Below, in pieces: positions 1 to 64,000 of a DNA stretch of 64,000 nucleotides (position 1 is its first letter; each line of letters begins with the position of its first letter). The position numbers and the translations under genes were made by a program. Below the pieces are notes generated by a model. That model did no database searches. It was not told the DNA's origin and saw only the letters and a program-made list of their open reading frames with translations. This DNA is from Candidatus Ferrigenium bremense (GTDB lineage Bacteria; Pseudomonadota; Gammaproteobacteria; Burkholderiales; Gallionellaceae). The stretch spans positions 62,001 to 126,000 of the forward strand of contig JAGRPI010000018.1 in the NCBI GenBank assembly GCA_019449635.1, in the 5' to 3' direction.

Positions 1-916
1 CAGCCGGGACGCATTGCTGGAACAGGCGGCACGGGATGCGGAAGGGCGCTACAGTTACCCGCAGTGGTGGATCGATGAGCTGCAAGCGCAGTATGACGAG
101 CGCAGCACCGCGATTCTCGAGGCGGGCAATCTGCATCCGCCGATGACCTTGCGCGTCAACCGGCGGCGCGGCACGGTGGCGGATTATCTGGCGCAGTTGA
201 CGCAAAATAAGTTGTCCGCCCGCTTGATCGAGGATGATTTGATTGGGACTGGCGCGCTGCAACTGGACAAACCGGTGCCGGTGGACAGGCTGCCCGGGTT
301 CTTCGAGGGGCTGGTCTCGGTGCAGGATGCCGGAGCGCAATATGCCGCGCGCCTGCTGGACGTTCACGACGGGATGCGCGTGCTGGATGCCTGCGCCGCG
401 CCGGGGGGCAAGGCCGCGCATATCTTGGAATATGCGCAAGTCGATATGGTCGCGGTGGACAAGGACGAAAAGCGTCTGCGGCGCGTCGCGGAGAATCTGC
501 AGCGCCTGAGGCTGTCCGCGCAACTGGTGCCCGGCGATGCTGCAGCCCCGGAACAATGGTGGGATGGCAGGCCGTTTCAGCGTATTCTCGCCGATGTGCC
601 CTGCTCGGCTTCCGGCGTGGTGCGCCGCCACCCGGACATCAAGTGGCTGCGCCGCCGCGCGGATATTGCCGGTTTTGCCGCGCAACAGCTCGATATCCTG
701 CGCGCATTGTGGCGGCTGCTGGCGCAAGATGGTAAATTGCTCTACGCCACCTGCTCGGTTTTCCGCCAGGAAAACGAACAGGTCATCGCGGCGTTTCTGG
801 CGCAACAGCCGGATGCGCAGCGGTTGGCGATAGCATTGCCGGATAGTGGCAATGGACAAATATTGCCCAATGACCGGCACGACGGATTCTTTTATGCATT
901 GCTGCAAAAAATTTAG
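1..916 (+). CDS. rsmB: 16S rRNA (cytosine-967-C5)-methyltransferase, 3' part
   Basis: RsmB methylates C967 of 16S rRNA using S-adenosylmethionine. About 300 residues are present and the frame stays open to base 1, so the N-terminal NusB-like RNA-binding region (family length about 430) lies outside the window. Seen here are the SAM-binding stretch DACAAPGGKAAH, the DVPCSASGVVRRHPDIKW motif with its conserved Cys, and LYATCSVF, which carries the second, catalytic Cys. It overlaps the next gene, a common betaproteobacterial arrangement with a DUF4390 gene and ntrYX. The TTG at base 14 is not believed to be the true start. Confidence 0.95.
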   Translation, partial: SRDALLEQAARDAEGRYSYPQWWIDELQAQYDERSTAILEAGNLHPPMTLRVNRRRGTVADYLAQLTQNKLSARLIEDDLIGTGALQLDKPVPVDRLPGFFEGLVSVQDAGAQYAARLLDVHDGMRVLDACAAPGGKAAHILEYAQVDMVAVDKDEKRLRRVAENLQRLRLSAQLVPGDAAAPEQWWDGRPFQRILADVPCSASGVVRRHPDIKWLRRRADIAGFAAQQLDILRALWRLLAQDGKLLYATCSVFRQENEQVIAAFLAQQPDAQRLAIALPDSGNGQILPNDRHDGFFYALLQKI

Positions 917-1517
917 GTTGCCTGGCGTATTGCAGCGCAGCGTGAGCTTATTGTTGCGCGGCACGCTGCTTGCCTGGCTGTTCGCCGTAACGGTTCATGC
1001 GGAGGGCATTTCCGTCAACAAGGCGGAAGTGCGTCTTGGCGAGGATGGCTACCGGCTTTCCGCCAACTATGACATCAAGCTGACTTTCGTGGCACAGCAG
1101 GCTTTGACGCGCGGTGTGCCGCTGTATTTCGTGAATGAGTTTGTGTTGCAGCGCTCACGCTGGTATTGGCTGGATGAAGAGATTTTCCAGGGTGAACAGA
1201 CCGTCAAGCTTTCCTACAATGTGCTGACGCGCCAGTACCGCATTTCACGCGGCGCACTGTTCCAGAATTTTGCCAGTTTCGAAGATGCGCTGAACATACT
1301 GGCTAGGCAAAGCTCGGCAACCATTCCCGTGGAACTCATGAAAAAGGAAGGCGACTATCTGGCGGCGGTGCGTTTCCGCCTGGATATCGCGCAACTGCCG
1401 CTGCCGCTGCAGGTAAACGCATTGACCGGCAAGGACTGGGTAATCAACTCAGACTGGTATCGCTGGGTAATCCGGCCGGCGGAAATCACCGTACGCGGCG
1501 AAGGCAAGACGGAGTGA
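894..1517 (+). CDS. DUF4390 family exported protein
   Basis: A protein of about 207 residues whose N-terminus has basic residues, a hydrophobic stretch (LLLRGTLLAWLFAVTV) and a likely signal-peptidase site after VHA, so it is probably periplasmic. The body matches the DUF4390 family as I know it, which usually lies between rsmB and ntrY in betaproteobacteria. Its function is unknown. The ATG at 894 overlaps rsmB by 23 bases and gives the most natural signal peptide. An ATG at 846 is also in frame but lies deep in rsmB. The ntrY start follows after 7 bases, so the genes are probably co-transcribed. Confidence 0.8.
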   Translation: MHCCKKFRLPGVLQRSVSLLLRGTLLAWLFAVTVHAEGISVNKAEVRLGEDGYRLSANYDIKLTFVAQQALTRGVPLYFVNEFVLQRSRWYWLDEEIFQGEQTVKLSYNVLTRQYRISRGALFQNFASFEDALNILARQSSATIPVELMKKEGDYLAAVRFRLDIAQLPLPLQVNALTGKDWVINSDWYRWVIRPAEITVRGEGKTE

Positions 1518-1524
1518 AGGTACG

Positions 1525-3645
1525 GTGAAATACTTTAATTTCATCAGCATCCTCGTTGGCGGGACGCTGCTGTACCTGTTGTCCAGCAGCAGTACCAATA
1601 CCAACGTGTTTTCCATCAATTATTACGTGCTGCTCGGGTTGACCGGCCTGTTCGCGTTGAGCCTGGCGGGATTGGTCGGCTATCAGCTCATGCGCTTGCG
1701 CAGCAAGCTCAGGAACAAGGTTTTTGGCGCCAGGCTCACCTTGCGGCTGGTGGTTTTTTTCACTCTGATCGCCGTTCTGCCCGGCGTGCTGGTCTATGTG
1801 GTATCGGTAAATTTTCTGGGTAAAAGCATCGAGTCGTGGTTCGATGTGCGCGTCGAAAAGGCCCTGGAGGGCGGCCTCAACCTCGGCAGGAGCGGCCTCG
1901 ACAATAGTCTGAAGGAGTTGACCAAGAAGACCCAGTTCATCGCATTGTTGATAGCGGAAAAACAGCCGGAGCAGTATCAGCGCGCACTCGATCAGTTGAT
2001 AGATGTAAAGGAGGCGCAGGAGGCGGCATTGTTTACCGCCAAAGGGAATGCAGTTGCATTTGCCTCCAGCGGCAGCGCGCTATTTCCTGAAATACCCGAT
2101 GGCGACATGCTGCGCTCGACCCTGGACAAGGGCGAGCAAGCGGTGATCGACACCCTGCCGGCCAAAGGGTTGACGCTGCGTGCGCTGGTGAAGGTAAACT
2201 CCAATACGCAGGCGGGTGCGCAATACGTGCTGCAATTCACCCAGCCGGTGCCGAAGCAGATCGAGGCGGATGCCGAGACCGTCCAGGCGGTGTATCGCGA
2301 TTATCAGGAACTGACGCTGTCGCGCCTCGGATTGAAGCGGTTGTATGCGATCACCCTGACGCTGTCACTCCTGGTAGTGCTGTTGATGGCGGTGTCGGCG
2401 GCGTTTTTCATCAGCGAGCGGCTGGGTTCCTCGCTGGAAGCGCTCGCGGAAGGCACTCGCGCCGTGGCGCAAGGCGACTTTACCGGCCAATATCCGATAC
2501 AAAGCAGCGACGAACTGGGTGCGCTGACCGGCCTGTTCAACCAGATGACGCAGCAGTTGTATGAGGCGAAGCAGGCCAGCGAACAGCAGCAGCGCGAAGT
2601 GGAAAGCGCCAAAGGCTACCTGGAAAGCGTGCTGACCCACTTGTCTTCCGGCGTGCTGGCGCTGGACAATGAGTTGCGCTTGCGTTCGGTGAACACCAGC
2701 GCGGCGCAGATTCTTGCCGTGCCGTTGCAGGAAATGCAGCGCATGTCGCTGAGTCAGATCGCCGAAAAACACAGCCTGCTGAGGCCGTTCTGCCACACCA
2801 TCATGGAGGCTTTTGGCGAGGCGACCAACTGCGAATGGCAGCGGCAGATCGAGCGCCTGAGCAAGAATGGCAACCAGATTTTGCTGATGCGCGGCACACG
2901 CCTGCCGCTGGGCGGAGACGCGGGCTACGTAGTCGTGTTTGATGACGTCAGCCACCTGCTGAAGGCGGAGCGGCAGGCGGCATGGGGGGAGGTGGCGCGC
3001 CGTCTCGCACACGAAATCAAGAATCCGCTCACGCCGATACAGCTTTCGGCAGAGCGCCTGCAGCACAAACTCGGCGGCAAGCTCGATGAGGATGACGCGC
3101 AACTTTTGCTGCGCGCCACGCAAACCATAGTCAGCCAGGTTGGCGCGATGAAAAACATGGTGAGCGATTTTGCCGATTATGCGCGCGGCCCGGCGTTGAA
3201 GCTGGCGCGCCTCGATATGCACAAGCTGATCAGGGAAGTGCTGGGTTTATATGAGGCGACTGCCATCCCGCACGTGCTGAAACTGGAAGCGTCGCACAGC
3301 GAGGTCAACGGGGATGCAACCCGTTTGCGCCAAGTCATCCACAACCTGCTGCAAAATGCACAAGATGCGCTGCAGGGCGTTGCGCAGCCGCAAATAACGC
3401 TGAGTACCGCGGAGCATCGGGGAGAGATCCACCTGCGCGTCGAGGATAACGGCGCGGGCTTTCCCGAAAGCGTGCTGTCCCGCGCCTTCGAGCCGTACAT
3501 GACGACCAAGACCAAAGGCACCGGGCTGGGGCTGGCAATCGTGAAAAAAATAGTGGAAGAGCATGGCGGGCGCATCGCCATTGAAAACAATGTCAGCGGC
3601 GGGGCGCGTGTCGATATACGCCTGCCGCTGGTTGAGGAGGCGTAA
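1525..3645 (+). CDS. ntrY: NtrY-type sensor histidine kinase
   Basis: A membrane sensor kinase of 706 residues that should phosphorylate the response regulator encoded next. Order of parts: transmembrane segments near residues 7-24, 33-55 and 70-94, a periplasmic loop, another transmembrane segment near 277-299, a HAMP region, a PAS domain near 362-470, the phosphoacceptor motif LAHEIKNPLTP with His496, and the ATPase boxes NLLQNAQDAL, DNGAGF and GTGLGLAIVKKI. Length and layout fit NtrY of the nitrogen-response NtrYX pair. It starts with GTG. A GAAGG motif lies just upstream. The signal it senses cannot be read from sequence. Confidence 0.93.
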   Translation: MKYFNFISILVGGTLLYLLSSSSTNTNVFSINYYVLLGLTGLFALSLAGLVGYQLMRLRSKLRNKVFGARLTLRLVVFFTLIAVLPGVLVYVVSVNFLGKSIESWFDVRVEKALEGGLNLGRSGLDNSLKELTKKTQFIALLIAEKQPEQYQRALDQLIDVKEAQEAALFTAKGNAVAFASSGSALFPEIPDGDMLRSTLDKGEQAVIDTLPAKGLTLRALVKVNSNTQAGAQYVLQFTQPVPKQIEADAETVQAVYRDYQELTLSRLGLKRLYAITLTLSLLVVLLMAVSAAFFISERLGSSLEALAEGTRAVAQGDFTGQYPIQSSDELGALTGLFNQMTQQLYEAKQASEQQQREVESAKGYLESVLTHLSSGVLALDNELRLRSVNTSAAQILAVPLQEMQRMSLSQIAEKHSLLRPFCHTIMEAFGEATNCEWQRQIERLSKNGNQILLMRGTRLPLGGDAGYVVVFDDVSHLLKAERQAAWGEVARRLAHEIKNPLTPIQLSAERLQHKLGGKLDEDDAQLLLRATQTIVSQVGAMKNMVSDFADYARGPALKLARLDMHKLIREVLGLYEATAIPHVLKLEASHSEVNGDATRLRQVIHNLLQNAQDALQGVAQPQITLSTAEHRGEIHLRVEDNGAGFPESVLSRAFEPYMTTKTKGTGLGLAIVKKIVEEHGGRIAIENNVSGGARVDIRLPLVEEA

Positions 3646-3789
3646 TGGTAACCTCTATAAATCCGTTTTCCGGGCGAATCGCGGCGTCGCGTGCTCGCTC
3701 ATCCTCGTCTATCAATCCGACATGCCTCGTCGTTCGCTGCGCGGTTCCTTGCGCTTCATCCCGCAAAACAAATTTCTAGAGGTAACCAA

Positions 3790-4440
3790 ATGGCAAGCAA
3801 ACAAATTCTGGTGGTGGATGATGAAGTCGGCATCCGCGAATTGTTGTCGGAGATCCTGTTCGACGAGGGCTATCAGGTGCATCTGGCGGAAAATGCCGCG
3901 CAGGCGCGCGCTTTCCGCAACGAACGCGAGCCGGATCTGGTGCTGCTCGACATCTGGATGCCGGATATCGATGGCGTAGCCCTGCTCAAGGAGTGGGTCG
4001 AGCAGGATCTGCTGACCATGCCCGTCGTGATGATGTCAGGCCATGGCACCATTGAAACGGCAGTCGAGGCGACACGTATCGGCGCGGTGGATTTTCTGGA
4101 AAAGCCCATTGCGCTGCAAAAGCTGCTCAGCACCATTGCCAAGGCGATCAGAGAAGGTACGTTCAAGCCGCATGTTCAACCCGCCGAAGCGCAACGCCAG
4201 GAAATCACCCTGAATATTGACGGCCAGGCACAGCAATTCTCTTTGCCGCTGGGTTTGCCGCTGCGCGAAGCGCGCGAGTACTTCGATGCGCTCTACTTCG
4301 ACTACCATTTGCGGAAAGAGGCCGGCAACGTCACGCGGGTAGCCGAAAAAGTCGGTCTGGAGCGCACGCATCTTTACCGTAAACTCAAACAATTAGGTAT
4401 CAAATTCGCCAAAAAAGGGGAAGAAGGCGAATCACAGTAA
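3790..4440 (+). CDS. Short NtrX-like response regulator (receiver plus Fis helix-turn-helix, no AAA+ domain)
   Basis: A regulator of 216 residues. The receiver domain (1-120) has the acidic pair D10/D11, phosphoacceptor D54 in LLDIWMPD, and the conserved Lys in LEKPI. The C-terminus (about 170-210) is a Fis-type helix-turn-helix (NVTRVAEKVGLERTHLYRKLKQLGI). Classical NtrX is about 450 residues with a central sigma-54 AAA+ domain. Here the receiver is joined to the DNA-binding region by about 50 residues, so activation through sigma-54 RNA polymerase is not expected. The start at 3790 follows an AGAGGT motif. A further 33 upstream codons are open but lack a ribosome site. Probable partner of the preceding kinase. 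Confidence 0.9.
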   Translation: MASKQILVVDDEVGIRELLSEILFDEGYQVHLAENAAQARAFRNEREPDLVLLDIWMPDIDGVALLKEWVEQDLLTMPVVMMSGHGTIETAVEATRIGAVDFLEKPIALQKLLSTIAKAIREGTFKPHVQPAEAQRQEITLNIDGQAQQFSLPLGLPLREAREYFDALYFDYHLRKEAGNVTRVAEKVGLERTHLYRKLKQLGIKFAKKGEEGESQ

Positions 4441-4464
4441 GGAGCCATATTATCGGTGTTGCGG

Positions 4465-4470
4465 TATAAT
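4465..4470 (+). promoter_or_regulatory. Possible -10 hexamer upstream of tkt
   Basis: A perfect TATAAT lies about 60 bases before the tkt ATG in the gap after the response regulator gene. No convincing -35 hexamer is seen at 16-18 bases upstream, so this is only a candidate. Confidence 0.35.
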
Positions 4471-4528
4471 CGTCGACCCTAACGGATTTACATGACCAAC
4501 CCACAGGATATTCTGGAGACAACAGAAA

Positions 4529-6550
4529 ATGGCTGCGACACGCAACATCACCCCCCCCAAGTTCAACGACATTACCGGCGCGATCCGGATGCTGGCAGTA
4601 GATGCCGTGCAAAAGGCAAATTCCGGTCACCCGGGCGCGCCGATGGGCATGGCGGAAATCGCCGATGTGTTGTGGAACCGCCATCTGCGTCATAACCCCG
4701 TCAATCCCAAGTGGCCCGACCGCGACCGCTTCGTGCTGTCCAATGGCCACGGCTCGATGCTGATCTATGCATTGCTGCATCTGTCCGGTTATGACCTGCC
4801 GATCGAAGAGCTGAAACGTTTCCGCCAGATGCATTCCCGGACGCCCGGCCACCCTGAATATGGCTACACACCGGGCGTGGAAACCACCGGCGGACCGCTC
4901 GGCCAAGGCATCACCAACGCCGTAGGCATGGCGATGGCGGAAAAGCTGCTGGCTGCGGAATTCAACCGGCCCGGCCACGAGATCGTCAATCATCACACCT
5001 ACGTGTTCATGGGCGATGGCTGCATGATGGAAGGCATCTCGCACGAAGCCTGTGCACTGGCGGGTACCTGGGGGCTGGGCAAGCTGACCGCCTTCTGGGA
5101 CGATAACGGCATTTCCATCGACGGCCATACCGACGGCTGGTTCACTGACGACACGGCCAAGCGTTTCGAGGCTTACGGCTGGCATGTCATCGCCGGTGTG
5201 AATGGCCACGACCCGGAAGCAATCGATGCAGCGATCAGGGCCGGCAAGGCCGTGACCGACAAGCCCACCCTGATCTGCTGCAAGACGGTCATCGGCATGG
5301 GCTCGCCGAACAAGGCCGACACCCATGACGTGCACGGCGCGGCGCTGGGCAATGACGAAGTGGCGGCGACGCGCGAACATATCGGCTGGAAATATCCGCC
5401 GTTCGAAATCCCCAAGCATGTGTACGAAGCATGGGATGCGCGCACCAAGGGCGCAGGCCTGGAGAAGCTGTGGAACAACAAATTCGCCGAATACAAGGCA
5501 GCCTTCCCGAAGGAAGCGGACGAATTCGAGCGCCGTATCAAGGGCGAATTGCCCGCCAACTGGGCGGCGCATGCTGCCGAGGCGATCGCCAAGACCAACG
5601 AAAAAGCCGAAACCATCGCAACCCGCAAGGCTTCGCAGAACGCCATCAACGCGCTGGCCCCGGCGTTGCCCGAATTCCTCGGCGGTTCGGCAGACCTGAC
5701 CGGTTCCAACCTGACCAACTGGACGGGCTGCAAACACATCCGCGGCAAGAGCATTGGCAACTACATCAGCTACGGCGTGCGCGAGTTCGGCATGGCGCAC
5801 ATCATGAACGGCATGGCGTTGCACGGCGGTTTCCTGCCGTTCGGCGGCACCTTCCTGATGTTCTCGGAATATGCGCGCAATGCCTTGCGCATGTCCGCGC
5901 TGATGAAGCAGCGCGTGATCTATGTGTTCACCCACGATTCCATCGGCCTGGGTGAAGACGGCCCGACGCATCAGCCGGTCGAGCAGACAGCGACACTGCG
6001 TTATATCCCGAACATGGAAGTGTGGCGTCCGTGCGACACGGTCGAATCCGCCGCCGCGTGGGTCGCTGCCGTGGAGCGCAAGGACGGCCCGAGCAGCCTG
6101 GTGTTCAGCCGCCAGAACCTGGCATTCCAGAAACGCGATGCGGCGCAGATCGCCAATATCCGCAAGGGCGCCTACGTATTGTCCGAAGCCGCCGGCGGAA
6201 AGCCGCAGGCTGTGATCATCGCCACCGGATCGGAAGTGTCGCTGGCGCTGGAGGCGCAAAAAACCCTGGCTGCCGAAGGCATCATCGTGCGTGTGGTGTC
6301 GATGCCGTCCACCAATGTGTTCGACAGGCAGGATCAGGCCTACCGGGACAGCGTGCTGCCGAAGGGCATGAAGCGCGTTGCGGTCGAGGCGGGCGTGACC
6401 GGCGGATGGTACAAATATGTCGGCCTGGACGGCGCGGTGGTGGGTATGGACTGCTTTGGCGAATCCGCACCGGCTCCCGAGCTGTTCAAGCACTTCGGAT
6501 TTACGGCAGACAATGTAGTCGCCACCGTGAAGAAAGTAATTGGCGCGTAA
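4529..6550 (+). CDS. tkt: Transketolase
   Basis: Thiamine-diphosphate enzyme moving two-carbon units between sugar phosphates in the Calvin cycle and pentose phosphate pathway. At 673 residues it is full length. Visible motifs are [10 protein letters not shown] at the N-terminus, the thiamine-diphosphate signature beginning MGDGCMMEG and ending WDDNG, the central [16 protein letters not shown] segment and the [12 protein letters not shown] loop. GGAGA lies about 10 bases before the ATG, and a TATAAT hexamer at 4465-4470 is a possible -10 element. It heads a cluster with gap, pgk, pyk and fba, all on this strand. Confidence 0.97.
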
Positions 6551-6771
6551 TTGGTTGGCGACTAAATTGCGGCGAAGGCTAACATGAGCGCAGGGAATGT
6601 TAAGGGACGAAGTGCCGGCCATAGCCAGAACGTGGCAGCCGCAACCAAGAGGGTGTTGGGCGCGTAATCCCGTTTTCTCGTTTCATTCAGGACGCAGGGC
6701 GGGTTTTGCCCGCCATGCCGGGCGCATGGCCTGCCTGCATCCAGGTCGTCGTCCGGCTTAAGGTTTTTTAA

Positions 6772-7791
<1,020 letters not shown>

Positions 7792-7800
7792 CAAAGCATA

Positions 7801-7878
7801 GTGAGTAGGAAGTGGTAAGTAGGAAGTGGGAAACACCCCCACCGCTTCTACTCACTACTTCCCACTCACCACTTACCG
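7801..7878. repeat. Heptamer-type hairpin repeat between gap and pgk
   Basis: The left arm is built from variants of the 7-mer GGAAGTG (gtaggaagtggtaagtaggaagtgggaa). The right arm, ending acttcccactcaccacttacc, is its imperfect complement. The same motif recurs at 46627-46730. It lies between two co-oriented genes and could act on the transcript as a stem-loop. Confidence 0.7.
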
Positions 7879-7897
7879 TTTTTTCATGGAGTAGAAA

Positions 7898-9118
7898 ATG
7901 TCCGTAATCAAAATGACCGATCTGGATCTCAAGGGCAAGCGCGTCCTGATCCGTTCCGATCTCAACGTGCCGGTCAAGGAAGGCAAGGTCACCTCGGATG
8001 CGCGCATCACTGCGTCGATGGCGACCATCAATGCCGCCCTGCAAGCCGGAGCGCGCGTGATGGTGACTTCCCATCTGGGCAGGCCGGAAGAAGGCGTCTA
8101 TTCCGAGGAAAACTCGCTCAAGCCGGTCGCGCACGTCATCGCCGACAAGCTGGGCAGGCCGGTGCGCCTGATCAAGGATTGGGTGGATGGCGGTTTCAAT
8201 GTTGCCGCAGGCGAGCTGGTGCTGCTGGAGAACTGCCGCTTCAACAAGGGCGAAAAGAAGAACGTCGAAGAAACGGCGAGGAAATACGCCGCGCTGTGCG
8301 ACGTATTCGTGATGGACGCCTTCGGCACGGCGCACCGTGCGGAAGCGTCGACTCACGGCGTGGCAAAGTATGCGCCGGTCGCGGCGGCCGGCATCCTGCT
8401 GACCGAGGAACTGGATGCGCTGTCCAAAGCATTGCTCAACCCGGCACGCCCGATGGTGGCCATCGTCGGCGGCAGCAAAGTGTCCACCAAGCTGACCGTG
8501 CTGGAATCGCTGTCCGAGAAGTGTGAACAACTGGTGGTCGGCGGTGGCATTGCCAACACCTTCCTCAAGGCATCAGGCAAGAACGTCGGCAAGTCGCTGT
8601 GCGAGGACGATCTGGTGCCGACCGCGCAGAGCCTGATGCAGAAGATGCAGGCACGCGGCGCTTCCATTCCGGTTGCGGTGGACGTGGTGGTGGGCAAGAA
8701 GTTCGACGCCGACGAACCGGCCGTACTGAAAGGTGCCGACGAGGTGGCCGACGACGACATGATCTTCGACATCGGCCCGCAATCCGCTCAAGAACTGGCC
8801 GACATCATCATGAAGGCCGGCACGGTGGTTTGGAACGGACCGGTCGGGGTGTTCGAGTTCGACCAGTTCGGCGAAGGCACCAAAAAGATCGCCACAGCGA
8901 TCGCCGAGACCCAGGCCTTCACGCTGGCGGGCGGCGGTGACACCATTGCTGCGATCCAGAAATACGGCATCTATGACAGGGTGTCTTACATCTCCACTGC
9001 GGGCGGCGCTTTCCTGGAATTCCTCGAAGGCAAGAAATTGCCGGCGGTGGAGATCCTGGAAAAACGCGCAGCGCGGAAAGACACTGAAGGCTGTGGCAGC
9101 GCTTGCAGTTGCGAATGA
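7898..9118 (+). CDS. pgk: Phosphoglycerate kinase
   Basis: Transfers phosphate between 1,3-bisphosphoglycerate and ADP. The 406 residues include the N-terminal substrate motif [37 protein letters not shown] and the nucleotide-binding [13 protein letters not shown] precedes the ATG. The C-terminus carries about 12 extra residues ([13 protein letters not shown]) with three closely spaced cysteines, unlike the usual end shortly after [15 protein letters not shown]. This could be a redox- or metal-sensitive tail or a neutral extension. Between gap and pyk in the carbon cluster. Confidence 0.97.
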
Positions 9119-9124
9119 CCCATC

Positions 9125-10564
9125 ATGCTGCGTAGAACCAAAATAGTCGCAACCCTGGGGCCCGCTTCAAGCGACCAGAAAGTCCTCGAGCGAATGATAC
9201 GCGCCGGCGTCGATCTGGTGCGGATGAATTTCTCGCACGGCACGGTGCAGGACCATGTGCAGCGCGCCGAGACGGTGCGTGCGGCGGCGGCAGTGGTAGG
9301 GCGTACTGTGGGCATCCTGGCCGACCTGCAAGGTCCGAAGATCCGCGTGCGCAAGTTCGAGAACGACAAGATCGCCCTGCATAAGGACGATCTTTTCATT
9401 CTGGATGCCGCGCTGGAGGGGTTGGGCAATCAGGAACGCGTCGGACTGGATTACAAGGACTTGCCCAACGATGTCAGCAAGGGTTCGGTGCTGTTGCTCA
9501 ACGACGGCATGCTGGAGTTTGATGTCGTCGAAGTCAAAGGCCACGAGATCATTTGCCGGGTGGTGCGCGGCGGCGTGCTGTCCAACAATAAAGGCATCAA
9601 CCGCAAGGGTGGCGGCCTGACCGCACCCGCGCTGACCGACAAGGACAAGGAAGACATCAAGACCGCCGCGCTGATCAAGGCGGACTATCTGGCGGTATCG
9701 TTTCCGCGCAACGGCGATGACATGCGCCTGGCGCGCGATCTGATGCAAGCGGCGGGCGGCAAGAGCCTGTTGATGGCCAAAATCGAGCGTGCCGAGGCGA
9801 TTCCGGCATTGGCCGATATCATCGAGGCGTCCGATGCCATCATGGTGGCGCGTGGCGACCTGAGCGTGGAAGTCGGCGACGCGGCCGTGCCCGGCCTGCA
9901 GAAGCGCATGATCAAGATGGCACGCGCGAAAAACCGCTTGGTGATCACCGCCACGCAAATGATGGAATCGATGATCAACAACCCGATCCCGACGCGTGCG
10001 GAAGTCTCCGACGTGGCCAACGCCGTGCTGGACGGCACGGATGCGGTAATGCTGTCGGCGGAAACGGCGGTCGGCGACTACCCGGTGGAAACCATCGAGG
10101 CCATGGCGCGTATCTGCCTCAAGGCAGAGCGGGAAGTGGAAGAGAACGTGTTCGACCGCCGCATCATCCAGCAGAAGTTCGCGCGCATCGACCAGTCCAT
10201 CGCGATGTCCGCGCTGTTCGCCGCGTCGCATTTCAAGGTGAAGGCCATCATCGCGCTGACCCAGTCCGGCTCGACGCCGTTGTGGATGTCGCGCGTGAAT
10301 GCGGGGGTGCCGATCTTCGCGCTGACCCCGCTGCCGGAAACATTGAGCAAAGTGACTTTATTCAGCGGCGTGCATCCCATCGCATTCCATTCAGGGGCAA
10401 GGGGTCAGTCGGAAGAATGGCAGCATATCGAGGCCACCCTCCTGGAGCTGGGCCTGGTGAAGGACGGCGACATGGTGGTGATGACCATCGGCGAAGCGAT
10501 GGGCAAATCGGGACATACCAACACGATGAAGATCATGCGCGTCGGGGATCATCGCAAGACTTAA
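9125..10564 (+). CDS. pyk: Pyruvate kinase
   Basis: Converts phosphoenolpyruvate and ADP to pyruvate and ATP. The 479 residues carry RRTKIVATLGPAS at the N-terminus, VRMNFSHG, the active-site KIERAEAIPAL and VARGDLSVEVG, the TATQMMESM signature and a C-terminal regulatory domain ending in GHTNTMKIMRVG. The start lies 6 bases after the pgk stop, so the two are almost certainly one transcript. The presence of pyk in this cluster suggests it serves lower glycolysis as well as sugar synthesis. Confidence 0.97.
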   Translation: MLRRTKIVATLGPASSDQKVLERMIRAGVDLVRMNFSHGTVQDHVQRAETVRAAAAVVGRTVGILADLQGPKIRVRKFENDKIALHKDDLFILDAALEGLGNQERVGLDYKDLPNDVSKGSVLLLNDGMLEFDVVEVKGHEIICRVVRGGVLSNNKGINRKGGGLTAPALTDKDKEDIKTAALIKADYLAVSFPRNGDDMRLARDLMQAAGGKSLLMAKIERAEAIPALADIIEASDAIMVARGDLSVEVGDAAVPGLQKRMIKMARAKNRLVITATQMMESMINNPIPTRAEVSDVANAVLDGTDAVMLSAETAVGDYPVETIEAMARICLKAEREVEENVFDRRIIQQKFARIDQSIAMSALFAASHFKVKAIIALTQSGSTPLWMSRVNAGVPIFALTPLPETLSKVTLFSGVHPIAFHSGARGQSEEWQHIEATLLELGLVKDGDMVVMTIGEAMGKSGHTNTMKIMRVGDHRKT

Positions 10565-10570
10565 AGCGAG

Positions 10571-10638
10571 TCGTAAGACGCAAGCTGGAAGACGTAAGCA
10601 AAACCGCTGACTTGTCTTTCAACTTACGTCTTACGTCT
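10571..10638. repeat. Imperfect hairpin repeat between pyk and fba
   Basis: Variants of gtaagacg and gaagacgtaag on the left pair with cttacgtcttacgtc on the right. It has the same style as the heptamer hairpin between gap and pgk but a different core sequence. Confidence 0.6.
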
Positions 10639-10666
10639 AGCAACTGAATTTAATAAGGAGGAACAA

Positions 10667-11731
10667 ATGGCACTCGTATCTCTGCGTCAACTGCTCGATC
10701 ACGCGGCAGAAAACAGCTATGGTCTGCCCGCATTCAACGTGAACAACCTGGAACAGGTCAAGGCCATCATGGAAGCGGCCGACGAGACCAACAGCCCGGT
10801 GATCATGCAGGGCTCCGCCGGCGCGCGCAAATATGCCGGCGAGGCGTTCCTGCGCCACCTCATCGAGGCCGCGGTCGAAGCCTACCCGCATATCCCGGTG
10901 GTGATGCACCAGGACCACGGCGCATCACCGGCGATCTGCATCCAGGCGATCAAGTCCGGCTTCTCCAGCGTGATGATGGACGGCTCGCTGATGACCGACG
11001 GCAAGACGCCTTCCAGTTTTGAATACAACGTCAACACCACGCGCAACGTGGTGGACATGTCACACGCGGTCGGCGTCTCCGTCGAAGGCGAGCTGGGCTG
11101 TCTGGGTTCGCTGGAATCCGGCCACGGCGAAAAGGAAGACGGCCACGGCGCGGAAGGCGCGCTGAGCCAGGACCAGTTGCTGACCGACCCGAACGAAGCC
11201 GCCGAATTCGTCAAGGCCACCCAGGTGGATGCGCTGGCGATCGCCATCGGCACTTCGCACGGCGCCTACAAATTCACCCGCCCGCCCACCGGCGCGGTGC
11301 TGCGCATCGACCGCATCAGGGAGATCCATGCGCGCATCCCCAACACCCACCTGGTGATGCACGGTTCCTCTTCCGTGCCGCAGGAATGGCTGAAGGTCAT
11401 CAATGAATTCGGCGGCGCGATGGGCGAGACCTACGGCGTGCCGGTCGAGGAGATCGTCGAAGGCATCAAGCACGGCGTGCGCAAGGTCAACATCGACACC
11501 GACCTGCGCATGGCCTCGACCGGCGCGACCCGCCGCTACCTCGCGCAGAACCCCAAGGACTTCGACCCGCGCAAGTTCCTCGCCGCTACCACCAAGGCGA
11601 TGAAGGAAATCTGCAGGGCGCGCTACGAAGCCTTCGGCTGCGCAGGCCAGGCCACGAAGATCAAGCCGGTCTCGCTGGACGCGATGGCCGGCCGCTATGC
11701 CAAGGGCGAGCTGAACGCAATCATCAAGTAA
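10667..11731 (+). CDS. fba: Fructose-bisphosphate aldolase, class II
   Basis: Zinc-dependent aldolase joining glyceraldehyde 3-phosphate and dihydroxyacetone phosphate. At 354 residues it matches the Calvin-type CbbA subgroup common in betaproteobacteria. Visible motifs are [13 protein letters not shown], the metal-binding [11 protein letters not shown], the [13 protein letters not shown] region and [14 protein letters not shown] strong AAGGAGGA ribosome site lies 8 bases before the ATG. It is the last gene of the carbon cluster and is followed by a perfect terminator. Confidence 0.97.
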
Positions 11732-11747
11732 GCGGCAATTCCGGCAA

Positions 11748-11784
11748 CACACAAAAAGCGGCCTTATGGGCCGCTTTTTGTGTG
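11748..11784 (+). terminator. Rho-independent terminator after fba
   Basis: A perfect 16-base-pair stem (11748-11763 with 11769-11784) around the loop ttatg. Its GCGGCC/GGCCGC core is followed by five T residues that form part of the stem arm. The A-rich left arm would let it work in both directions. It ends the tkt-to-fba transcript. Confidence 0.93.
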
Positions 11785-11909
11785 GAAAGCGAATTCAAAA
11801 CCGAATGTCATCAACCATTCGGCGGAACCGCCACGCGTTCCGCCCTAATCGGGCTGCACCGAATTATCTAGCGTCAGGTTTAGGAAGCATCGACAGGACG
11901 TTATCGACA

Positions 11910-11961
11910 TATTGCGTAGAAAAACTCATTTTTTGGATACGATGGAAAAGTTATAGCCTCA
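11910..11961 (+). mobile_element. Half copy of MITE-like element, left of the signalling operon
   Basis: These 52 bases match the reverse complement of 15487-15538 at 45 of 52 positions, with 19 identical bases in a row centred on gaaaaactcatttttt. Only one end of the element is recognisable. The rest of the AT-rich gap (11785-12123) shows no gene I can support. Confidence 0.75.
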
Positions 11962-12123
11962 CGGGGGCAACGTACCAAATGCGATTAAATCGGTTACGAT
12001 ACAATTTATGGCAGAGAGCGATTTCAAATCGTCGGGATCAATAATCATGTCAAAATCAGCATTAATTAAATGGGCTTTATTCAATTGAAATTAAAATCTG
12101 CCGGACAGTAGTGATATCTGCCA

Positions 12124-13506
12124 ATGAAATGGTCAATCGAACATAAGGTACTTACCGGTTTTGCCGTGGCTCTGGCTATTCTCGCTGTCATCGGCTGGCT
12201 TGCCTATCAGTCGACCGTGAGCTTCATGCACGCCTCCACCCAAGCCACGCACAGCCAGGAAACCATCACCGCCCTGGAGGAAATATTCTCCCTGGCGAAC
12301 CAGGCGGAAACCAGGCAGCGCATCTATCTGATCAGCGGCGATGAGCGCCATCTCATCCCGCGGCGCGCCTACATCGACCGCATACGCATCCTGCTCGGCA
12401 ATATCCACGATGCCACTGCCGACAATCCCGGCCAGCAAGCATTGCTGCTCCGGCTCGATGAGCATATCGACGCACGTCTCGCGCTGCTGGAAGGGGTATT
12501 GAAGGTGCGGCGCGAGCAGGGTTTCGAGCAGGCACGCCTCAAACTGATGGCCGGCGACGGTGAGCGGGAAATGGACGCCATCCATGAAACGGTGCTGCAG
12601 TTGGAGAAAGGGGAAGCTGCCCGTTTGCAGCAGTGGGTAGAGGCTTCCCGGGCAAATGCCGACCGGGTGCTGACCATCTTCTTTGTGGCCCTGGTTTCTG
12701 TAGCTATATTTTTCGGCGTGCTGTTTCTGTTCATCGTTCGCGAATTGGCCGAGCGCAGGCAGGTCGAGGAACAGCGGGCGCTCTTGCTGCACGATCTGGA
12801 GAGCGCCAATGAGGAGCTCAAGAATTTCGGTTATGTGGTATCCCACGATCTCAAGGCCCCGTTACGGGCCATCGGCTCGTTGGCGAACTGGATTTCCACG
12901 GATTACGCGGACAAGTTCGATGACGAAGGCAAGGAGCACATGCGCCTCTTGATCAGCCGGGTGCACCGCATGGACGGCCTGATCGACGGCATTTTGCAAT
13001 ATTCTCGCGTGGGCCGGGTGAAAGAAGTGGCCGTCGCAGTGGACCTCGACCGGTTGGTGCGGGAAGTGGTCGACCTGCTCTCTCCCCCGCCAAGCATCGT
13101 GGTTACGATCGAAAACCCGCTACCCACCGTCATGGTAGAGCCGACCCGTATTCAGCAGGTGTTCCAGAACCTGCTCTCCAACGCCATCAAATACATGGAT
13201 AAACCCGAGGGCGGGATTCGTATCGCCTGTAGCGCCGAGGACGGGCAATGGAAATTCAGCATCACCGACAACGGCCCGGGCATTGATCAGCAACATTTTA
13301 ATAAAATCTTCCAGTTGTTCCAGACGCTCGCCCCGCGCGACCGTGTGGAAAGCACCGGTGTCGGCCTGGCGCTGGTAAAGAAAATCGTGGAAATATACGG
13401 CGGGCGCATCTGGCTCGAATCCTCAGTCGGCCGGGGAAGCACATTTTTCTTCACCCTGCCGTGTACCGCTGCAACTGCAGGCTCAGCCAAAGGAACACAA
13501 GCATGA
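12124..13506 (+). CDS. CHASE3-domain sensor histidine kinase
   Basis: A membrane kinase of 460 residues: transmembrane segment near 10-28, a periplasmic CHASE3 sensor domain (about 35-180, with ETRQRIYLISGDERHL), a second transmembrane segment near 188-210, a phytochrome-type dimerisation domain with His241 in YVVSHDLKAPLRA, and ATPase boxes NLLSNAIKY, DNGPGI and STGVGLALVKKI. Kinases of this subtype usually pair with stand-alone CheY-like receivers, as here: its stop overlaps the next start as ATGA. It heads a three-gene coupled operon. Its signal is unknown. Confidence 0.92.
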   Translation: MKWSIEHKVLTGFAVALAILAVIGWLAYQSTVSFMHASTQATHSQETITALEEIFSLANQAETRQRIYLISGDERHLIPRRAYIDRIRILLGNIHDATADNPGQQALLLRLDEHIDARLALLEGVLKVRREQGFEQARLKLMAGDGEREMDAIHETVLQLEKGEAARLQQWVEASRANADRVLTIFFVALVSVAIFFGVLFLFIVRELAERRQVEEQRALLLHDLESANEELKNFGYVVSHDLKAPLRAIGSLANWISTDYADKFDDEGKEHMRLLISRVHRMDGLIDGILQYSRVGRVKEVAVAVDLDRLVREVVDLLSPPPSIVVTIENPLPTVMVEPTRIQQVFQNLLSNAIKYMDKPEGGIRIACSAEDGQWKFSITDNGPGIDQQHFNKIFQLFQTLAPRDRVESTGVGLALVKKIVEIYGGRIWLESSVGRGSTFFFTLPCTAATAGSAKGTQA

Positions 13507-13919
13507 AAATCACCAACAAGCCCATCCTCCTGGTGGAAGACGATCAAGTGGACGTCATGACGGTCAAGCGCGCCCTGAAGGAAATCCACGTTACCAACTC
13601 GGTGGTAAGTCTGGAAAATGGCGAGGACGCCCTGAAGTACCTGCGCGACCCTAAAAACGCGAAGCCGTGCATTATCCTGCTCGACCTGAACATGCCGATC
13701 ATGAACGGCATCGAGTTTCTGCAGGTGGCGAAGCACGATGCCCATCTCAAGCGCATCCCGGTGGTCGTGCTGACCACGTCCGAGGAACAACAGGACAAAG
13801 TAAGCAGCTTTGACCTGGGGGTGGCCGGCTATATGGCCAAGCCGGTGGATTATCGGCAGTTCGTCGAAGTCATGCGCACCATCGACGCCTATTGGACCAT
13901 CAGCGAGGTGCCGCTATGA
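13503..13919 (+). CDS. Single-domain response regulator, Rcp1-like
   Basis: A receiver domain alone (138 residues) with acidic residues E12, D13 and D14, phosphoacceptor D61 in LLDLNMP, and the conserved Thr-Thr and Lys in VVLTTSEEQQ and AGYMAKPVD. The insert between strands (LRDPKNAKP) is typical of Rcp1-type regulators paired with phytochrome-like kinases. There is no output domain, so it probably relays phosphate or acts by protein contact. The start overlaps the kinase stop (ATGA) and the stop overlaps the next start (ATGA). The alternative upstream start at 13461 is rejected because of this coupling. Confidence 0.92.
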   Translation: MKITNKPILLVEDDQVDVMTVKRALKEIHVTNSVVSLENGEDALKYLRDPKNAKPCIILLDLNMPIMNGIEFLQVAKHDAHLKRIPVVVLTTSEEQQDKVSSFDLGVAGYMAKPVDYRQFVEVMRTIDAYWTISEVPL

Positions 13920-15265
13920 CCAAGCCGCAGATACGCGTACTCATCGTCGAGGACGACCTGGTGGACCGCATGGCCTGCCGCCGCGCGCTGGCGCAGGACC
14001 CGAACTACGAATTCGTGCTGTCCGAAGCCGAAACCGGCCGCGAAGGGCTGCAACTCGCACATGCGCAAAAGCCGGACTGCGTGCTGCTCGATTACCACTT
14101 GCCGGATCTGAATGGGCTGGAGTTTCTGGCCGAGCTGAGCAACGATCTGGGCGAGATCCCGGTGCCGGTCATGATGCTGACCGGCGCCGACAATGCTTTG
14201 GTCGCGGTCGAGGCCATGAAGCGCGGCGCGCAGGACTACCTGGTCAAGGATGTGAACCGTCAATATCTGGAGTTGTTGCCCTCTGTCATTCAGCGCGTGC
14301 TGCGCGAGCGGCGGACGCTGATGGAAAAAAAACAGGTGGAAGAAAATCTGGTCCGAGCCGAAGCGAAGTACCGTTTTCTGGTGGAGCAGATTCCCGCAAT
14401 CACCTACACCACCGCGCTGGATGCGTCAGGCAAGCTGCTGTATATCAGCCCGCAGATCCGCCAGCTCGGTTTTTCGCCCGAAGAGTTGCTGGCCGAGCCG
14501 GAAGGGTTGCTCAAGCAGATTCATCCGGAAGATCAGGCGCTTGTCTACACCGAGATCGCGCGCGGCTATGAGAGCGGTGAGCCCGTGCGCTGCGAATACC
14601 GCCTGCTCACCCGTACCGGCGAAGTGCGCTGGTTCCTGAACGAGGCGAGCCTGGTGCGCCACGAAACGGGCGAGCCGTTGTTCATGCAGGGCGTTCTAAT
14701 CGATATCACTGAGGACAAGGAGGTCGAAGAGGAGCTGCATAAGCACCGCCAACGACTCGAGGAGTTGGTGGCCAACCGCACGATGCAGTTCGAGAAACAA
14801 ACCGCGCTGCTCGAGTCGGCCAATGCCAATCTCGCCAGCAAGCTCATCGCGTGCACAGAGACTGGGAGAGCGCTCAAGGAATACGCAGATCAGTTCGCAG
14901 ACCTCTACCACAACGCCCCCTGCGGTTACTACTCGCTCGGCGCGGACGGTGTGTTCGTCCAGATCAACGACACCGCGCTCAAATGGCTTGGCCGCACACG
15001 CGAAGAAGTCGTGGGCAAAATGAGCTTGACAGACTTGCTCACACCTTCGAGCGGCAAAACCTTCCTGGAAAGCTACTCGCGCTTCAAGGAATGCGGCCAG
15101 CTGCATGATCTCCAACTCGAAATCGTGCGCGAGGATGGCACGAACCAAACCGTGCTGTTGAACGCCACCGCGGTCAAGGGCGCCGCCGGCCGTTTCGTGA
15201 TGAGCCGCTCGATGATGTTCGACATCACCGACAGCAAGCGCGCTGAGCAAGCCATGCTGCTTTGA
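13916..15265 (+). CDS. Receiver-PAS-PAS protein without output domain
   Basis: A protein of 449 residues: receiver (5-125, phosphoacceptor D59 in LLDYHLPD, Lys in DYLVKDV), a PAS/PAC unit (about 150-275, ending DITEDKEVEEELHKH), a coiled-coil linker, and a second PAS/PAC unit ending DITDSKRAEQAMLL. Proteins of this layout normally continue after the second PAC into a GGDEF, EAL or kinase domain. This one stops about 70 bases before a MITE-like insertion, so it may be truncated. Translationally coupled to the receiver gene before it. Confidence 0.88.
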   Translation: MTKPQIRVLIVEDDLVDRMACRRALAQDPNYEFVLSEAETGREGLQLAHAQKPDCVLLDYHLPDLNGLEFLAELSNDLGEIPVPVMMLTGADNALVAVEAMKRGAQDYLVKDVNRQYLELLPSVIQRVLRERRTLMEKKQVEENLVRAEAKYRFLVEQIPAITYTTALDASGKLLYISPQIRQLGFSPEELLAEPEGLLKQIHPEDQALVYTEIARGYESGEPVRCEYRLLTRTGEVRWFLNEASLVRHETGEPLFMQGVLIDITEDKEVEEELHKHRQRLEELVANRTMQFEKQTALLESANANLASKLIACTETGRALKEYADQFADLYHNAPCGYYSLGADGVFVQINDTALKWLGRTREEVVGKMSLTDLLTPSSGKTFLESYSRFKECGQLHDLQLEIVREDGTNQTVLLNATAVKGAAGRFVMSRSMMFDITDSKRAEQAMLL

Positions 15266-15335
15266 AACACTTTAAATCAAATAACAGCATTGACCATTGG
15301 AAATTTGCAGCGTTCGCAAGTGTCCGCTAGTGGCA

Positions 15336-15538
15336 TATTGTGTTGAAAAATCAAAATTTCCGCCCCTCGGAAATTTTGTAAATCGCAGGCGCACCAGTAA
15401 ATCGCACCTAATCGTCGAAAGCAGTGCGGTTTACGGTGGCATGGTTCTGCGGTGCCATCCCGTGTCAAAAATTTTTAAGCGCTCTATGAGGCTACAATTT
15501 TCCCATTGTGTCCAAAAAATGAGTTTTTCAACACAATA
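15336..15538. mobile_element. MITE-like element with 15-base terminal inverted repeats
   Basis: A 203-base segment with perfect terminal inverted repeats tattgtgttgaaaaa (15336-15350) and tttttcaacacaata (15524-15538), flanked on both sides by GGCA (15332-15335 and 15539-15542), which looks like a 4-base target duplication. It has no coding capacity for a transposase and holds an internal hairpin aaaatttccg/cggaaatttt. The terminus resembles insertion-sequence ends of the IS5/IS1182 kind, from memory only. The remaining gap up to 15701 shows nothing recognisable. Confidence 0.8.
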
Positions 15539-15701
15539 GGCACATCTGCGACGTTCAGATAACCGGCTGAATCAACCCATGAGCGCATTTTCATCAAGCT
15601 TATCGTCCAGCGCAAGCGCCGCTTTATATTCGCAAGGCGCAATCTTGCAGGGCAATATCGATTAAAGTAATGTCCGTAAAGGCAGTTACGGATCACCCGA
15701 T

Positions 15702-16787
15702 ATGGCTCAGCTCGAAATCAGGAATGTCACCCGCCGCTTCGGCGATTTTGTCGCGGTGGACAATGTCAGCCTGAATATCGAAGCGGGCGAATTCTTCACG
15801 CTGCTCGGCCCCTCCGGCTGCGGCAAGACCACCATCCTGCGCATGATCGCAGGCTTCGATCTGCCCGATGCCGGGCAGATCCTGCTCGACGGCAAAGACC
15901 TTGCGGATACTCCCGCGGAAAAACGCCCGGTGCATACCGTGTTCCAGAGCTACGCGCTGTTCCCGCACATGACGGTCGCGCAGAATGTCGCCTTTCCGCT
16001 CCGGATGGCGCGCCGTTCGCCCGCCGAAATCGACCGGATGCTGCGCGAGGCGCTGGAGCAGGTGCACCTCACCGACAAGGCAGATGCCTACCCGCACGAA
16101 CTGTCCGGCGGGCAGAAGCAGCGCGTCGCGCTGGCGCGCGGACTGGTCAACCGCCCGCGCCTGCTGCTGCTCGATGAGCCGCTGGGCGCACTGGACGCCA
16201 AGCTGCGCGAGGCAATGCAGGTAGAGCTGATCAACCTGCAGCGCGAGGTCGGCGTGACCTTCGTGTTCGTCACGCATGCGCAGGTCGAGGCGCTGGCGCT
16301 GTCGCACCGCATCGCCGTCATGGATCAGGGCCGGGTCGCCCAGGTGGACGAGCCGTCCAGGCTGTACGGTTATCCGCAAACCCGCTTCGTCGCCGACTTC
16401 ATCGGCCACCTCAACCAGCTCGAGGCGCAGGCGGTGGAGGTTGCGCACGGCCATCTGCGCCTCGCGGTCACCGGGCTGGGAGAAATCATCGCGCCATCGA
16501 CCAAGGATGCCGTGGCCGGCGGCAAGGGTGTGTTTGCGATACGCCCCGAGCAGGTGCGCATCGGCATGCACGGCGAACTGGACGAACTGAAGAACCACTT
16601 CTCCGGCGTGGTGCACGATCTGCTGTATCGCGGCGATGTCAGCGTGTACAAGGTCAGCCTCGCCAATGGCGCGATGATCGAGGCGCTGCTGCCCAATTCC
16701 GCACCAGGCAAGGCCGAGCTGTTCGAGGTGGGCGATGCGGTCAAGCTGGGCTGGCGCCACGACGCCGGGATGTTCCTGCGTGACTGA
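15702..16787 (+). CDS. potA: Polyamine ABC transporter ATP-binding protein
   Basis: ATPase of a spermidine/putrescine importer. The 361 residues show Walker A GPSGCGKTT, Q-loop VFQSYALFPHMTV, signature LSGGQKQRVALARGL, Walker B LLLLDEPLGALD, H-loop FVTHAQVEAL, then a C-terminal TOBE-type regulatory domain (FAIRPEQVRIG). It is first of four genes, potABCD. The downstream permease start overlaps its stop by 8 bases. Assignment to polyamines rests on the family and on the binding protein in the same cluster. The exact substrate is not certain. Confidence 0.92.
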   Translation: MAQLEIRNVTRRFGDFVAVDNVSLNIEAGEFFTLLGPSGCGKTTILRMIAGFDLPDAGQILLDGKDLADTPAEKRPVHTVFQSYALFPHMTVAQNVAFPLRMARRSPAEIDRMLREALEQVHLTDKADAYPHELSGGQKQRVALARGLVNRPRLLLLDEPLGALDAKLREAMQVELINLQREVGVTFVFVTHAQVEALALSHRIAVMDQGRVAQVDEPSRLYGYPQTRFVADFIGHLNQLEAQAVEVAHGHLRLAVTGLGEIIAPSTKDAVAGGKGVFAIRPEQVRIGMHGELDELKNHFSGVVHDLLYRGDVSVYKVSLANGAMIEALLPNSAPGKAELFEVGDAVKLGWRHDAGMFLRD

Positions 16788-17691
16788 GTCCGTTCACAAA
16801 TCGGCTCCCGCCGCACGCCTGACCAACTGGCTGGTGAGCGGTCCGCCATTCGTATTCCTGCTGCTGTTTTTCGTGATGCCCGGCATCATCATGGTGCTCG
16901 CCTCGTTCCGCTACCCCGGCGAATTCGGCGGGCTGGCACCGCTTACTGCCGCCGACCCCAATACCCTGCAAGGGGTGACGCTGGAGACCTACCGGTTCTT
17001 TTTCAGCGACCCGATCTACGGCCGGGTGTTCATCAAATCGATCTTCATGGCGCTCGCCACCACGCTGATCTGTCTGGCGATGGCCTACCCGCTGGCGCTG
17101 CTGATCGCGCGCAGCCCGAAGAAGAGCCGCGACCTGATGGTGCTGCTGGTGATCCTGCCGTTCGCCAGCAACTTCCTGATCCGCGTCTATGCTTGGATGA
17201 TAGTGCTCGGGCCGCAGTCGGCGTTGAGCAGGCTGGTCAACGGCTTCCTGCAAGGGCTCGGCATGGAGCCGGTACACCTGTTGTTTTCGCCGTTCGCCGT
17301 GCTGGTCGCGATGGTGTACGTGCACCTGCCGTTCATGGTGCTGCCGCTGTACACCAACCTGGAGAAGCACGACCCCTCGCTGCTCGACGCGGCGCAGGAC
17401 CTCGGGGCGAACGCCTGGCAGCGTTTCTGGCGCGTGACCTTCCCGCTGTCGCTGCCGGGAATCTTTTCCGGCTCCGCACTGGTGTTCATCCCGGTACTCG
17501 GCATGTTCGCCATTCCCGACATCCTCGGCGGCACCGGCGATATGCTGATCGGCAACCTGATCAAGGAGCAGTTTCTCGGCACGCGCGACTGGCCGTTCGG
17601 CTCCACGCTGTCAATCATGCTGACGATCGCGGTGCTGCTGATCGCGTGGCTCGCCGCCAGACTGGCCGGAAAGCGGGGCAGCTATGCCTAG
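16780..17691 (+). CDS. potB: Polyamine ABC transporter permease
   Basis: Inner-membrane permease of 303 residues with about six transmembrane segments. The ABC-permease EAA-type loop is visible near DAAQDLGANAWQRFWRVTFPLSLPG. The GTG start at 16780 overlaps the potA stop, the tight packing expected in a transporter operon. In-frame codons from 16735 lie within potA and are not needed. PotB/PotH family. Confidence 0.9.
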   Translation: MTESVHKSAPAARLTNWLVSGPPFVFLLLFFVMPGIIMVLASFRYPGEFGGLAPLTAADPNTLQGVTLETYRFFFSDPIYGRVFIKSIFMALATTLICLAMAYPLALLIARSPKKSRDLMVLLVILPFASNFLIRVYAWMIVLGPQSALSRLVNGFLQGLGMEPVHLLFSPFAVLVAMVYVHLPFMVLPLYTNLEKHDPSLLDAAQDLGANAWQRFWRVTFPLSLPGIFSGSALVFIPVLGMFAIPDILGGTGDMLIGNLIKEQFLGTRDWPFGSTLSIMLTIAVLLIAWLAARLAGKRGSYA

Positions 17692-18475
17692 CGCAGTCAT
17701 GCGCAGGGGGCGCTGGCTGTGGGCGGCGGCGCTGGCGGTCTACGCCTTCCTCTACGTGCCGCTCGCCATCGTTGTCGCCTATTCGTTCAACGATTCGCGC
17801 CTGAACGCCGAATGGGTGGGCTTCACCTGGCACTGGTACGAGGTGCTGCTGCACGACGAGGCGATGCTCGCCGCCGCCGGCAACTCGCTGCTCATTGCGC
17901 TGGTGTCGAGCCTGGTCGCGACCGCGCTCGGCACGATGGCCGGCATTGCGATGCACCGCTATAACCTCAAATTGCTGACCTTCATGGTGCTGACGCCGGT
18001 GGCGATGCCGGAAATCCTGCTCGGCGTCTCGCTGCTGCTGTTCTTCATCCAGGTGCTGAATCTCACCCTCGGCCTGCTGTCCATCGTGCTCGCGCACATC
18101 ACCTTCTCGATCGGCTTCGTCGCGATCATCGTGCGCGCGCGGCTGGCCGGCATGGACGAGAGCATCTTCGAGGCGGCGCGCGACCTCGGCGCGTCGCCGT
18201 GGGAGATGTTCCGCTACGTCACCTTCCCGCTGATCCTGCCCGGCGTGGTCGCCGGCGGCCTGATGGCGTTCACGCTGTCGATCGACGATTTCGTGATCAC
18301 CTTCTTCACCGCCGGCGTGGGTGTCTCCACCTTGCCGCTGCATATCTACTCGATGATCAAGATCGCGGTGACGCCGGAAGTGAATGCGGTATCCACGCTG
18401 CTGATGCTGCTCACGCTGACCATGATCGTGCTCGCCGCGAAGTTCGCGCCGGACGTGCTGAAAGGAAAGGCATGA
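17684..18475 (+). CDS. potC: Polyamine ABC transporter permease
   Basis: Second permease, 263 residues, with about six membrane spans and the loop EAARDLGASPWEMFRYVTFPLILPG. The segment SIDDFVITFFTAG near the C-terminal half is a hallmark of PotC/PotI permeases. Its ATG overlaps the potB stop by 8 bases. It forms the transmembrane channel with the preceding gene product. Confidence 0.92.
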   Translation: MPSAVMRRGRWLWAAALAVYAFLYVPLAIVVAYSFNDSRLNAEWVGFTWHWYEVLLHDEAMLAAAGNSLLIALVSSLVATALGTMAGIAMHRYNLKLLTFMVLTPVAMPEILLGVSLLLFFIQVLNLTLGLLSIVLAHITFSIGFVAIIVRARLAGMDESIFEAARDLGASPWEMFRYVTFPLILPGVVAGGLMAFTLSIDDFVITFFTAGVGVSTLPLHIYSMIKIAVTPEVNAVSTLLMLLTLTMIVLAAKFAPDVLKGKA

Positions 18476-18499
18476 AATTGAATGCCGTAATTCTTATTC

Positions 18500-18584
18500 C
18501 GTTCGCCCTGAGCTTGTCGAAGGGCGGGCGGAATAAATCCCTGCACCATATCCGCTCATGATTCGACAGGCTCACCACGAACGG
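18500..18584. repeat. REP-like hairpin, GTTCGCCCTGAG family, between potC and potD
   Basis: Left arm cgttcgccctgagcttgtcg, right arm ttcgacaggctcaccacgaa. Codons of the right arm run in frame into potD and make a spurious longer reading frame. Confidence 0.88.
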
Positions 18585-18587
18585 ATT

Positions 18588-19646
18588 ATGGCGGTGCTGC
18601 GCGCAGTGTTGCTTTGGTTAAGCATCGGCCACGCACAGGCCGCCGACGTATTGCATCTCTATAACTGGAACAACTACATCTCGGAGGAGACCATCGCGCG
18701 CTTCGAGGCGCAATGCGGCTGCCGCGTGGTGCAGGACTATTATTCCGACAACGAGGAGATGCTCGCCAAGCTGGCTGCCGGCGCGACCGGCTATGACCTG
18801 ATCGTGCCGACCGGCAATGCGATGGAGTCGCTGATCCGGCAGAATGCGTTGCGCCTGCTCGACAAGGGTCTGCTGCCCAATCTGAAGAACATCGACCCGG
18901 CCTACCTCAATACTCCATTCGACCCAGGCAATAAGTTTTCGGTGCCGTATGCCTACACACTCACGCTGATCGGTTACAACAGCGAAAAAATGCGCGAGCT
19001 GGATCTGCCGGTAGACAGCTGGGCGGTGATCTTTGAGCCGCGCCATCTGGAGAAACTCAAGGGGCGCGTCACCGTGCTCGACAGTCAGCGCGAACTGCTC
19101 GCAGCGGCGCTGAAGTATCTCGGCTACTCGGCCAACGACACCGACGAGGCGCACTGGAAACAGGCGCGCGACCTGATCATCCGCGCCAAGCCGTACTGGG
19201 CGGCGTTCAACGCGTCGAGCTACATCAAGGAGCTGACCGTCGGCAACATCTGGCTGGTGCACGGCTATTCCAACGACATCTTCCAGGCCGACCTCGACGC
19301 GCAAAAGGCCGGCAGGAAATTCCGCATCGTCGCCAGCATCCCCAGAGAAGGCGCGGTGCTGTCGCTGGATTCGATGGTGCTGCACAAAAGCGGTCCACGC
19401 CCCGACCTCGCGCACCACTTCATCGACTTCATGCTCAAGGGGCGCAATTCCGCCGAGCTCACCAACCTGATCGGCTCGGGCAACCCCAACCGCGACGCGC
19501 GGCAATACATCAGACCCGAAGTCGCGCAGAATCCCGCGGTGTCGCCCGGCCCGGCGCAACTGGCGCGGCTGGAAATGTTGCGCGACCTGGATCGCCACCA
19601 GCGCCGCGTGCTGTCGCGCATCTGGACCGAAATCAAACTGCGCTGA
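18588..19646 (+). CDS. potD: Polyamine ABC transporter substrate-binding protein
   Basis: Periplasmic binding protein of 352 residues. From the ATG at 18588 it has a clear signal peptide (MAVLRAVLLWLSIGHAQA, cleavage before ADV) followed by the PotD/PotF hallmark LHLYNWNNYISEETIARFE and DYYSDNEEMLAKL. The in-frame ATG at 18558 only adds ten codons read from the REP hairpin and would spoil the signal peptide. The REP lies between potC and potD, so potD expression may be set separately from potABC. Confidence 0.92.
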   Translation: MAVLRAVLLWLSIGHAQAADVLHLYNWNNYISEETIARFEAQCGCRVVQDYYSDNEEMLAKLAAGATGYDLIVPTGNAMESLIRQNALRLLDKGLLPNLKNIDPAYLNTPFDPGNKFSVPYAYTLTLIGYNSEKMRELDLPVDSWAVIFEPRHLEKLKGRVTVLDSQRELLAAALKYLGYSANDTDEAHWKQARDLIIRAKPYWAAFNASSYIKELTVGNIWLVHGYSNDIFQADLDAQKAGRKFRIVASIPREGAVLSLDSMVLHKSGPRPDLAHHFIDFMLKGRNSAELTNLIGSGNPNRDARQYIRPEVAQNPAVSPGPAQLARLEMLRDLDRHQRRVLSRIWTEIKLR

Positions 19647-19662
19647 CCATAACCCGGACATC

Positions 19663-22371
19663 GTGAACCCGCACCGCCATGCCATCGAAGAGTTCTATGC
19701 GCATCTGCACAGCGGCGCGCAGGGACTGACCCAGGCCGAGGCCACGCAGCGGCTGGCGAGGTACGGCGCCAACCGGATCGAGGAGATCGCCGCGCAGCCG
19801 TTCATCGGCAGACTGCTCAAGGAATTCACCCATTTCTTCGCACTGATCCTGTGGCTGGCCGCCGGGCTGGCCTTCGTCGCCGAATGGAAAGACCCCGGGC
19901 AGGGCATGGCGACGCTGGGCTATGCGGTGCTCGGCGTGATCCTGATCAACGGGCTGTTCTCGTTCTGGCAGGAATACCGCGCGGAAAAGGCGCTGGCCGC
20001 GCTGCGCAACCTGCTTCCGCAGCGCGCCACCGCGTTGCGCGCTGGCCGCGCGGTGCAACTGCCGGTCGCCGAACTGGTGCCGGGCGATGTGGTGCTGCTC
20101 GCGGCGGGCGATGACGTGCCCGCCGACTGCCGGCTGATCGAGGCGTTCGGCGTGCGCGTCAACACCGCCAACCTCACCGGCGAATCGAAACCGATGGCGC
20201 GCAACGCGGCCGCCGAACCGGAGGAGCAGGCCGCCTTGCGGCGCGACATCCTGCATGCCGGCACCTCGCTGATCTCGGGCGAAGCGAAAGCCATGGTGTA
20301 CGCCACCGGCATGCATACCGAATTCGGCAACATCGCGCGCCTGACGCAGGCCGCACGCGAGCCGCTGTCGCCGCTGCAAAAGGAGATCGCGCGCCTCTCA
20401 AGGCTGGTCGCGCTGTTCGCCACATTGCTCGGTGTCCTGTTCTTCCTGATCGGCCAGATGATCGGCCTGTCGTTCTGGGAAAACCTGGTGTTCGCCATCG
20501 GCATCATCGTCGCGAACGTACCCGAGGGATTGCTGCCCACCGTCACGCTGTCGCTGGCGATGGCGACGCAGCGCATGGCGAAGAAGAATGCGCTGGTGCG
20601 CCACCTGCCCGCCGTGGAGACGCTGGGCGCGGCCAGCGTGATCTGCAGCGACAAGACCGGCACATTGACGCAGAACCGCATGAGCATCCGGCAGGTGTTC
20701 TATTCAGGCGCGTTGCGGACCCCCGGCGAACTCACCGCAGCCGAACCGCTGTTCGCGATCATGCGCCATTGCCACGACCTGCGCCGTGTCGAACAGAACG
20801 GTCGGGAAGTATGGCAGGGCGACCCGATGGAAGTGGCGCTGCTGCAGGGCGCGCCGCCCGGCGATGTGTTCCCGCGCGTCGACGAAATCCCGTTCGACAC
20901 CGAACGCAGGCGCATGTCGGTGATCTGCGACACCCCGGACGGGCGCATGCTGTACTGCAAGGGCGCGCTGGAAAGCGTCCTGCCGCTGTGCAGCGCCATC
21001 CTGCTGCAAGGCAAGCCTCAGCCGCTGGATGAAGCCGGACGCGCGAACCTGCTGGCGATGCAGGAGCAGATGGCCGAACAGGGCCTGCGCGTGATCGCGC
21101 TGGCCTGGCGCAAATTGCCGCAGCATGCTGCACACCCTCTCCCTAACCCTCTCCCGCAAGCGGGCGAGGGAACGAACGAATCGCTGCGCGAAATTCAGTC
21201 TAACGAGGCCGAATTGATTTTCGCCGGGCTGATCGGGCTGGTCGACCCGCCGCGCGAGGGCGTCCCCGAGGCGATCAGCACCTGCCATGCCGCCGGCATC
21301 CGCGTGATCATGATCACCGGCGATCATCCCGAAACCGCCAGCGCGCTGGCGCGCGAGATCGGGCTGGCGCAGAACCCGGTCGCCGTGACCGGCGAGCGGC
21401 TGCGCCACATGTCTGACACCGATCTGCAACTGCTGCTCGACGAACCCGAGCTGCTGTTCGCGCGCACCGGTGCCGACCAGAAGATGCGCATCGTGCAGGC
21501 GCTGCAGCGCAAGGGCGAGATCGTCGCGGTGACCGGCGACGGGGTGAACGACGCGCCGGCGTTGAAATGCGCCGACGTGGGCATCGCGATGGGCATCTCC
21601 GGCACCGATGTCGCGAAGGAATCGGCCGACATCGTGCTGCTCGACGATCACTTCGCCACCATCGTCGCCGCCATCGAGGAAGGGCGCGCGGTGTACGACA
21701 ACCTGCGCAAATTCCTCACCTACATCCTCACCTCGAACGTCCCGGAGCTGGTGCCGTACCTCGCCTTCGTGCTGTTCAGGATCCCGCTGCCGCTGACCAT
21801 CATCCAGATCCTCGCGGTCGATCTCGGCACCGACATGCTGCCCGCGCTCGCGCTCGGCGCGGAGAAACCCGACCCCGACACGATGCGCCGCCCGCCGCGG
21901 CCGCGCAGCGAACGGCTGCTCGACTGGGGGCTGCTGCTGCGCGCCTACCTGTTCCTCGGGCCGCTGGAAGCGATCGCGGGCATGGCGGCGTTCTTCTTCG
22001 TGCTGCATGGCGGCGACTGGCAATACGGGGATATGCCGGGGCGCCACGACAGCCTCTACCTGCAGGCCACCGCGGCGTGCCTGTCGGCGATCATCGCGAT
22101 GCAGGTGGTCAACGTGTTCCTGTGCCGCCATCCGGCGATGTCCGTGTTCGGCCGCGGCCGCCGCCGCAACCCCCTGATCTGGTACGGGCTGGGCTTCGAG
22201 CTGCTGCTGTTGTTGTTGATCGACTACACGCCGTGGGGCAACGCGCTGTTCGGCACCGCGCCGCTGGGCATCGAGGTCTGGCTGTTCATCGTCCCGTTCG
22301 GGATCGGCATGCTGCTGCTGGAGGAGTTGCGCAAGTTGATGGTGCGCAGGCGAATGCGTAGGTTGGGTTAG
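19663..22371 (+). CDS. Cation-transporting P-type ATPase with in-frame repeat insertion
   Basis: P2-type ATPase of 902 residues (PacL/PMR1-like calcium or similar cation pump). Seen: actuator motif NLTGESKP near 170, PEGLLP in membrane helix 4, phosphorylation motif SDKTGTLT with Asp330, hinge VTGDGVNDAPALK near 625, and about ten membrane spans. Residues about 490-512 (HPLPNPLPQAGEG) are the translation of a dispersed repeat lying in frame in the nucleotide-binding domain. The last six residues and the stop codon come from another repeat that begins at 22358. GTG start. Ion specificity is not determined. Confidence 0.9.
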   Translation: MNPHRHAIEEFYAHLHSGAQGLTQAEATQRLARYGANRIEEIAAQPFIGRLLKEFTHFFALILWLAAGLAFVAEWKDPGQGMATLGYAVLGVILINGLFSFWQEYRAEKALAALRNLLPQRATALRAGRAVQLPVAELVPGDVVLLAAGDDVPADCRLIEAFGVRVNTANLTGESKPMARNAAAEPEEQAALRRDILHAGTSLISGEAKAMVYATGMHTEFGNIARLTQAAREPLSPLQKEIARLSRLVALFATLLGVLFFLIGQMIGLSFWENLVFAIGIIVANVPEGLLPTVTLSLAMATQRMAKKNALVRHLPAVETLGAASVICSDKTGTLTQNRMSIRQVFYSGALRTPGELTAAEPLFAIMRHCHDLRRVEQNGREVWQGDPMEVALLQGAPPGDVFPRVDEIPFDTERRRMSVICDTPDGRMLYCKGALESVLPLCSAILLQGKPQPLDEAGRANLLAMQEQMAEQGLRVIALAWRKLPQHAAHPLPNPLPQAGEGTNESLREIQSNEAELIFAGLIGLVDPPREGVPEAISTCHAAGIRVIMITGDHPETASALAREIGLAQNPVAVTGERLRHMSDTDLQLLLDEPELLFARTGADQKMRIVQALQRKGEIVAVTGDGVNDAPALKCADVGIAMGISGTDVAKESADIVLLDDHFATIVAAIEEGRAVYDNLRKFLTYILTSNVPELVPYLAFVLFRIPLPLTIIQILAVDLGTDMLPALALGAEKPDPDTMRRPPRPRSERLLDWGLLLRAYLFLGPLEAIAGMAAFFFVLHGGDWQYGDMPGRHDSLYLQATAACLSAIIAMQVVNVFLCRHPAMSVFGRGRRRNPLIWYGLGFELLLLLLIDYTPWGNALFGTAPLGIEVWLFIVPFGIGMLLLEELRKLMVRRRMRRLG
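21129..21205. repeat. Dispersed repeat inserted in frame in the P-type ATPase gene
   Basis: Holds accctctccctaaccctctc followed by the palindromic cgcaagcgggcgaggg and then cgaatcgctgcgcgaaattc. The first part recurs around 24919-24957 and in hemW, and the last part recurs at 31046-31072. The insertion keeps the ATPase reading frame. Confidence 0.85.
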
Positions 22372-22477
22372 CAGTTTTATCGCGTAACCCAACAAACACA
22401 GTCTTCAGCAGCAGATTTTGGTGCAATATCGAAGCTGTTGGGTTACGGTGCAAGAATCTGCGCCTAACTCAACCTAC
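22358..22477. repeat. Dispersed repeat with GTAGGTTGGGTTAG ends
   Basis: Left end gtaggttgggttag (22358-22371) pairs with ctaactcaacctac (22464-22477) at 13 of 14 positions. Internal cgcgtaacccaac and gttgggttacgg form a second pairing. The left end supplies the ATPase stop codon. Confidence 0.75.
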
Positions 22478-22484
22478 ATGGCTA

Positions 22485-22513
22485 CCGCCATTCCGGCATC
22501 ACCGGAATGGCGG
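22485..22513. terminator. Possible bidirectional terminator hairpin
   Basis: A perfect 12-base-pair stem (ccgccattccgg / ccggaatggcgg) with loop catca, between the converging ATPase and ferritin-like genes. There is no clear T run, so termination is inferred from position and stem strength only. Confidence 0.5.
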
Positions 22514-22521
22514 CGTATCTG

Positions 22522-22944
22522 CTATTTAGCCAGCGCGTTGACGAGATCGCGCTTGTGCTCTTCTTCCTGGATCAGGATGTCCTCGAGCACGCGCCGCAAT
22601 CCGTATTCCCTGAGCTCCTCGGCCTGGCCGATGCGCTCCTTGTAGCGATCGATGGCGTTCTGCTCGCCCGCCAGGTCCTGCTTGAGCATCTCCACGCTGC
22701 TCTTCGAGATCGCGCGCTTCTCCACGTCCACGGTGGGCACGCCGCCGAGGAAATCGATCTGGTCGGAGAGCATCACGGCATGCGCCATTTCCTGCTGCGC
22801 GTGGATCAGCAGCTCCTTCTGGATGGAATCGAATTCCGCGCCGTTGATCGTGGAGGCGTGCTGCGTATACTGGATGGCCGCCGAGTATTCCCATTCCAGG
22901 TCCTTGTTGAGTTCGGCTAACAGCTTCTTCATGGTGATCTTCAT
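22522..22944 (-). CDS. Ferritin-like (bacterioferritin/Dps-type) domain protein
   Basis: A mostly helical protein of 140 residues. Iron-ligand-like motifs are spaced as in ferritin-like four-helix bundles: E in LEWEYSAAIQYTQHA, E..H in HAQQEMAHAVML, E in GEQNAIDRYKERI, and EEEH in LIQEEEHKRDLV. It may store iron or act as an oxidase-type bundle, and it is shorter than bacterioferritin (about 158). An AGGAG motif lies 7 bases before the ATG at 22944. Stands alone on the minus strand. Confidence 0.85.
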   Translation of the reverse strand: MKITMKKLLAELNKDLEWEYSAAIQYTQHASTINGAEFDSIQKELLIHAQQEMAHAVMLSDQIDFLGGVPTVDVEKRAISKSSVEMLKQDLAGEQNAIDRYKERIGQAEELREYGLRRVLEDILIQEEEHKRDLVNALAK

Positions 22945-22975
22945 CTGGCATCTCCTGTCGTTTGGTGTAAGGGTC

Positions 22976-23109
22976 GTTTAACCCAAATATCCATTAACCC
23001 CAAACCCGTTCGCCCTGAGGTATCGAAGGGCATGCATCAAGTGGTTCGATACCTCGCCACGAACAGCCCTTGGTGTCCCATCTCACCTAATGGACTATTT
23101 GGGTTTAAC
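22976..23109. repeat. Nested palindrome: outer inverted repeat around a REP-like hairpin
   Basis: Outer arms gtttaacccaaatatccatt (22976-) and its imperfect complement at 23088-23109 enclose a REP-like hairpin (23007-23066, gaggtatcgaaggg with ttcgatacctc). It fills the gap between the ferritin-like gene and ettA. Confidence 0.8.
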
Positions 23110-23213
23110 GAATCAAGGCGACTTCATCTTATCAATTCGCCGGTCAGCGCGCTACCGGTGTCCGGCGCTATAGGTTAAGCTTACACCCGTTTTTAATTCA
23201 TCAAGCAAACACC

Positions 23214-24878
<1,665 letters not shown>

Positions 24879-24891
24879 AGCAATACAGAGG

Positions 24892-24957
24892 CCGTTCGCC
24901 CTGAGTCCGTCGAAGGGCTCCCCTCTCCCTCCGGGGGAGGGCTAGGGTGGGGGAGAT
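24892..24957. repeat. REP half-site plus CCTCTCCCT-type repeat
   Basis: A single arm of the GTTCGCCCTGAG family (24892-24918) runs directly into cccctctccctccgggggag, a relative of the repeats inserted in the ATPase and hemW genes. It follows the ettA stop. Confidence 0.7.
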
Positions 24958-24960
24958 TTT

Positions 24961-25048
24961 CGTAGGGTGCCAATAAGCGCAGCGCATTGCACCGGATGGC
25001 CGGTTGTTCCACATGCGGCGCAATGCCCGATGGTTATTGCGCCCTACG
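24961..25048. repeat. Dispersed repeat with CGTAGGGTGC / GCGCCCTACG ends
   Basis: Ends cgtagggtgccaataagcgc and ggttattgcgccctacg pair imperfectly. The middle holds gcgcattgcaccgga and gcggcgcaatgccc. A related copy lies at 52039-52150. Confidence 0.75.
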
Positions 25049-25086
25049 CTTGCTAGAATACCCCTCACTCAATAAGGAGGTTGACT

Positions 25087-25188
25087 ATGCAAACAGTCAA
25101 ACCTGAAAAGCGGAAATACGTATTCAAGGCGGCGGTCATTCCTGCGCGCGGCTATCGCTTCAATCGCGACGAAGCAAACGCGCGGTAA
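25087..25188 (+). CDS. Hypothetical 33-residue basic peptide
   Basis: The reading frame MQTVKPEKRKYVFKAAVIPA... ends in DEANAR. It is supported by a near-perfect AAGGAGG motif 6 bases before the ATG, and the next gene starts 5 bases after its stop. It contains nine Lys/Arg residues and no membrane segment. I do not recognise it. It could be a real small protein of the DUF4160/DUF2442 operon, a translated leader, or the remnant of a longer gene. Confidence 0.5.
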   Translation: MQTVKPEKRKYVFKAAVIPARGYRFNRDEANAR

Positions 25189-25193
25189 GCGAC

Positions 25194-25454
25194 ATGCCAA
25201 CCATCAGCCAGTTCTTCGGGATCGTTATCCAGATGTTCTGGCGAGAGCATGCGCCGCCGCACTTTCATGCCATGTATGGCGAGTACGAAGCCCTGATCGA
25301 CATTCGCACATTGGAAGTCATCAAGGGCAGCCTGCCTAAACGTGCGCAGGCTTTGGTGCTCGAATGGGCGGCACAGCATCGCACCGAGTTGATGGAGGAC
25401 TGGAACCTATGCCAATCGAAACAGCTACCCAAGAACATCGCCCCGCTGGAGTGA
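25194..25454 (+). CDS. DUF4160 family protein
   Basis: An 86-residue protein with the family core IVIQMFWREHAPPHFHAMYGEYEALIDI. DUF4160 genes are typically followed by a DUF2442 gene, as here, and such pairs behave genomically like toxin-antitoxin modules, although the activity is unproven to my knowledge. The HFHA motif is typical of the family. The next gene overlaps its 3' end by 46 bases, which implies coupled translation. Confidence 0.85.
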   Translation: MPTISQFFGIVIQMFWREHAPPHFHAMYGEYEALIDIRTLEVIKGSLPKRAQALVLEWAAQHRTELMEDWNLCQSKQLPKNIAPLE

Positions 25455-25729
25455 CTGCGGCCGCACCTTGGCGCGTGCGCGCGGTCAGCGTGCAGCCGGG
25501 CTATCGACTCTCCATCACCTGCAACGATGGCACAAGCGGCGTCGTGGATATGTCTGCGCTGGTGAATAGTACAAATGCAGGAATCTACGCTGCACTCAAA
25601 GATGCCAAGTTATTTCAACAAGTCAGTATCGAGCTTGGTGTGCTCACATGGCCAAATGGTGCAGACCTCGATCCAGTGTGGGTGCATGAAGAGATCGGGA
25701 AAAATAAAACGTGGTCTGTCCCCGCTTAA
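25409..25729 (+). CDS. DUF2442 family protein
   Basis: A protein of 106 residues with the DUF2442 pattern: RVRAVSVQPGYRLSITCNDGTSGVVDMSAL, then FQQVSIELGVLTWPNGADLDPVW. The ATG at 25409 follows GGAGG by 10 bases, inside the upstream gene. The longer frame from 25364 has no ribosome site. Likely partner of DUF4160. Molecular role unknown. Confidence 0.85.
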   Translation: MPIETATQEHRPAGVTAAAPWRVRAVSVQPGYRLSITCNDGTSGVVDMSALVNSTNAGIYAALKDAKLFQQVSIELGVLTWPNGADLDPVWVHEEIGKNKTWSVPA

Positions 25730-25752
25730 TGTTAACTCCTCATTAGTTCGCT

Positions 25753-26307
25753 ATGCTTGATGAATTTAAAGCCGATTTAAGTAATCTATCTGCCATTCAA
25801 ATAGTGCGAAAGCATATTTTGAATGGCGGTTGTTACGCTCTGAGTGATGATATGCACTACCAGTTGAAGGAGTGTGTTTGTGATCACTTCAAGATTGAAT
25901 TCAACAATGTTGTTTTGGTGGGCTCGGGGAAATTGGGGTTTAGCATAAAGTCGGAAAAGAGATTCCAAAGCTTTGGTGATGATTCTGATATAGATATCGC
26001 AGTCATTTCTTCGGATTTATTTACAAAGGTATGGGAAGAGGCGTATCTCTATAAAAAGAGCGGTGCATATTGGCCGAAATGCCCAGTATTTTTTAAATAT
26101 CTTTCAGAAGGATGGATACGTCCGGACAAATTGCCATCGAGCAACTATTTTGACTTCTCAAAAAAATGGTGGGATTTTTTTAACGAGCTGTCGGCAAGTA
26201 GGAAATTCGGCCCATACAAGATACGAGCTGGTCTGTATCACTCACTGTTTTTCCTACAGGAGTACCAAATGGTTTGTGTTACTCAATGTATTGAAGGGGA
26301 GCAATAG
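25753..26307 (+). CDS. Nucleotidyltransferase-fold protein (putative), paired with DUF262
   Basis: A 184-residue protein with a motif set like polymerase-beta-type nucleotidyltransferases: GSGKLGFS at 57-64 and DDSDIDIAV at 76-84, with metal-binding candidates D79 and D81. No helix-turn-helix or membrane segment is seen. The gene is markedly AT-richer than its surroundings, suggesting transfer. It ends 2 bases before the DUF262 gene, so they form an operon. By analogy with defence or toxin-type nucleotidyltransferases it might modify nucleic acid or protein. This is inference. Confidence 0.65.
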   Translation: MLDEFKADLSNLSAIQIVRKHILNGGCYALSDDMHYQLKECVCDHFKIEFNNVVLVGSGKLGFSIKSEKRFQSFGDDSDIDIAVISSDLFTKVWEEAYLYKKSGAYWPKCPVFFKYLSEGWIRPDKLPSSNYFDFSKKWWDFFNELSASRKFGPYKIRAGLYHSLFFLQEYQMVCVTQCIEGEQ

Positions 26308-26309
26308 CA

Positions 26310-27335
26310 ATGGATACCTCTGCATCTAACCGTCGTCTACGTGTACTTCTCACTGCGATAGCTAATGGCTCTCTCGTTCCTCAGCCAGAATTTCAGCGGC
26401 GGCTTGTTTGGACAAACAAAGATAAAATCGAATTCATTAAGACCGTCTTGGAGGGATATCCATTCCCAGAAATCTATATTGCAGCTGGGCATGTTGATAC
26501 AAAAACAGGCGAAGGCGCAGAAGTATTGGTAGATGGCCAGCAACGGATAACATCGCTGTATCAATATTTTAAAGGTTCAACAGATTTGCGTTTGCCCGAA
26601 GAAGTGCCTGCGTATGTCAGTCTAAACGAACAAGCGCAGGTGGCTTTTCTTGAATACAAAGTCGTTGTTAGAGATTTGGGCAATATGCCCATTGAACAAA
26701 TCAAACAAGTATTCCAACGCATAAACTCAACTAGCTATGGTCTTAATGCCATGGAAATTCACAATGCAAGGTATGGTGGTGAGTTTAAAGAATTGGCGGA
26801 AAGAATATCGCAACTTGATTTCTTCGAAGAAAACAAAGTATTTACCGCGACAGACATTAAGCGCATGAATGATGTTCTATTCTGTGCAGGATTGGTTGCA
26901 ACAATCATGAGCACTTATTTCAATCGCGATAAAGAGGTTGAGCAATTTCTTGAAAAATATAATGAAGCATTCACCGAAAAAGAAAATGTTCTTGCACAAG
27001 TGGAGCACGTTCTTACATTTATTTCACGAATGAATTTTCCGCCCAAGTCGCGTGCTTTTAAAAAGGCGGATTTCTTTACGTTGTGCGTGGAGCTTCATAA
27101 CGTGCTCATTAAGCAAGGCATCTCTTTGGATGTTTCTCAAACCCGTGCGCTACTTGATAGTTTCTATAGCGAGGTCGAATTGGTTTCTATTGGTGGAACA
27201 AATAGCGACGCCGCCAATAGGTACTATAAGGCTGCACTTCAAGCTAGCAACGACAGGGGCAGCAGGATTGAACGTGGGGAGATAGTAAATAAAGTCATTT
27301 GTAACGAATTAAAGGGGTCAGCCTCGGGTAACTAA
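26310..27335 (+). CDS. DUF262 (GmrS-type N-domain) protein without nuclease domain
   Basis: A protein of 341 residues with the ParB/sulfiredoxin-like DUF262 core: FQRRLVWTNKDKIEFIKTVL, PFPEIYIA, and VDGQQRITSLYQYF with the conserved DGQQR at 75-79. In type IV restriction enzymes (GmrSD) this domain hydrolyses NTP and is joined to a DUF1524 HNH nuclease. No HNH motif is present here. GC is low, as in its partner. The last eight residues (LKGSASGN) are encoded by the AAAGGGGTCAG repeat, so the natural end has been altered. Possible defence function, unproven. Confidence 0.8.
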   Translation: MDTSASNRRLRVLLTAIANGSLVPQPEFQRRLVWTNKDKIEFIKTVLEGYPFPEIYIAAGHVDTKTGEGAEVLVDGQQRITSLYQYFKGSTDLRLPEEVPAYVSLNEQAQVAFLEYKVVVRDLGNMPIEQIKQVFQRINSTSYGLNAMEIHNARYGGEFKELAERISQLDFFEENKVFTATDIKRMNDVLFCAGLVATIMSTYFNRDKEVEQFLEKYNEAFTEKENVLAQVEHVLTFISRMNFPPKSRAFKKADFFTLCVELHNVLIKQGISLDVSQTRALLDSFYSEVELVSIGGTNSDAANRYYKAALQASNDRGSRIERGEIVNKVICNELKGSASGN

Positions 27336-27501
27336 AGGGGCCAGGCTCGAATTGATTTCCGCCATCTTGAATCCAAGGTACCGGAGTCGAAACGAATAAT
27401 CGGGGACAGACCACGGTTTCATTTGAAGGCGGGCAATGGTGAGGAATTAAAGGGGTCAGCATCGCAATAATCTTGAACGGTTAATGGGAGCAGCGTCGCA
27501 A
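27307..27501. repeat. Cluster of AAAGGGGTCAG-type repeats
   Basis: Four variants occur: aattaaaggggtcagcctcg (27307), actaaaggggccaggctcga (27331), aattaaaggggtcagcatcg (27445) and ttaatgggagcagcgtcgca (27481). Looser copies lie near 30585, 31130 and 32587. Such units resemble the borders of REP-associated elements in proteobacteria. No transposase is nearby. Confidence 0.65.
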
Positions 27502-27532
27502 AGGGATACGCGTTCCTGACTGGGAGGGTTCC

Positions 27533-27673
27533 ATGTCGAAGACCATGTGCAGAACGAAGGACGCGGAAAAACGTGCCAGGAATCAAGCCGACCCGAAGTT
27601 CGTCTGCGCCAAATGCGGCAAGAAGGCGAACAAAGAAAAATACTTGTGCAGGCCTGAAAAATTACCGGGCTAA
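27533..27673 (+). CDS. Small Cys-rich protein, 46 residues, zinc-ribbon-like
   Basis: Begins MSKTMCRTKDAEKRARNQAD and continues KFVCAKCGKKANKEKYLC. Four cysteines (C6, C25, C28, C39) could bind one metal, with CxxC as the core. GGGAGGG lies 5 bases before the ATG. It is strongly basic, with about 13 Lys/Arg residues. I recall similar unnamed small proteins in other proteobacteria but no function. It stands alone among repeats. Confidence 0.65.
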   Translation: MSKTMCRTKDAEKRARNQADPKFVCAKCGKKANKEKYLCRPEKLPG

Positions 27674-27894
27674 TGCAGCCAGCATCGCAATCGATTTAGC
27701 GCACATGGCGCCGTTGCTCCCCTGACTGGCAACATTCTGTCATCCTCCGCCTTCCGTTCCCGCCCTGCCCGTCCCCGCAGGACGCGACCTGCATTGCGCC
27801 GAATGAAAATCCGGCGCCATTCGCCAAGGTAATTGGCACGATATCTGCTGATATTTGAGACGGGAGGCTCCAATACCTCCACTGGAGATGAGCA

Positions 27895-28302
27895 ATGATT
27901 ACAGAGCGGCGTGGATCGGACAGAAGGCAGTACTCGCGATATTCCGTGGATTGGATGGCATCCCTTATGCCCAGGTCCGAGGATAATGAAGAAATCTTTC
28001 ATGACCGGATCTCCGACCTTTCCCTGGTGGGCGCCGGGATCTACTCAGATACCAATATCTCCACGGAAGACCGCCTGGTAATGCTGATTACAACGCCTTT
28101 GCCGGATGGTGAATCCAGGAAGACCATAATCGGCATCGAGTGCACCTTGCGCAGTTCGTCATTTTCAGAAGAGCGCCAGCAGTTTCATACCGGCGTGAGG
28201 TTCTTGCGCTTTCACGGCATAGACAAACACCTGCTGGCCGAGGCGCTGTTCACTCAAAAAGAGTCAATTATTCGGCGCAGCCGTCGAATATCTGACAGTT
28301 GA
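27895..28302 (+). CDS. PilZ-domain protein
   Basis: A 135-residue protein with the c-di-GMP-binding motifs of PilZ: an arginine-rich N-terminus RRGSDRRQYSRYSV and DLSLVGAGIYS. It is probably a cytosolic c-di-GMP receptor acting on motility, pili or exopolysaccharide. GGAG lies 8 bases before the ATG. Two HD-GYP proteins, which degrade c-di-GMP, are encoded within 13 kb, but no linkage is implied. Followed by a repeat. Confidence 0.85.
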   Translation: MITERRGSDRRQYSRYSVDWMASLMPRSEDNEEIFHDRISDLSLVGAGIYSDTNISTEDRLVMLITTPLPDGESRKTIIGIECTLRSSSFSEERQQFHTGVRFLRFHGIDKHLLAEALFTQKESIIRRSRRISDS

Positions 28303-28318
28303 CTCAAGTAGAGCAATC

Positions 28319-28393
28319 GTAGCCCGGATGGAATGCAATGGAATCCGGGACATTGACCGCTCACTGGATTCCGCTTCGCTTCATCCGGGCTGC
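28319..28393. repeat. Dispersed repeat with GTAGCCCGGATG ends
   Basis: gtagcccggatggaatgcaa and the right-hand gcttcatccgggctgc pair imperfectly, with an inner ggaatccggg/actggattccg. It lies in the 291-base gap between the PilZ gene and the membrane pair, where I see no gene. Confidence 0.75.
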
Positions 28394-28593
28394 ATGTCGC
28401 AGTGCAGCTAATGTGGTGAGCATTGCAATAGTTACACCTAAAAATGAAAGCTACCGGACCGGAAAACTTCCATTGACCGAGGCATAACGGCCAGAGATAA
28501 TCGGCGCCGTTCTGTTGAATTCCTGTCCCCCGGTTTAACCGGATCAAGGCGGCTTTAACCGCATCGAGGCGTCATCATAAAGGAGAGGCCGGC

Positions 28594-29196
28594 ATGAAAT
28601 CTTTCTTCCGCGAGAACCCTACCATCGCTTTTGGCCTGGGTTTGCCCCTGCTGCTCGTTGTTGTGTTCCTGCTGATTTCGGGGATTCCCGCCCTGCTGGT
28701 GGAGCCCCCGCAATACGACGTGCTTTACGCGACTGAATACTACAATTATCCGAACGGGGTGCAGATCTCCGTCGTGAACCAGAAAATCCAGGTCATCTAC
28801 CAGGGCAGTTCGCAGGGTTACCAGAAACCGCGTCTCTGGCGTTACAGCCCGAAGACCGGGGCAGTTAAGGAAATTGCCATCATGCTGCCGCCCGGCCTTG
28901 CGCCGCCCGGGCAAAGCCCCGCTACACCAGAGGCGGCTGCAAAAATCACGCCGATCGAGGTCCCCGAGCTGGCAGGGCTGACGATCGATTCATCCAGCGT
29001 TGCACCGGATGGATACGAATTCAGTGCGGGGCTGAATGGCTATTCGGGTGATGTCTTCACCGGCCTGTTTTATTCCTCGCGCTACCGCAACGACCCGGTG
29101 CTGACGAAAAAAGGGCGCAGCATCCGCCTGCCGAATGCCGCCAATATGTATTACAGCAATAATACCCGCTTCGTCGGCTGGGTCGTGTCGCCATGA
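28594..29196 (+). CDS. Hypothetical single-span membrane protein
   Basis: A 200-residue protein with an N-terminal membrane anchor (about 12-36) and a probably periplasmic remainder containing a Pro/Ala-rich stretch (PPGLAPPGQSPATPEAA). AAGGAGAGG precedes the ATG. The stop overlaps the start of the next membrane protein (ATGA), so the two are co-translated and probably form a complex. I do not recognise a family. The arrangement recalls GDYXXLXY/DUF2157 membrane pairs, but the hallmark motif is not seen. Confidence 0.7.
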   Translation: MKSFFRENPTIAFGLGLPLLLVVVFLLISGIPALLVEPPQYDVLYATEYYNYPNGVQISVVNQKIQVIYQGSSQGYQKPRLWRYSPKTGAVKEIAIMLPPGLAPPGQSPATPEAAAKITPIEVPELAGLTIDSSSVAPDGYEFSAGLNGYSGDVFTGLFYSSRYRNDPVLTKKGRSIRLPNAANMYYSNNTRFVGWVVSP

Positions 29197-30389
29197 TCTG
29201 GCTGCTGCTCCTCATTGTTATATTCGTGCTGATTGGCGGCGCGTGGTGGGGCGGCTGGCCGCTGTTGGCCGGAATTCTCGGTGCATCAGGCGTAACGGAC
29301 AAGGCTGGCGCGCTGGAGAGCATCGCGCGGCTCATGCGCAACTACGACATCACGCCCGCCGAAGTCGAGGCCGCCTTTCATCTGCCTGCCACCTCCCGGC
29401 CTGAGCCCACCCGGCGCAGCAGTGGCGACATCGCCAAGACTCTCTTCATCTATCTCGGCGCGATCTTCATTCTCGCGGGCATCAGCACCTATATCGGCAC
29501 GTTCTGGGTGAGCATGGGCAGCGTGATGCGGGTTTTGGTGACGCTGGGCGTGGGCTACATTCTGCTCATCGTGCTGCTTTCCGCACTGTATGAGAATAGA
29601 TATCCGAAACTCATCCTGCCGCTTGCGCTGGCCTCGGTGTTCGTGATGACCGGCGGCTGGTTCGTGCTGATCCACGAGGTATTCCCGCATGGCGAGAACT
29701 GGCGTGCCGCGGTGCTCTTCGTATTCGGCGTGATGGCCCTGCACCAGGGCGCGCTGTTCGGAAAATACCGGCTCACGGTGCTGGCATTCACGGCACTGTT
29801 TTTTGTTTACGGGTTCATGCAGGTGGGCCTCGATCTGCTTGACGTCCCGTTCGCTTACATCGCCATTGTTCTGGGCGCCTCGCTGTTCCTGGTCGCCACC
29901 GCGCTTGAAGATACGGCTCACCGTGTGCTCGCAGCACCCGCTTTGTTGATCGGAGTCTGCTGGATGAACGGCGGCCTGTTCGACCGCATCGCGATGTCTG
30001 CCTCCGCCGACTGGGCGGGTCTGATCATAGGCGTGTGCGTGATGTTCACGGCCTATGGCCTGCAGAAGGCGGGGCGATATTCGGGCCTGACAGGTCTCGG
30101 CTATTTCGTCGGCTCGATCATGGCCTATAGTGGCTTGTTCGATCTCGTGCACAACACGCCCGTCGAACTTGCCTATCTCGCAATAACCGCTTCCATGCTC
30201 TATGCCTGCGTGGTACTGCAAAGCCGGGCGCTGTTGTTCACCACGGTCATCGCCATGCTCGGCTTCATCGGGTTTTACACCGCAAAGCATTTCGCCAATT
30301 CTTTGGGCTGGCCCGTCACGCTCGTCCTGATGGGTGTCGCTTTTCTGGGCGTCGGCACCATCGCCATCAAGCTAAGGCGGCGCATCTAG
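29193..30389 (+). CDS. Polytopic membrane protein, DUF2157-like
   Basis: A 398-residue protein with one N-terminal membrane segment, a cytosolic loop (about 35-85, including RNYDITPAEVEAAFHL) and about ten further hydrophobic segments, ending in a basic tail KLRRRI. The layout of an N-terminal soluble part followed by a run of short helices resembles DUF2157-type predicted membrane proteins. No transport motif or catalytic residue is recognisable. Overlaps the preceding gene by 4 bases. Confidence 0.7.
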   Translation: MIWLLLLIVIFVLIGGAWWGGWPLLAGILGASGVTDKAGALESIARLMRNYDITPAEVEAAFHLPATSRPEPTRRSSGDIAKTLFIYLGAIFILAGISTYIGTFWVSMGSVMRVLVTLGVGYILLIVLLSALYENRYPKLILPLALASVFVMTGGWFVLIHEVFPHGENWRAAVLFVFGVMALHQGALFGKYRLTVLAFTALFFVYGFMQVGLDLLDVPFAYIAIVLGASLFLVATALEDTAHRVLAAPALLIGVCWMNGGLFDRIAMSASADWAGLIIGVCVMFTAYGLQKAGRYSGLTGLGYFVGSIMAYSGLFDLVHNTPVELAYLAITASMLYACVVLQSRALLFTTVIAMLGFIGFYTAKHFANSLGWPVTLVLMGVAFLGVGTIAIKLRRRI

Positions 30390-30428
30390 GCCGGTTCAAA
30401 GAAGAGCATATGGCTCAAACTGCTTCGA

Positions 30429-30558
30429 TTATTGAGCATTACATAATTCATTACATCGCTCACCATGAGGTATCGAAGGGTGAGCTTGCGCGTAGTCTTG
30501 GGCTTCGATACCTCAGCCCGAACAGAATGGTTGTCGCGAATTATGTAATGCTCAATAA
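30429..30558. repeat. Nested palindrome: perfect 21-base outer arms around a REP-like hairpin
   Basis: The outer left arm (30429-30449, starting ttattgagcattacataatt) is the exact complement of the right arm (30538-30558). Inside lies a GTATCGAAGGG/TTCGATACCTC hairpin (30460-30525). The design matches 22976-23109. Confidence 0.88.
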
Positions 30559-30621
30559 GCATCAGGAATGACAGCGCAAGAATCAAAGGGAGCAGCCTCA
30601 AAATAGTTTCAGGATGACGCC

Positions 30622-31125
30622 ATGGAAATGAAGAAGATCAATTCGGGCAGGTTGCGCGCCATCGGCTACGATGCACGCGCCCGGATGCTGCAGGTCCAGC
30701 TCGACGACGGCAGCATGCTGCAGTACGGCGGCGTCGGTGAGGACACCTGGCGCCGGTTCAGCGGCTCGGGGGCGGCATGGAGCTTTTATCGCGACAACAT
30801 CCAGGAGGAGTTCGCCGCGAAGCGCGTTTCCGGCAACGGGCATAATGAAACTCACCATGCCCGTTCCCCTGATGAAACTACTGGCCATTCCACCATGCTG
30901 CCAAAAGACAGCAGCCAAGTGGCTGGTTATCTCCTCAATCCTCTGGATGAGACAACTAGTCATTCGGCCAAGCTGCAAGAGACCGCAGCCAAGTCGCTGG
31001 TTGTCACGCAAGCGGGGAGAGCGAAGCGAGGGGGGCGGAGCCAGGCAAACGAATCGCTACGCGAGTTTCATGTTGCTGCCTCCGCCGGCAAGAATCCGCT
31101 CGACGAGTTATTCCGCAAGCCCTGA
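30622..31125 (+). CDS. KTSC-domain protein extended by in-frame repeats
   Basis: A 167-residue protein. The first 65 residues form a KTSC domain (INSGRLRAIGYDARARMLQV, QYGGVGEDTWRRF), which in this family is usually the whole protein. Residues about 80-155 are encoded by repeats: two tandem copies of a 60-base unit (30871-30930, 30946-31005) and a GC-rich unit ending in ANESLREF. The short tail KNPLDELFRKP may be the original C-terminus. KTSC function is uncertain. Confidence 0.8.
   Translation: MEMKKINSGRLRAIGYDARARMLQVQLDDGSMLQYGGVGEDTWRRFSGSGAAWSFYRDNIQEEFAAKRVSGNGHNETHHARSPDETTGHSTMLPKDSSQVAGYLLNPLDETTSHSAKLQETAAKSLVVTQAGRAKRGGRSQANESLREFHVAASAGKNPLDELFRKP
30871..31005. repeat. Two tandem copies of a 60-base dispersed repeat inside the KTSC gene
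   Basis: Copies at 30871-30930 and 30946-31005 (period 75) share gat.a.actact.gccattc and gcagccaagt.gctggtt. A third copy lies at 49585-49644 between hemW and trmB. The frame stays open through both copies. Confidence 0.85.
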
Positions 31126-31132
31126 AGGATCA

Positions 31133-31153
31133 AAGGGGCCAATCCGGCCCCTT
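31133..31153. terminator. Possible shared terminator hairpin between KTSC and HD-GYP genes
   Basis: Stem aaggggcc/ggcccctt with loop aatcc sits between two converging genes. No clear T run follows on either strand. It overlaps an AAAGGGGTCAG-type repeat. Confidence 0.4.
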
Positions 31154-31182
31154 ATCACCGAAGTATTCCCTTTTTTCTGCCG

Positions 31183-32409
31183 TCAAACATATCTCTTGCC
31201 CACGGCATTGATCGAGTCGAGGGCTATAAAGAAGGCATCTATCATTTCCGGGTCAAAATGCTTGCCCCGCTCTTTCCTCAATTCATCCAGAACCTGTTCC
31301 TGGTTCCATGCCTCCTTGTAAACACGCTGGGATGACAGGGCGTCATATACATCCGCTATGGCCACCAGTCTGCCAAAGGGGGGTATCTCTTCGCCTTTAC
31401 GGCCCGCGGCTTTGCCTTCGCCGGTCTCATATCCCGGCAGGCACTGGCCGGTCATGACGTTGATATACCCCGGATACCCGTTTCCGTCCCAGCGTTCATG
31501 GTGAGAGAGTGCCACCTGGGCTGAGGCCTGGTCAAAATCGGAATGGGATACGGCAAAGAGTCTTGCGCCAAGATAGGTGTGAGACTTCATGATTTCGTAT
31601 TCAGCGGCATCGAGGCGGGCCGGTTTTTTAAGTATCAAGTCCGAGATGGCCACTTTGCCTACATCGTGGAGCATGGCGGCGATCCTCAGTGTGTCCTTGT
31701 TCTTCGCAATCTCGGTCTTGGATACACCGCGGCGGCTTGCCCATACCTCGTATATCTCAACGGCATATCCGGCCACCCTGTTTACATGGGCACCGGTCTC
31801 TTTTGGATCCCTGAGTTCCGCCATGCTGATCATCCTGAGGATGATGTCCCGGGTAAGCTTGGCCCTTTCTATCGCAATAGCCGCGTTGTTGGCAAAGTGG
31901 AGGATGTATTGTTCATCATCTTTTGAAAAGGGGATGATGTTCCCGACTTCATCCATTGAATTTATCAGCTGGAGCACGCCGATAACTTCACCATTGAGGT
32001 TCTTCATCGGGAAGGTCAGCATCGACCTCGTGCGGTACTGGGAGATATCGTCGTAGCTTTTATTGAATGCGTAAGTGACATTGTCCCTGAGCTCATAGAC
32101 ATCCGGAATATTGAGCATCTCGCCTGTGCCTGCCACGTAACCGCATATCGATTCGTTATCGACAGGTGTCGTGAAGGTGGAATAGATCAGCTTCTGCCCC
32201 GGCTGCAGCCTCTTCTGCAGGGTATTGTTCAGGGTGTAGCTGAATTTCAGGTATTTCCCCTCCATGATATATATGGAACCGGCATCAGCGTTGGCGAATT
32301 GGCAAGACACAGTGAGGATGTGCTCGAGGAGAATATCCAGGTCGTTTACCCTGGCAATTTCCTGACTCAGACTGATGATCTGGTTGATTTTCTGTTTTTC
32401 ATCAAGCAT
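31183..32409 (-). CDS. GAF and HD-GYP domain protein (putative c-di-GMP phosphodiesterase)
   Basis: A cytosolic protein of 408 residues: GAF sensor domain (about 20-185), then an HD-GYP domain with H248-D249 in MLHDVGK, HHERWDGNGYP at 303-313 and the C-terminal ADVYDALSS. About 20 extra residues (INVMTGQCLPGYETGEGK...) separate GYP from the usual P.FGRLVAIAD. The expected activity is c-di-GMP hydrolysis. Base composition is lower in GC than core genes, and gaps on both sides hold repeats, suggesting transfer. The 227-base upstream gap holds an AAGGGGTCAG copy near 32587 and no gene. Confidence 0.9.
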   Translation of the reverse strand: MLDEKQKINQIISLSQEIARVNDLDILLEHILTVSCQFANADAGSIYIMEGKYLKFSYTLNNTLQKRLQPGQKLIYSTFTTPVDNESICGYVAGTGEMLNIPDVYELRDNVTYAFNKSYDDISQYRTRSMLTFPMKNLNGEVIGVLQLINSMDEVGNIIPFSKDDEQYILHFANNAAIAIERAKLTRDIILRMISMAELRDPKETGAHVNRVAGYAVEIYEVWASRRGVSKTEIAKNKDTLRIAAMLHDVGKVAISDLILKKPARLDAAEYEIMKSHTYLGARLFAVSHSDFDQASAQVALSHHERWDGNGYPGYINVMTGQCLPGYETGEGKAAGRKGEEIPPFGRLVAIADVYDALSSQRVYKEAWNQEQVLDELRKERGKHFDPEMIDAFFIALDSINAVGKRYV

Positions 32410-32636
32410 AAACCCTCCCCTGCCGTCTTTTGAAATGCATCGTTTTCAATATATCAGGCTGTCTCTTTTTTACAAGCCCACTATTACGGTTCTGCTATGT
32501 ATAGAATAATGCGGGGCAGGAGTCCTGTTCATTCACTCGGGCACCCTGCACTGCCTGGCTGCACCCTTCTGGGTAACCGACCGGGAATTTAAGGGGTCAG
32601 GCCGGAATCAGTTTTCATATCTTTACGGAGCTGCAA

Positions 32637-33452
32637 ATGAACCATGCTGTAATGCGCATCATCGTTTCGCTCATGCTGGCTGCAGCCAGCATGGATGCCG
32701 TATCCGAACCGCTCTCAGCCCAGGCACAACAACTCTTCGTCCGTGCCACGCAGTCGGCGAAGCTCTCCGCCGACACCGAGATGATCCCCACGAAAGACGG
32801 GCGCAGTTTCTTCCTGGTGCGGGAGCCGCAAGCCCTCAAGGGGAAGCCGCACAAGTGGATCGTCTCGCTGCATGGCAGCAACGGTTTCGCGACGCGCGAC
32901 CTGGAGATCTGGGGCGGTTTCCTTAAAGGGCGCGATCTCGGCATTATCAGCCTGCAATGGTGGTTCGGCGGCGGAGAGAAGACGGAGGATTACTACTCGC
33001 CGTTCGACATCTACCGCGAACTCGACCTGCTGATGCGGAGCATGGGGATCAAGCCCGGCGATGCGATGCTGGAGGGATTCAGCCGCGGTTCGGCGAATAT
33101 CTATGCGATCGCTGCGCTGGATATCAACAAGGGGCAGCATTATTTCAGCCTGTTCGTGGCAAATTCGGGCAGGGCTTCGCTGGATTATCCGCCGACACGC
33201 GCGGTCGAGACCGGCCGGTTCGGCGATATGCCTTACAAGGGTTCGCGCTGGATCACGTCCTGCGGAGAGCGCGACACCCATCCGGATCGGGATGGCTGCC
33301 CTGGCATGCGGCACACCGGCGAATGGCTGAAGAGACTGGGCGGCGATGTCGCCTTCGCGATCGAAGACCGCAACGAAGGCCACGGCGCCTTTCACCGCAA
33401 TCCCCAGAACGCCAACCGGGCGCTGGACTGGTTCGTGCGGAATCCTGAGTGA
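32637..33452 (+). CDS. Exported alpha/beta-hydrolase-like protein
   Basis: A 271-residue protein. The N-terminus has a likely signal peptide (cleavage near AASMDAVSEP). The body has an alpha/beta-hydrolase layout: HKWIVSLHGSNGF (oxyanion strand), nucleophile elbow LEGFSRGSAN with the candidate catalytic Ser, and a late DRNEGHGAFHR with the candidate catalytic His. Four cysteines or fewer. Substrate unknown. GGAG lies 8 bases before the ATG. The next gene begins after 3 bases, so pepD may be co-transcribed. Confidence 0.75.
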   Translation: MNHAVMRIIVSLMLAAASMDAVSEPLSAQAQQLFVRATQSAKLSADTEMIPTKDGRSFFLVREPQALKGKPHKWIVSLHGSNGFATRDLEIWGGFLKGRDLGIISLQWWFGGGEKTEDYYSPFDIYRELDLLMRSMGIKPGDAMLEGFSRGSANIYAIAALDINKGQHYFSLFVANSGRASLDYPPTRAVETGRFGDMPYKGSRWITSCGERDTHPDRDGCPGMRHTGEWLKRLGGDVAFAIEDRNEGHGAFHRNPQNANRALDWFVRNPE

Positions 33453-33455
33453 TCG

Positions 33456-34940
33456 ATGGCAATGACCGACAGTCTTGAAACCCTGCAATCACGCCCGGTC
33501 TGGGCGCACTTCGCCACGCTGTGCGCGATACCGCGTGCGTCGCTGCACGAGGCTGCGCTGCGCGAGCACCTGATCGGCTGGGCGAAGGCGCGCGGCATCG
33601 CCGCCCTGGTCGACGGCGCCGGCAACCTGATCCTGAAGAAGCCCGCCAGTCCCGGCTGCGATGCGATGCCCGGCGTGATCCTGCAAGGCCATCTCGACAT
33701 GGTGTGCCAGGCCAACACCGGAACAAAGCACGACTTCGAGCGCGACCCGATCGATGCGATGGTGCGCGACGGCTGGGTGGTGGCGGAGAACACCACGCTG
33801 GGCGCGGACAACGGCATCGGCGTGGCGCTCGCGCTGGCAGCACTGGAAGAGCCGGGCCTGGTCCATCCGCCGCTGGAGGTGCTGCTGACCGTCAACGAGG
33901 AATCCGGCATGGACGGCGCGCGCGGGCTGATGCCCGGCACGCTGCACGGCAAGGCGCTGATCAACCTCGATACCGAGGAGTGGGGGCATTTCTATCTGGG
34001 CTGCGCGGGCGGCGTGGATGTGGAGGTGCGCCACGCTTGCGCACAGCAAGACGTGCCGCCGGGCTATGCGCTGCTGCGCTTTGAGGTGTCCGGGCTGCGC
34101 GGCGGCCACTCCGGCATCGACATCCACCTGGTGCGCGGCAATGCGATCAAGCTGCTGGCGGAGGCGCTGCGCGACCTGTCCGCACACACCGACGTGCGCC
34201 TGATCGAGTTCAAGGGCGGCACGGCGCGCAACGCGATCCCGCGCGAGGCGTTCGCGACCTGTGCACTGTCCGCTGCCATCGCGTCGAATATCGACGAGTG
34301 GGTGCGGCATCGGCATGAGGCATGGCGACAACGCTATGCAGAGGAGGAGGCGGGAGTGTCGTTCGTATGCAAGCATGACGACACGCCACCGGACACATCT
34401 ATTGCGCGCGCAGAGCAGGAGCGGTTGCTCGCTTTCCTCGACACCACCGCAAGCGGGGTCGAGCGCATCAGCGAGGACTTCCCAGGTGTGACCGATACCT
34501 CCAGCAACCTCGGTGTATGCGCGCTGGAGCAGGGCGAGTTCCAGACGACGTTCAAGGTGCGCTCGCTGCACGACGCACGCGCCGATGCGCTGGCCAACAA
34601 ACTGGTCGCCCGTGCTGTCGGTCACGCGCTGCGCGCATGGAAAGACGGCGCGTATCCCGGCTGGACGCCGAACCCAACATCGAACCTGCTCGCGTTGTGC
34701 CAGCAGGTTTACACTGCGCAATTCGGCCGGCCAGCCGGTCTCCAGGTGATACACGCCGGACTGGAATGCGGCCTGCTCGCCGCGAGCCATCCGCATCTCG
34801 ACATGATCTCCTTCGGCCCGGACATCCGCGGCGCGCATGCGCCCGGCGAGCGGGTCGAGATCGAATCCGTCGCCCACTGCTGGACTTTGCTCAAGGCGGT
34901 GTTGCAGACGCTGGCGACCCGTCCAGCGCCAGGCAAATAA
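33456..34940 (+). CDS. pepD: Aminoacyl-histidine dipeptidase
   Basis: M20-family metallopeptidase of 494 residues that cleaves Xaa-His dipeptides such as carnosine. Metal-site motifs seen: LQGHLDMVCQ, TLGADNGIGVALALA, TVNEESGMDGARGL and a late GLECGLLAASHP. Length is close to PepD (about 485). It follows the hydrolase gene by 3 bases, and a degraded mnmC starts 3 bases after its stop. A second ATG two codons in is equally possible. Confidence 0.93.
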   Translation: MAMTDSLETLQSRPVWAHFATLCAIPRASLHEAALREHLIGWAKARGIAALVDGAGNLILKKPASPGCDAMPGVILQGHLDMVCQANTGTKHDFERDPIDAMVRDGWVVAENTTLGADNGIGVALALAALEEPGLVHPPLEVLLTVNEESGMDGARGLMPGTLHGKALINLDTEEWGHFYLGCAGGVDVEVRHACAQQDVPPGYALLRFEVSGLRGGHSGIDIHLVRGNAIKLLAEALRDLSAHTDVRLIEFKGGTARNAIPREAFATCALSAAIASNIDEWVRHRHEAWRQRYAEEEAGVSFVCKHDDTPPDTSIARAEQERLLAFLDTTASGVERISEDFPGVTDTSSNLGVCALEQGEFQTTFKVRSLHDARADALANKLVARAVGHALRAWKDGAYPGWTPNPTSNLLALCQQVYTAQFGRPAGLQVIHAGLECGLLAASHPHLDMISFGPDIRGAHAPGERVEIESVAHCWTLLKAVLQTLATRPAPGK

Positions 34941-34943
34941 CCC

Positions 34944-35873
34944 GTGACGCTTGCCTGGCGAGACGGCCTGCCGTTCTCATCGCGCTTCGGCGATGTGTAT
35001 TTTTCCGCCGATTCCGGGCTCGAAGAGACGCGCCATGTGTTCCTGCAGAACAACCGGCTGGCGAAACGCTTTGCGGCGTTGCCCGCAGGCGAGAGCTTCA
35101 CCATCGGCGAGTCGGGCTTCGGCACCGGGCTGAATTTCCTGTGTGCTTGGCAGTTGTTCGGGCAAGCCGCGCCGCCGGGCGCGAGTCTGGATTTTTTCAG
35201 CATCGAGAAGTTTCCGCTGAATGGCGACGAGTTGCGCGCCGCGCTGGTGTAGGTCGCCAGCGCGGGCTGGGTGCGGCGCGGCTTGCAGCAGGCCGGTTTC
35301 GCGGTGGAAAGAGCGCCGGGCCACGGGCGCAAGCGCGAGATGCTGCGCGGCACATTGCCTCCCCTGCCACGCGCGTCGGCGCTGACGGGAATGGAAATGG
35401 CGCACGGCGGGATGTGGTTTCCCGGCGGCGGCTGAGTCGTGCCGCCCGCGCTGTGCGCGCGTCTGGCGGACGATGCGCGCATCGCATTGCGCCTCGGCCA
35501 TACGGCGGAGACGCTGACGCAGACCGGGACGGGCTGGCGCGCAGCGGGCCGCGACGCTTGGGGCGCGGCCTGGGCCATCGAGGCCGAAACGGCCGAGCAT
35601 GCGCCGGCCCTGCGCGCGGCGCTGGGCGAGGCGGATATCGAACGGCTGGACGGCAGGGCCGCGATGCGCTGTTCGGCACCCCTCTCAATGCCGCTGGTGG
35701 GTGAGGTGCAAGCCGGGCTGTATTGCAGCCTGGCGCACGGCACGCGCGGCTTGCTCACCGCCGGGCTGGCCGGCGAGACGGTCGCGGCGCTGGCCTGCGG
35801 ACAGTTGACACCCATGCCCGCGCCCATCCTCGCCGCGCTGGCGCCGTGCTCGCGTGGCATACGAAAACAATGA
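34944..35873 (+). pseudogene. mnmC: Decayed mnmC (bifunctional tRNA mnm5s2U biosynthesis protein)
   Basis: One continuous frame interrupted by TAG at 35250 and TGA at 35436. Before the first stop: the MnmC methyltransferase N-terminus with SAM motif GFGTGLNFLCAWQLF. Between stops: the end of that domain ([20 protein letters not shown]) joined to an oxidase fragment, [12 protein letters not shown]. The TGA replaces the Trp expected in PGGWV. After it: VVPPALCARLADDAR and a C-terminus ending near GLLTAGLAGE. Total about 310 codons against about 650 in intact MnmC, so two large internal parts are missing. Confidence 0.9.
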
Positions 35874-36008
35874 GTATTGCGAGGTGCGGACGGATATCGA
35901 CAAGGCGACTGCAGCAACTGCGGTGGCTCTTGTGACGGAAGAAACAGGTTAGAATCGAGTTACCAAATTCAAGTACAGGTCATGGCCTCAAGATAATCCT
36001 TACTGCCC

Positions 36009-36812
36009 ATGGAACTACGGATCAAAAATCGGCAAGACCTGAAAGTGCGCGCGCTGCTGCTGGGCGACCGGCTGGACTTGAAACTGTTCAAGATCAGCGA
36101 TTGCCTTGCCACCACGCCGTTGACGCTGGAGGTGGATGCGGAAGGCGGCATCGCGGTGCTGTTCCGCTACGGCGTGGTGGTGTTGTTCGGGGTGAAGAGC
36201 CTGGACGAAGCCAGGTTCATCGAGTCGCTCAAGCCGCGGCTGACCAATCCCTATCCGGCGCCCGAGATGGAAGAGATGGAAATCCACTGCGGCAGGAACA
36301 GTATCGGCGTGCAGAGCGGTGCGATCTCGCTGGATCATATTTCGCTGGAGAAATTGCAGGTCATCGCCGACGCCCTGAGCAAGAACCTGGTGCTCTCGCT
36401 CTACGAGAAAAAAGTCGCCGGGGAATTCGACAAGATCGAGCCGCTGGCGCAGGAATTGGCCACGCACGGCAAGGTGAGCGCCGACTCGAAGAAGCTGCTG
36501 TCCAAGATCGGCCACATGCTGCTGATCGAGCACCGCATGGTGGGGCGCGCCGAGATCGGCGACAAACCCGAGACGCTGTGGGATTTCCCGCATCTCGAAG
36601 GGCTGTATGCCAGCCTGGAAGACGAATTCGAGCTGAAGGAGCGGCAGTCGGCGCTGGATCGCAAGCTGGGGCTGATCTCGGATACTGCGCAGACGCTCGC
36701 CGACGTGTGGGACAACAAGCAGCTGCACAAGCTGGAATGGTATGTGATCGGGCTGATCCTGTTCGAAATCGTCATCAGCCTGTACGAGCTGGCCGGCAAG
36801 CTTCTCCATTGA
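36009..36812 (+). CDS. RMD1/DUF155 family membrane-anchored protein
   Basis: A 267-residue protein matching the RMD1/YagE (DUF155) family: GGIAVLFRYGVVVLFGV near 50-65, EEMEIHCG, and DFPHLEGLYASLEDEFEL ahead of a single C-terminal membrane segment (about 242-262, YVIGLILFEIVISLYEL). Bacterial members have no firm function that I know of. Eukaryotic relatives act in mitochondria. It stands alone between the mnmC remnant and rbgA on the other strand. Confidence 0.82.
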   Translation: MELRIKNRQDLKVRALLLGDRLDLKLFKISDCLATTPLTLEVDAEGGIAVLFRYGVVVLFGVKSLDEARFIESLKPRLTNPYPAPEMEEMEIHCGRNSIGVQSGAISLDHISLEKLQVIADALSKNLVLSLYEKKVAGEFDKIEPLAQELATHGKVSADSKKLLSKIGHMLLIEHRMVGRAEIGDKPETLWDFPHLEGLYASLEDEFELKERQSALDRKLGLISDTAQTLADVWDNKQLHKLEWYVIGLILFEIVISLYELAGKLLH

Positions 36813-36851
36813 CGCTTTCGGCGGCCGGAGCATTGACCGGTATATGTGGCC

Positions 36852-37730
36852 TCAGGTGATGTCTTGTGCCTGCTTGAGCATCGCCTCGCGCGTTTCCGGT
36901 GTCTCCAGGCTGATGCGCCCCAGCTTGCCGGCGCGGTATTCCGTCAGCAGGATCATCGCCGCTTTTTCCAGATCCGGTTCACCGCCCTTGCCTTTCAGCA
37001 GGCAGCCGCGCTTCCTGGCGACGGCCTCGATCACACCAATGCCATCCAGCCCCGCCACATCCAGATTGAAGCGCGCACCGAGCTGTGCGGGATAGCGCGC
37101 CAGCAAAGTGCCGGCGAGATGTTCGGCGATCTCTTCTTCGATGACGGCATTGCGGCCAATGGCGTGGATTGCGGCGAGCATCAGGCCGTCGCCAGGGTGT
37201 TCGATTTTCGGCCACATCAGTCCGGGCGAGTCGGTGAGCGTCATGCGTTCGTTCAGGCTGTGGCACTGCTGCGATTTGGTCACGGCGGGCTCGTCGCCGA
37301 CATTGGCGACGCGGCGCTTGAGCAGCATGTTCATCAGCGTGGACTTGCCGACGTTGGGAATGCCCATGATCATCATGCGCAGCGGCTTGAGGGTGCTGTC
37401 GCGATGCGGGGCGAGCGGCTGGCACAGCCTGGGCACCTTGGCGGCATCGCTGGCGCTCTTGCAGCTCAAGGCCACCGCCTTGACGCCCGCCTGCCTGTTG
37501 TAGAAATCGAGCCAGGCTTGCGTGACCGCGGGATCGGCGAGGTCGGCCTTGTTGAGTATCTTCAGGCAGGGACGCTGGCGGTGCTCGCGCAGCTCCCGGA
37601 TCATCGGGTTGCAGCTCGCTTCCGGCGCGCGGGCATCCAGCACTTCGATGACGACATCGATGAATTCCATGGTCTCGGCAGCCTTCTTGCGCGCTGAGGT
37701 CATGTGACCGGGGAACCACTGTATGGACAT
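36852..37730 (-). CDS. rbgA: Ribosome biogenesis GTPase RbgA/YlqF
   Basis: A circularly permuted GTPase of 292 residues that helps assemble the 50S subunit. It starts MSIQWFPGHMTSARKKA, has the G4 motif LNKADL before the P-loop GIPNVGKST (about 120-130), and DSPGLMWPK as G3. The usual linear order is G1-G3-G4, so the permutation supports the call. It is last in a minus-strand series after rsuA, separated by a REP hairpin. Confidence 0.93.
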   Translation of the reverse strand: MSIQWFPGHMTSARKKAAETMEFIDVVIEVLDARAPEASCNPMIRELREHRQRPCLKILNKADLADPAVTQAWLDFYNRQAGVKAVALSCKSASDAAKVPRLCQPLAPHRDSTLKPLRMMIMGIPNVGKSTLMNMLLKRRVANVGDEPAVTKSQQCHSLNERMTLTDSPGLMWPKIEHPGDGLMLAAIHAIGRNAVIEEEIAEHLAGTLLARYPAQLGARFNLDVAGLDGIGVIEAVARKRGCLLKGKGGEPDLEKAAMILLTEYRAGKLGRISLETPETREAMLKQAQDIT

Positions 37731-37799
37731 TTGGAATCGGCTTTATGAATGAAGGCGGATTTTACTCCGGGCGGCTCACCCGCACCTGATAAAAACAGG

Positions 37800-37857
37800 G
37801 TAGGAGCGGGCCATGCCCGCGAACAAAATGGCTATCGCGGGCATGGCCCGCTCCTAC
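37800..37857. repeat. Perfect REP hairpin, GTAGGAGCGGGC family
   Basis: The 23-base arms gtaggagcgggccatgcccg... (37800-37822) and its exact complement (37835-37857) enclose a 12-base loop. The sequence resembles REP units well known in Pseudomonas and Xanthomonas. It lies between rsuA and rbgA and is the only copy seen here. Confidence 0.88.
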
Positions 37858-37886
37858 GAACATGCTACATCGACGTTGCAGGTGAA

Positions 37887-38603
37887 TCAGCCCGGCTTCA
37901 GCAGCGCCAGTTGTGCCGCGTCCAGATAACACCATTCGCCCTCGGCCAGCCCCAGCTCATCGAGTTTCAGCATGCCGATCTGCGAACGGCGCAGCGCGAC
38001 GCAGTGGTTGCCGGCAGCCGCCAGCATGCGTTTGACCTGATGGTATTTGCCCTGCTCCAGCACGATCTCGATCCGGTGGCTATCGATCTTGCGGCAGGTC
38101 ACCGCCGCCAGCGGCGCGGGTTCGTCGTGCAGCTTCACGCCGGCCAGCAACTGCGCGACCAGATCCGGCGTGACCGGTTCATGCGTGGTGGCGACATAGA
38201 CCTTGGGCATGTGATGCCTGGGCGAGGACTGTTTATGGATGAACGGCCCGTCATCCGACATCAGCAGCAGGCCGGTGGTGTCGTGATCGAGGCGGCCGAC
38301 CGGCTGCACGTCGCGCCGGTTGAATTGTTCCGGCAGAATGGTCAGCACGCCGGGGTGGTGGCTGGCCTTGCGCGAGCATTCGAAATTAGCGGGCTTGTTC
38401 AATGCGATATAGACATGCGCGCGGTAGGTCCACGACTCGCCGAAGACGGTGAACTCAAGGTCGTCGGTCTCGATGGCGATACGGCTGTCGCGGATGACTT
38501 TGCCGGCGATGCTCACTTCGCCGTCGGCGACCAGTTCGGTGCACCACTTGCGGGTGCCAAAGCCCTGCGATTGCAGGATGCGGTCCAGGGTCAGTTTGCT
38601 CAT
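37887..38603 (-). CDS. rsuA: 16S rRNA pseudouridine-516 synthase
   Basis: A 238-residue RsuA-type synthase: S4 RNA-binding domain at the N-terminus (LDRILQSQGFGTRKWCTELV), catalytic motif GRLDHDTTGLLLMSDDG with the conserved Asp, and EGKYHQVKRMLAAAGN. It isomerises U516 of 16S rRNA. The ATG at 38603 gives the standard MSKLTLDRIL start. A longer frame from 38663 overlaps ychJ and adds unrelated residues. Confidence 0.9.
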   Translation of the reverse strand: MSKLTLDRILQSQGFGTRKWCTELVADGEVSIAGKVIRDSRIAIETDDLEFTVFGESWTYRAHVYIALNKPANFECSRKASHHPGVLTILPEQFNRRDVQPVGRLDHDTTGLLLMSDDGPFIHKQSSPRHHMPKVYVATTHEPVTPDLVAQLLAGVKLHDEPAPLAAVTCRKIDSHRIEIVLEQGKYHQVKRMLAAAGNHCVALRRSQIGMLKLDELGLAEGEWCYLDAAQLALLKPG

Positions 38604-38643
38604 GGCGTGACTGTAGCAGAAGCGTTGTGATTTTCGGGGTTGG

Positions 38644-39027
38644 TCAGTCCGGGAATTCACCATCCACGTAGAACCATCTCCCCTCCTCGCGCATGAAGCG
38701 GCTGATCTCGTGCAGCCGATGAGCGCGACCGCCGATCCTGTAGCGCGCGATGAATTCCACCGTGGCGCGGTCCGCCGATTCCTGCGTGTGCTTCTTCACT
38801 TCCAGACCCAGCCACTTGGCGTTGTCCGCCGCCAGGTCGAGCGCGGCGGGGCGTGTGCCGGGGTGCCAGGTGGCGAGCAGGTAGGCTTCCAGCTTGAGCG
38901 CATAGGCGCTGTAGCGCGAGCGCATCAGGGCTGCGGCATCCGGTGCGGGTTCGCCGCCGTGGTAACGGCCGCAACAGGCGGCGTAGTCCGCTGCGCCGCA
39001 GGGGCAGGGGATGGGCTTTGCAGTCAT
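38644..39027 (-). CDS. ychJ: YchJ family SEC-C motif protein
   Basis: A 127-residue protein with an N-terminal zinc-type SEC-C motif (CPCGAADYAACCGRYH) and the YchJ body (LMRSRYSAYALKLEAYLLATWHP, VEFIARYRIGG, FMREEGRWFYVDGE). It belongs to the UPF0225/YchJ family, function not settled. The ATG overlaps the yaeQ stop by 4 bases (ATGA). Confidence 0.9.
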   Translation of the reverse strand: MTAKPIPCPCGAADYAACCGRYHGGEPAPDAAALMRSRYSAYALKLEAYLLATWHPGTRPAALDLAADNAKWLGLEVKKHTQESADRATVEFIARYRIGGRAHRLHEISRFMREEGRWFYVDGEFPD

Positions 39028-39581
39028 GGTTCAGTGGGGCGGAAGCTGCCGTGCAACACCTGCGGCTCGATCTCGATCATGCCGGCATCGCTGGTCAGCA
39101 TGATGTGGTCTTCCTGGATGGTGCATTGCAGTTGCATGGTGCGGTTGGACAGTGCGGCGAGCGCCTGCGTGGTTTCGCCGGCCAGGTTGAGCACGGTGAG
39201 GTTGCTCAGGCGTTGCAGTTTGTCGCGATTCTCGTTCCACCAGATATTCGCCGCGCGGCCATAACTGATGACCACGACCTGAGCGGCGCGCCCGCAAGCC
39301 TTGCGGATGGCGCGCTCGTCGGGCAGGCCGACCTCTATCCAGCGTTCGATCGCGCCGGTGAGGTCCTTCTGCCACAGGTCGGGCTCCGCGTCGCTGCTGA
39401 TGCCTTTGCCGAAGGACAGCGCTTCGCCGGCGTAGAGCGCGAAGGCAAGCAGGCGCACCATCATGCGCTCGTCGGTTTCCGACGGATGCCGCGCCAGCGT
39501 CAGGGCGTGGTCGGCGTAATAGTGCCTGTCCATATCGGCGATCTGGAGGGCGGCTTTGAAGACGGTTGCTTTGATGGCCAT
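39024..39581 (-). CDS. yaeQ: YaeQ family protein
   Basis: A 185-residue protein starting MAIKATVFKAALQIADMDRH, with RHPSETDERMMVRLLAFAL and LSFGKGISSDAEPDLW, the conserved blocks of YaeQ. The fold is PD-(D/E)XK nuclease-like: the E in SETDERMM, D in EPDLW and the QVVVISYG strand could form the site. Biological role unclear. In-frame codons from 39692 precede the conserved start and are not used. Confidence 0.9.
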   Translation of the reverse strand: MAIKATVFKAALQIADMDRHYYADHALTLARHPSETDERMMVRLLAFALYAGEALSFGKGISSDAEPDLWQKDLTGAIERWIEVGLPDERAIRKACGRAAQVVVISYGRAANIWWNENRDKLQRLSNLTVLNLAGETTQALAALSNRTMQLQCTIQEDHIMLTSDAGMIEIEPQVLHGSFRPTEP

Positions 39582-39643
39582 GGTGCGTTCCGGTCGGGTG
39601 TCGGGCAGGCGCGCCCTCTCCGCTTTCTGATGATTGGTATCGT

Positions 39644-40747
39644 TTATTGTTCGACCATGCGCCGGATGACGGAATTGAACGGCTCGATCCACTCAGGCGC
39701 GAATTGGTTGTCGCAGGCATTGACTTCGGCAACGGCCCGCAACACGGAGCGTTTGTGGCCGCGGGTGCTGTGCTTGAGCGTGACTGCCTCGAAAGCATCC
39801 GCGATGGCAAGGATTTTGGCTCCGGGGCAAATCCCGTCCCCTCGCAGCCCGGCGGGATAGCCTGCACCGTCCGGCATTTCGTGGTGCTGCCGCACCATCT
39901 CTGCCGCCAGCTTCCAGTTTTTCATGCGATCCAGCAGCGCGGCGCCGAAACCCGGATGGGTATGCAGGATGCCCCGTTCCTCATCGCTCATATTGCCTCC
40001 CTTGAGCCACACCGCTTCCGGCAGGAACATCATCCCCACGTCGTGCATATAGGCCGCCGCTTCCAGTTGCACGGCATCCACCGGCGAGCCGGCCGCCCGG
40101 TTGGTGTCCAGCACCAGGTGCTGGATGCGCCCGGTGCGTCCGTTGAACAGGGGCGAGCGTGTTTCGAACTGCAAGGCAAGCGAACGGAAAAACAGCAGAT
40201 CGTCCGCCATGCTGCCCTTGGGCTCGCCCTGAACGGACGGCTTGCCGACTGAAGTCCGCAGGTTGGCTTGCGGCCGGAACCCCGTCACCGATTCGATCAC
40301 TTGCGCCGCGGCAGAGTCAAGGTCGCCCTGGGATGCCAGGCTCACCCGTTCCAAGCCTTCCACCAAAGCCGCCAGCTTCAGGTGGCTTACCGGCTTGCCC
40401 GCCAACAACGCCTCGGTCGCCAGTTCCAGCCGGTCTACCGCGAGCATGACCACCTCGCCGAGCAATGGCGTATACCGTATCACATCCGAACGCAAACGCG
40501 TCAGGAGCGATTCGATCGGATGAGCGATCAGGCCGGCTATTTCCACCTTGCACAGCGCGGCATCGCCCTTGATGTTGTGCAGGGAGCGGAACAGGTCGGC
40601 GATCAACACCCGGTTGTCAGGCTCCTTGCCCAATCTGGCCATGTCCCGTTCGATGTGCACCGCACGATCCGCCAGTTCGTCCGCAAATTCGCGCAACGCC
40701 TCTTGGTCATGTATTTCCGGATGCGTCAGTGCCTGGATGTTCGCCAT
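39644..40747 (-). CDS. HPt and HD-GYP domain protein
   Basis: A 367-residue cytosolic protein. The N-terminus (about 15-115) is an HPt-like helical bundle with His57 in FRSLHNIKGDA. The C-terminal half is an HD-GYP domain with H235-D236 in YMHDVGMMF, HH at 288-289 and DGAGYPAGLRGD. It may receive phosphate on the HPt and degrade c-di-GMP. The HDVGMM variant replaces the usual Lys of HDVGK with Met, which could alter activity. It lies 62 bases from both neighbours. Confidence 0.85.
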   Translation of the reverse strand: MANIQALTHPEIHDQEALREFADELADRAVHIERDMARLGKEPDNRVLIADLFRSLHNIKGDAALCKVEIAGLIAHPIESLLTRLRSDVIRYTPLLGEVVMLAVDRLELATEALLAGKPVSHLKLAALVEGLERVSLASQGDLDSAAAQVIESVTGFRPQANLRTSVGKPSVQGEPKGSMADDLLFFRSLALQFETRSPLFNGRTGRIQHLVLDTNRAAGSPVDAVQLEAAAYMHDVGMMFLPEAVWLKGGNMSDEERGILHTHPGFGAALLDRMKNWKLAAEMVRQHHEMPDGAGYPAGLRGDGICPGAKILAIADAFEAVTLKHSTRGHKRSVLRAVAEVNACDNQFAPEWIEPFNSVIRRMVEQ

Positions 40748-40809
40748 GTTGTCGCGCCTTTTTTGATCAAGAGTCCGTTTGAGCTGGTTTCATGGTCCGT
40801 GCCGCCTGC

Positions 40810-41739
40810 TCATTTGGCAGGTTTTTTGTCGCGCTCTCCCGAGCCGGCATTCATGGCGTTGATGGCTTCTTTCAGCGACATCGCGGCGGCCTTGGGATCC
40901 TTGTTGTCTATCGTCATTTCGCCGCTGACGGATGATGGAGCATCTTCTCCGCCGGCTTGCCGGGCCGTTGGGGCATAAGGCTGATGTTGCGGCGACACCT
41001 TTTTAAGCGCCTCGATCCGCGCCTGTAATTCGGCGTTCTCTTTCTTGAGCGCCTCGACTTCGGCCGGGGATCTTACGGATGCGGGGGCTTGGGATCCCTC
41101 ATATTCTGACTCTGGCCGACGTGGGGTTGATGAAATGTCCATCTGTTCATGGCGGGTGCCCCAGCGTTTTTGAGGCGGCTCGACGATCGGCCAATAGGCA
41201 CTGCCGATGCTGCCCAGCAATAAGATCACTATAACGGTCGATCCACCGATGACCAGCCATTTTCTGGAGTGTACCGGCTCGGCCGCCATCTCGGCATCGG
41301 GAAGTTCGTCCTCCCGCGAGGCTTCGGAACGGCCCTGCGATTCTGTGTCCTCTTCGTCCCCGCCCGCCGCGCCTGTCGCTGGCGCCTTGAATTCCCGGAC
41401 AAAAGCAGTGAACCCGGCGCTGATCCGCATGAGCAACCCGGGGCTTGCGAGTGTTTCCGGATCAGGTGATTCTTCGGTCTGGCCGGCATGATCTTCGTCG
41501 GCATCCGGAGCAGGTGTCTTCCTGAAGCGCCGGGCCAGGGCAATAAACTGCAATTTTACCCGCACACCCAGTCCCCGCTTTGCCGGGCTGTCCGTATCCA
41601 TGCCGTCTGATTCAGGCTCGAATGACTCCGGGTCAGTCTCGGCGATATCCTGTTTGGCCGAGGCAAAATCAAGCGACTCCCGCGCCTTTTCAGCCTCCTC
41701 CTCGGCACCGGTTTTTTTCTTCCAGAACATCAAGTTCAT
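40810..41739 (-). CDS. Hypothetical acidic single-span membrane protein
   Basis: A 309-residue low-complexity protein. It starts MNLMFWKKKTGAEEEAEKAR, is rich in Glu/Asp/Ser/Pro in its first 160 residues, has one transmembrane segment (about 168-190, WLVIGGSTVIVILLLGSI), then a predicted coiled coil (VEALKKENAELQARIEALKK). The topology suggests a cytosolic acidic tail and a periplasmic coiled coil. I do not recognise a family. It precedes the HPt-HD-GYP gene by 62 bases and may be co-transcribed. Confidence 0.7.
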   Translation of the reverse strand: MNLMFWKKKTGAEEEAEKARESLDFASAKQDIAETDPESFEPESDGMDTDSPAKRGLGVRVKLQFIALARRFRKTPAPDADEDHAGQTEESPDPETLASPGLLMRISAGFTAFVREFKAPATGAAGGDEEDTESQGRSEASREDELPDAEMAAEPVHSRKWLVIGGSTVIVILLLGSIGSAYWPIVEPPQKRWGTRHEQMDISSTPRRPESEYEGSQAPASVRSPAEVEALKKENAELQARIEALKKVSPQHQPYAPTARQAGGEDAPSSVSGEMTIDNKDPKAAAMSLKEAINAMNAGSGERDKKPAK

Positions 41740-41900
41740 AGGGTCTCCATGGTCACGCGTTGCCGCCCGATCAGCCTGTCCGGACGCGATAGCGCAGCAT
41801 ATTGCGCCAATTGCCCATCGTCAAACCGATGCGAGCCGTATTTCACAGGACTCGGCATTTCGCGAAACGGGTTTTCAGGGTTGCGTCCCCAAGACAAAAG

Positions 41901-43997
41901 CTACCGGATGATGCGTTTCACTTCCGGTATCTTGCGCAGGCGGCGCATGATGTTGGCGAGGTGCAGGCGGTTATTCACTTCCAGCGTGAAATTCAGCGCG
42001 GTATGTTCGCCTTCATTGGCGAAGCTGACGTTCTCGATGTTGGATTCCGCTTCGGCGATCGCGGCAGCCACTTTCGCCAGCACGCCGCGCTGGTTGGCGA
42101 CCAGCAGTTTGATGGCGACATCGAAGGAGCGGCGGATATCCTTGCCCCACACCACATCCAGCCATTGCTCGCCGCCGCGCCCTTTGTGCAATGCCGGGCA
42201 GTCGCGGGTATGCACCGTCAGGCCCTGGCCGCTCTTGAGCACGCCGATGATAGCGTCGCCCGGGATCGGATGGCAACACTGGGCGAACTGCACCGCCATA
42301 CCTTCCGTGCCCTGTATCGTGATGGCCGTACTGGTGGCCGCTTCTTTCGGCAGCGTTTCGCCGATACAGGCCAGCTGCCGCGCCACCACCATGTTGAGGC
42401 GGCGGCCGAGGCCGATGTCGGCCAGGATCTCCTGGCGCGTCTTTACGCCGGTATCCTTGAGCAGCTTGTTCCAGTGCGCTTCGTCCATGTCTTGCGGCTT
42501 GACGCCCAGTACATGCAGCGCCTGGTTGAGCAGGCGCTCGCCGAATTGCGCGGATTCGCCGGACTGCATGGTCTTGAGGAAGTGGCGGATATAGGCGCGC
42601 GCCTTGCTGGTGGTCACATAACCCAGCCAGGCCGGATTCGGTTTGGCCTGCGGCGCAGTGACGATCTCCACGCGGTCGCCGTTCCTGAGTTCGGTGCGCA
42701 GCGGCACCAGTTCATGATTGACCTTGACGGCGATGCAGTGATTGCCGATGTCGGTGTGCACGCTGTAAGCGAAGTCCACCGCAGTCGCGCCGCGCGGCAG
42801 CGAGAGGATCTTGCCCTTCGGCGTGAACACGTATACCTCGTCGGGGAACAGGTCTACCTTGAGGTGCTCCAGGAATTCCGAGGAATCGCTGCTCTGGCTC
42901 AGGCTTTCCAGCAGGTCCTGCAACCATTGGTGGGTCTTCTTGTGCAGGTTCTTGATCGAGACATGGCCGCTCTTGTACAGCCAGTGCGAGGCCACGCCGG
43001 CATCGGCGATCTTGTGCATCTCGTGGGTGCGGATCTGGATCTCGATGGGTGTGCCGAACGGCCCGAACAGCGTGGTATGCAGCGACTGGTAGCCGTTTGC
43101 CTTGGGGATGGCGATGTAATCCTTGAACTTGCCGGGAATCGGCTTGTACAGGCCGTGCAGCGCGCCCAGCCCCACATAGCAGGAGGCGAAATCGTTGACC
43201 AGCACGCGAAAACCGTAGATATCCAGCACCTCGGCAAAGGCCAGCGATTTGCTCTGCATCTTCTTGTAGATGCTGTAGATATTTTTTTCCCTGCCGGTCA
43301 CATCGGCCTGGATGTTGAACTCGGCCAGTCGTTGCCGTATCGCCTCGAGTATCTTGTTGAGCACTTCGCGGCGGTTGCCGCGCGCCACCCTGAGCGCCTT
43401 GGACAGCACCGCGTAGCGGTTGGGATGCAGGTATTTGAAACTCAGGTCCTGCAATTCGCGGTAAATCTCGTTCAGGCCGAGGCGGTTGGCGATCGGCGCG
43501 TAGATCTCCATGGTCTCGCGGGCGATGCGCTCGGATTTGTCGTGCGGCATGGATTCCAGCGTGCGCATGTTGTGCAGCCGGTCAGCCAGCTTGATGAGGA
43601 TGACGCGCACGTCGCGCGCCATCGCCAGCAGCATCTTGCGGAAATTTTCCGCCTGCGCATCCTCGCGGGTCTCGAACTGGATACGGTCCAGCTTGCTCAG
43701 CCCGTCGACCAGTTCAGCGACCGGTTTGCCGAATTTTTCGGCGACCTGTTCGGCGGTGACCTCGGTGTCTTCCACCACATCATGCAGCAACGCGGCGATG
43801 ATCGCCTGGATATCGAGGTGCAGCGTGGTGAGGATGCGCGCGACGGCGATCGGGTGGGAGATATACGGGTCGCCGGAATGGCGTTTCTGGCCCTGATGAG
43901 CCGCATGGCTGAAATTGATCGCCTCGCGGACGTATTCGACGTCCTGCGGCTTAAGATAGGCGGCTGCTTCCTCGATAAGCAGATCTGCGTCGGCCAT
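41901..43997 (-). CDS. spoT: Bifunctional (p)ppGpp synthetase/hydrolase
   Basis: A 698-residue RelA/SpoT enzyme of the stringent response. The hydrolase HD site is intact (ISHPI with H48, LLHDVVEDTEV with H72-D73), so it can degrade (p)ppGpp. The synthetase domain has GYQSLHTTLFG. The TGS domain starts VYVFTPKGKI, and a C-terminal ACT domain ends the protein. First in the spoT/rpoZ/gmk/yicC block, but read last on the minus strand, downstream of rpoZ by 14 bases. Confidence 0.95.
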   Translation of the reverse strand: MADADLLIEEAAAYLKPQDVEYVREAINFSHAAHQGQKRHSGDPYISHPIAVARILTTLHLDIQAIIAALLHDVVEDTEVTAEQVAEKFGKPVAELVDGLSKLDRIQFETREDAQAENFRKMLLAMARDVRVILIKLADRLHNMRTLESMPHDKSERIARETMEIYAPIANRLGLNEIYRELQDLSFKYLHPNRYAVLSKALRVARGNRREVLNKILEAIRQRLAEFNIQADVTGREKNIYSIYKKMQSKSLAFAEVLDIYGFRVLVNDFASCYVGLGALHGLYKPIPGKFKDYIAIPKANGYQSLHTTLFGPFGTPIEIQIRTHEMHKIADAGVASHWLYKSGHVSIKNLHKKTHQWLQDLLESLSQSSDSSEFLEHLKVDLFPDEVYVFTPKGKILSLPRGATAVDFAYSVHTDIGNHCIAVKVNHELVPLRTELRNGDRVEIVTAPQAKPNPAWLGYVTTSKARAYIRHFLKTMQSGESAQFGERLLNQALHVLGVKPQDMDEAHWNKLLKDTGVKTRQEILADIGLGRRLNMVVARQLACIGETLPKEAATSTAITIQGTEGMAVQFAQCCHPIPGDAIIGVLKSGQGLTVHTRDCPALHKGRGGEQWLDVVWGKDIRRSFDVAIKLLVANQRGVLAKVAAAIAEAESNIENVSFANEGEHTALNFTLEVNNRLHLANIMRRLRKIPEVKRIIR

Positions 43998-44011
43998 GCA
44001 AAATCACAAGG

Positions 44012-44218
44012 CTATGCCTGGCCGCGGTTGAGGATTTCCTTGCCCACCTTGCCTTCGCTGATCTCGCGCAGCGCGACGACGGTGGGCTTGTCGTTGCTCT
44101 CATCGACCAGGTGGCTTGCGCCGTTGGCCAGCTGGCGCGCGCGGTAGGCGGCGGCCAGAGTCAGTTCAAAACGGTTCGGGATCTGCGTGAGACATTCTTC
44201 GACGGTGATGCGTGCCAT
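44012..44218 (-). CDS. rpoZ: RNA polymerase omega subunit
   Basis: The 68-residue omega subunit, which helps RNA polymerase assembly and forms part of a ppGpp site. [30 protein letters not shown] is the conserved core. It sits 3 bases after gmk and just before spoT, the classic gmk-rpoZ-spoT order, so polymerase subunit and alarmone enzyme are co-expressed. Confidence 0.95.
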
Positions 44219-44221
44219 GAT

Positions 44222-44839
44222 TTACTCCGGATTCTGCAGCTGGTTGATTAAAGCCTGATGACGCGCCAATTGCCTTGCACATTTCAGCCTGGCGGAAAGC
44301 ACTACGGCATTGAGTTCGCGCAACGCTTCATTCAGGTTGTCGTTGATAATAACATAATCGAATTCGGCGACATGGGCGACATCCTCGCGCACTGCCGCCA
44401 TACGCCTGGCGATGACCTCGTCGTTGTCCTTGTTGCGCCCTTTCAGGCGTTGCCCCAGCGCCTCCAGGGAAGGCGGCAGGATGAAGACGCTGATGCATGC
44501 CGGGAACAGCCGGCGCACCTGCGCCGCGCCCTGCCAGTCGATCTCCAGCAGGAGGTCGCTCCCCTGGGCGGTTGCATGGCTGATCAAGGTCTGCGAGGTG
44601 CCGTACAGGTTGCCGTAGACTTCCGCGCTCTCCAGGAACTCGCCGCGTTCCGCCATCTTGGCAAAGACCTCGCGGCTGACAAAATGGTAATCCTTGCCGT
44701 CACGCTCCCCCGGGCGAGGATCGCGCGTCGTGTAGGAGACCGACAGTTCGATCTGCGGGTTGATGTTGAGCAGGGCCTCCACCAGGGTGGTCTTGCCCGC
44801 GCCGGACGGCGCGCTGATGACGAACAGGTTTCCCGACAT
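44222..44839 (-). CDS. gmk: Guanylate kinase
   Basis: A 205-residue enzyme phosphorylating GMP to GDP. P-loop APSGAGKTTL at residues 10-19, GMP-binding SVSYTTRDPRPGERDGKDYHFV, and a lid region near FILPPSLEALGQRLKGR. Standard length. It lies 12 bases after yicC and 3 bases before rpoZ in the same operon. Confidence 0.96.
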   Translation of the reverse strand: MSGNLFVISAPSGAGKTTLVEALLNINPQIELSVSYTTRDPRPGERDGKDYHFVSREVFAKMAERGEFLESAEVYGNLYGTSQTLISHATAQGSDLLLEIDWQGAAQVRRLFPACISVFILPPSLEALGQRLKGRNKDNDEVIARRMAAVREDVAHVAEFDYVIINDNLNEALRELNAVVLSARLKCARQLARHQALINQLQNPE

Positions 44840-44851
44840 GATTGACTCCGC

Positions 44852-45745
44852 TTACTCCAGGTTTTGAATTTGTTCGCGCATCTGCTCGATGAGGATCTTC
44901 ATCTCCATCGCGCTGCGGGATACTTCGGCATCCACCGATTTCGAGCCGAGCGTATTGGCTTCCCGGTTCAGTTCCTGCATCAAAAAATCCAGGCGCTTGC
45001 CCACCGCGCCGCCCTGCGCGAGGACGCGGCGCATTTCGGCAAGATGGCTGGCAAGCCGCGACAGCTCCTCGTCCACGTCGATCTTGCCGGCGAACAGCGT
45101 GATCTCCTGGCGGATGCGCTCGTCGCTGATGCCCAGTGTCCCGGCGTCCTGTGCCGGGGCGTTCTGCATCGCCTCGCGCAGCCGCGCGACGAGCTTTTGT
45201 TCGTAAGCGGCGATCGCGGCGGGAACATGCGGCATCACGCCGTTGCGCAGCGCCTCGATCTTTTCCACGCGCTGCAGCAGGAAATCCTTGAGCTTCTCGC
45301 CTTCGCGCGCCCGCGACGCGGAAAACTCCTGCAATACGCCTTGCAGCAGGTCGAACAGCGCGGCACGCAATTCGTCCGCCGACGCGCCGGGCGTTTCCAG
45401 CACGCCGTTCCAGCGCAGCACATCTGCCACGCCCAGGGGCCGCGCATCCGGCAGGGCATCCTGCACTTCCCTGTTCCATGCGGCGAGCTGTTGCAGCAGG
45501 TCGCGATTCAGCGACGCGCCGCTTTGCGCACCGCGCACCGCGTAATTGATGCGGCACTCCACCTTGCCGCGCTGCAATTGCGCGTTGATCGCCTCGCGCA
45601 GCGCGGCTTCGAAGCCGCGCAGCTCATCCGGCATGCGCAACTGGACGTCCAGGTAGCGATGGTTGACGGCGCGCAGTTCCAGCGTCAGCGAGCCGCTGTC
45701 GAGTTCCGCGCTGGCGGTGGCATAACCGGTCATACTGAGAATCAT
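44852..45745 (-). CDS. yicC: YicC family endoribonuclease-like protein
   Basis: A 297-residue protein with the family start MILSMTGYATASAELDSG and C-terminal block SKSVDAEVSRSAMEMKILIEQMREQIQNLE (DUF1732). YicC proteins have been linked to RNA turnover and ribonuclease activity in E. coli. The conserved Glu in MKILIEQMREQIQN is present. It heads the yicC-gmk-rpoZ-spoT operon, with its promoter probably in the 80-base divergent gap before the phosphatase gene. Confidence 0.92.
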   Translation of the reverse strand: MILSMTGYATASAELDSGSLTLELRAVNHRYLDVQLRMPDELRGFEAALREAINAQLQRGKVECRINYAVRGAQSGASLNRDLLQQLAAWNREVQDALPDARPLGVADVLRWNGVLETPGASADELRAALFDLLQGVLQEFSASRAREGEKLKDFLLQRVEKIEALRNGVMPHVPAAIAAYEQKLVARLREAMQNAPAQDAGTLGISDERIRQEITLFAGKIDVDEELSRLASHLAEMRRVLAQGGAVGKRLDFLMQELNREANTLGSKSVDAEVSRSAMEMKILIEQMREQIQNLE

Positions 45746-45825
45746 GGCAAGGCTTCCGAATAAAGAGCTGTGCTGGAGCGGCGCATTATATTACGATTGC
45801 GGTCTGTCAAATCCCAAGTTCGCCC

Positions 45826-46620
45826 ATGAAGTTCTCGATTCACCAGGCCAGCCACATCGGTAACCGCAAATACAACCAGGATCGCGTCGCCTATGCGTAC
45901 AGCAGCGACGCATTGCTGTTGGTGCTGGCGGACGGCATGGGCGGTCATTTGCACGGCGAGGTGGCTGCGGATCTGGTCATCGGGGCGTTTATCGAGGCGT
46001 TCGGCCGGGATGCGCAGCCGCGCATCGCCGGCCCCAGCGAGTTTGTCCAGGCCACCATGCGCTATGCGCACGAGCGCATCATGAAGTTTGCGCATGACAA
46101 TGCCTTGGGCGGCTTTCCGGGATCGACCTGCGTGGCTGCGCTGATCCAGGATGGCGAGGTATATTGGGGGCACGCCGGAGATTCTCGCCTGTACCTGCTG
46201 CGCGACGGCGCGGTGCTGGCGAGGACGCGCGACCATTCGATGGTGCAGCAGTGGTCCGATTGGGGCATGATCACCGCCGAAGAGGCGCGCGTCCACCCGC
46301 AACGCAACCAGATCACCAACTGCCTCGGCGGCGTCGAGGACATGTTTTACATGGAGTCCGGCAAACCGGTCAGGCTGCAATCCGGCGACGTGCTGCTGCT
46401 CGGCAGCGATGGTCTGTGGGGACCGTTCACCGACCAGGAGCTGGCCGGGGCCTTCGCCGCGAAACCCGTGGCCGAGGTGCTGGATGCTCTGATCGCGGGC
46501 GCGCTGCAGCGCGAGGCCGGTCATTCCGATAACGCCACCGGCGTCGCGGTGCGCTGGGGAGAGGGAGAAGCCGTCCACGACACCGGCCAACCCGTCTGCA
46601 ATGTCCTGGAAATCACCTAG
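45826..46620 (+). CDS. PP2C-type serine/threonine protein phosphatase
   Basis: A 264-residue metal-dependent phosphatase. Motifs: NQD at 17-19, LADGMGGH at 35-41 with Asp36 as a metal ligand, GSTCVAALI, WGHAGDSRLYLLRDG, and DVLLLGSDGLWG. No membrane segment. No Ser/Thr kinase gene is adjacent, so its target is not evident. The divergent start shares an 80-base gap with yicC. Confidence 0.93.
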   Translation: MKFSIHQASHIGNRKYNQDRVAYAYSSDALLLVLADGMGGHLHGEVAADLVIGAFIEAFGRDAQPRIAGPSEFVQATMRYAHERIMKFAHDNALGGFPGSTCVAALIQDGEVYWGHAGDSRLYLLRDGAVLARTRDHSMVQQWSDWGMITAEEARVHPQRNQITNCLGGVEDMFYMESGKPVRLQSGDVLLLGSDGLWGPFTDQELAGAFAAKPVAEVLDALIAGALQREAGHSDNATGVAVRWGEGEAVHDTGQPVCNVLEIT

Positions 46621-46626
46621 ATTCGG

Positions 46627-46730
46627 GAAGTGGGGAGTAAGAACGGCATTTTGTGCCTCAGTGGTAAGTTACCCCCCCACTTCCCACTTCCCACTTCCCA
46701 CTTCCCACTAACTACTATCCACTAACCAGG
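46627..46730. repeat. Tandem heptamer hairpin repeat before rph
   Basis: Four direct copies of ttcccac (about 46681-46708) followed by decayed copies form the right arm. gggaagtggggagtaagaac and gtggtaagtta form the left. It is related to the hairpin between gap and pgk. The rph ribosome-binding region follows immediately. Confidence 0.75.
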
Positions 46731-46738
46731 AATTCACC

Positions 46739-47455
46739 ATGCGTCCCAGCCAGAGATCGCCTCATCAATTGCGCACCATCCGTATCACCCGCCGCTACAC
46801 CAAGCATGCCGAAGGCTCGGTGCTGATCGAATGCGGCGACACCAGGGTGATCTGCACCGCCAGCGTGGACGAGAAGGTCCCGCCGCACAAGAAGGGCAGC
46901 GGCGAGGGCTGGGTGACGGCAGAATACGGCATGTTGCCGCGTTCCACCAACGAGCGCATGGGGCGCGAGGCCGCCAAGGGCAAGCAGTCCGGGCGTACCC
47001 AGGAGATCCAGCGGCTGATCGGCCGCAGCCTGCGCGCCGTGGTTGATCTCGCCAAGCTCGGCGAGCGCACCATCGTGATCGATTGCGATGTGATCCAGGC
47101 CGACGGCGGCACGCGCACCGCCAGCATCACCGGCGCGTTCGTCGCGCTGCATGACGCGGTGAGCGGCTTGCTGAACAAAGGCAAGATTCAGGAATCCCCG
47201 CTCAAGGAGTTCATCGCCGCGATCTCGGTCGGCATCTACCAGGGCACGCCGGTGCTGGACCTGGATTATGCGGAAGACTCCGCCTGCGACACCGACATGA
47301 ACGTGGTGATGCTGGGCAACGGCCACTTCGTCGAGGTGCAGGGCACCGCGGAAGGCCATGCCTTCACCCGCGCCGAGATGGACGAGCTGCTGGAGCTGGC
47401 GAAGGCCGGCATCGAGCAGCTGATCGGGATGCAACGCGCCGCGCTGGCAGGATAG
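46739..47455 (+). CDS. rph: Ribonuclease PH
   Basis: A 238-residue phosphorolytic exoribonuclease that trims tRNA 3' ends. It starts [20 protein letters not shown] and has the conserved blocks [40 protein letters not shown] and [17 protein letters not shown] with the catalytic acidic residues. Full length. It precedes rdgB and hemW, the usual order, although a long repeat separates it from rdgB. Confidence 0.96.
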
Positions 47456-47481
47456 GCAAAAGCAGCCTTCCACAGATTACA

Positions 47482-47652
47482 CAGATTAAACGGATTGAAC
47501 GGTTGAGCTTTTAACCTAAAACGCAATTGAGCCACGGATGAACACGGATTTACACGGATGAGATACCAACCCCCTGACATGGAGGTTTTGTCCGTGTCTA
47601 TCCGTGTTCATCCGTGGCTGACTGAAGTTTTGGGTTCAATCCGTTTAATCTG
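47482..47652. repeat. Nested palindrome between rph and rdgB
   Basis: Outer perfect arms cagattaaacggattgaac (47482-47500) and its complement (47634-47652). Inner arms, gagccacggatgaacacgga (from 47529) and the right arm 47591-47621, pair imperfectly. It is the third double palindrome of this type in the window, with different sequences. Confidence 0.85.
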
Positions 47653-47666
47653 CGGACAAAACTAAC

Positions 47667-48263
47667 ATGAAAAAACTCGTCATCGCCTCCAACAATCCCG
47701 GCAAGCTGCGCGAATTCCAGAGGATGCTCGCACCGCTCGGCATCGAGGTGCTGACGCAGGCGCAACTCGGCATCAAAGAGGCCGAGGAGCCGCACTGCAC
47801 CTTCGTCGAGAATGCGCTGGCGAAGGCGCGCCATGTCAGCGCTGCCTCCGGCCTGCCCGCGCTCGCGGACGATTCCGGTATCTGCGTCGCGGCGCTGGGC
47901 GGCGCGCCCGGCGTGCAGTCGGCGCGCTATGCCGGCGACGATCCCAAGTCTGACACGCGCAACAACGAGAAGCTGCTGTACGCCATGCAGGGCGCGGCCG
48001 ACCGCCGCGCGCACTACTACTGCGTGCTGGTGCTGGTGCACCGGGCCGACGATCCGCAGCCCGTCATCGCCGAGGGCGAATGGCACGGTGAGATCGGTTT
48101 CGAGGAGCGCGGCTCGGGCGGCTTCGGCTACGACCCGCTGTTCCGGCTGCCTGACTTTGGCAAGACCGCCGCCGAGCTGTCGCACGACGAGAAGGCGCAG
48201 GTCAGCCACCGCGCCAAGGCGCTCAAGGTGCTGCTCGACAAGCTCCGCCTCGGCGACGCATGA
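47667..48263 (+). CDS. rdgB: XTP/dITP diphosphatase (RdgB/HAM1)
   Basis: A 198-residue enzyme that hydrolyses non-canonical purine nucleoside triphosphates to keep them out of DNA. Motifs: ASNNPGKLREFQ, ALADDSGICVAALGGAPGV, SGGFGYDPLFRLP and SHRAKAL. The stop overlaps the hemW start as ATGA, indicating coupled translation. Confidence 0.96.
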   Translation: MKKLVIASNNPGKLREFQRMLAPLGIEVLTQAQLGIKEAEEPHCTFVENALAKARHVSAASGLPALADDSGICVAALGGAPGVQSARYAGDDPKSDTRNNEKLLYAMQGAADRRAHYYCVLVLVHRADDPQPVIAEGEWHGEIGFEERGSGGFGYDPLFRLPDFGKTAAELSHDEKAQVSHRAKALKVLLDKLRLGDA

Positions 48264-49501
48264 CCCATCCGCTACAACCCGCCGGCCTCAAGGCGCAGGG
48301 AGTGAGCTTCAAGGCGACCCCGCCGCTCTCGCTGTACATCCACATCCCGTGGTGCGTGCGCAAATGCCCGTATTGCGACTTCAATTCGCACGAGATGCGC
48401 GGCGCTCCCTCTCCCTTGCAGGGAGAGGGCGGGGGAGAGGATAGAATCTCCGCGTCCCTCGAAAAGGAATATGTCGCCGCGCTGGTGCGCGACCTGGAGA
48501 TGGCCCTGCCGCTCATCTGGGGACGCCAGGTCTACACGGTGTTCTTTGGCGGCGGCACGCCCAGCCTGCTCTCCGGCGAGAGCGTCGCGGAGATCCTGCG
48601 CAACGTGCGCATGCTGCTGCCGCTCGACCTCGGCGCGGAGATCACGCTGGAAGCCAATCCCGGCACGGTGGAGGCGGAACGCTTTGCCGCCTACCGCGAC
48701 GCGGGCGTGAACCGTTTGTCGCTGGGCATCCAGAGTTTCAACGACGCACATCTCAAGGCGCTGGGGCGTATCCACAGCGCAGACGAGGCGAGACACGCGA
48801 TCACCATCGCGCAGCGGCATTTCGACAACCTCAACCTCGACCTGATGTACGCGCTGCCGCGGCAGACGCTGGGGCAGGCGCTGCAGGACGTGCAGACCGC
48901 ACTGGCGTTTTCGCCGCAGCACCTGTCCTGCTACCACCTGACGCTGGAGCCGAACACGCTGTTCTACCGCAACCCGCCCCCCTTGCCGGACGACGACGCG
49001 AGCAGCGAGATGCAGGGACGCATCGAGGAACTGCTCGCGGCGCATGGCTACGAACATTACGAGACCTCGGCGTTCGCGCAGCCGAATCGCCGTGCCAAAC
49101 ACAACCTCAACTACTGGCAGTTCGGCGATTACCTCGGCATCGGTGCAGGCGCGCACAGCAAGCTGAGTTTCCACGACAAGGTCATCCGCCAGGCGCGCCA
49201 TAGGCAGCCGCAGGCCTATCTCGATGCAGTGGCGCAGGGGAGTGCGGTGCAGGAGGAGCATGAAGTCGCGCCCTCCGATCTCGCCTTCGAATTCATGATG
49301 AACGCGCTGCGTTTGAATGAAGGCTTCGACAGCGCTCTGTTCCAGGAACGCACCAGCCTGCCGCTGCTCGGCATACGCCGCGAACTGGAGGAGGCCGAGC
49401 GACGCGGGTTGTTATTTCGGGATCATCAGCGCATCGCGCCGACCAGGCTGGGGCAGCGCTTCCTGAATGATCTGCTGGGGATATTTCTGGCGGAGAAATG
49501 A
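48260..49501 (+). CDS. hemW: Radical SAM heme chaperone HemW with in-frame repeat insertion
   Basis: A 413-residue HemW/HemN-like protein. The iron-sulfur motif C32-x3-C36-x2-C39 (PWCVRKCPYCDF) is intact, with VFFGGGTPSLL, EANPGTVEAERF and HKLSFHDK-like later motifs. Residues about 47-65 (GAPSPLQGEGGGEDRIS) are the translation of a dispersed repeat placed just after the cluster-binding loop. Normal HemW is about 15 to 20 residues shorter there. The frame remains intact, so it may still function in heme delivery. Confidence 0.92.
   Translation: MTHPLQPAGLKAQGVSFKATPPLSLYIHIPWCVRKCPYCDFNSHEMRGAPSPLQGEGGGEDRISASLEKEYVAALVRDLEMALPLIWGRQVYTVFFGGGTPSLLSGESVAEILRNVRMLLPLDLGAEITLEANPGTVEAERFAAYRDAGVNRLSLGIQSFNDAHLKALGRIHSADEARHAITIAQRHFDNLNLDLMYALPRQTLGQALQDVQTALAFSPQHLSCYHLTLEPNTLFYRNPPPLPDDDASSEMQGRIEELLAAHGYEHYETSAFAQPNRRAKHNLNYWQFGDYLGIGAGAHSKLSFHDKVIRQARHRQPQAYLDAVAQGSAVQEEHEVAPSDLAFEFMMNALRLNEGFDSALFQERTSLPLLGIRRELEEAERRGLLFRDHQRIAPTRLGQRFLNDLLGIFLAEK
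48400..48450. repeat. Dispersed repeat inserted in frame in hemW
   Basis: ctccctctcccttgcaggga with the complementary gggagagggcgggggagagg forms a short hairpin. It is related to repeats at 21129 and 24919. Confidence 0.8.
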
Positions 49502-49529
49502 GGTTGGAAAATTTGGCACTTCGCACAGA

Positions 49530-49644
49530 CCGTTCGCGGTGAGGTATCGAACCGCCTCCTCAGCCGGTTCACCCTTCGATACCTGATATGACTACTAGCC
49601 ATTCGACCAGGCTGCCAGAAAACACCAGCCAAGTCACTGGTTAT
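49530..49644. repeat. REP-like hairpin plus third copy of the 60-base repeat
   Basis: A diverged GTTCGC...GAGGTATCGA hairpin (49530-49584) abuts a copy of the 60-base unit (49585-49644) that is also found twice inside the KTSC gene. Both lie between the converging hemW and trmB genes. Confidence 0.78.
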
Positions 49645-49668
49645 CAGGGCGAACGGATGCATGAAGTC

Positions 49669-50370
49669 TTAAGGGGTAGGCTTCCGGCGGAACATCAGGT
49701 CCCACACCCCATGCCCCAGCCTCAGGCCGCGCTGCTCGAATTTGGTGAGCGGGCGGTAGGCTGGGCGCGGTGCGTAATCAGCAGCGGTGTTCTCCAGCAG
49801 CGGCTCCGCGCTCAGTACGCGCAATACCTGCTCGGCATAGTCCTGCCAGTCGGTGGCGACATGGAGGTAGCCGCCGGGCCTGAGCTTTTGCACCAGTTGC
49901 GCGACGAACGGCGCCTGGATCAGGCGGCGTTTGTTGTGGCGCGCCTTGTGCCACGGGTCGGGGAAGAAGATATGCACGCCATCCAGCGTTGCGTCGCCGA
50001 GCATGTCGCGCAGCACTTCCACCGCATCGTGCTGGATGATGCGGATGTTGGGTATCTGTTGCAAATCGATCAGCTTGAGCAGGTTGCCCACGCCCGGCGT
50101 GTGCACCTCGAGCGCGAGGTAGTCGTTTCCGGGATGAGTCTGCGCGATGGTCGCGGTGCTGTCGCCCATGCCGAAGCCGATCTCCAGGATCTTGGGCGCA
50201 GTCCGCCCGAAGGCACTATCCAGGTCGAGCGGCTGCGCGGCGTAGGGGATGCCGAAACGCGGCAGCAGCGTGTCGCAGGCGCGCTGCTGTGCGGACGAGA
50301 CGCGGCCCTGGCGCAGCACGTAGCTGCGGATGTGGCGTTTGCTGAGGTCTGTTTTTGGGGCTTCAGTCAT
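49669..50370 (-). CDS. trmB: tRNA (guanine-46-N7)-methyltransferase
   Basis: A 233-residue SAM enzyme making m7G46 in tRNA. SAM motif [32 protein letters not shown], and the substrate-binding block [19 protein letters not shown] are clear. Standard length. It lies downstream of thiG on the same strand, separated by a REP cluster. Confidence 0.96.
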
Positions 50371-50391
50371 GATGGCTACTCGGCTCTCTCT

Positions 50392-50492
50392 GGCCGTTCG
50401 CCATGAGCCTGTCGAAGGGTGGGCGGCCAGAGAATCCGTTCATGCTTCGACAAGCCTGTCCTGAGCAATGTCGAAGGGCTCAGCACGAACGG
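50392..50492. repeat. REP-like cluster between thiG and trmB
   Basis: Three arms of the GTTCGCC.TGAG family: gttcgccatgagcctgtcga, then ttcgacaagcctgtcctgag, then tcgaagggctcagcacgaac. It looks like one hairpin with an extra internal half-site. Confidence 0.85.
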
Positions 50493-50501
50493 AAAATTCG
50501 T

Positions 50502-51296
50502 TTAGCTGCGCGTCGAGCTGATGATTCCAGCCGTCGGCGAACTCGGGCTGGCGCTGTACAGTTTCTTCGGCATGCGTCCGGCGAGATACGCCTCGCGCCC
50601 GGCCTCTACGGCCTTCTTCATCGCGCCGGCCATCAGCACCGGGTTCTGCGCGGCGGCGATCGCGGTGTTCATCAGCACGCCGTCGCAGCCCAACTCCATC
50701 GCAATGGCGGCGTCCGATGCGGTGCCGACGCCCGCATCCACGATCACCGGCACCTGTACGCGCTCCATGACGAGCTGCAAATTCCACGGGTTGAGGATGC
50801 CCATGCCGGAGCCAATTAATGATGCCAGCGGCATGATCGCGACGCAGCCGATGTCTTCGAGCTGCTTGGCGATGATCGGGTCGTCCGAGGTGTAGACCAT
50901 CACCTGGAAGCCTTCCGCGACCAGCGTCTTCGCGGCAGCGAGGGTCTCGACCACGTTGGGGTACAGCGACTGCGGGTCGCCCAGCACCTCCAGCTTGACC
51001 AGGTTGTGTCCATCCAATAATTCGCGTGCCAGCCGCAGCGTGCGCACCGCGTCGTCGGCGGTGTAGCAGCCCGCGGTGTTGGGCAGGTAGGTGAATTTCG
51101 ACGGCGGCACGGAATCGAGAAGGTTGGGTTCGTTGGCGTTCTGCCCGAGGTTGGTGCGGCGGATCGCCACCGTGACGATCTCCGCCCCGCTCGCGTCCAG
51201 CGCCGCGCGGGTCTCGGCGAAGTCCTTGTACTTGCCCGTGCCGACCAGCAGCCGGGAGGAGTAGCTCTTGCCTGCAATGATGAGTTTGTCGTTCAT
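50502..51296 (-). CDS. thiG: Thiazole synthase
   Basis: A 264-residue enzyme that builds the thiazole phosphate of thiamine with sulfur carried by ThiS. It starts [33 protein letters not shown] holds the candidate Schiff-base Lys, and [20 protein letters not shown] the phosphate-binding loop. The start at 51296 sits 8 bases after AGGAA. An ATG two codons earlier and the longer frame from 51353 are less likely. thiS is upstream, separated by a REP cluster. Confidence 0.95.
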
Positions 51297-51376
51297 TTCC
51301 ATATTCCTGTTTAATCTATTTGAACCACTTTTCATGGCGTGAATTTTATCCATTCGGCCAAATCAAAGTCTGAATC

Positions 51377-51489
51377 CCGTTCGCCCTGAGGTATCGAAGG
51401 GTGAATGGGATGCTTCGACAAGCTCGGGATGGGCTTCGATAAGCCTAGCGTACCCTGTGCTGAGCTTGTCGAAGCATCAGCCCGAACGG
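51377..51489. repeat. Compound REP-like cluster between thiS and thiG
   Basis: Combines both arm types: gttcgccctgaggtatcgaa at the left end, internal ttcgacaagctcgg and tgagcttgtcgaa, and cagcccgaacgg at the right. It could fold as nested stems inside the thiS-thiG transcript. Confidence 0.85.
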
Positions 51490-51504
51490 TAAAAGGAGCA
51501 GCGG

Positions 51505-51708
51505 TCAGCCGCCGCCCACCGCGACGACGATCTCCAGCCGGTCGCCCTCCGCCAGTTGCTGCGCCGTGAAGCTGCTGCGTGGCACGATCTCGCCGTTGCG
51601 TTCCAGCGCGATACGCTTGCCGGCCAGCCCCATCTCCTCGATGAGAGCGGCAAAGCTGATGGCTTGCGGGAATTGGCGTGTCGCGCCGTTGATGCTGACC
51701 GTTATCAC
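51505..51708 (-). CDS. thiS: Sulfur carrier protein ThiS
   Basis: A 67-residue ubiquitin-like protein starting MITVSINGATRQFP and ending VVAVGGG. The C-terminal Gly-Gly is adenylated and then thiocarboxylated to give sulfur to ThiG. Length is typical. It lies on the same strand as thiG. The 52-base gap to the divergent tRNA gene leaves no room for a TPP riboswitch. Confidence 0.93.
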   Translation of the reverse strand: MITVSINGATRQFPQAISFAALIEEMGLAGKRIALERNGEIVPRSSFTAQQLAEGDRLEIVVAVGGG

Positions 51709-51760
51709 TTTGGGATTCTCTGAATTGCCGTGTTAAAATGCGACCCGCATTCTACACCAG

Positions 51761-51834
51761 GCGGGTGTAGTTCAATGGTAGAACGGCAGCTTCCCAAGCT
51801 GCATACGACGGTTCGATCCCGTTCACCCGCTCCA
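51761..51834 (+). tRNA. tRNA-Gly (anticodon CCC)
   Basis: Acceptor stem gcgggtg/cacccgc, D-arm agttcaatggtagaac, anticodon stem gcagc/gctgc around loop ttcccaa (anticodon CCC), T-arm with gttcgatcc, discriminator T and encoded CCA at the 3' end. 74 bases. It reads GGG codons. Confidence 0.95.
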
Positions 51835-51980
51835 TTCCTTGCGCCGTGTTCGCGGCATCTTCCCCTGCAAAATAGGCCTTTCGGCATATGGTTTTCGATG
51901 CAAAGCTCGGGTACGGTTGCGACCGACGTTACGGCGTTTTTGCCGTCTATTTTACGTTAGCCCACACGCTAGGAGTTGAA

Positions 51981-52043
51981 GTGACCGATCCCGAATTGTT
52001 GCGCATTGCGAACGACTCTGGCTTTCCTCTACAGCCCGCGTAG
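51981..52043 (+). pseudogene. Possible 5' fragment of a truncated gene
   Basis: An AGGAG motif 6 bases before GTG opens a frame reading MTDPELLRIANDSGFPLQPA that stops at the first bases of a dispersed repeat (cgtagggcg, 52039). The good ribosome site and protein-like sequence suggest a gene whose remainder was lost at the repeat. I do not recognise it. The rest of the 51835-52171 gap holds only the repeat below. Confidence 0.35.
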
Positions 52044-52150
52044 GGCGTATTAGACGCAGCCGTAATGCGCCGGATGTTTTGCGTGTTTTCATGCGGCGCA
52101 ATGCGCTTCGCCCTTCGACTATGCTCAGGACAGGCTTATTGCCGCCCTAC
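52039..52150. repeat. CGTAGGGCG-type dispersed repeat containing a REP fragment
   Basis: Ends cgtagggcg and cgccctac with inner gcggcgcaatgcgc, as in 24961-25048. Bases 52111-52137 (cccttcgactatgctcagga...) are a half-site of the GTTCGCCCTGAG family lying inside it. Confidence 0.72.
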
Positions 52151-52171
52151 CTGATGCAATAGAATTTCCCG

Positions 52172-53113
52172 CTACTTGATCCGATACAGCCGCTTCTCCA
52201 GCGTCTTGCCCTTCACTCCGTCGAAGCGGTCGTCCATCGCTCTGCCGAGCTTGCCGAGGCGGTCGTCGGGATGCGGGTGGGTCTTGAACAGCAGCGCGAC
52301 GTCGCCGTCGTCCCTGGAGAAATGGCCGATCTGCTGCAGCACCGCGGGCAGGCCGAAGGAGTCGTAGCCGGCGCGCGTGGCGAGCACCACGGCGATGCGG
52401 TCGGCCTCGAACTCGGCGTCCTTGTCGAGCGAGCGCGACACGATCTCCGCGCCGCTGCCGATCAGGCTCTGCACCTTGTCGCTGCCGCCGACGTTCTTCG
52501 CGACGAGCTGGCTGCCGAGGTCGATCAGCTTGCTCTGCTGCAATATCTTCAGGTGGTGCTGGCGAATCACGTGGCCGACCTCATGCGCCAGCACTCCGGC
52601 CAGCTCGGCCTCGCTCTGCAGCAGGCGGTACAGGCCCTTGGTGACGAAGATGTAGCCGCCGGGCGCGGCGAAGGCGTTCACGTCGTTCGAATCGATCACG
52701 CCGAAATGCCATTCCAGGTCGGGGCGCTCGCTCTGGTTCGCGACCCAGCGGCCGACGTTGTTGACGTATTTCTGCAGCTTCGCGTCCTTGACCAGTGGGG
52801 CTGCGCCGAGCAGGTTGCCGGCGATCTGCCGGCCGATGGCGACCTCCTCCTCGACCGGGGTGGCGGGCTTGCCGGTCACCTGCTGCTGCACACCCTGCTT
52901 TATCGTGTTCAGCAGTTGTTGTTCGAAGGGGTTCGCGGCCCAGGCGGTAGTGGAGCACAGCGCGAACAGTAAAACTCCTGCTGCCTTGGCCAGCTTCATC
53001 CATAAATCCGTTCGCATTGAGCCTGTCGGAATGCGTGCGGTTTCATGTGCTTCGACAGGCTCAGCACGAACGGTGGTTGGGTTTGACTGCATCGAAAGTG
53101 ATTGGATGTTCAT
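52172..53113 (-). CDS. Exported M48-family metalloprotease with REP-encoded N-terminal segment
   Basis: A zinc metalloprotease with HEVGH in LAGVLAHEVGHVIRQHH and a downstream EFEADRIAV, the M48 signature (BepA/LoiP-like). An AGGAG motif 8 bases before the ATG at 53113 makes this the best start (313 residues). Residues about 12-37 (TTVRAEPVEAHETARIPTG) are the translation of a REP hairpin, followed by a normal signal core MKLAKAAGVLLFALCSTTAWA. An ATG at 52999 would give that signal peptide directly but has no good ribosome site. Last gene of the MFS/CHASE2/SH3/M48 series. Confidence 0.85.
   Translation of the reverse strand: MNIQSLSMQSNPTTVRAEPVEAHETARIPTGSMRTDLWMKLAKAAGVLLFALCSTTAWAANPFEQQLLNTIKQGVQQQVTGKPATPVEEEVAIGRQIAGNLLGAAPLVKDAKLQKYVNNVGRWVANQSERPDLEWHFGVIDSNDVNAFAAPGGYIFVTKGLYRLLQSEAELAGVLAHEVGHVIRQHHLKILQQSKLIDLGSQLVAKNVGGSDKVQSLIGSGAEIVSRSLDKDAEFEADRIAVVLATRAGYDSFGLPAVLQQIGHFSRDDGDVALLFKTHPHPDDRLGKLGRAMDDRFDGVKGKTLEKRLYRIK
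53009..53073. repeat. REP-like hairpin inside the 5' coding region of the M48 gene
   Basis: Arms gttcgcattgagcctgtcgg and cttcgacaggctcagcacga. Read on the minus strand it stays in frame with the protease gene. Confidence 0.85.
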
Positions 53114-53124
53114 TGTGGCTCCTC

Positions 53125-53721
53125 TCATTTCGGCGCGGGCAGGTAATCGAAGGGGCGCGCGGCAAGCTTGCCCGCGGCGGCGAACTTCGTCGCAGCGGCC
53201 TTGCCGGTCGCGTAGGATTCGGCGCGCTTCAGTTCGGCCTCGTTGAACCTGGCCGCCTTTAGTTCCTCCTCGTTCAGGCCGCGGATGCCGGTGGTCGCGA
53301 CCACCTTGCCGGTGCCGGCTCGCCCCGAGGCCAGGGCGAGCACGCCGGAAGCGTCGCCGCCGCCCTTGCGCGCGTCGCCCTTGCGGATGCTCAGCATGCG
53401 CACCCAGCCCTTGCCCTTGGCGCTCTTCACCTGGTACCAGCCCCCGTCCTTCCTGAGGATGTCCACCTTGTCGCCCGCCGCCAGCGCCGCGACCGTCTTC
53501 GCGTCGCGGAACGGCTCGGTCTTGAGCTCGTCGCCCTTGATGGCCGTGCCGCTCTCGGCGGCGTGCAGCGCCCCGCTCAGCAGCAGTGCGCAAATCATCA
53601 ATAAGACCGATATGGCGCGAGCCAAATAGCCCGTTCGCCCTGAGGTATCGAAGGGTAAACAGTATGCCCATGCCGGGCTTCGATACCTCAGCCCGAACGG
53701 ATGTAGTTGGGTCTTGTTCAT
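53125..53721 (-). CDS. Exported SH3-domain protein with REP-encoded N-terminal segment
   Basis: A 198-residue protein. After the signal core ARAISVLLMICALLLSGALHA comes a bacterial SH3 domain (about 65-120, VAALAAGDKVDILRKDGGWYQVKSAKGKGWV) and an Ala-rich C-terminus. Between the start MNKTQ and the signal core lie about 28 residues (PFGLRYRSPAWAYCLPFDTS) encoded by a REP hairpin. GGAGAGGA precedes the ATG at 53721, which overlaps the CHASE2 stop (ATGA). Probably periplasmic, acting with the adjacent M48 protease. Confidence 0.82.
   Translation of the reverse strand: MNKTQLHPFGLRYRSPAWAYCLPFDTSGRTGYLARAISVLLMICALLLSGALHAAESGTAIKGDELKTEPFRDAKTVAALAAGDKVDILRKDGGWYQVKSAKGKGWVRMLSIRKGDARKGGGDASGVLALASGRAGTGKVVATTGIRGLNEEELKAARFNEAELKRAESYATGKAAATKFAAAGKLAARPFDYLPAPK
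53631..53700. repeat. REP-like hairpin inside the 5' coding region of the SH3 gene
   Basis: Arms cgttcgccctgaggtatcga and ggcttcgatacctcagcccg with a 20-base middle. In frame with the SH3 gene on the minus strand. Confidence 0.88.
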
Positions 53722-55421
53722 GTCGGTTTCCTCTCCTGCTTGTCCCATTCCAGCAAAGCCTCGGCGAACATCACACGCCAGCCGGCGCGAGCCGCGTCGC
53801 CCCCGGCAATATGTCCGTGATAGACGAAGTGGCTGGCCGCATTATCCGGCTGGGCGAGATAGCGGCGCAACACGGTCGGCAATGCGGCCAGCAGCGCGTC
53901 GATGTCGCGCCGGATCGCTTCCTGCGCCTCGCCGTTTCCGGCCTCGGCGACCCACGACACCGCCAGCGTGTACTCGAACAGGTTCCACAGGCCCCTCTGC
54001 TCGCCGCTCAGTGCCTCGACGCTCTTGACGACCCGGCCGGTCTTCAGCAGCGCCTGGCAGATCCGGGTGAGCGCGACGGGGCGGATCACGTTGCGCGCGG
54101 TGTCCAGCCGGACCAGCAGCAGGGTGGCCTGCAATTCCCCGCTGCGCGTCGCCGCCGCGCGCACCATGCTGCGTTCCAGCGCCCGCCAGGTCGCCGTCGA
54201 ATACAGGCGCGCCAGCGTGAAGAACGCCACGCCCACCGTGACCGGGCCGGTGAGGTTGATGTAGGTGGTGGTGAGGTTGATGCTCGCGTAGCTGATGCCA
54301 ATCAGGACGAACTGCGACAAGCCGAATGCGCGGTCGATCTTGTCGCGCCCCGTGTCGCGGTAGAAGCTCCATGCGGTCAGCCAGACGATGGCCAGCGTGA
54401 GCAGCAGGTAGGGGAAGCGTGCCTCGGGGTAACGCAGCGCGTCGCCGTGCTTGAAGTTGTCGATCGCCGTGGCGAGGATTTCCACGCCGGGGTGCATCTT
54501 GTCCAGCGGCGTCGCCTTGATGTCGAACAGGCTGGGCGCGGTCGAGCCGATGATGACGATCTTGCCCTTGAATTCGTCCTGCGGGCGCATCTTCTCCTTG
54601 CTCGTCATGTCGGCGAACACGTCGCTGAAGCTGACGTAGCGGTAGGTGAACGGCTTGCCGCGCCAGTTGAGCAGCACGCGCTGGGCGGTTGGTTCGTCCC
54701 AGCCCAGTTCGCGCGCGACGCGCGCCGGCAGCGAGGGCAGCTTCCAGCCGTAGTCTTCGCGGTACACCATGTATTCGCGCGCCACGTTGTCGGCATCCGG
54801 ATAGATGTTGTGCAGGCCGAGGCGGCCGCCGTCGAGTGCGGCCTGGAAGTGCGGCAGCACCACCGCTACGGTCGCGTCCGCCTGCGCGCCGGGCAGCGGC
54901 GTCACGCCGGGGATCATGGACGGCTTGACCTGGCTCAGCTTGTCGCTCGCGGGATCGAGCCGCAGCATCGGGAAGAAGGTGTTGTTCGTCGCGGCGATGG
55001 CGTCGTTGAAGTAGGCGTCGCTGTCCGGGTTGTACACGTCGGCGTCGCTGAACAGGATGTCGAACACCACCGCCCTGGGCTGCTGCTTCTCGACCTGCTC
55101 GACGAACTCGCCGAGCACCTGGCGCGGCCACGGCCAGCGTCCGTAGTCCCTGGCCATCGCCGCGAGGCTCGCCTCGTTGATGTCCACGATGACGATATCC
55201 GGGTCGGGCTTGGGCACGATAAGGCGATAGCGCACCATCGCGTCGAATGTCGCCTGGCGCATCTCGCCGGTGAAATGCAGCACCGTGGTGTCGAGCACCG
55301 CGAACACCGTGAACAGTCCGGCGAGGTAGAGGTAGAAGCTTTGCTTCCAGAGCTGCGCGATGCGCTCGGAGAGCTTGGTGCGCCAGCGCAGCAACTGGTT
55401 GACGATCTGTTTCCGGTTCAT
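53718..55421 (-). CDS. CHASE2-domain membrane protein
   Basis: A 567-residue protein: N-terminal membrane segment (about 28-48), a large periplasmic CHASE2 domain (about 70-320, with PDIVIVDINEASLAAM and KGKIVIIGSTAPSLFD), then three membrane segments (about 330-400) and a cytosolic part of about 165 residues. CHASE2 proteins normally end in a cyclase, kinase or GGDEF domain. None of these motifs is visible here, so the output is unknown. Its start overlaps the MFS stop and its stop overlaps the SH3 start, both by 4 bases. Confidence 0.88.
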   Translation of the reverse strand: MNRKQIVNQLLRWRTKLSERIAQLWKQSFYLYLAGLFTVFAVLDTTVLHFTGEMRQATFDAMVRYRLIVPKPDPDIVIVDINEASLAAMARDYGRWPWPRQVLGEFVEQVEKQQPRAVVFDILFSDADVYNPDSDAYFNDAIAATNNTFFPMLRLDPASDKLSQVKPSMIPGVTPLPGAQADATVAVVLPHFQAALDGGRLGLHNIYPDADNVAREYMVYREDYGWKLPSLPARVARELGWDEPTAQRVLLNWRGKPFTYRYVSFSDVFADMTSKEKMRPQDEFKGKIVIIGSTAPSLFDIKATPLDKMHPGVEILATAIDNFKHGDALRYPEARFPYLLLTLAIVWLTAWSFYRDTGRDKIDRAFGLSQFVLIGISYASINLTTTYINLTGPVTVGVAFFTLARLYSTATWRALERSMVRAAATRSGELQATLLLVRLDTARNVIRPVALTRICQALLKTGRVVKSVEALSGEQRGLWNLFEYTLAVSWVAEAGNGEAQEAIRRDIDALLAALPTVLRRYLAQPDNAASHFVYHGHIAGGDAARAGWRVMFAEALLEWDKQERKPT

Positions 55422-56653
55422 GGGATCCCCGATGGTTGAGGCGGTACGACCGCGCCGTGCATCGCGATGCGGGATACGAACCACACCGCCAGCAGGTTGG
55501 CCGCCATCGCCACATAGCCGACCGTGCCGTAATCGACGATATGTCCCGCATTGTCCTGCGAAATGATGAATCCCGCCATCGTCGAGGCCAGCCCCATCGC
55601 GAACGCCTGCGTGGTGGCGTTGAGCGACATGAAGGTGCCGCGCAGTCCCGGTTGCGCCGCCGAGGTGATGATCGCCATCGCCGGGATCATGCGCCCGGAC
55701 ACCAGCACGAAGAACATCGTGGTGCAGACCAGCCACAGCCACAGCGGCACGGCGCCGATATGCGTCACCACCAGCAGCGGCAGCAATGCCGCGGTGGCGA
55801 CCAGGCGGTAGATTCTGACCTTGCCGCGCAGATCCGCCCAATGGCCGATCAGTCGCGCGGTGACCAGCGTCGCTGCACCGCCTGCGAGGTAAACGAGCGG
55901 GATGTCATGCTGCGCGATGCCGACATTGTGGACCGAGTAGAGGGTGATGTAGGGGATCACCGTGAAGCCGGAGAAGATGATCAGCGCGGAGAACAGCAGC
56001 GCGCGCAGGTGGTTGGCGTCGCGCAGCACGGTAAACATCGCGACGAACGGGTGCGCCTGCTTCTGGTTGCTGATATGGTGGCGCATATCCGGCAGCACGC
56101 GCAGGCCGACCAGGATGAACAGCGCGACCAGCAAGGCGATGAGGATGAACGGCGCGCGCCACTGGAAATGGTTGGCAAGCCACAGCGACAGCGGCACGCC
56201 CGCGACGGTGGAGACGGAGAAGGCCGCCGACACCATGCTGCTGGCGCGGGCGCGGCGCTCGAACGGGATCACGTCGCCGATCATGGTCTGCACCAGTGCG
56301 CCCATCACCCCGCCGAACGCGCCGGCCAGCCCGCGCGCGATGAGCAAGGTGACATAGCCCGGCGCCAGCCCGCAGGCCAGCGTCGCCAAGCCGAACAGCG
56401 CGAACATGGCGAGCAGCAGGCGCCGGCGCTCGAAGCGGTCGACGAAGGTCGCGGCGAACAGGCCGGACAGCGCGGCGCTGAAGCTGTAGGACGCGACCAG
56501 CAGGCCGAACTCGTGCGTAGTGATGCCGAACTCGGCAATCAGGATAGGGCCGAGCGGCATCATGATCATGAAGTCGAGCACATGGCTGAACTGGATGCCC
56601 GCGAGAGTCAGCAGCAGGTAACGTTCGCGTTGCGCGGTGAGTGGCGGATGCAT
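55418..56653 (-). CDS. Major facilitator superfamily transporter
   Basis: A 411-residue inner-membrane transporter with about 12 hydrophobic segments and the MFS loop motif FVDRFERRRLLLAMF between helices 2 and 3. The family resembles drug or sugar-efflux type MFS proteins. Substrate not determinable. It is first in a four-gene series, coupled to the CHASE2 gene by a 4-base overlap, an unusual partnership for a sensor domain. A dispersed repeat lies upstream. Confidence 0.88.
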   Translation of the reverse strand: MHPPLTAQRERYLLLTLAGIQFSHVLDFMIMMPLGPILIAEFGITTHEFGLLVASYSFSAALSGLFAATFVDRFERRRLLLAMFALFGLATLACGLAPGYVTLLIARGLAGAFGGVMGALVQTMIGDVIPFERRARASSMVSAAFSVSTVAGVPLSLWLANHFQWRAPFILIALLVALFILVGLRVLPDMRHHISNQKQAHPFVAMFTVLRDANHLRALLFSALIIFSGFTVIPYITLYSVHNVGIAQHDIPLVYLAGGAATLVTARLIGHWADLRGKVRIYRLVATAALLPLLVVTHIGAVPLWLWLVCTTMFFVLVSGRMIPAMAIITSAAQPGLRGTFMSLNATTQAFAMGLASTMAGFIISQDNAGHIVDYGTVGYVAMAANLLAVWFVSRIAMHGAVVPPQPSGIP

Positions 56654-56682
56654 TGGGCGGATTCTAGCAGAGCGGCAGGATC

Positions 56683-56805
56683 GTCATTCCCGCGCAGGCG
56701 GGAATCCAGATAGTTAAACAAGCCCTGCATAGCAGGACAGCGTATTGGTTTTGTCCGCTGCGCGGGGTTTTCGATTAACTGGATTCCCGCCTGCGCGGGA
56801 ATGAC
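56683..56805. repeat. Dispersed repeat with perfect 27-base inverted ends
   Basis: Left end gtcattcccgcgcaggcggg... (56683-56709) is the exact complement of 56779-56805, with about 70 bases between. The family is widespread in proteobacteria. Here it lies between the divergent MFS and dnaE genes, near both promoters. Confidence 0.88.
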
Positions 56806-56886
56806 AGCTTTATGGTTGCGACTTCATGGTCAATCAGGGGGGGCATAGAGTGCTAAAATCCATTCCTGATTATTGAGTGTTCCATC

Positions 56887-59800
56887 ATGCCGCAACCATC
56901 CTTCATTCATCTCCGGCTGCACAGCGAATATTCCATTTCGGATGGCATGGTGCGCGTGGACGAGGCGGTCGCCGCCGCCCGGAAGGATGGCATGCCGGCG
57001 CTGGCATTGACCGACCTGAACAACGTGTTCGGGCTGGTGAAGTTCTACCAGGGTGCGCGCGCCAAAGGCCTCAAGCCCATCGTCGGCTGCGACGTGTACC
57101 TCAGCAACGATGCCGACCGCGAGCGGCCGCACCGCCTGCTGCTGCTGTGCCAGTCGCGCGAGGGCTACCTGCTGCTGTGCCGCCTGCTGTCGCGCGCCTA
57201 TCTGGAGAACCAGCATCGCGGCCGCGCCGAGTTGCGCCGCGAATGGTTCCACGAAGGCACGGCCGGGCTGATCGCGTTGTCCGGCGCGCATCTCGGTGAT
57301 GTCGGCTGCGCGCTGCTGTCCGGCAACGCGAAACAGGCCAAACAGTTCGCGCAGGAATGGGCGGGTCTGTTCAATAATCGCTATTACCTCGAAGTACAGC
57401 GCGCCGGATACGCCGACGAGGAGCACTACCTCCAGGCCGCGACACAATTGGCCGCCAAGCTCGGCTTGCCGGTGGTCGCCACCCATCCGGTACAGTTCCT
57501 TGCCGCCGCCGATTTCAAGGCGCACGAGGCGCGCGTATGCATCTCCGAAGGATATGTGCTGAACGACAGGCGCCGTGCCAGAAAATTTACCGCGCAGCAG
57601 TATTTCAAGACGCAGGCCGAGATGGCGGAGCTGTTCGCCGACCTGCCGGAGGCGCTGCAGAACAGCGTGGAGATCGCGCGCCGTTGCAATCTGTCCCTGG
57701 TTCTGGGCAAGCCGCGCCTGCCGGATTTCCCCACGCCGGTCGGGCAGGGGCTGGACGACTACCTGCGCGGTCAGGCGGCGCTCGGTCTGCAGCAGCGCAT
57801 GGCGTTGCTCTATCCGGACGAAACCGAGCGCGCCGCGAAGCTGCCGCAATACCAGGAGCGGCTCGCGTTCGAGACCGAGACCATCATCAAGATGGGTTTC
57901 CCCGGCTACTTCCTGATCGTGGCGGATTTTATCCGCTGGGCGAAGGAGAATGGTGTGCCGGTCGGCCCGGGGCGCGGCTCCGGCGCGGGTTCGCTGGTGG
58001 CCTACAGCCTCGGCATCACCGACCTCGACCCGCTGCGCTACGGGCTGCTGTTCGAGCGATTCCTCAATCCCGAGCGCGTCTCGATGCCCGACTTCGACGT
58101 GGACTTCTGCCAGGACGGGCGCGAGCGCGTCATCGAGTATGTGAAGAACAAATACGGCGCGCAGTGCGTGTCGCAGATCGCCACCTTCGGCACGATGGCA
58201 TCCAAGGCGGTGATCCGCGACGTCGGGCGCGTGATGGATTTCCCCTATGGGCTGTGCGACAGCCTGTCCAAGGCGATCCCGCTCGAGGGCGTGAAGCCGG
58301 TATCGCTGAAAAAGGCGCGCGAGATGGAGCCGGAGATCAACGCCATCGCCGAGCGCGAAGAGGGCGTGCCGGAGCTGCTGGAATTGGCCGAGCGGCTCGA
58401 GGACCTGACGCGCAACGTCGGCATGCACGCCGGCGGCGTGCTGATCGCACCGGGGCAGCTCACCGATTTCTGCCCGCTGTATTGCGCCGACTCCGAGGCC
58501 AGCGTGGTCAGCCAGTTCGACAAGGACGACGTCGAGGCGATCGGGCTGGTGAAGTTCGACTTTCTCGGCCTGCGCACCCTGACCATCCTCGACTGGGCGA
58601 TGCGCCATGTCGCGCGGCTGGCAGGCGGCGCTGCGCCGTTCCTGCTGGAAACCATGCCGCTCGACGATATGGCGACTTACGACCTGCTCTCGAAAGCCAA
58701 CACCACCGCCGTGTTCCAGCTGGAATCGCGCGGCATGAAGGACATGCTGAAGCAGGCCAGGCCGAATCGCTTCGAGGACATCATCGCGCTGGTGGCGCTG
58801 TACCGCCCCGGCCCGATGGACCTGATCCCGGATTTCGTGCGGCGCAAGCACGGCGAGAAATTCGACTATCCGCACCCTGCCGTCGAATCGGTGTTGCGCG
58901 AGACCTACGGCATCATGGTCTACCAGGAGCAGGTGATGCAGATGGCGCAGATCGTGGGCGGCTACAGCCTCGGCGGCGCCGACCTGCTGCGCCGCGCGAT
59001 GGGCAAGAAGAAGGCCGAAGAGATGGCCGAGCAACGCGAGATCTTCGTCACCGGCGCGCTCAAGGGCGGCACATCGAAAGAGCAGGCCGGCGAACTATTC
59101 GACCTGATGGAAAAGTTCGCCGGCTACGGCTTCAACAAGTCGCATGCCGCCGCCTATGCACTGGTGGCCTATCAGACCGCCTACCTCAAGGCGCATCATC
59201 CGGCGGCCTTCATGGCGGCGACGCTGTCGGCGGACATGGACAATACCGACAAGGTGCGCGTCTTCTATCTTGACGCCCTGCAGCAGGGTCTGCGCATCCT
59301 GCTGCCGGACGTGAACAGCTCCGGCTACATGTTCTCCCCATTGGACGGCAAGACCGTCGCCTACGGCCTCGGCGCGGTGAAGGGCACCGGCGAGGCGGCC
59401 ATCGGCAATATCGTCAAGGCGCGCGAAGGCGGCGCATTCAAGGACCTGTTCGATTTCTGCCGCCGCGTGGACAAGCGCATCGTCAACCGGCGCACCGTCG
59501 AGGCGTTGATCCGCGCCGGGGCGTTCGACGGCATCAACGATCATCGCGCCTGCCTGATGGCGACGCTGGATGCCGCGCTGGCGAGCGCTGACCAGCATGC
59601 GCGCGCGGCAAACCAGAACAGCCTGTTCGGCGACGACGAGGCGGATGTCGCGCTGACCGTGAAGCATGCCGATGTGCCGCGCTGGCGGCTGCGCGAACAG
59701 CTGGCCCACGAGAAGAACAGCCTCGGCTTCTACCTCGGCGGCCACCCCTATCAGGAATACGAGGCAGAGCTGGCGAACTTCATCAAGGTGCGGCTGGGCG

Positions 59801-60351
59801 ACCTCACGCCGCAATTCGTCGGCGCAGCGAACGGCTCCACGCCGAATTCGCGGCGCGGCGTGCCGGTCGTGCTGGCGGGCATCGTGGCGGGGCTGCGCAT
59901 CCAGCAGACGCGGCGCGGGCGCATGGCGGTGGTGACGCTGGACGACGGCGGCGCACAGATCGAGGTGACCGTGTTCAACGACCTCTACGAGCCGAGCCGC
60001 CCGTGGATACGCGAGGACGAATTGCTGGTGGTGCACGGCAAGGCCAGCCTGGATTCGTATACCGATAGCGTGCGCGTGAATGCCGATGAGCTGTTCGATT
60101 TCGCCTCGGCGCGTTCCAGTTTCGCGCAGCAACTGGCATTGCGCTGCAACGGCAACGCCAGCGTCGCACAGCTCAAAAAATTGTTCGCCCCGTATCGCAA
60201 CGGCAAATGCCCGGTGCAGATCCACTACGGCAACGGTGAAGCAAGCTGCCAGCTGCGCCTCGGCGAGGCATGGCAGGTGACGCTGCACGACGACCTGCTG
60301 TGCGGTTTGCGCGAGTTGCTGCAGGAGGAAAACGTGAAGGTGGTGTATTGA
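56887..60351 (+). CDS. dnaE: DNA polymerase III alpha subunit
   Basis: The replicative polymerase, 1154 residues. PHP domain at the N-terminus (FIHLRLHSEYSISDGM), the palm motif PGRGSGAGSLVAYSLGI, catalytic PDFDVDFC with D402 and D404, GFNKSHAAAYALVAYQTAYL, and a C-terminal OB fold (VVLAGIVAGLRIQQTRRGRM). Length matches DnaE1 (about 1160), not the shorter error-prone DnaE2. It stands alone, with a palindromic repeat upstream. Confidence 0.97.
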   Translation: MPQPSFIHLRLHSEYSISDGMVRVDEAVAAARKDGMPALALTDLNNVFGLVKFYQGARAKGLKPIVGCDVYLSNDADRERPHRLLLLCQSREGYLLLCRLLSRAYLENQHRGRAELRREWFHEGTAGLIALSGAHLGDVGCALLSGNAKQAKQFAQEWAGLFNNRYYLEVQRAGYADEEHYLQAATQLAAKLGLPVVATHPVQFLAAADFKAHEARVCISEGYVLNDRRRARKFTAQQYFKTQAEMAELFADLPEALQNSVEIARRCNLSLVLGKPRLPDFPTPVGQGLDDYLRGQAALGLQQRMALLYPDETERAAKLPQYQERLAFETETIIKMGFPGYFLIVADFIRWAKENGVPVGPGRGSGAGSLVAYSLGITDLDPLRYGLLFERFLNPERVSMPDFDVDFCQDGRERVIEYVKNKYGAQCVSQIATFGTMASKAVIRDVGRVMDFPYGLCDSLSKAIPLEGVKPVSLKKAREMEPEINAIAEREEGVPELLELAERLEDLTRNVGMHAGGVLIAPGQLTDFCPLYCADSEASVVSQFDKDDVEAIGLVKFDFLGLRTLTILDWAMRHVARLAGGAAPFLLETMPLDDMATYDLLSKANTTAVFQLESRGMKDMLKQARPNRFEDIIALVALYRPGPMDLIPDFVRRKHGEKFDYPHPAVESVLRETYGIMVYQEQVMQMAQIVGGYSLGGADLLRRAMGKKKAEEMAEQREIFVTGALKGGTSKEQAGELFDLMEKFAGYGFNKSHAAAYALVAYQTAYLKAHHPAAFMAATLSADMDNTDKVRVFYLDALQQGLRILLPDVNSSGYMFSPLDGKTVAYGLGAVKGTGEAAIGNIVKAREGGAFKDLFDFCRRVDKRIVNRRTVEALIRAGAFDGINDHRACLMATLDAALASADQHARAANQNSLFGDDEADVALTVKHADVPRWRLREQLAHEKNSLGFYLGGHPYQEYEAELANFIKVRLGDLTPQFVGAANGSTPNSRRGVPVVLAGIVAGLRIQQTRRGRMAVVTLDDGGAQIEVTVFNDLYEPSRPWIREDELLVVHGKASLDSYTDSVRVNADELFDFASARSSFAQQLALRCNGNASVAQLKKLFAPYRNGKCPVQIHYGNGEASCQLRLGEAWQVTLHDDLLCGLRELLQEENVKVVY

Positions 60352-60367
60352 AGCGGCGGTGTGCGGG

Positions 60368-60637
60368 ATGCGTGTCCGGGTGCTGATGTCGAACAGCCAC
60401 CCGGAGTATCGGCTGGTGCTGCCGGTTGCCGCGGGCATGGACGGCGTCGCACCGCATGTCCGGGCCGCCATCGAGCAGCTCGGTGCATGGGAAGAAAGGT
60501 CGCAGGACGATCTGGACGGCAGCCGGCCGGAACACCGCGCTGCGCTGGAGGACATCGCCTCGCATGGCGCACACCTGTGGATGGTATCCGCCGCCTATAC
60601 CGGCCGGATCGAGGTGATGCAGTCCGGGCCTGCCTGA
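60368..60637 (+). CDS. Hypothetical protein, 89 residues
   Basis: An acidic small protein that starts within 20 bases after dnaE, containing MSNSHPEYRLVLPVAAGMDGVAPHV and ending IEVMQSGPA. No membrane segment or known motif. The start is uncertain (GTG 60359, ATG 60368 or ATG 60386). Codon use looks native. It may be translated from the dnaE message. I do not recognise the family. Confidence 0.5.
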   Translation: MRVRVLMSNSHPEYRLVLPVAAGMDGVAPHVRAAIEQLGAWEERSQDDLDGSRPEHRAALEDIASHGAHLWMVSAAYTGRIEVMQSGPA

Positions 60638-60725
60638 GGCTGGTTCATTTGCGAACGGAAAACGTGCAGGTCATTTGTGTTTCAAAGTTGCAATCGAGCA
60701 TAATTAACGCTTGAAAGGAAAAAAC

Positions 60726-60944
60726 ATGCGCATCATCGTTTCTTTTATCGCCGCTTCGCTATTCGCCGCTGCGGGTTCGACGGCATGGGCAGAGCACGCA
60801 CCTGTCGAGCCGGCAAAGACCGGGACACCGGCTACTTCCGCAACGCCGGAACAATCTGCCGAGGCGGTCAAACCGGCTGCCCAGGCTATTGTCGTAAAGC
60901 CGAGGGAATCCGGATTGGATCAGCCACTCTGCACCGGGGAATGA
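60726..60944 (+). CDS. Small exported protein, 72 residues
   Basis: A clear signal peptide (MRIIVSFIAASLFAAAGSTAWA, about 22 residues) followed by a short Ala/Pro/Thr-rich mature part (AEHAPVEPAKTGTPATSATP) ending PLCTGE. AAAGGA lies 6 bases before the ATG. Its function is unknown. It is probably periplasmic and lacks a lipobox. It sits 100 bases before the hyfB-like operon. Confidence 0.65.
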   Translation: MRIIVSFIAASLFAAAGSTAWAEHAPVEPAKTGTPATSATPEQSAEAVKPAAQAIVVKPRESGLDQPLCTGE

Positions 60945-61046
60945 CGTTTGCCCTGATCCCGTGTTGAGAAGGATGTCACAGAAGGAGTAGAATCGCTCGC
61001 TTGCGCAGTTATGCCAACTGCACGGGGCGGAGGAAAAGCAACCAGG

Positions 61047-63056
61047 ATGGACATTGTCGGTGTATTGCCGTTGGACGTGGCAGGCACGATCATCGTGCTC
61101 TGGTTGGCTCTGGGACTCCTGGGGCTGGCGCTGCAAGGCAGCCCGCATCTCATCGCCAATGTCATCTTTCCCGCCGGCGCGTTCGCCTCGCTGGCGCTGT
61201 CCGCCACAGGCTTATGGGCGCTCGGCACGGTTGCCAATATCGCCGTTCTGCCGCTCGGCCTGCCCGATCTGCCGCTGCATCTGCGCCTCGACCCGCTCTC
61301 GGCATTTTTCCTGATCCTGCTGGGTGGCGCGTCGTTCGGCGTGTCGCTGTTCAGTGCCGGCTATTTCCGATCCATGCAAGGCGGTGCGCTCGGCCTGCTG
61401 TGCCTGCAATACCACTTGTTCCTCGCCGGCATGGCGCTGGTGCTGCTGGCCGACGATGCCTATATGTTCATGGTGGCATGGGAAACCATGGCGCTGTCTT
61501 CCTATTTCCTGGTCACCACCGACCACCATGTGCCCGATATCCGCAAGGCGGGCTTTCTGTACCTGCTGGTCGCGCATGTCGGCGCGATCGCCATACTGCT
61601 GAGCTTCGGCGTGATGCAGGGCGGGCAGGGCATCGGCGCGTACACCTTTGCGGCGATGCGCGAGGCGCATCTGTCCGTGTTCTGGTCGTCGGTGGCATTC
61701 CTGCTGGCACTGTTCGGCTTCGGCGCGAAGGCCGGGGTGCTGCCGCTGCATGTCTGGCTGCCCGAGGCGCACCCGGCGGCACCCTCGCCGGTCTCCGCAC
61801 TGATGAGCGGCGTCATGCTGAAGACGGCGATCTACGGCATATTGCGCGTCACCTTCGATCTGCTGGATGCGCAGCAGTGGTGGTGGGGAGGGTTGACCCT
61901 GGCGCTGGGGCTGCTCACCGCGGTGTTCGGCGTGATGTTCGCCGCCGTGCAGGGCGACATGAAGCGGCTGTTGGCCTATTCATCCATCGAGAACATCGGG
62001 CTGCTGCTGGTCGGCATCGGGCTGGCAATCATCTTCCATGTCTACGGCAAGGATGCGCTGGCGGCCTTGTCACTCACCGCGGCGCTGTACCACAGTCTGA
62101 ATCACACCTTCTTCAAGAGCCTGCTGTTCATCGGCACGGGTGCTATCCTGCATGCGACCGGCGAACGCAACATGGGGCGCCTCGGCGGACTGATCCACAA
62201 GATGCCGTGGGCCGCGGCGCTGATGCTGGTCGGAGTGCTGGCCATCGCCGGGTTGCCGCCCCTCAACGGTTTCGTCTCGGAATGGCTGCTGCTGCAGGCT
62301 TTCCTGCTGTCGCCGGGCCTGCCGAACAGCTACATCAACATGCTGATCCCGGTGGCGGCGGCGGTGATCGCGCTGGCTGCCGCGCTGGCCGCCTATGTGA
62401 TGGTGAAATTCTACGGGATCATTTTTCTCGGCCAGCCGCGCGAGCAGGCCCTGGAGCATGCGCACGATGCCGGTATCTGGGAGCGCATCGGGCTGGGCTG
62501 GCTGGCGTTCGGTTGCGTGGTGCTCGGGTTGGCGCCGGTTGCGGTGGTTCAGCAGCTCGACATGGTCACGCAGATGCTGATCGGGGAGGGGCTCGGCAAT
62601 GCAGCCGGTGGCTGGCTGTTCCTCACCCCGGTGGATACCGAGCGCGCCAGCTACAGCCCGGTGTTCTTCCTGATGGCGGTGCTGGGCGTGATGCTGGTGA
62701 CCGTATTGGTGGTGCATCGTTTCTATCATGGCCGGCTGCGCCGCGGTCCGGCTTGGGACTGCGGTTTCCCGGCGCAGACCGCGCGCATGCAGGATACTGC
62801 CGAGGGGTTCGGCCAGCCGATCAGGCGCATCTTCGAGCCGTTCTTCAAGATTGAAAGCGAGTTGCCGGGCGCGTTCGATACCCACCCGCGCTATCACGGC
62901 CGCAGCGACGACCGCATCTGGTTTTTCTTCTATCTGCCGATCAAGCGGATCACCGAAAGACTGTCGTCCTGGGCGGCGTTGTTGCAGCACGGACGCATCC
63001 ATTTGTACCTGAGTTATACCTTTGTCACGCTGGTCGTGTTGTTGGCGTTCGTGTGA
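61047..63056 (+). CDS. hyfB: HyfB-like proton-translocating membrane subunit (NuoL/MrpA family)
   Basis: A polytopic protein of about 669 residues. Core motifs of the antiporter-like family are WETMALSSYFLV, ACKAGVLPLHVWLPEAHPAAPSPVS-like (FGAKAGVLPLHVWLPEAHP) and KRLLAYSSIENIGLL, with His in AALYHSLNHTFFKSLLF. It resembles subunit B of hydrogenase 4 or formate hydrogenlyase complexes, more than complex I NuoL. The start at 61047 follows a GGAGG 14 bases upstream. An ATG at 61011 is less likely. Overlaps the next gene by one base. Confidence 0.87.
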   Translation: MDIVGVLPLDVAGTIIVLWLALGLLGLALQGSPHLIANVIFPAGAFASLALSATGLWALGTVANIAVLPLGLPDLPLHLRLDPLSAFFLILLGGASFGVSLFSAGYFRSMQGGALGLLCLQYHLFLAGMALVLLADDAYMFMVAWETMALSSYFLVTTDHHVPDIRKAGFLYLLVAHVGAIAILLSFGVMQGGQGIGAYTFAAMREAHLSVFWSSVAFLLALFGFGAKAGVLPLHVWLPEAHPAAPSPVSALMSGVMLKTAIYGILRVTFDLLDAQQWWWGGLTLALGLLTAVFGVMFAAVQGDMKRLLAYSSIENIGLLLVGIGLAIIFHVYGKDALAALSLTAALYHSLNHTFFKSLLFIGTGAILHATGERNMGRLGGLIHKMPWAAALMLVGVLAIAGLPPLNGFVSEWLLLQAFLLSPGLPNSYINMLIPVAAAVIALAAALAAYVMVKFYGIIFLGQPREQALEHAHDAGIWERIGLGWLAFGCVVLGLAPVAVVQQLDMVTQMLIGEGLGNAAGGWLFLTPVDTERASYSPVFFLMAVLGVMLVTVLVVHRFYHGRLRRGPAWDCGFPAQTARMQDTAEGFGQPIRRIFEPFFKIESELPGAFDTHPRYHGRSDDRIWFFFYLPIKRITERLSSWAALLQHGRIHLYLSYTFVTLVVLLAFV

Positions 63057-64000
63057 TGGAAAACACAAATCCGACTCTCGGCATCCTGTTCCAGCTCTAC
63101 CAGTCGCTGCTGGTCGTGCTGCTCGCGCCGCTGCTGACGGGATGGGTGAACCAGTGCCGCGCCTGGCTGCAGAACCGCTCCGGCCCCGGCCTGTTGCAGC
63201 CCTTCCGTACGCTGCGCAAGCTGTTCCACAAGGATGCGGTCATCGCCCATAACGCTTCGCCGCTGTTCCGCGTCACGCCCTATATCCTGTTCGGCTGCAT
63301 GTGGCTGGCCGCGGCGATCATTCCCATCATCGCGGTGGACTTGCCGTTCTCGCCCGCCGCCGACGTGATCGCGCTGGTCGGCGTGTTTGCGCTGGCACGG
63401 ATGTTCATCGCGCTCGCCGCGATGGATATCGGCACCGCGTTCGGTTCGCTCGGCGCACGGCGCGAAATGCTGGTGTCGTTTCTCGCCGAACCGGCGTTGC
63501 TGATGGTGCTCTTCAGCGCTTCGCTGATCAGCCATTCGACACAGTTGCCGCGCATCGTGGAAGTGCTGGCGCATCAGCAATTCGTGCTGTACCCCAGCCT
63601 CGCTTTCGCCGCGCTGGCTTTCGTGATCGTACTATTGGCCGAGAATGCGCGCATCCCGGTGGATAACCCAAGCACGCACCTGGAACTGACCATGATCCAC
63701 GAGGCGATGATCCTGGAATATTCGGCGCGCCATCTGGCGCTGATCGAATGGGCAGGCAGTCTCAAGCTGTTCGCCTATATCTCGCTCGGCATCGCCCTGT
63801 TCTTTCCGCACGGCATCGCCGAGGTGGGCAACTGGGGCGCAGTGCCGGCGGCCATCCTCGCGCTGCTGGGGAAGTTGCTGTTGGCCGGTGCCGGGCTGGC
63901 CTTGCTGGAGACGCTGCTCGCCAAGATGCGCATCTTCCGCGCACCGGAGTTTCTGGGCACCGCATTCCTGCTGGCGGTGCTGGGGTTGTTGATCCACTTT
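63056..64000 (+). CDS. hyfC: HyfC-like membrane subunit (NuoH family), 5' part
   Basis: An open frame of 315 codons with no stop before the window end, starting MENTNPTLGILFQLYQSLLV at TGATG, overlapping the hyfB stop. It has about eight hydrophobic segments and the family motifs FRTLRKLFHKDAVI, GSLGARREMLVSFLAEPALL and ENARIPVDNPSTHLELTMIH. It should be the NuoH-like subunit anchoring the soluble arm of a HyfBC-type complex. Further subunits would lie beyond the window. Confidence 0.9.
   Translation, partial: MENTNPTLGILFQLYQSLLVVLLAPLLTGWVNQCRAWLQNRSGPGLLQPFRTLRKLFHKDAVIAHNASPLFRVTPYILFGCMWLAAAIIPIIAVDLPFSPAADVIALVGVFALARMFIALAAMDIGTAFGSLGARREMLVSFLAEPALLMVLFSASLISHSTQLPRIVEVLAHQQFVLYPSLAFAALAFVIVLLAENARIPVDNPSTHLELTMIHEAMILEYSARHLALIEWAGSLKLFAYISLGIALFFPHGIAEVGNWGAVPAAILALLGKLLLAGAGLALLETLLAKMRIFRAPEFLGTAFLLAVLGLLIHF

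Follow-up and report, generated by a model that had tools for sequence, protein, structure and literature searches.

Palindromic repeats that are read as part of proteins have been described before. The Rickettsia RPEs, as presented in the parts of PMC10969869 used here, are multicopy palindromes read in frame in many unrelated genes. Intragenic REPs of the GTAG/CGTC families are reported from many species, often in repair genes and in some cases at N-termini, and the recB genes of two Xanthomonas species carry different REPs at about the same site; the relevant sections of this 2013 survey also caution that many N-terminal cases may be untranslated (PMC3733652). Finally, a long N-terminal extension ahead of the Sec core characterizes the extended signal peptides of autotransporters, as outlined in the available portion of PMC2805444.

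The locus compared with these systems here lies in the window, a stretch of 64,000 nucleotides from a Gallionella/Ferrigenium-type genome of 2.41 Mb in 42 contigs, whose named relatives by M48 are MAGs of Gallionella and Candidatus Ferrigenium. The minus-strand gene order is a CHASE2 protein (identified by Pfam), an exported SH3_3 protein and an M48 protease. The preliminary description had reported a hairpin just after the start codon of each of the two adjacent exported genes, and both hairpins were indeed found there, with their arms located (Table 1). Likewise, the frames are open from the SD-linked ATGs at 53721 (SH3) and 53113 (M48), via the hairpin, to the signal core, and the observation of multicopy palindromic repeats in frame between an SD-linked ATG and a signal core is confirmed. 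The size given for the hairpin-encoded segments, 26-28 residues, has to be corrected: the hairpins measure 66 nt, or 22 codons, in M48 and 70 nt, or about 23 codons, in SH3. The net gain over orthologues exceeds the hairpins themselves, amounting to 33 codons (99 nt) in SH3 and 39 codons in M48.

Table 1. Positions of the features of the SH3_3-M48 gene run in the window
Feature	Position	Strand	Remarks
SD-like AGGAGAGG of SH3	53730..53737	-	same context in L007 and L009; similar in L004/L035
ATGA, CHASE2 stop overlapping SH3 start	53718..53721	-	
SH3_3 exported protein gene, 198 aa, with putatively translated palindrome	53125..53721	-	open frame; Pfam SH3_3; conserved start
SH3 palindrome	53631..53700	-	begins 21 nt after A of ATG; arms 53631-53653 and 53678-53700, 91% complementary; 52 matches in own genome
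TTG, possible downstream SH3 start, poorly supported	53623..53625	-	
SD-like GAGAGGAG of M48	53119..53126	-	overlaps SH3 stop codon 53125-53127
M48 protease gene, 313 aa, with putatively translated palindrome	52172..53113	-	open frame; Pfam Peptidase_M48
M48 palindrome	53008..53073	-	begins 40 nt after A of ATG; arms 53008-53028 and 53053-53073, 86% complementary; family of 85 arm matches
ATG just before M48 signal core, possible second start	52997..52999	-	SD-like GGA weak, partly in stem

The alignment of orthologues, which had been proposed as a check, identifies both segments as insertions, since orthologues share the SD and the ATG and then pass directly into the signal core, as in MKTMKLSLMICALLLSGALHA for SH3 (L035) and MNNKTLWILALALCSTPAWA for M48 (L033). 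The distance from the CHASE2 stop to the SH3 stop is 593 nt in the window as against 494 nt in L035, L036, L039, L041 and L009. For M48, 81 rows were examined (rows under 58% identity are not shown; L071, with a broken frame, and L052, on a doubtful contig, were set aside), and the M48 clade was defined as the 13 members with an M48 identity of 81% or more. The M48 ATG stands 10-11 nt past the SH3 stop, in frame with the M48 body, in all 13, and the mature start follows after 61 codons in the window as against 21-22 in the eight insert-free members; the possibility that every orthologue carries the segment is thereby refuted. The nearest row of the DNA tree, L036 (92% identity), has neither insert, so that both look recent in the window lineage. 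No comparable insert occurs in the mature SH3 or M48 part in any of the 13 members, where mature lengths vary by a few residues.

The two hairpins belong to different sub-types, with the arm TGTCGAAG in M48 (a CTGAG-type REP) and GTATCGAAG in SH3. The M48-type arm pattern yields 43 + 42 matches in the 2.4 Mb genome versus 3 + 0 for a reversed control, and this copy number, together with the orthologues that have no such segment, rules out chance palindromes. In the first (M48-type) family, for which 84 of the 85 arm sites were covered (C14, a single weak arm, was left out), 33 two-armed hairpins were found: 21 between genes and 11 within called genes, plus that of the M48 n-region. In the second (SH3-type) family, where only the longer of the 52 matches were considered, 17 of 21 two-armed hairpins are intergenic; the other four comprise two inside called genes, one that extends over the end of a small called gene, and that of the SH3 n-region. 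Both are thus REPs in the broad sense, i.e., short palindromes in many copies, mainly intergenic (21/33 and 17/21).

The in-gene copies of the first family (L135, L137, L140, L152, L158, L161, L162, L165, L169, L171 and L173) reveal that tolerance is not special to signal peptides, because the same repeat stands in frame in these 11 other called genes. Hosts of in-gene REPs passing the NCBIfam cut-offs are PriA, SMC, MutS, RecG and RlmM; NuoE/NuoF-like, ArnT-like and 3-hydroxyacyl-CoA dehydrogenase-like proteins score below the cut-offs but show clear matches to their families, and two more hosts, Lnt and a U32 peptidase, come from Pfam. In 11/11 the VRxE phase is the one used for the leading arm, although the alternative phase FALSLSK is also open in those 11, an outcome expected at 2^-11 if the two were equally likely (simple arithmetic); the hydrophobic phase is seen in SH3, L258 and Lnt. 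Selection may pick the phase that suits the protein. Two further reading frames are recorded here as observations in their own right: L158:330-2222 is a single open frame in which a REP separates a NuoE-like from a NuoF-like part, and the frame of a cation-transporting ATPase in the window (21133-21169, plus strand) reads HPLPNPLPQAGEG, which looks like another in-frame repeat.

Insertion in frame into unrelated ORFs is what the repeats have in common with the RPEs, as multicopy palindromes are read in unrelated genes in both systems; by description, the RPEs differ in sequence and host. Here, furthermore, the signal-peptide n-region of a single gene is occupied by unrelated repeats in different species, a situation for which no RPE counterpart was found in the parts of PMC10969869 used. 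With the intragenic REPs, going by the sections of PMC3733652 cited above, the present repeats share short in-gene palindromes, repair genes among the hosts and some N-terminal locations. However, the arms lack a GTAG or CGTC tag; across 91 of them, one GTAG, one CGTC, two CTAC and no GACG lay within 8 nt, and the repeats are therefore not members of the GTAG/CGTC REP superfamilies. A RAYT origin was also considered and rejected; none of the five Y1_Tnp matches is flanked by the repeat, with one single arm near L238 and none in L239, L240 or L241. The extended signal peptides of autotransporters resemble the present case, as far as PMC2805444 was drawn upon, in the long extension ahead of the Sec core, whereas the present extension consists of a repeat differing from species to species and sits in proteins that are neither autotransporters nor two-partner secretion proteins, Pfam giving SH3_3 and Peptidase_M48.

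The preliminary description had suggested that this position tolerates insertions, and the relatives bear this out, with four repeat types in the M48 n-region in 5/13 clade members and three types in 3/9 members of a second exported family (see below). Long M48 n-regions occur in the window, L034, L037, L009 and L046; the inserts measure 39-50 codons, and the path from the ATG to the mature start is 67-72 codons in the four relatives. Among orthologues of at least 58% identity, no other intact gene has its hydrophobic core later than residue 30. The insert of L034 is a CTTCGTGG-type palindrome with 40 matches in its own genome, insert included. L037 and L009 carry one type, with arms TTCGATACGC/GCTACGCGAG and three matches each in G009 and G040, the insert itself counted, and L046 carries ATTCCGGCC-type hairpins with four genome matches, again including the insert. 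A 9-nt indel separates the L037 and L009 inserts, and the DNA tree joins L037 and the insert-free L040 in a group without L009 (99/98); as this misfits one simple gain, we count four repeat types and not a number of events. A counterexample to frame-preserving insertion is L049: its SH3 start is hit by a REP that disrupts the original reading frame, and translation may resume at an ATGA stop-start overlap within that REP. In L020 and L025, the stretch immediately upstream of the SH3 start reads as tandem repeats of the KWEVGSG/KWQVASG type.

Recurrence of this kind raises the question as to whether the position is chosen on insertion. The repeats are presumably moved by a mobilising enzyme, and a preference of this enzyme for sites near translation starts would fit the finding that, in five genomes, M48 carries four repeat types in its first ~15 codons. 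We consider such a preference highly improbable, as it would have to be common to four different repeat types, and the insertion points differ (MNSQTLWVL, for instance, is kept ahead of the L046 insert). In addition, the 33 first-family hairpins of the window genome are intergenic or in other called genes in all but the M48 case, and for 10 of the 11 in-gene copies the distance to the open-frame start shown exceeds 60 codons.

Whether the repeats are translated is a separate matter. Frame 0 is open through the M48 insert in 5/5 cases and frames 1 and 2 each contain one or more stops; the chance that the upstream frame is open through all five is about 0.004 (arithmetic on the frame alone). In L037 and L009 the first ATG is the sole in-frame ATG, GTG or TTG in the 75 and 73 codons listed, so the repeat is translated there, provided that the genes work. 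L034 has one other in-frame start only, a TTG beyond the hydrophobic core, and L046 has several in-frame TTG/GTG codons. For the window strain, translation of the repeat is indicated by analogy with these relatives and by the conserved SD and ATG. The contrary reading is that the repeats are ordinary REPs in an untranslated leader, with starts at ATG 52999 (M48) and TTG 53625 (SH3). Indeed, ATG 52999 opens a textbook signal peptide, MKLAKAAGVLLFALCSTTAWA, a simple gene caller chose downstream starts in both window genes and so placed both hairpins outside genes, and the 2013 survey, in the sections used here, considered that in three species the majority of 5'-end REPs are probably not translated (PMC3733652). 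We nevertheless regard this reading as quite unlikely: it passes over a strong, conserved SD and ATG upstream and leaves the frame open across all five M48 inserts, as well as the two relatives with no other in-frame start, to be explained, and the SDs of the downstream starts are weak, the GG of that of ATG 52999 lying in the stem (by inspection). Initiation only downstream of the hairpin, put forward earlier as what would overturn the proposal, is thus unlikely from the conserved start and from these two relatives. ATG 52999 may, however, serve the window strain as a second M48 start giving an ordinary signal peptide; the in-frame ATGs of the window M48 other than the first are at codons 7, 32 and 38.

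A further suggestion of the preliminary description was that the hairpin modulates translation or export, for which no direct support emerged. A related account would have the hairpins retained as RNA structures at the gene junctions, where they would control how translation is coupled or how stable the mRNA is; the n-region would simply be a place with room for such an element. In its favor, another palindrome type lies between CHASE2 and SH3 in L033, L037, L040, L042 and L046, and between the L037 and L009 inserts 81/82 stem positions are identical, as against 14/23 in the loop and 145/187 at fourfold sites of both genes, a weak hint that the stems are under selection. The all-position comparison mixes in constrained sites, however; at fourfold sites within the stems the figure is only 17/18 (P 0.06). 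The stem identity might also be due to copy conversion or repeated insertion. Moreover, the predicted unpaired fraction at the M48 start is 0.40-0.68 with inserts versus 0.42-0.59 without, and most relatives have no insert, which leaves the account unlikely on balance. As to the CHASE2-SH3 junction itself, the filler in those five relatives is a GATGGGT-type palindrome; by inspection, CHASE2 of L033, L037 and L040 stops at a TAG directly before GATGGGT, and the stem bases of the L037 and L040 palindromes differ in a paired way.

Beyond this operon, 76 genomes of the genus were scanned with two patterns, both placing a REP arm behind an SD-linked ATG. Each pattern listed 35 sites versus 0 and 1 for the controls, and 60 loci out of these 70 sites were examined. 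Most ORFs from these ATGs are short, eight reaching 120 aa. By inspection, L263 and L266 (no palindrome), L273 (ATG in a terminator-like hairpin, a later ATG being likely) and L278 (reading doubtful) were dropped. Kept as ORFs reading the repeat after an SD-linked ATG were four in the 60 loci: L246, an ABC ATPase without a signal peptide, and three in which a signal or lipoprotein-like core follows the repeat, namely L258 (exported, no Pfam family), L260 (an outer membrane efflux protein) and L299 (BamB-like, with half an arm only).

The L258 family is the second exported family referred to above. Its orthologues were compared in nine genomes, with starts not chosen for repeats except in L302, which is L258 itself. 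Six members have short signal peptides; L303, 90% identical to L258, carries a different repeat, PSPVYGRGVGGEG...PLPNPLPQVGEG, and L310 a third, RHSRESGNP...PAFAGMT, after an ATG in an upstream context matching that of the short members. We take the L303 and L310 segments to belong to repeat families. A generic search for hairpins in 130 signal-like ORFs from the loci used detected n-region hairpins only in the window SH3 and the L037 M48, and none after the signal core; the scan says little on generality, since it was strict enough to miss the other inserts and its loci had been chosen for this operon. When 3450 ORFs were searched for peptide motifs of the repeats, 23 had such a motif shortly after an SD-linked start, of which only those then turning hydrophobic were listed.

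Taken together, the explanation that we favor with good confidence is that two multicopy palindromes of the REP kind were inserted in frame just past the start codons of two exported proteins encoded in a densely packed run of genes. Ribosomes would begin at the ancestral SD-linked ATG and read through the hairpin, giving precursors with n-regions of about 40-45 residues; the precursors would still be exported, and signal peptidase would cut off the extra residues together with the signal peptide. Random insertion followed by selection accounts for the pattern best, as the n-region appears to tolerate length and would be removed, and the inserts would then be nearly neutral. The slot would be reused because the genes abut or overlap, so that a palindrome of 60-150 nt costs least between start and core, frame permitting. 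Most likely, the n-region that is cleaved off forms a tolerant slot where neighbouring genes are tightly packed. A bolder extension, which is speculative and rather unlikely, would make the signal-peptide n-regions of exported proteins in Gallionellaceae a general safe harbour, colonised time and again by unrelated palindromes, and have the hairpin at overlapping junctions set the ratio of the two products as a translated intergenic element.

In-frame palindromes within genes are already known; what looks new is that unrelated repeats have come to occupy the signal-peptide n-region again and again, a pattern for which our literature search found no description. The comparison supports translation of repeats at gene starts and so provides comparative evidence that such repeats can be truly translated, which the 2013 survey, in the sections used here, doubted for many N-terminal cases (PMC3733652). 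One peptide that translation of the repeat would yield is VRAEPVEAHETAR. Start-codon callers can misplace such starts, as a simple caller did for both window genes. Finally, the inserts of 39-50 codons within a single protease family amount to a natural experiment that probes how far the n-region of a signal peptide can be lengthened.
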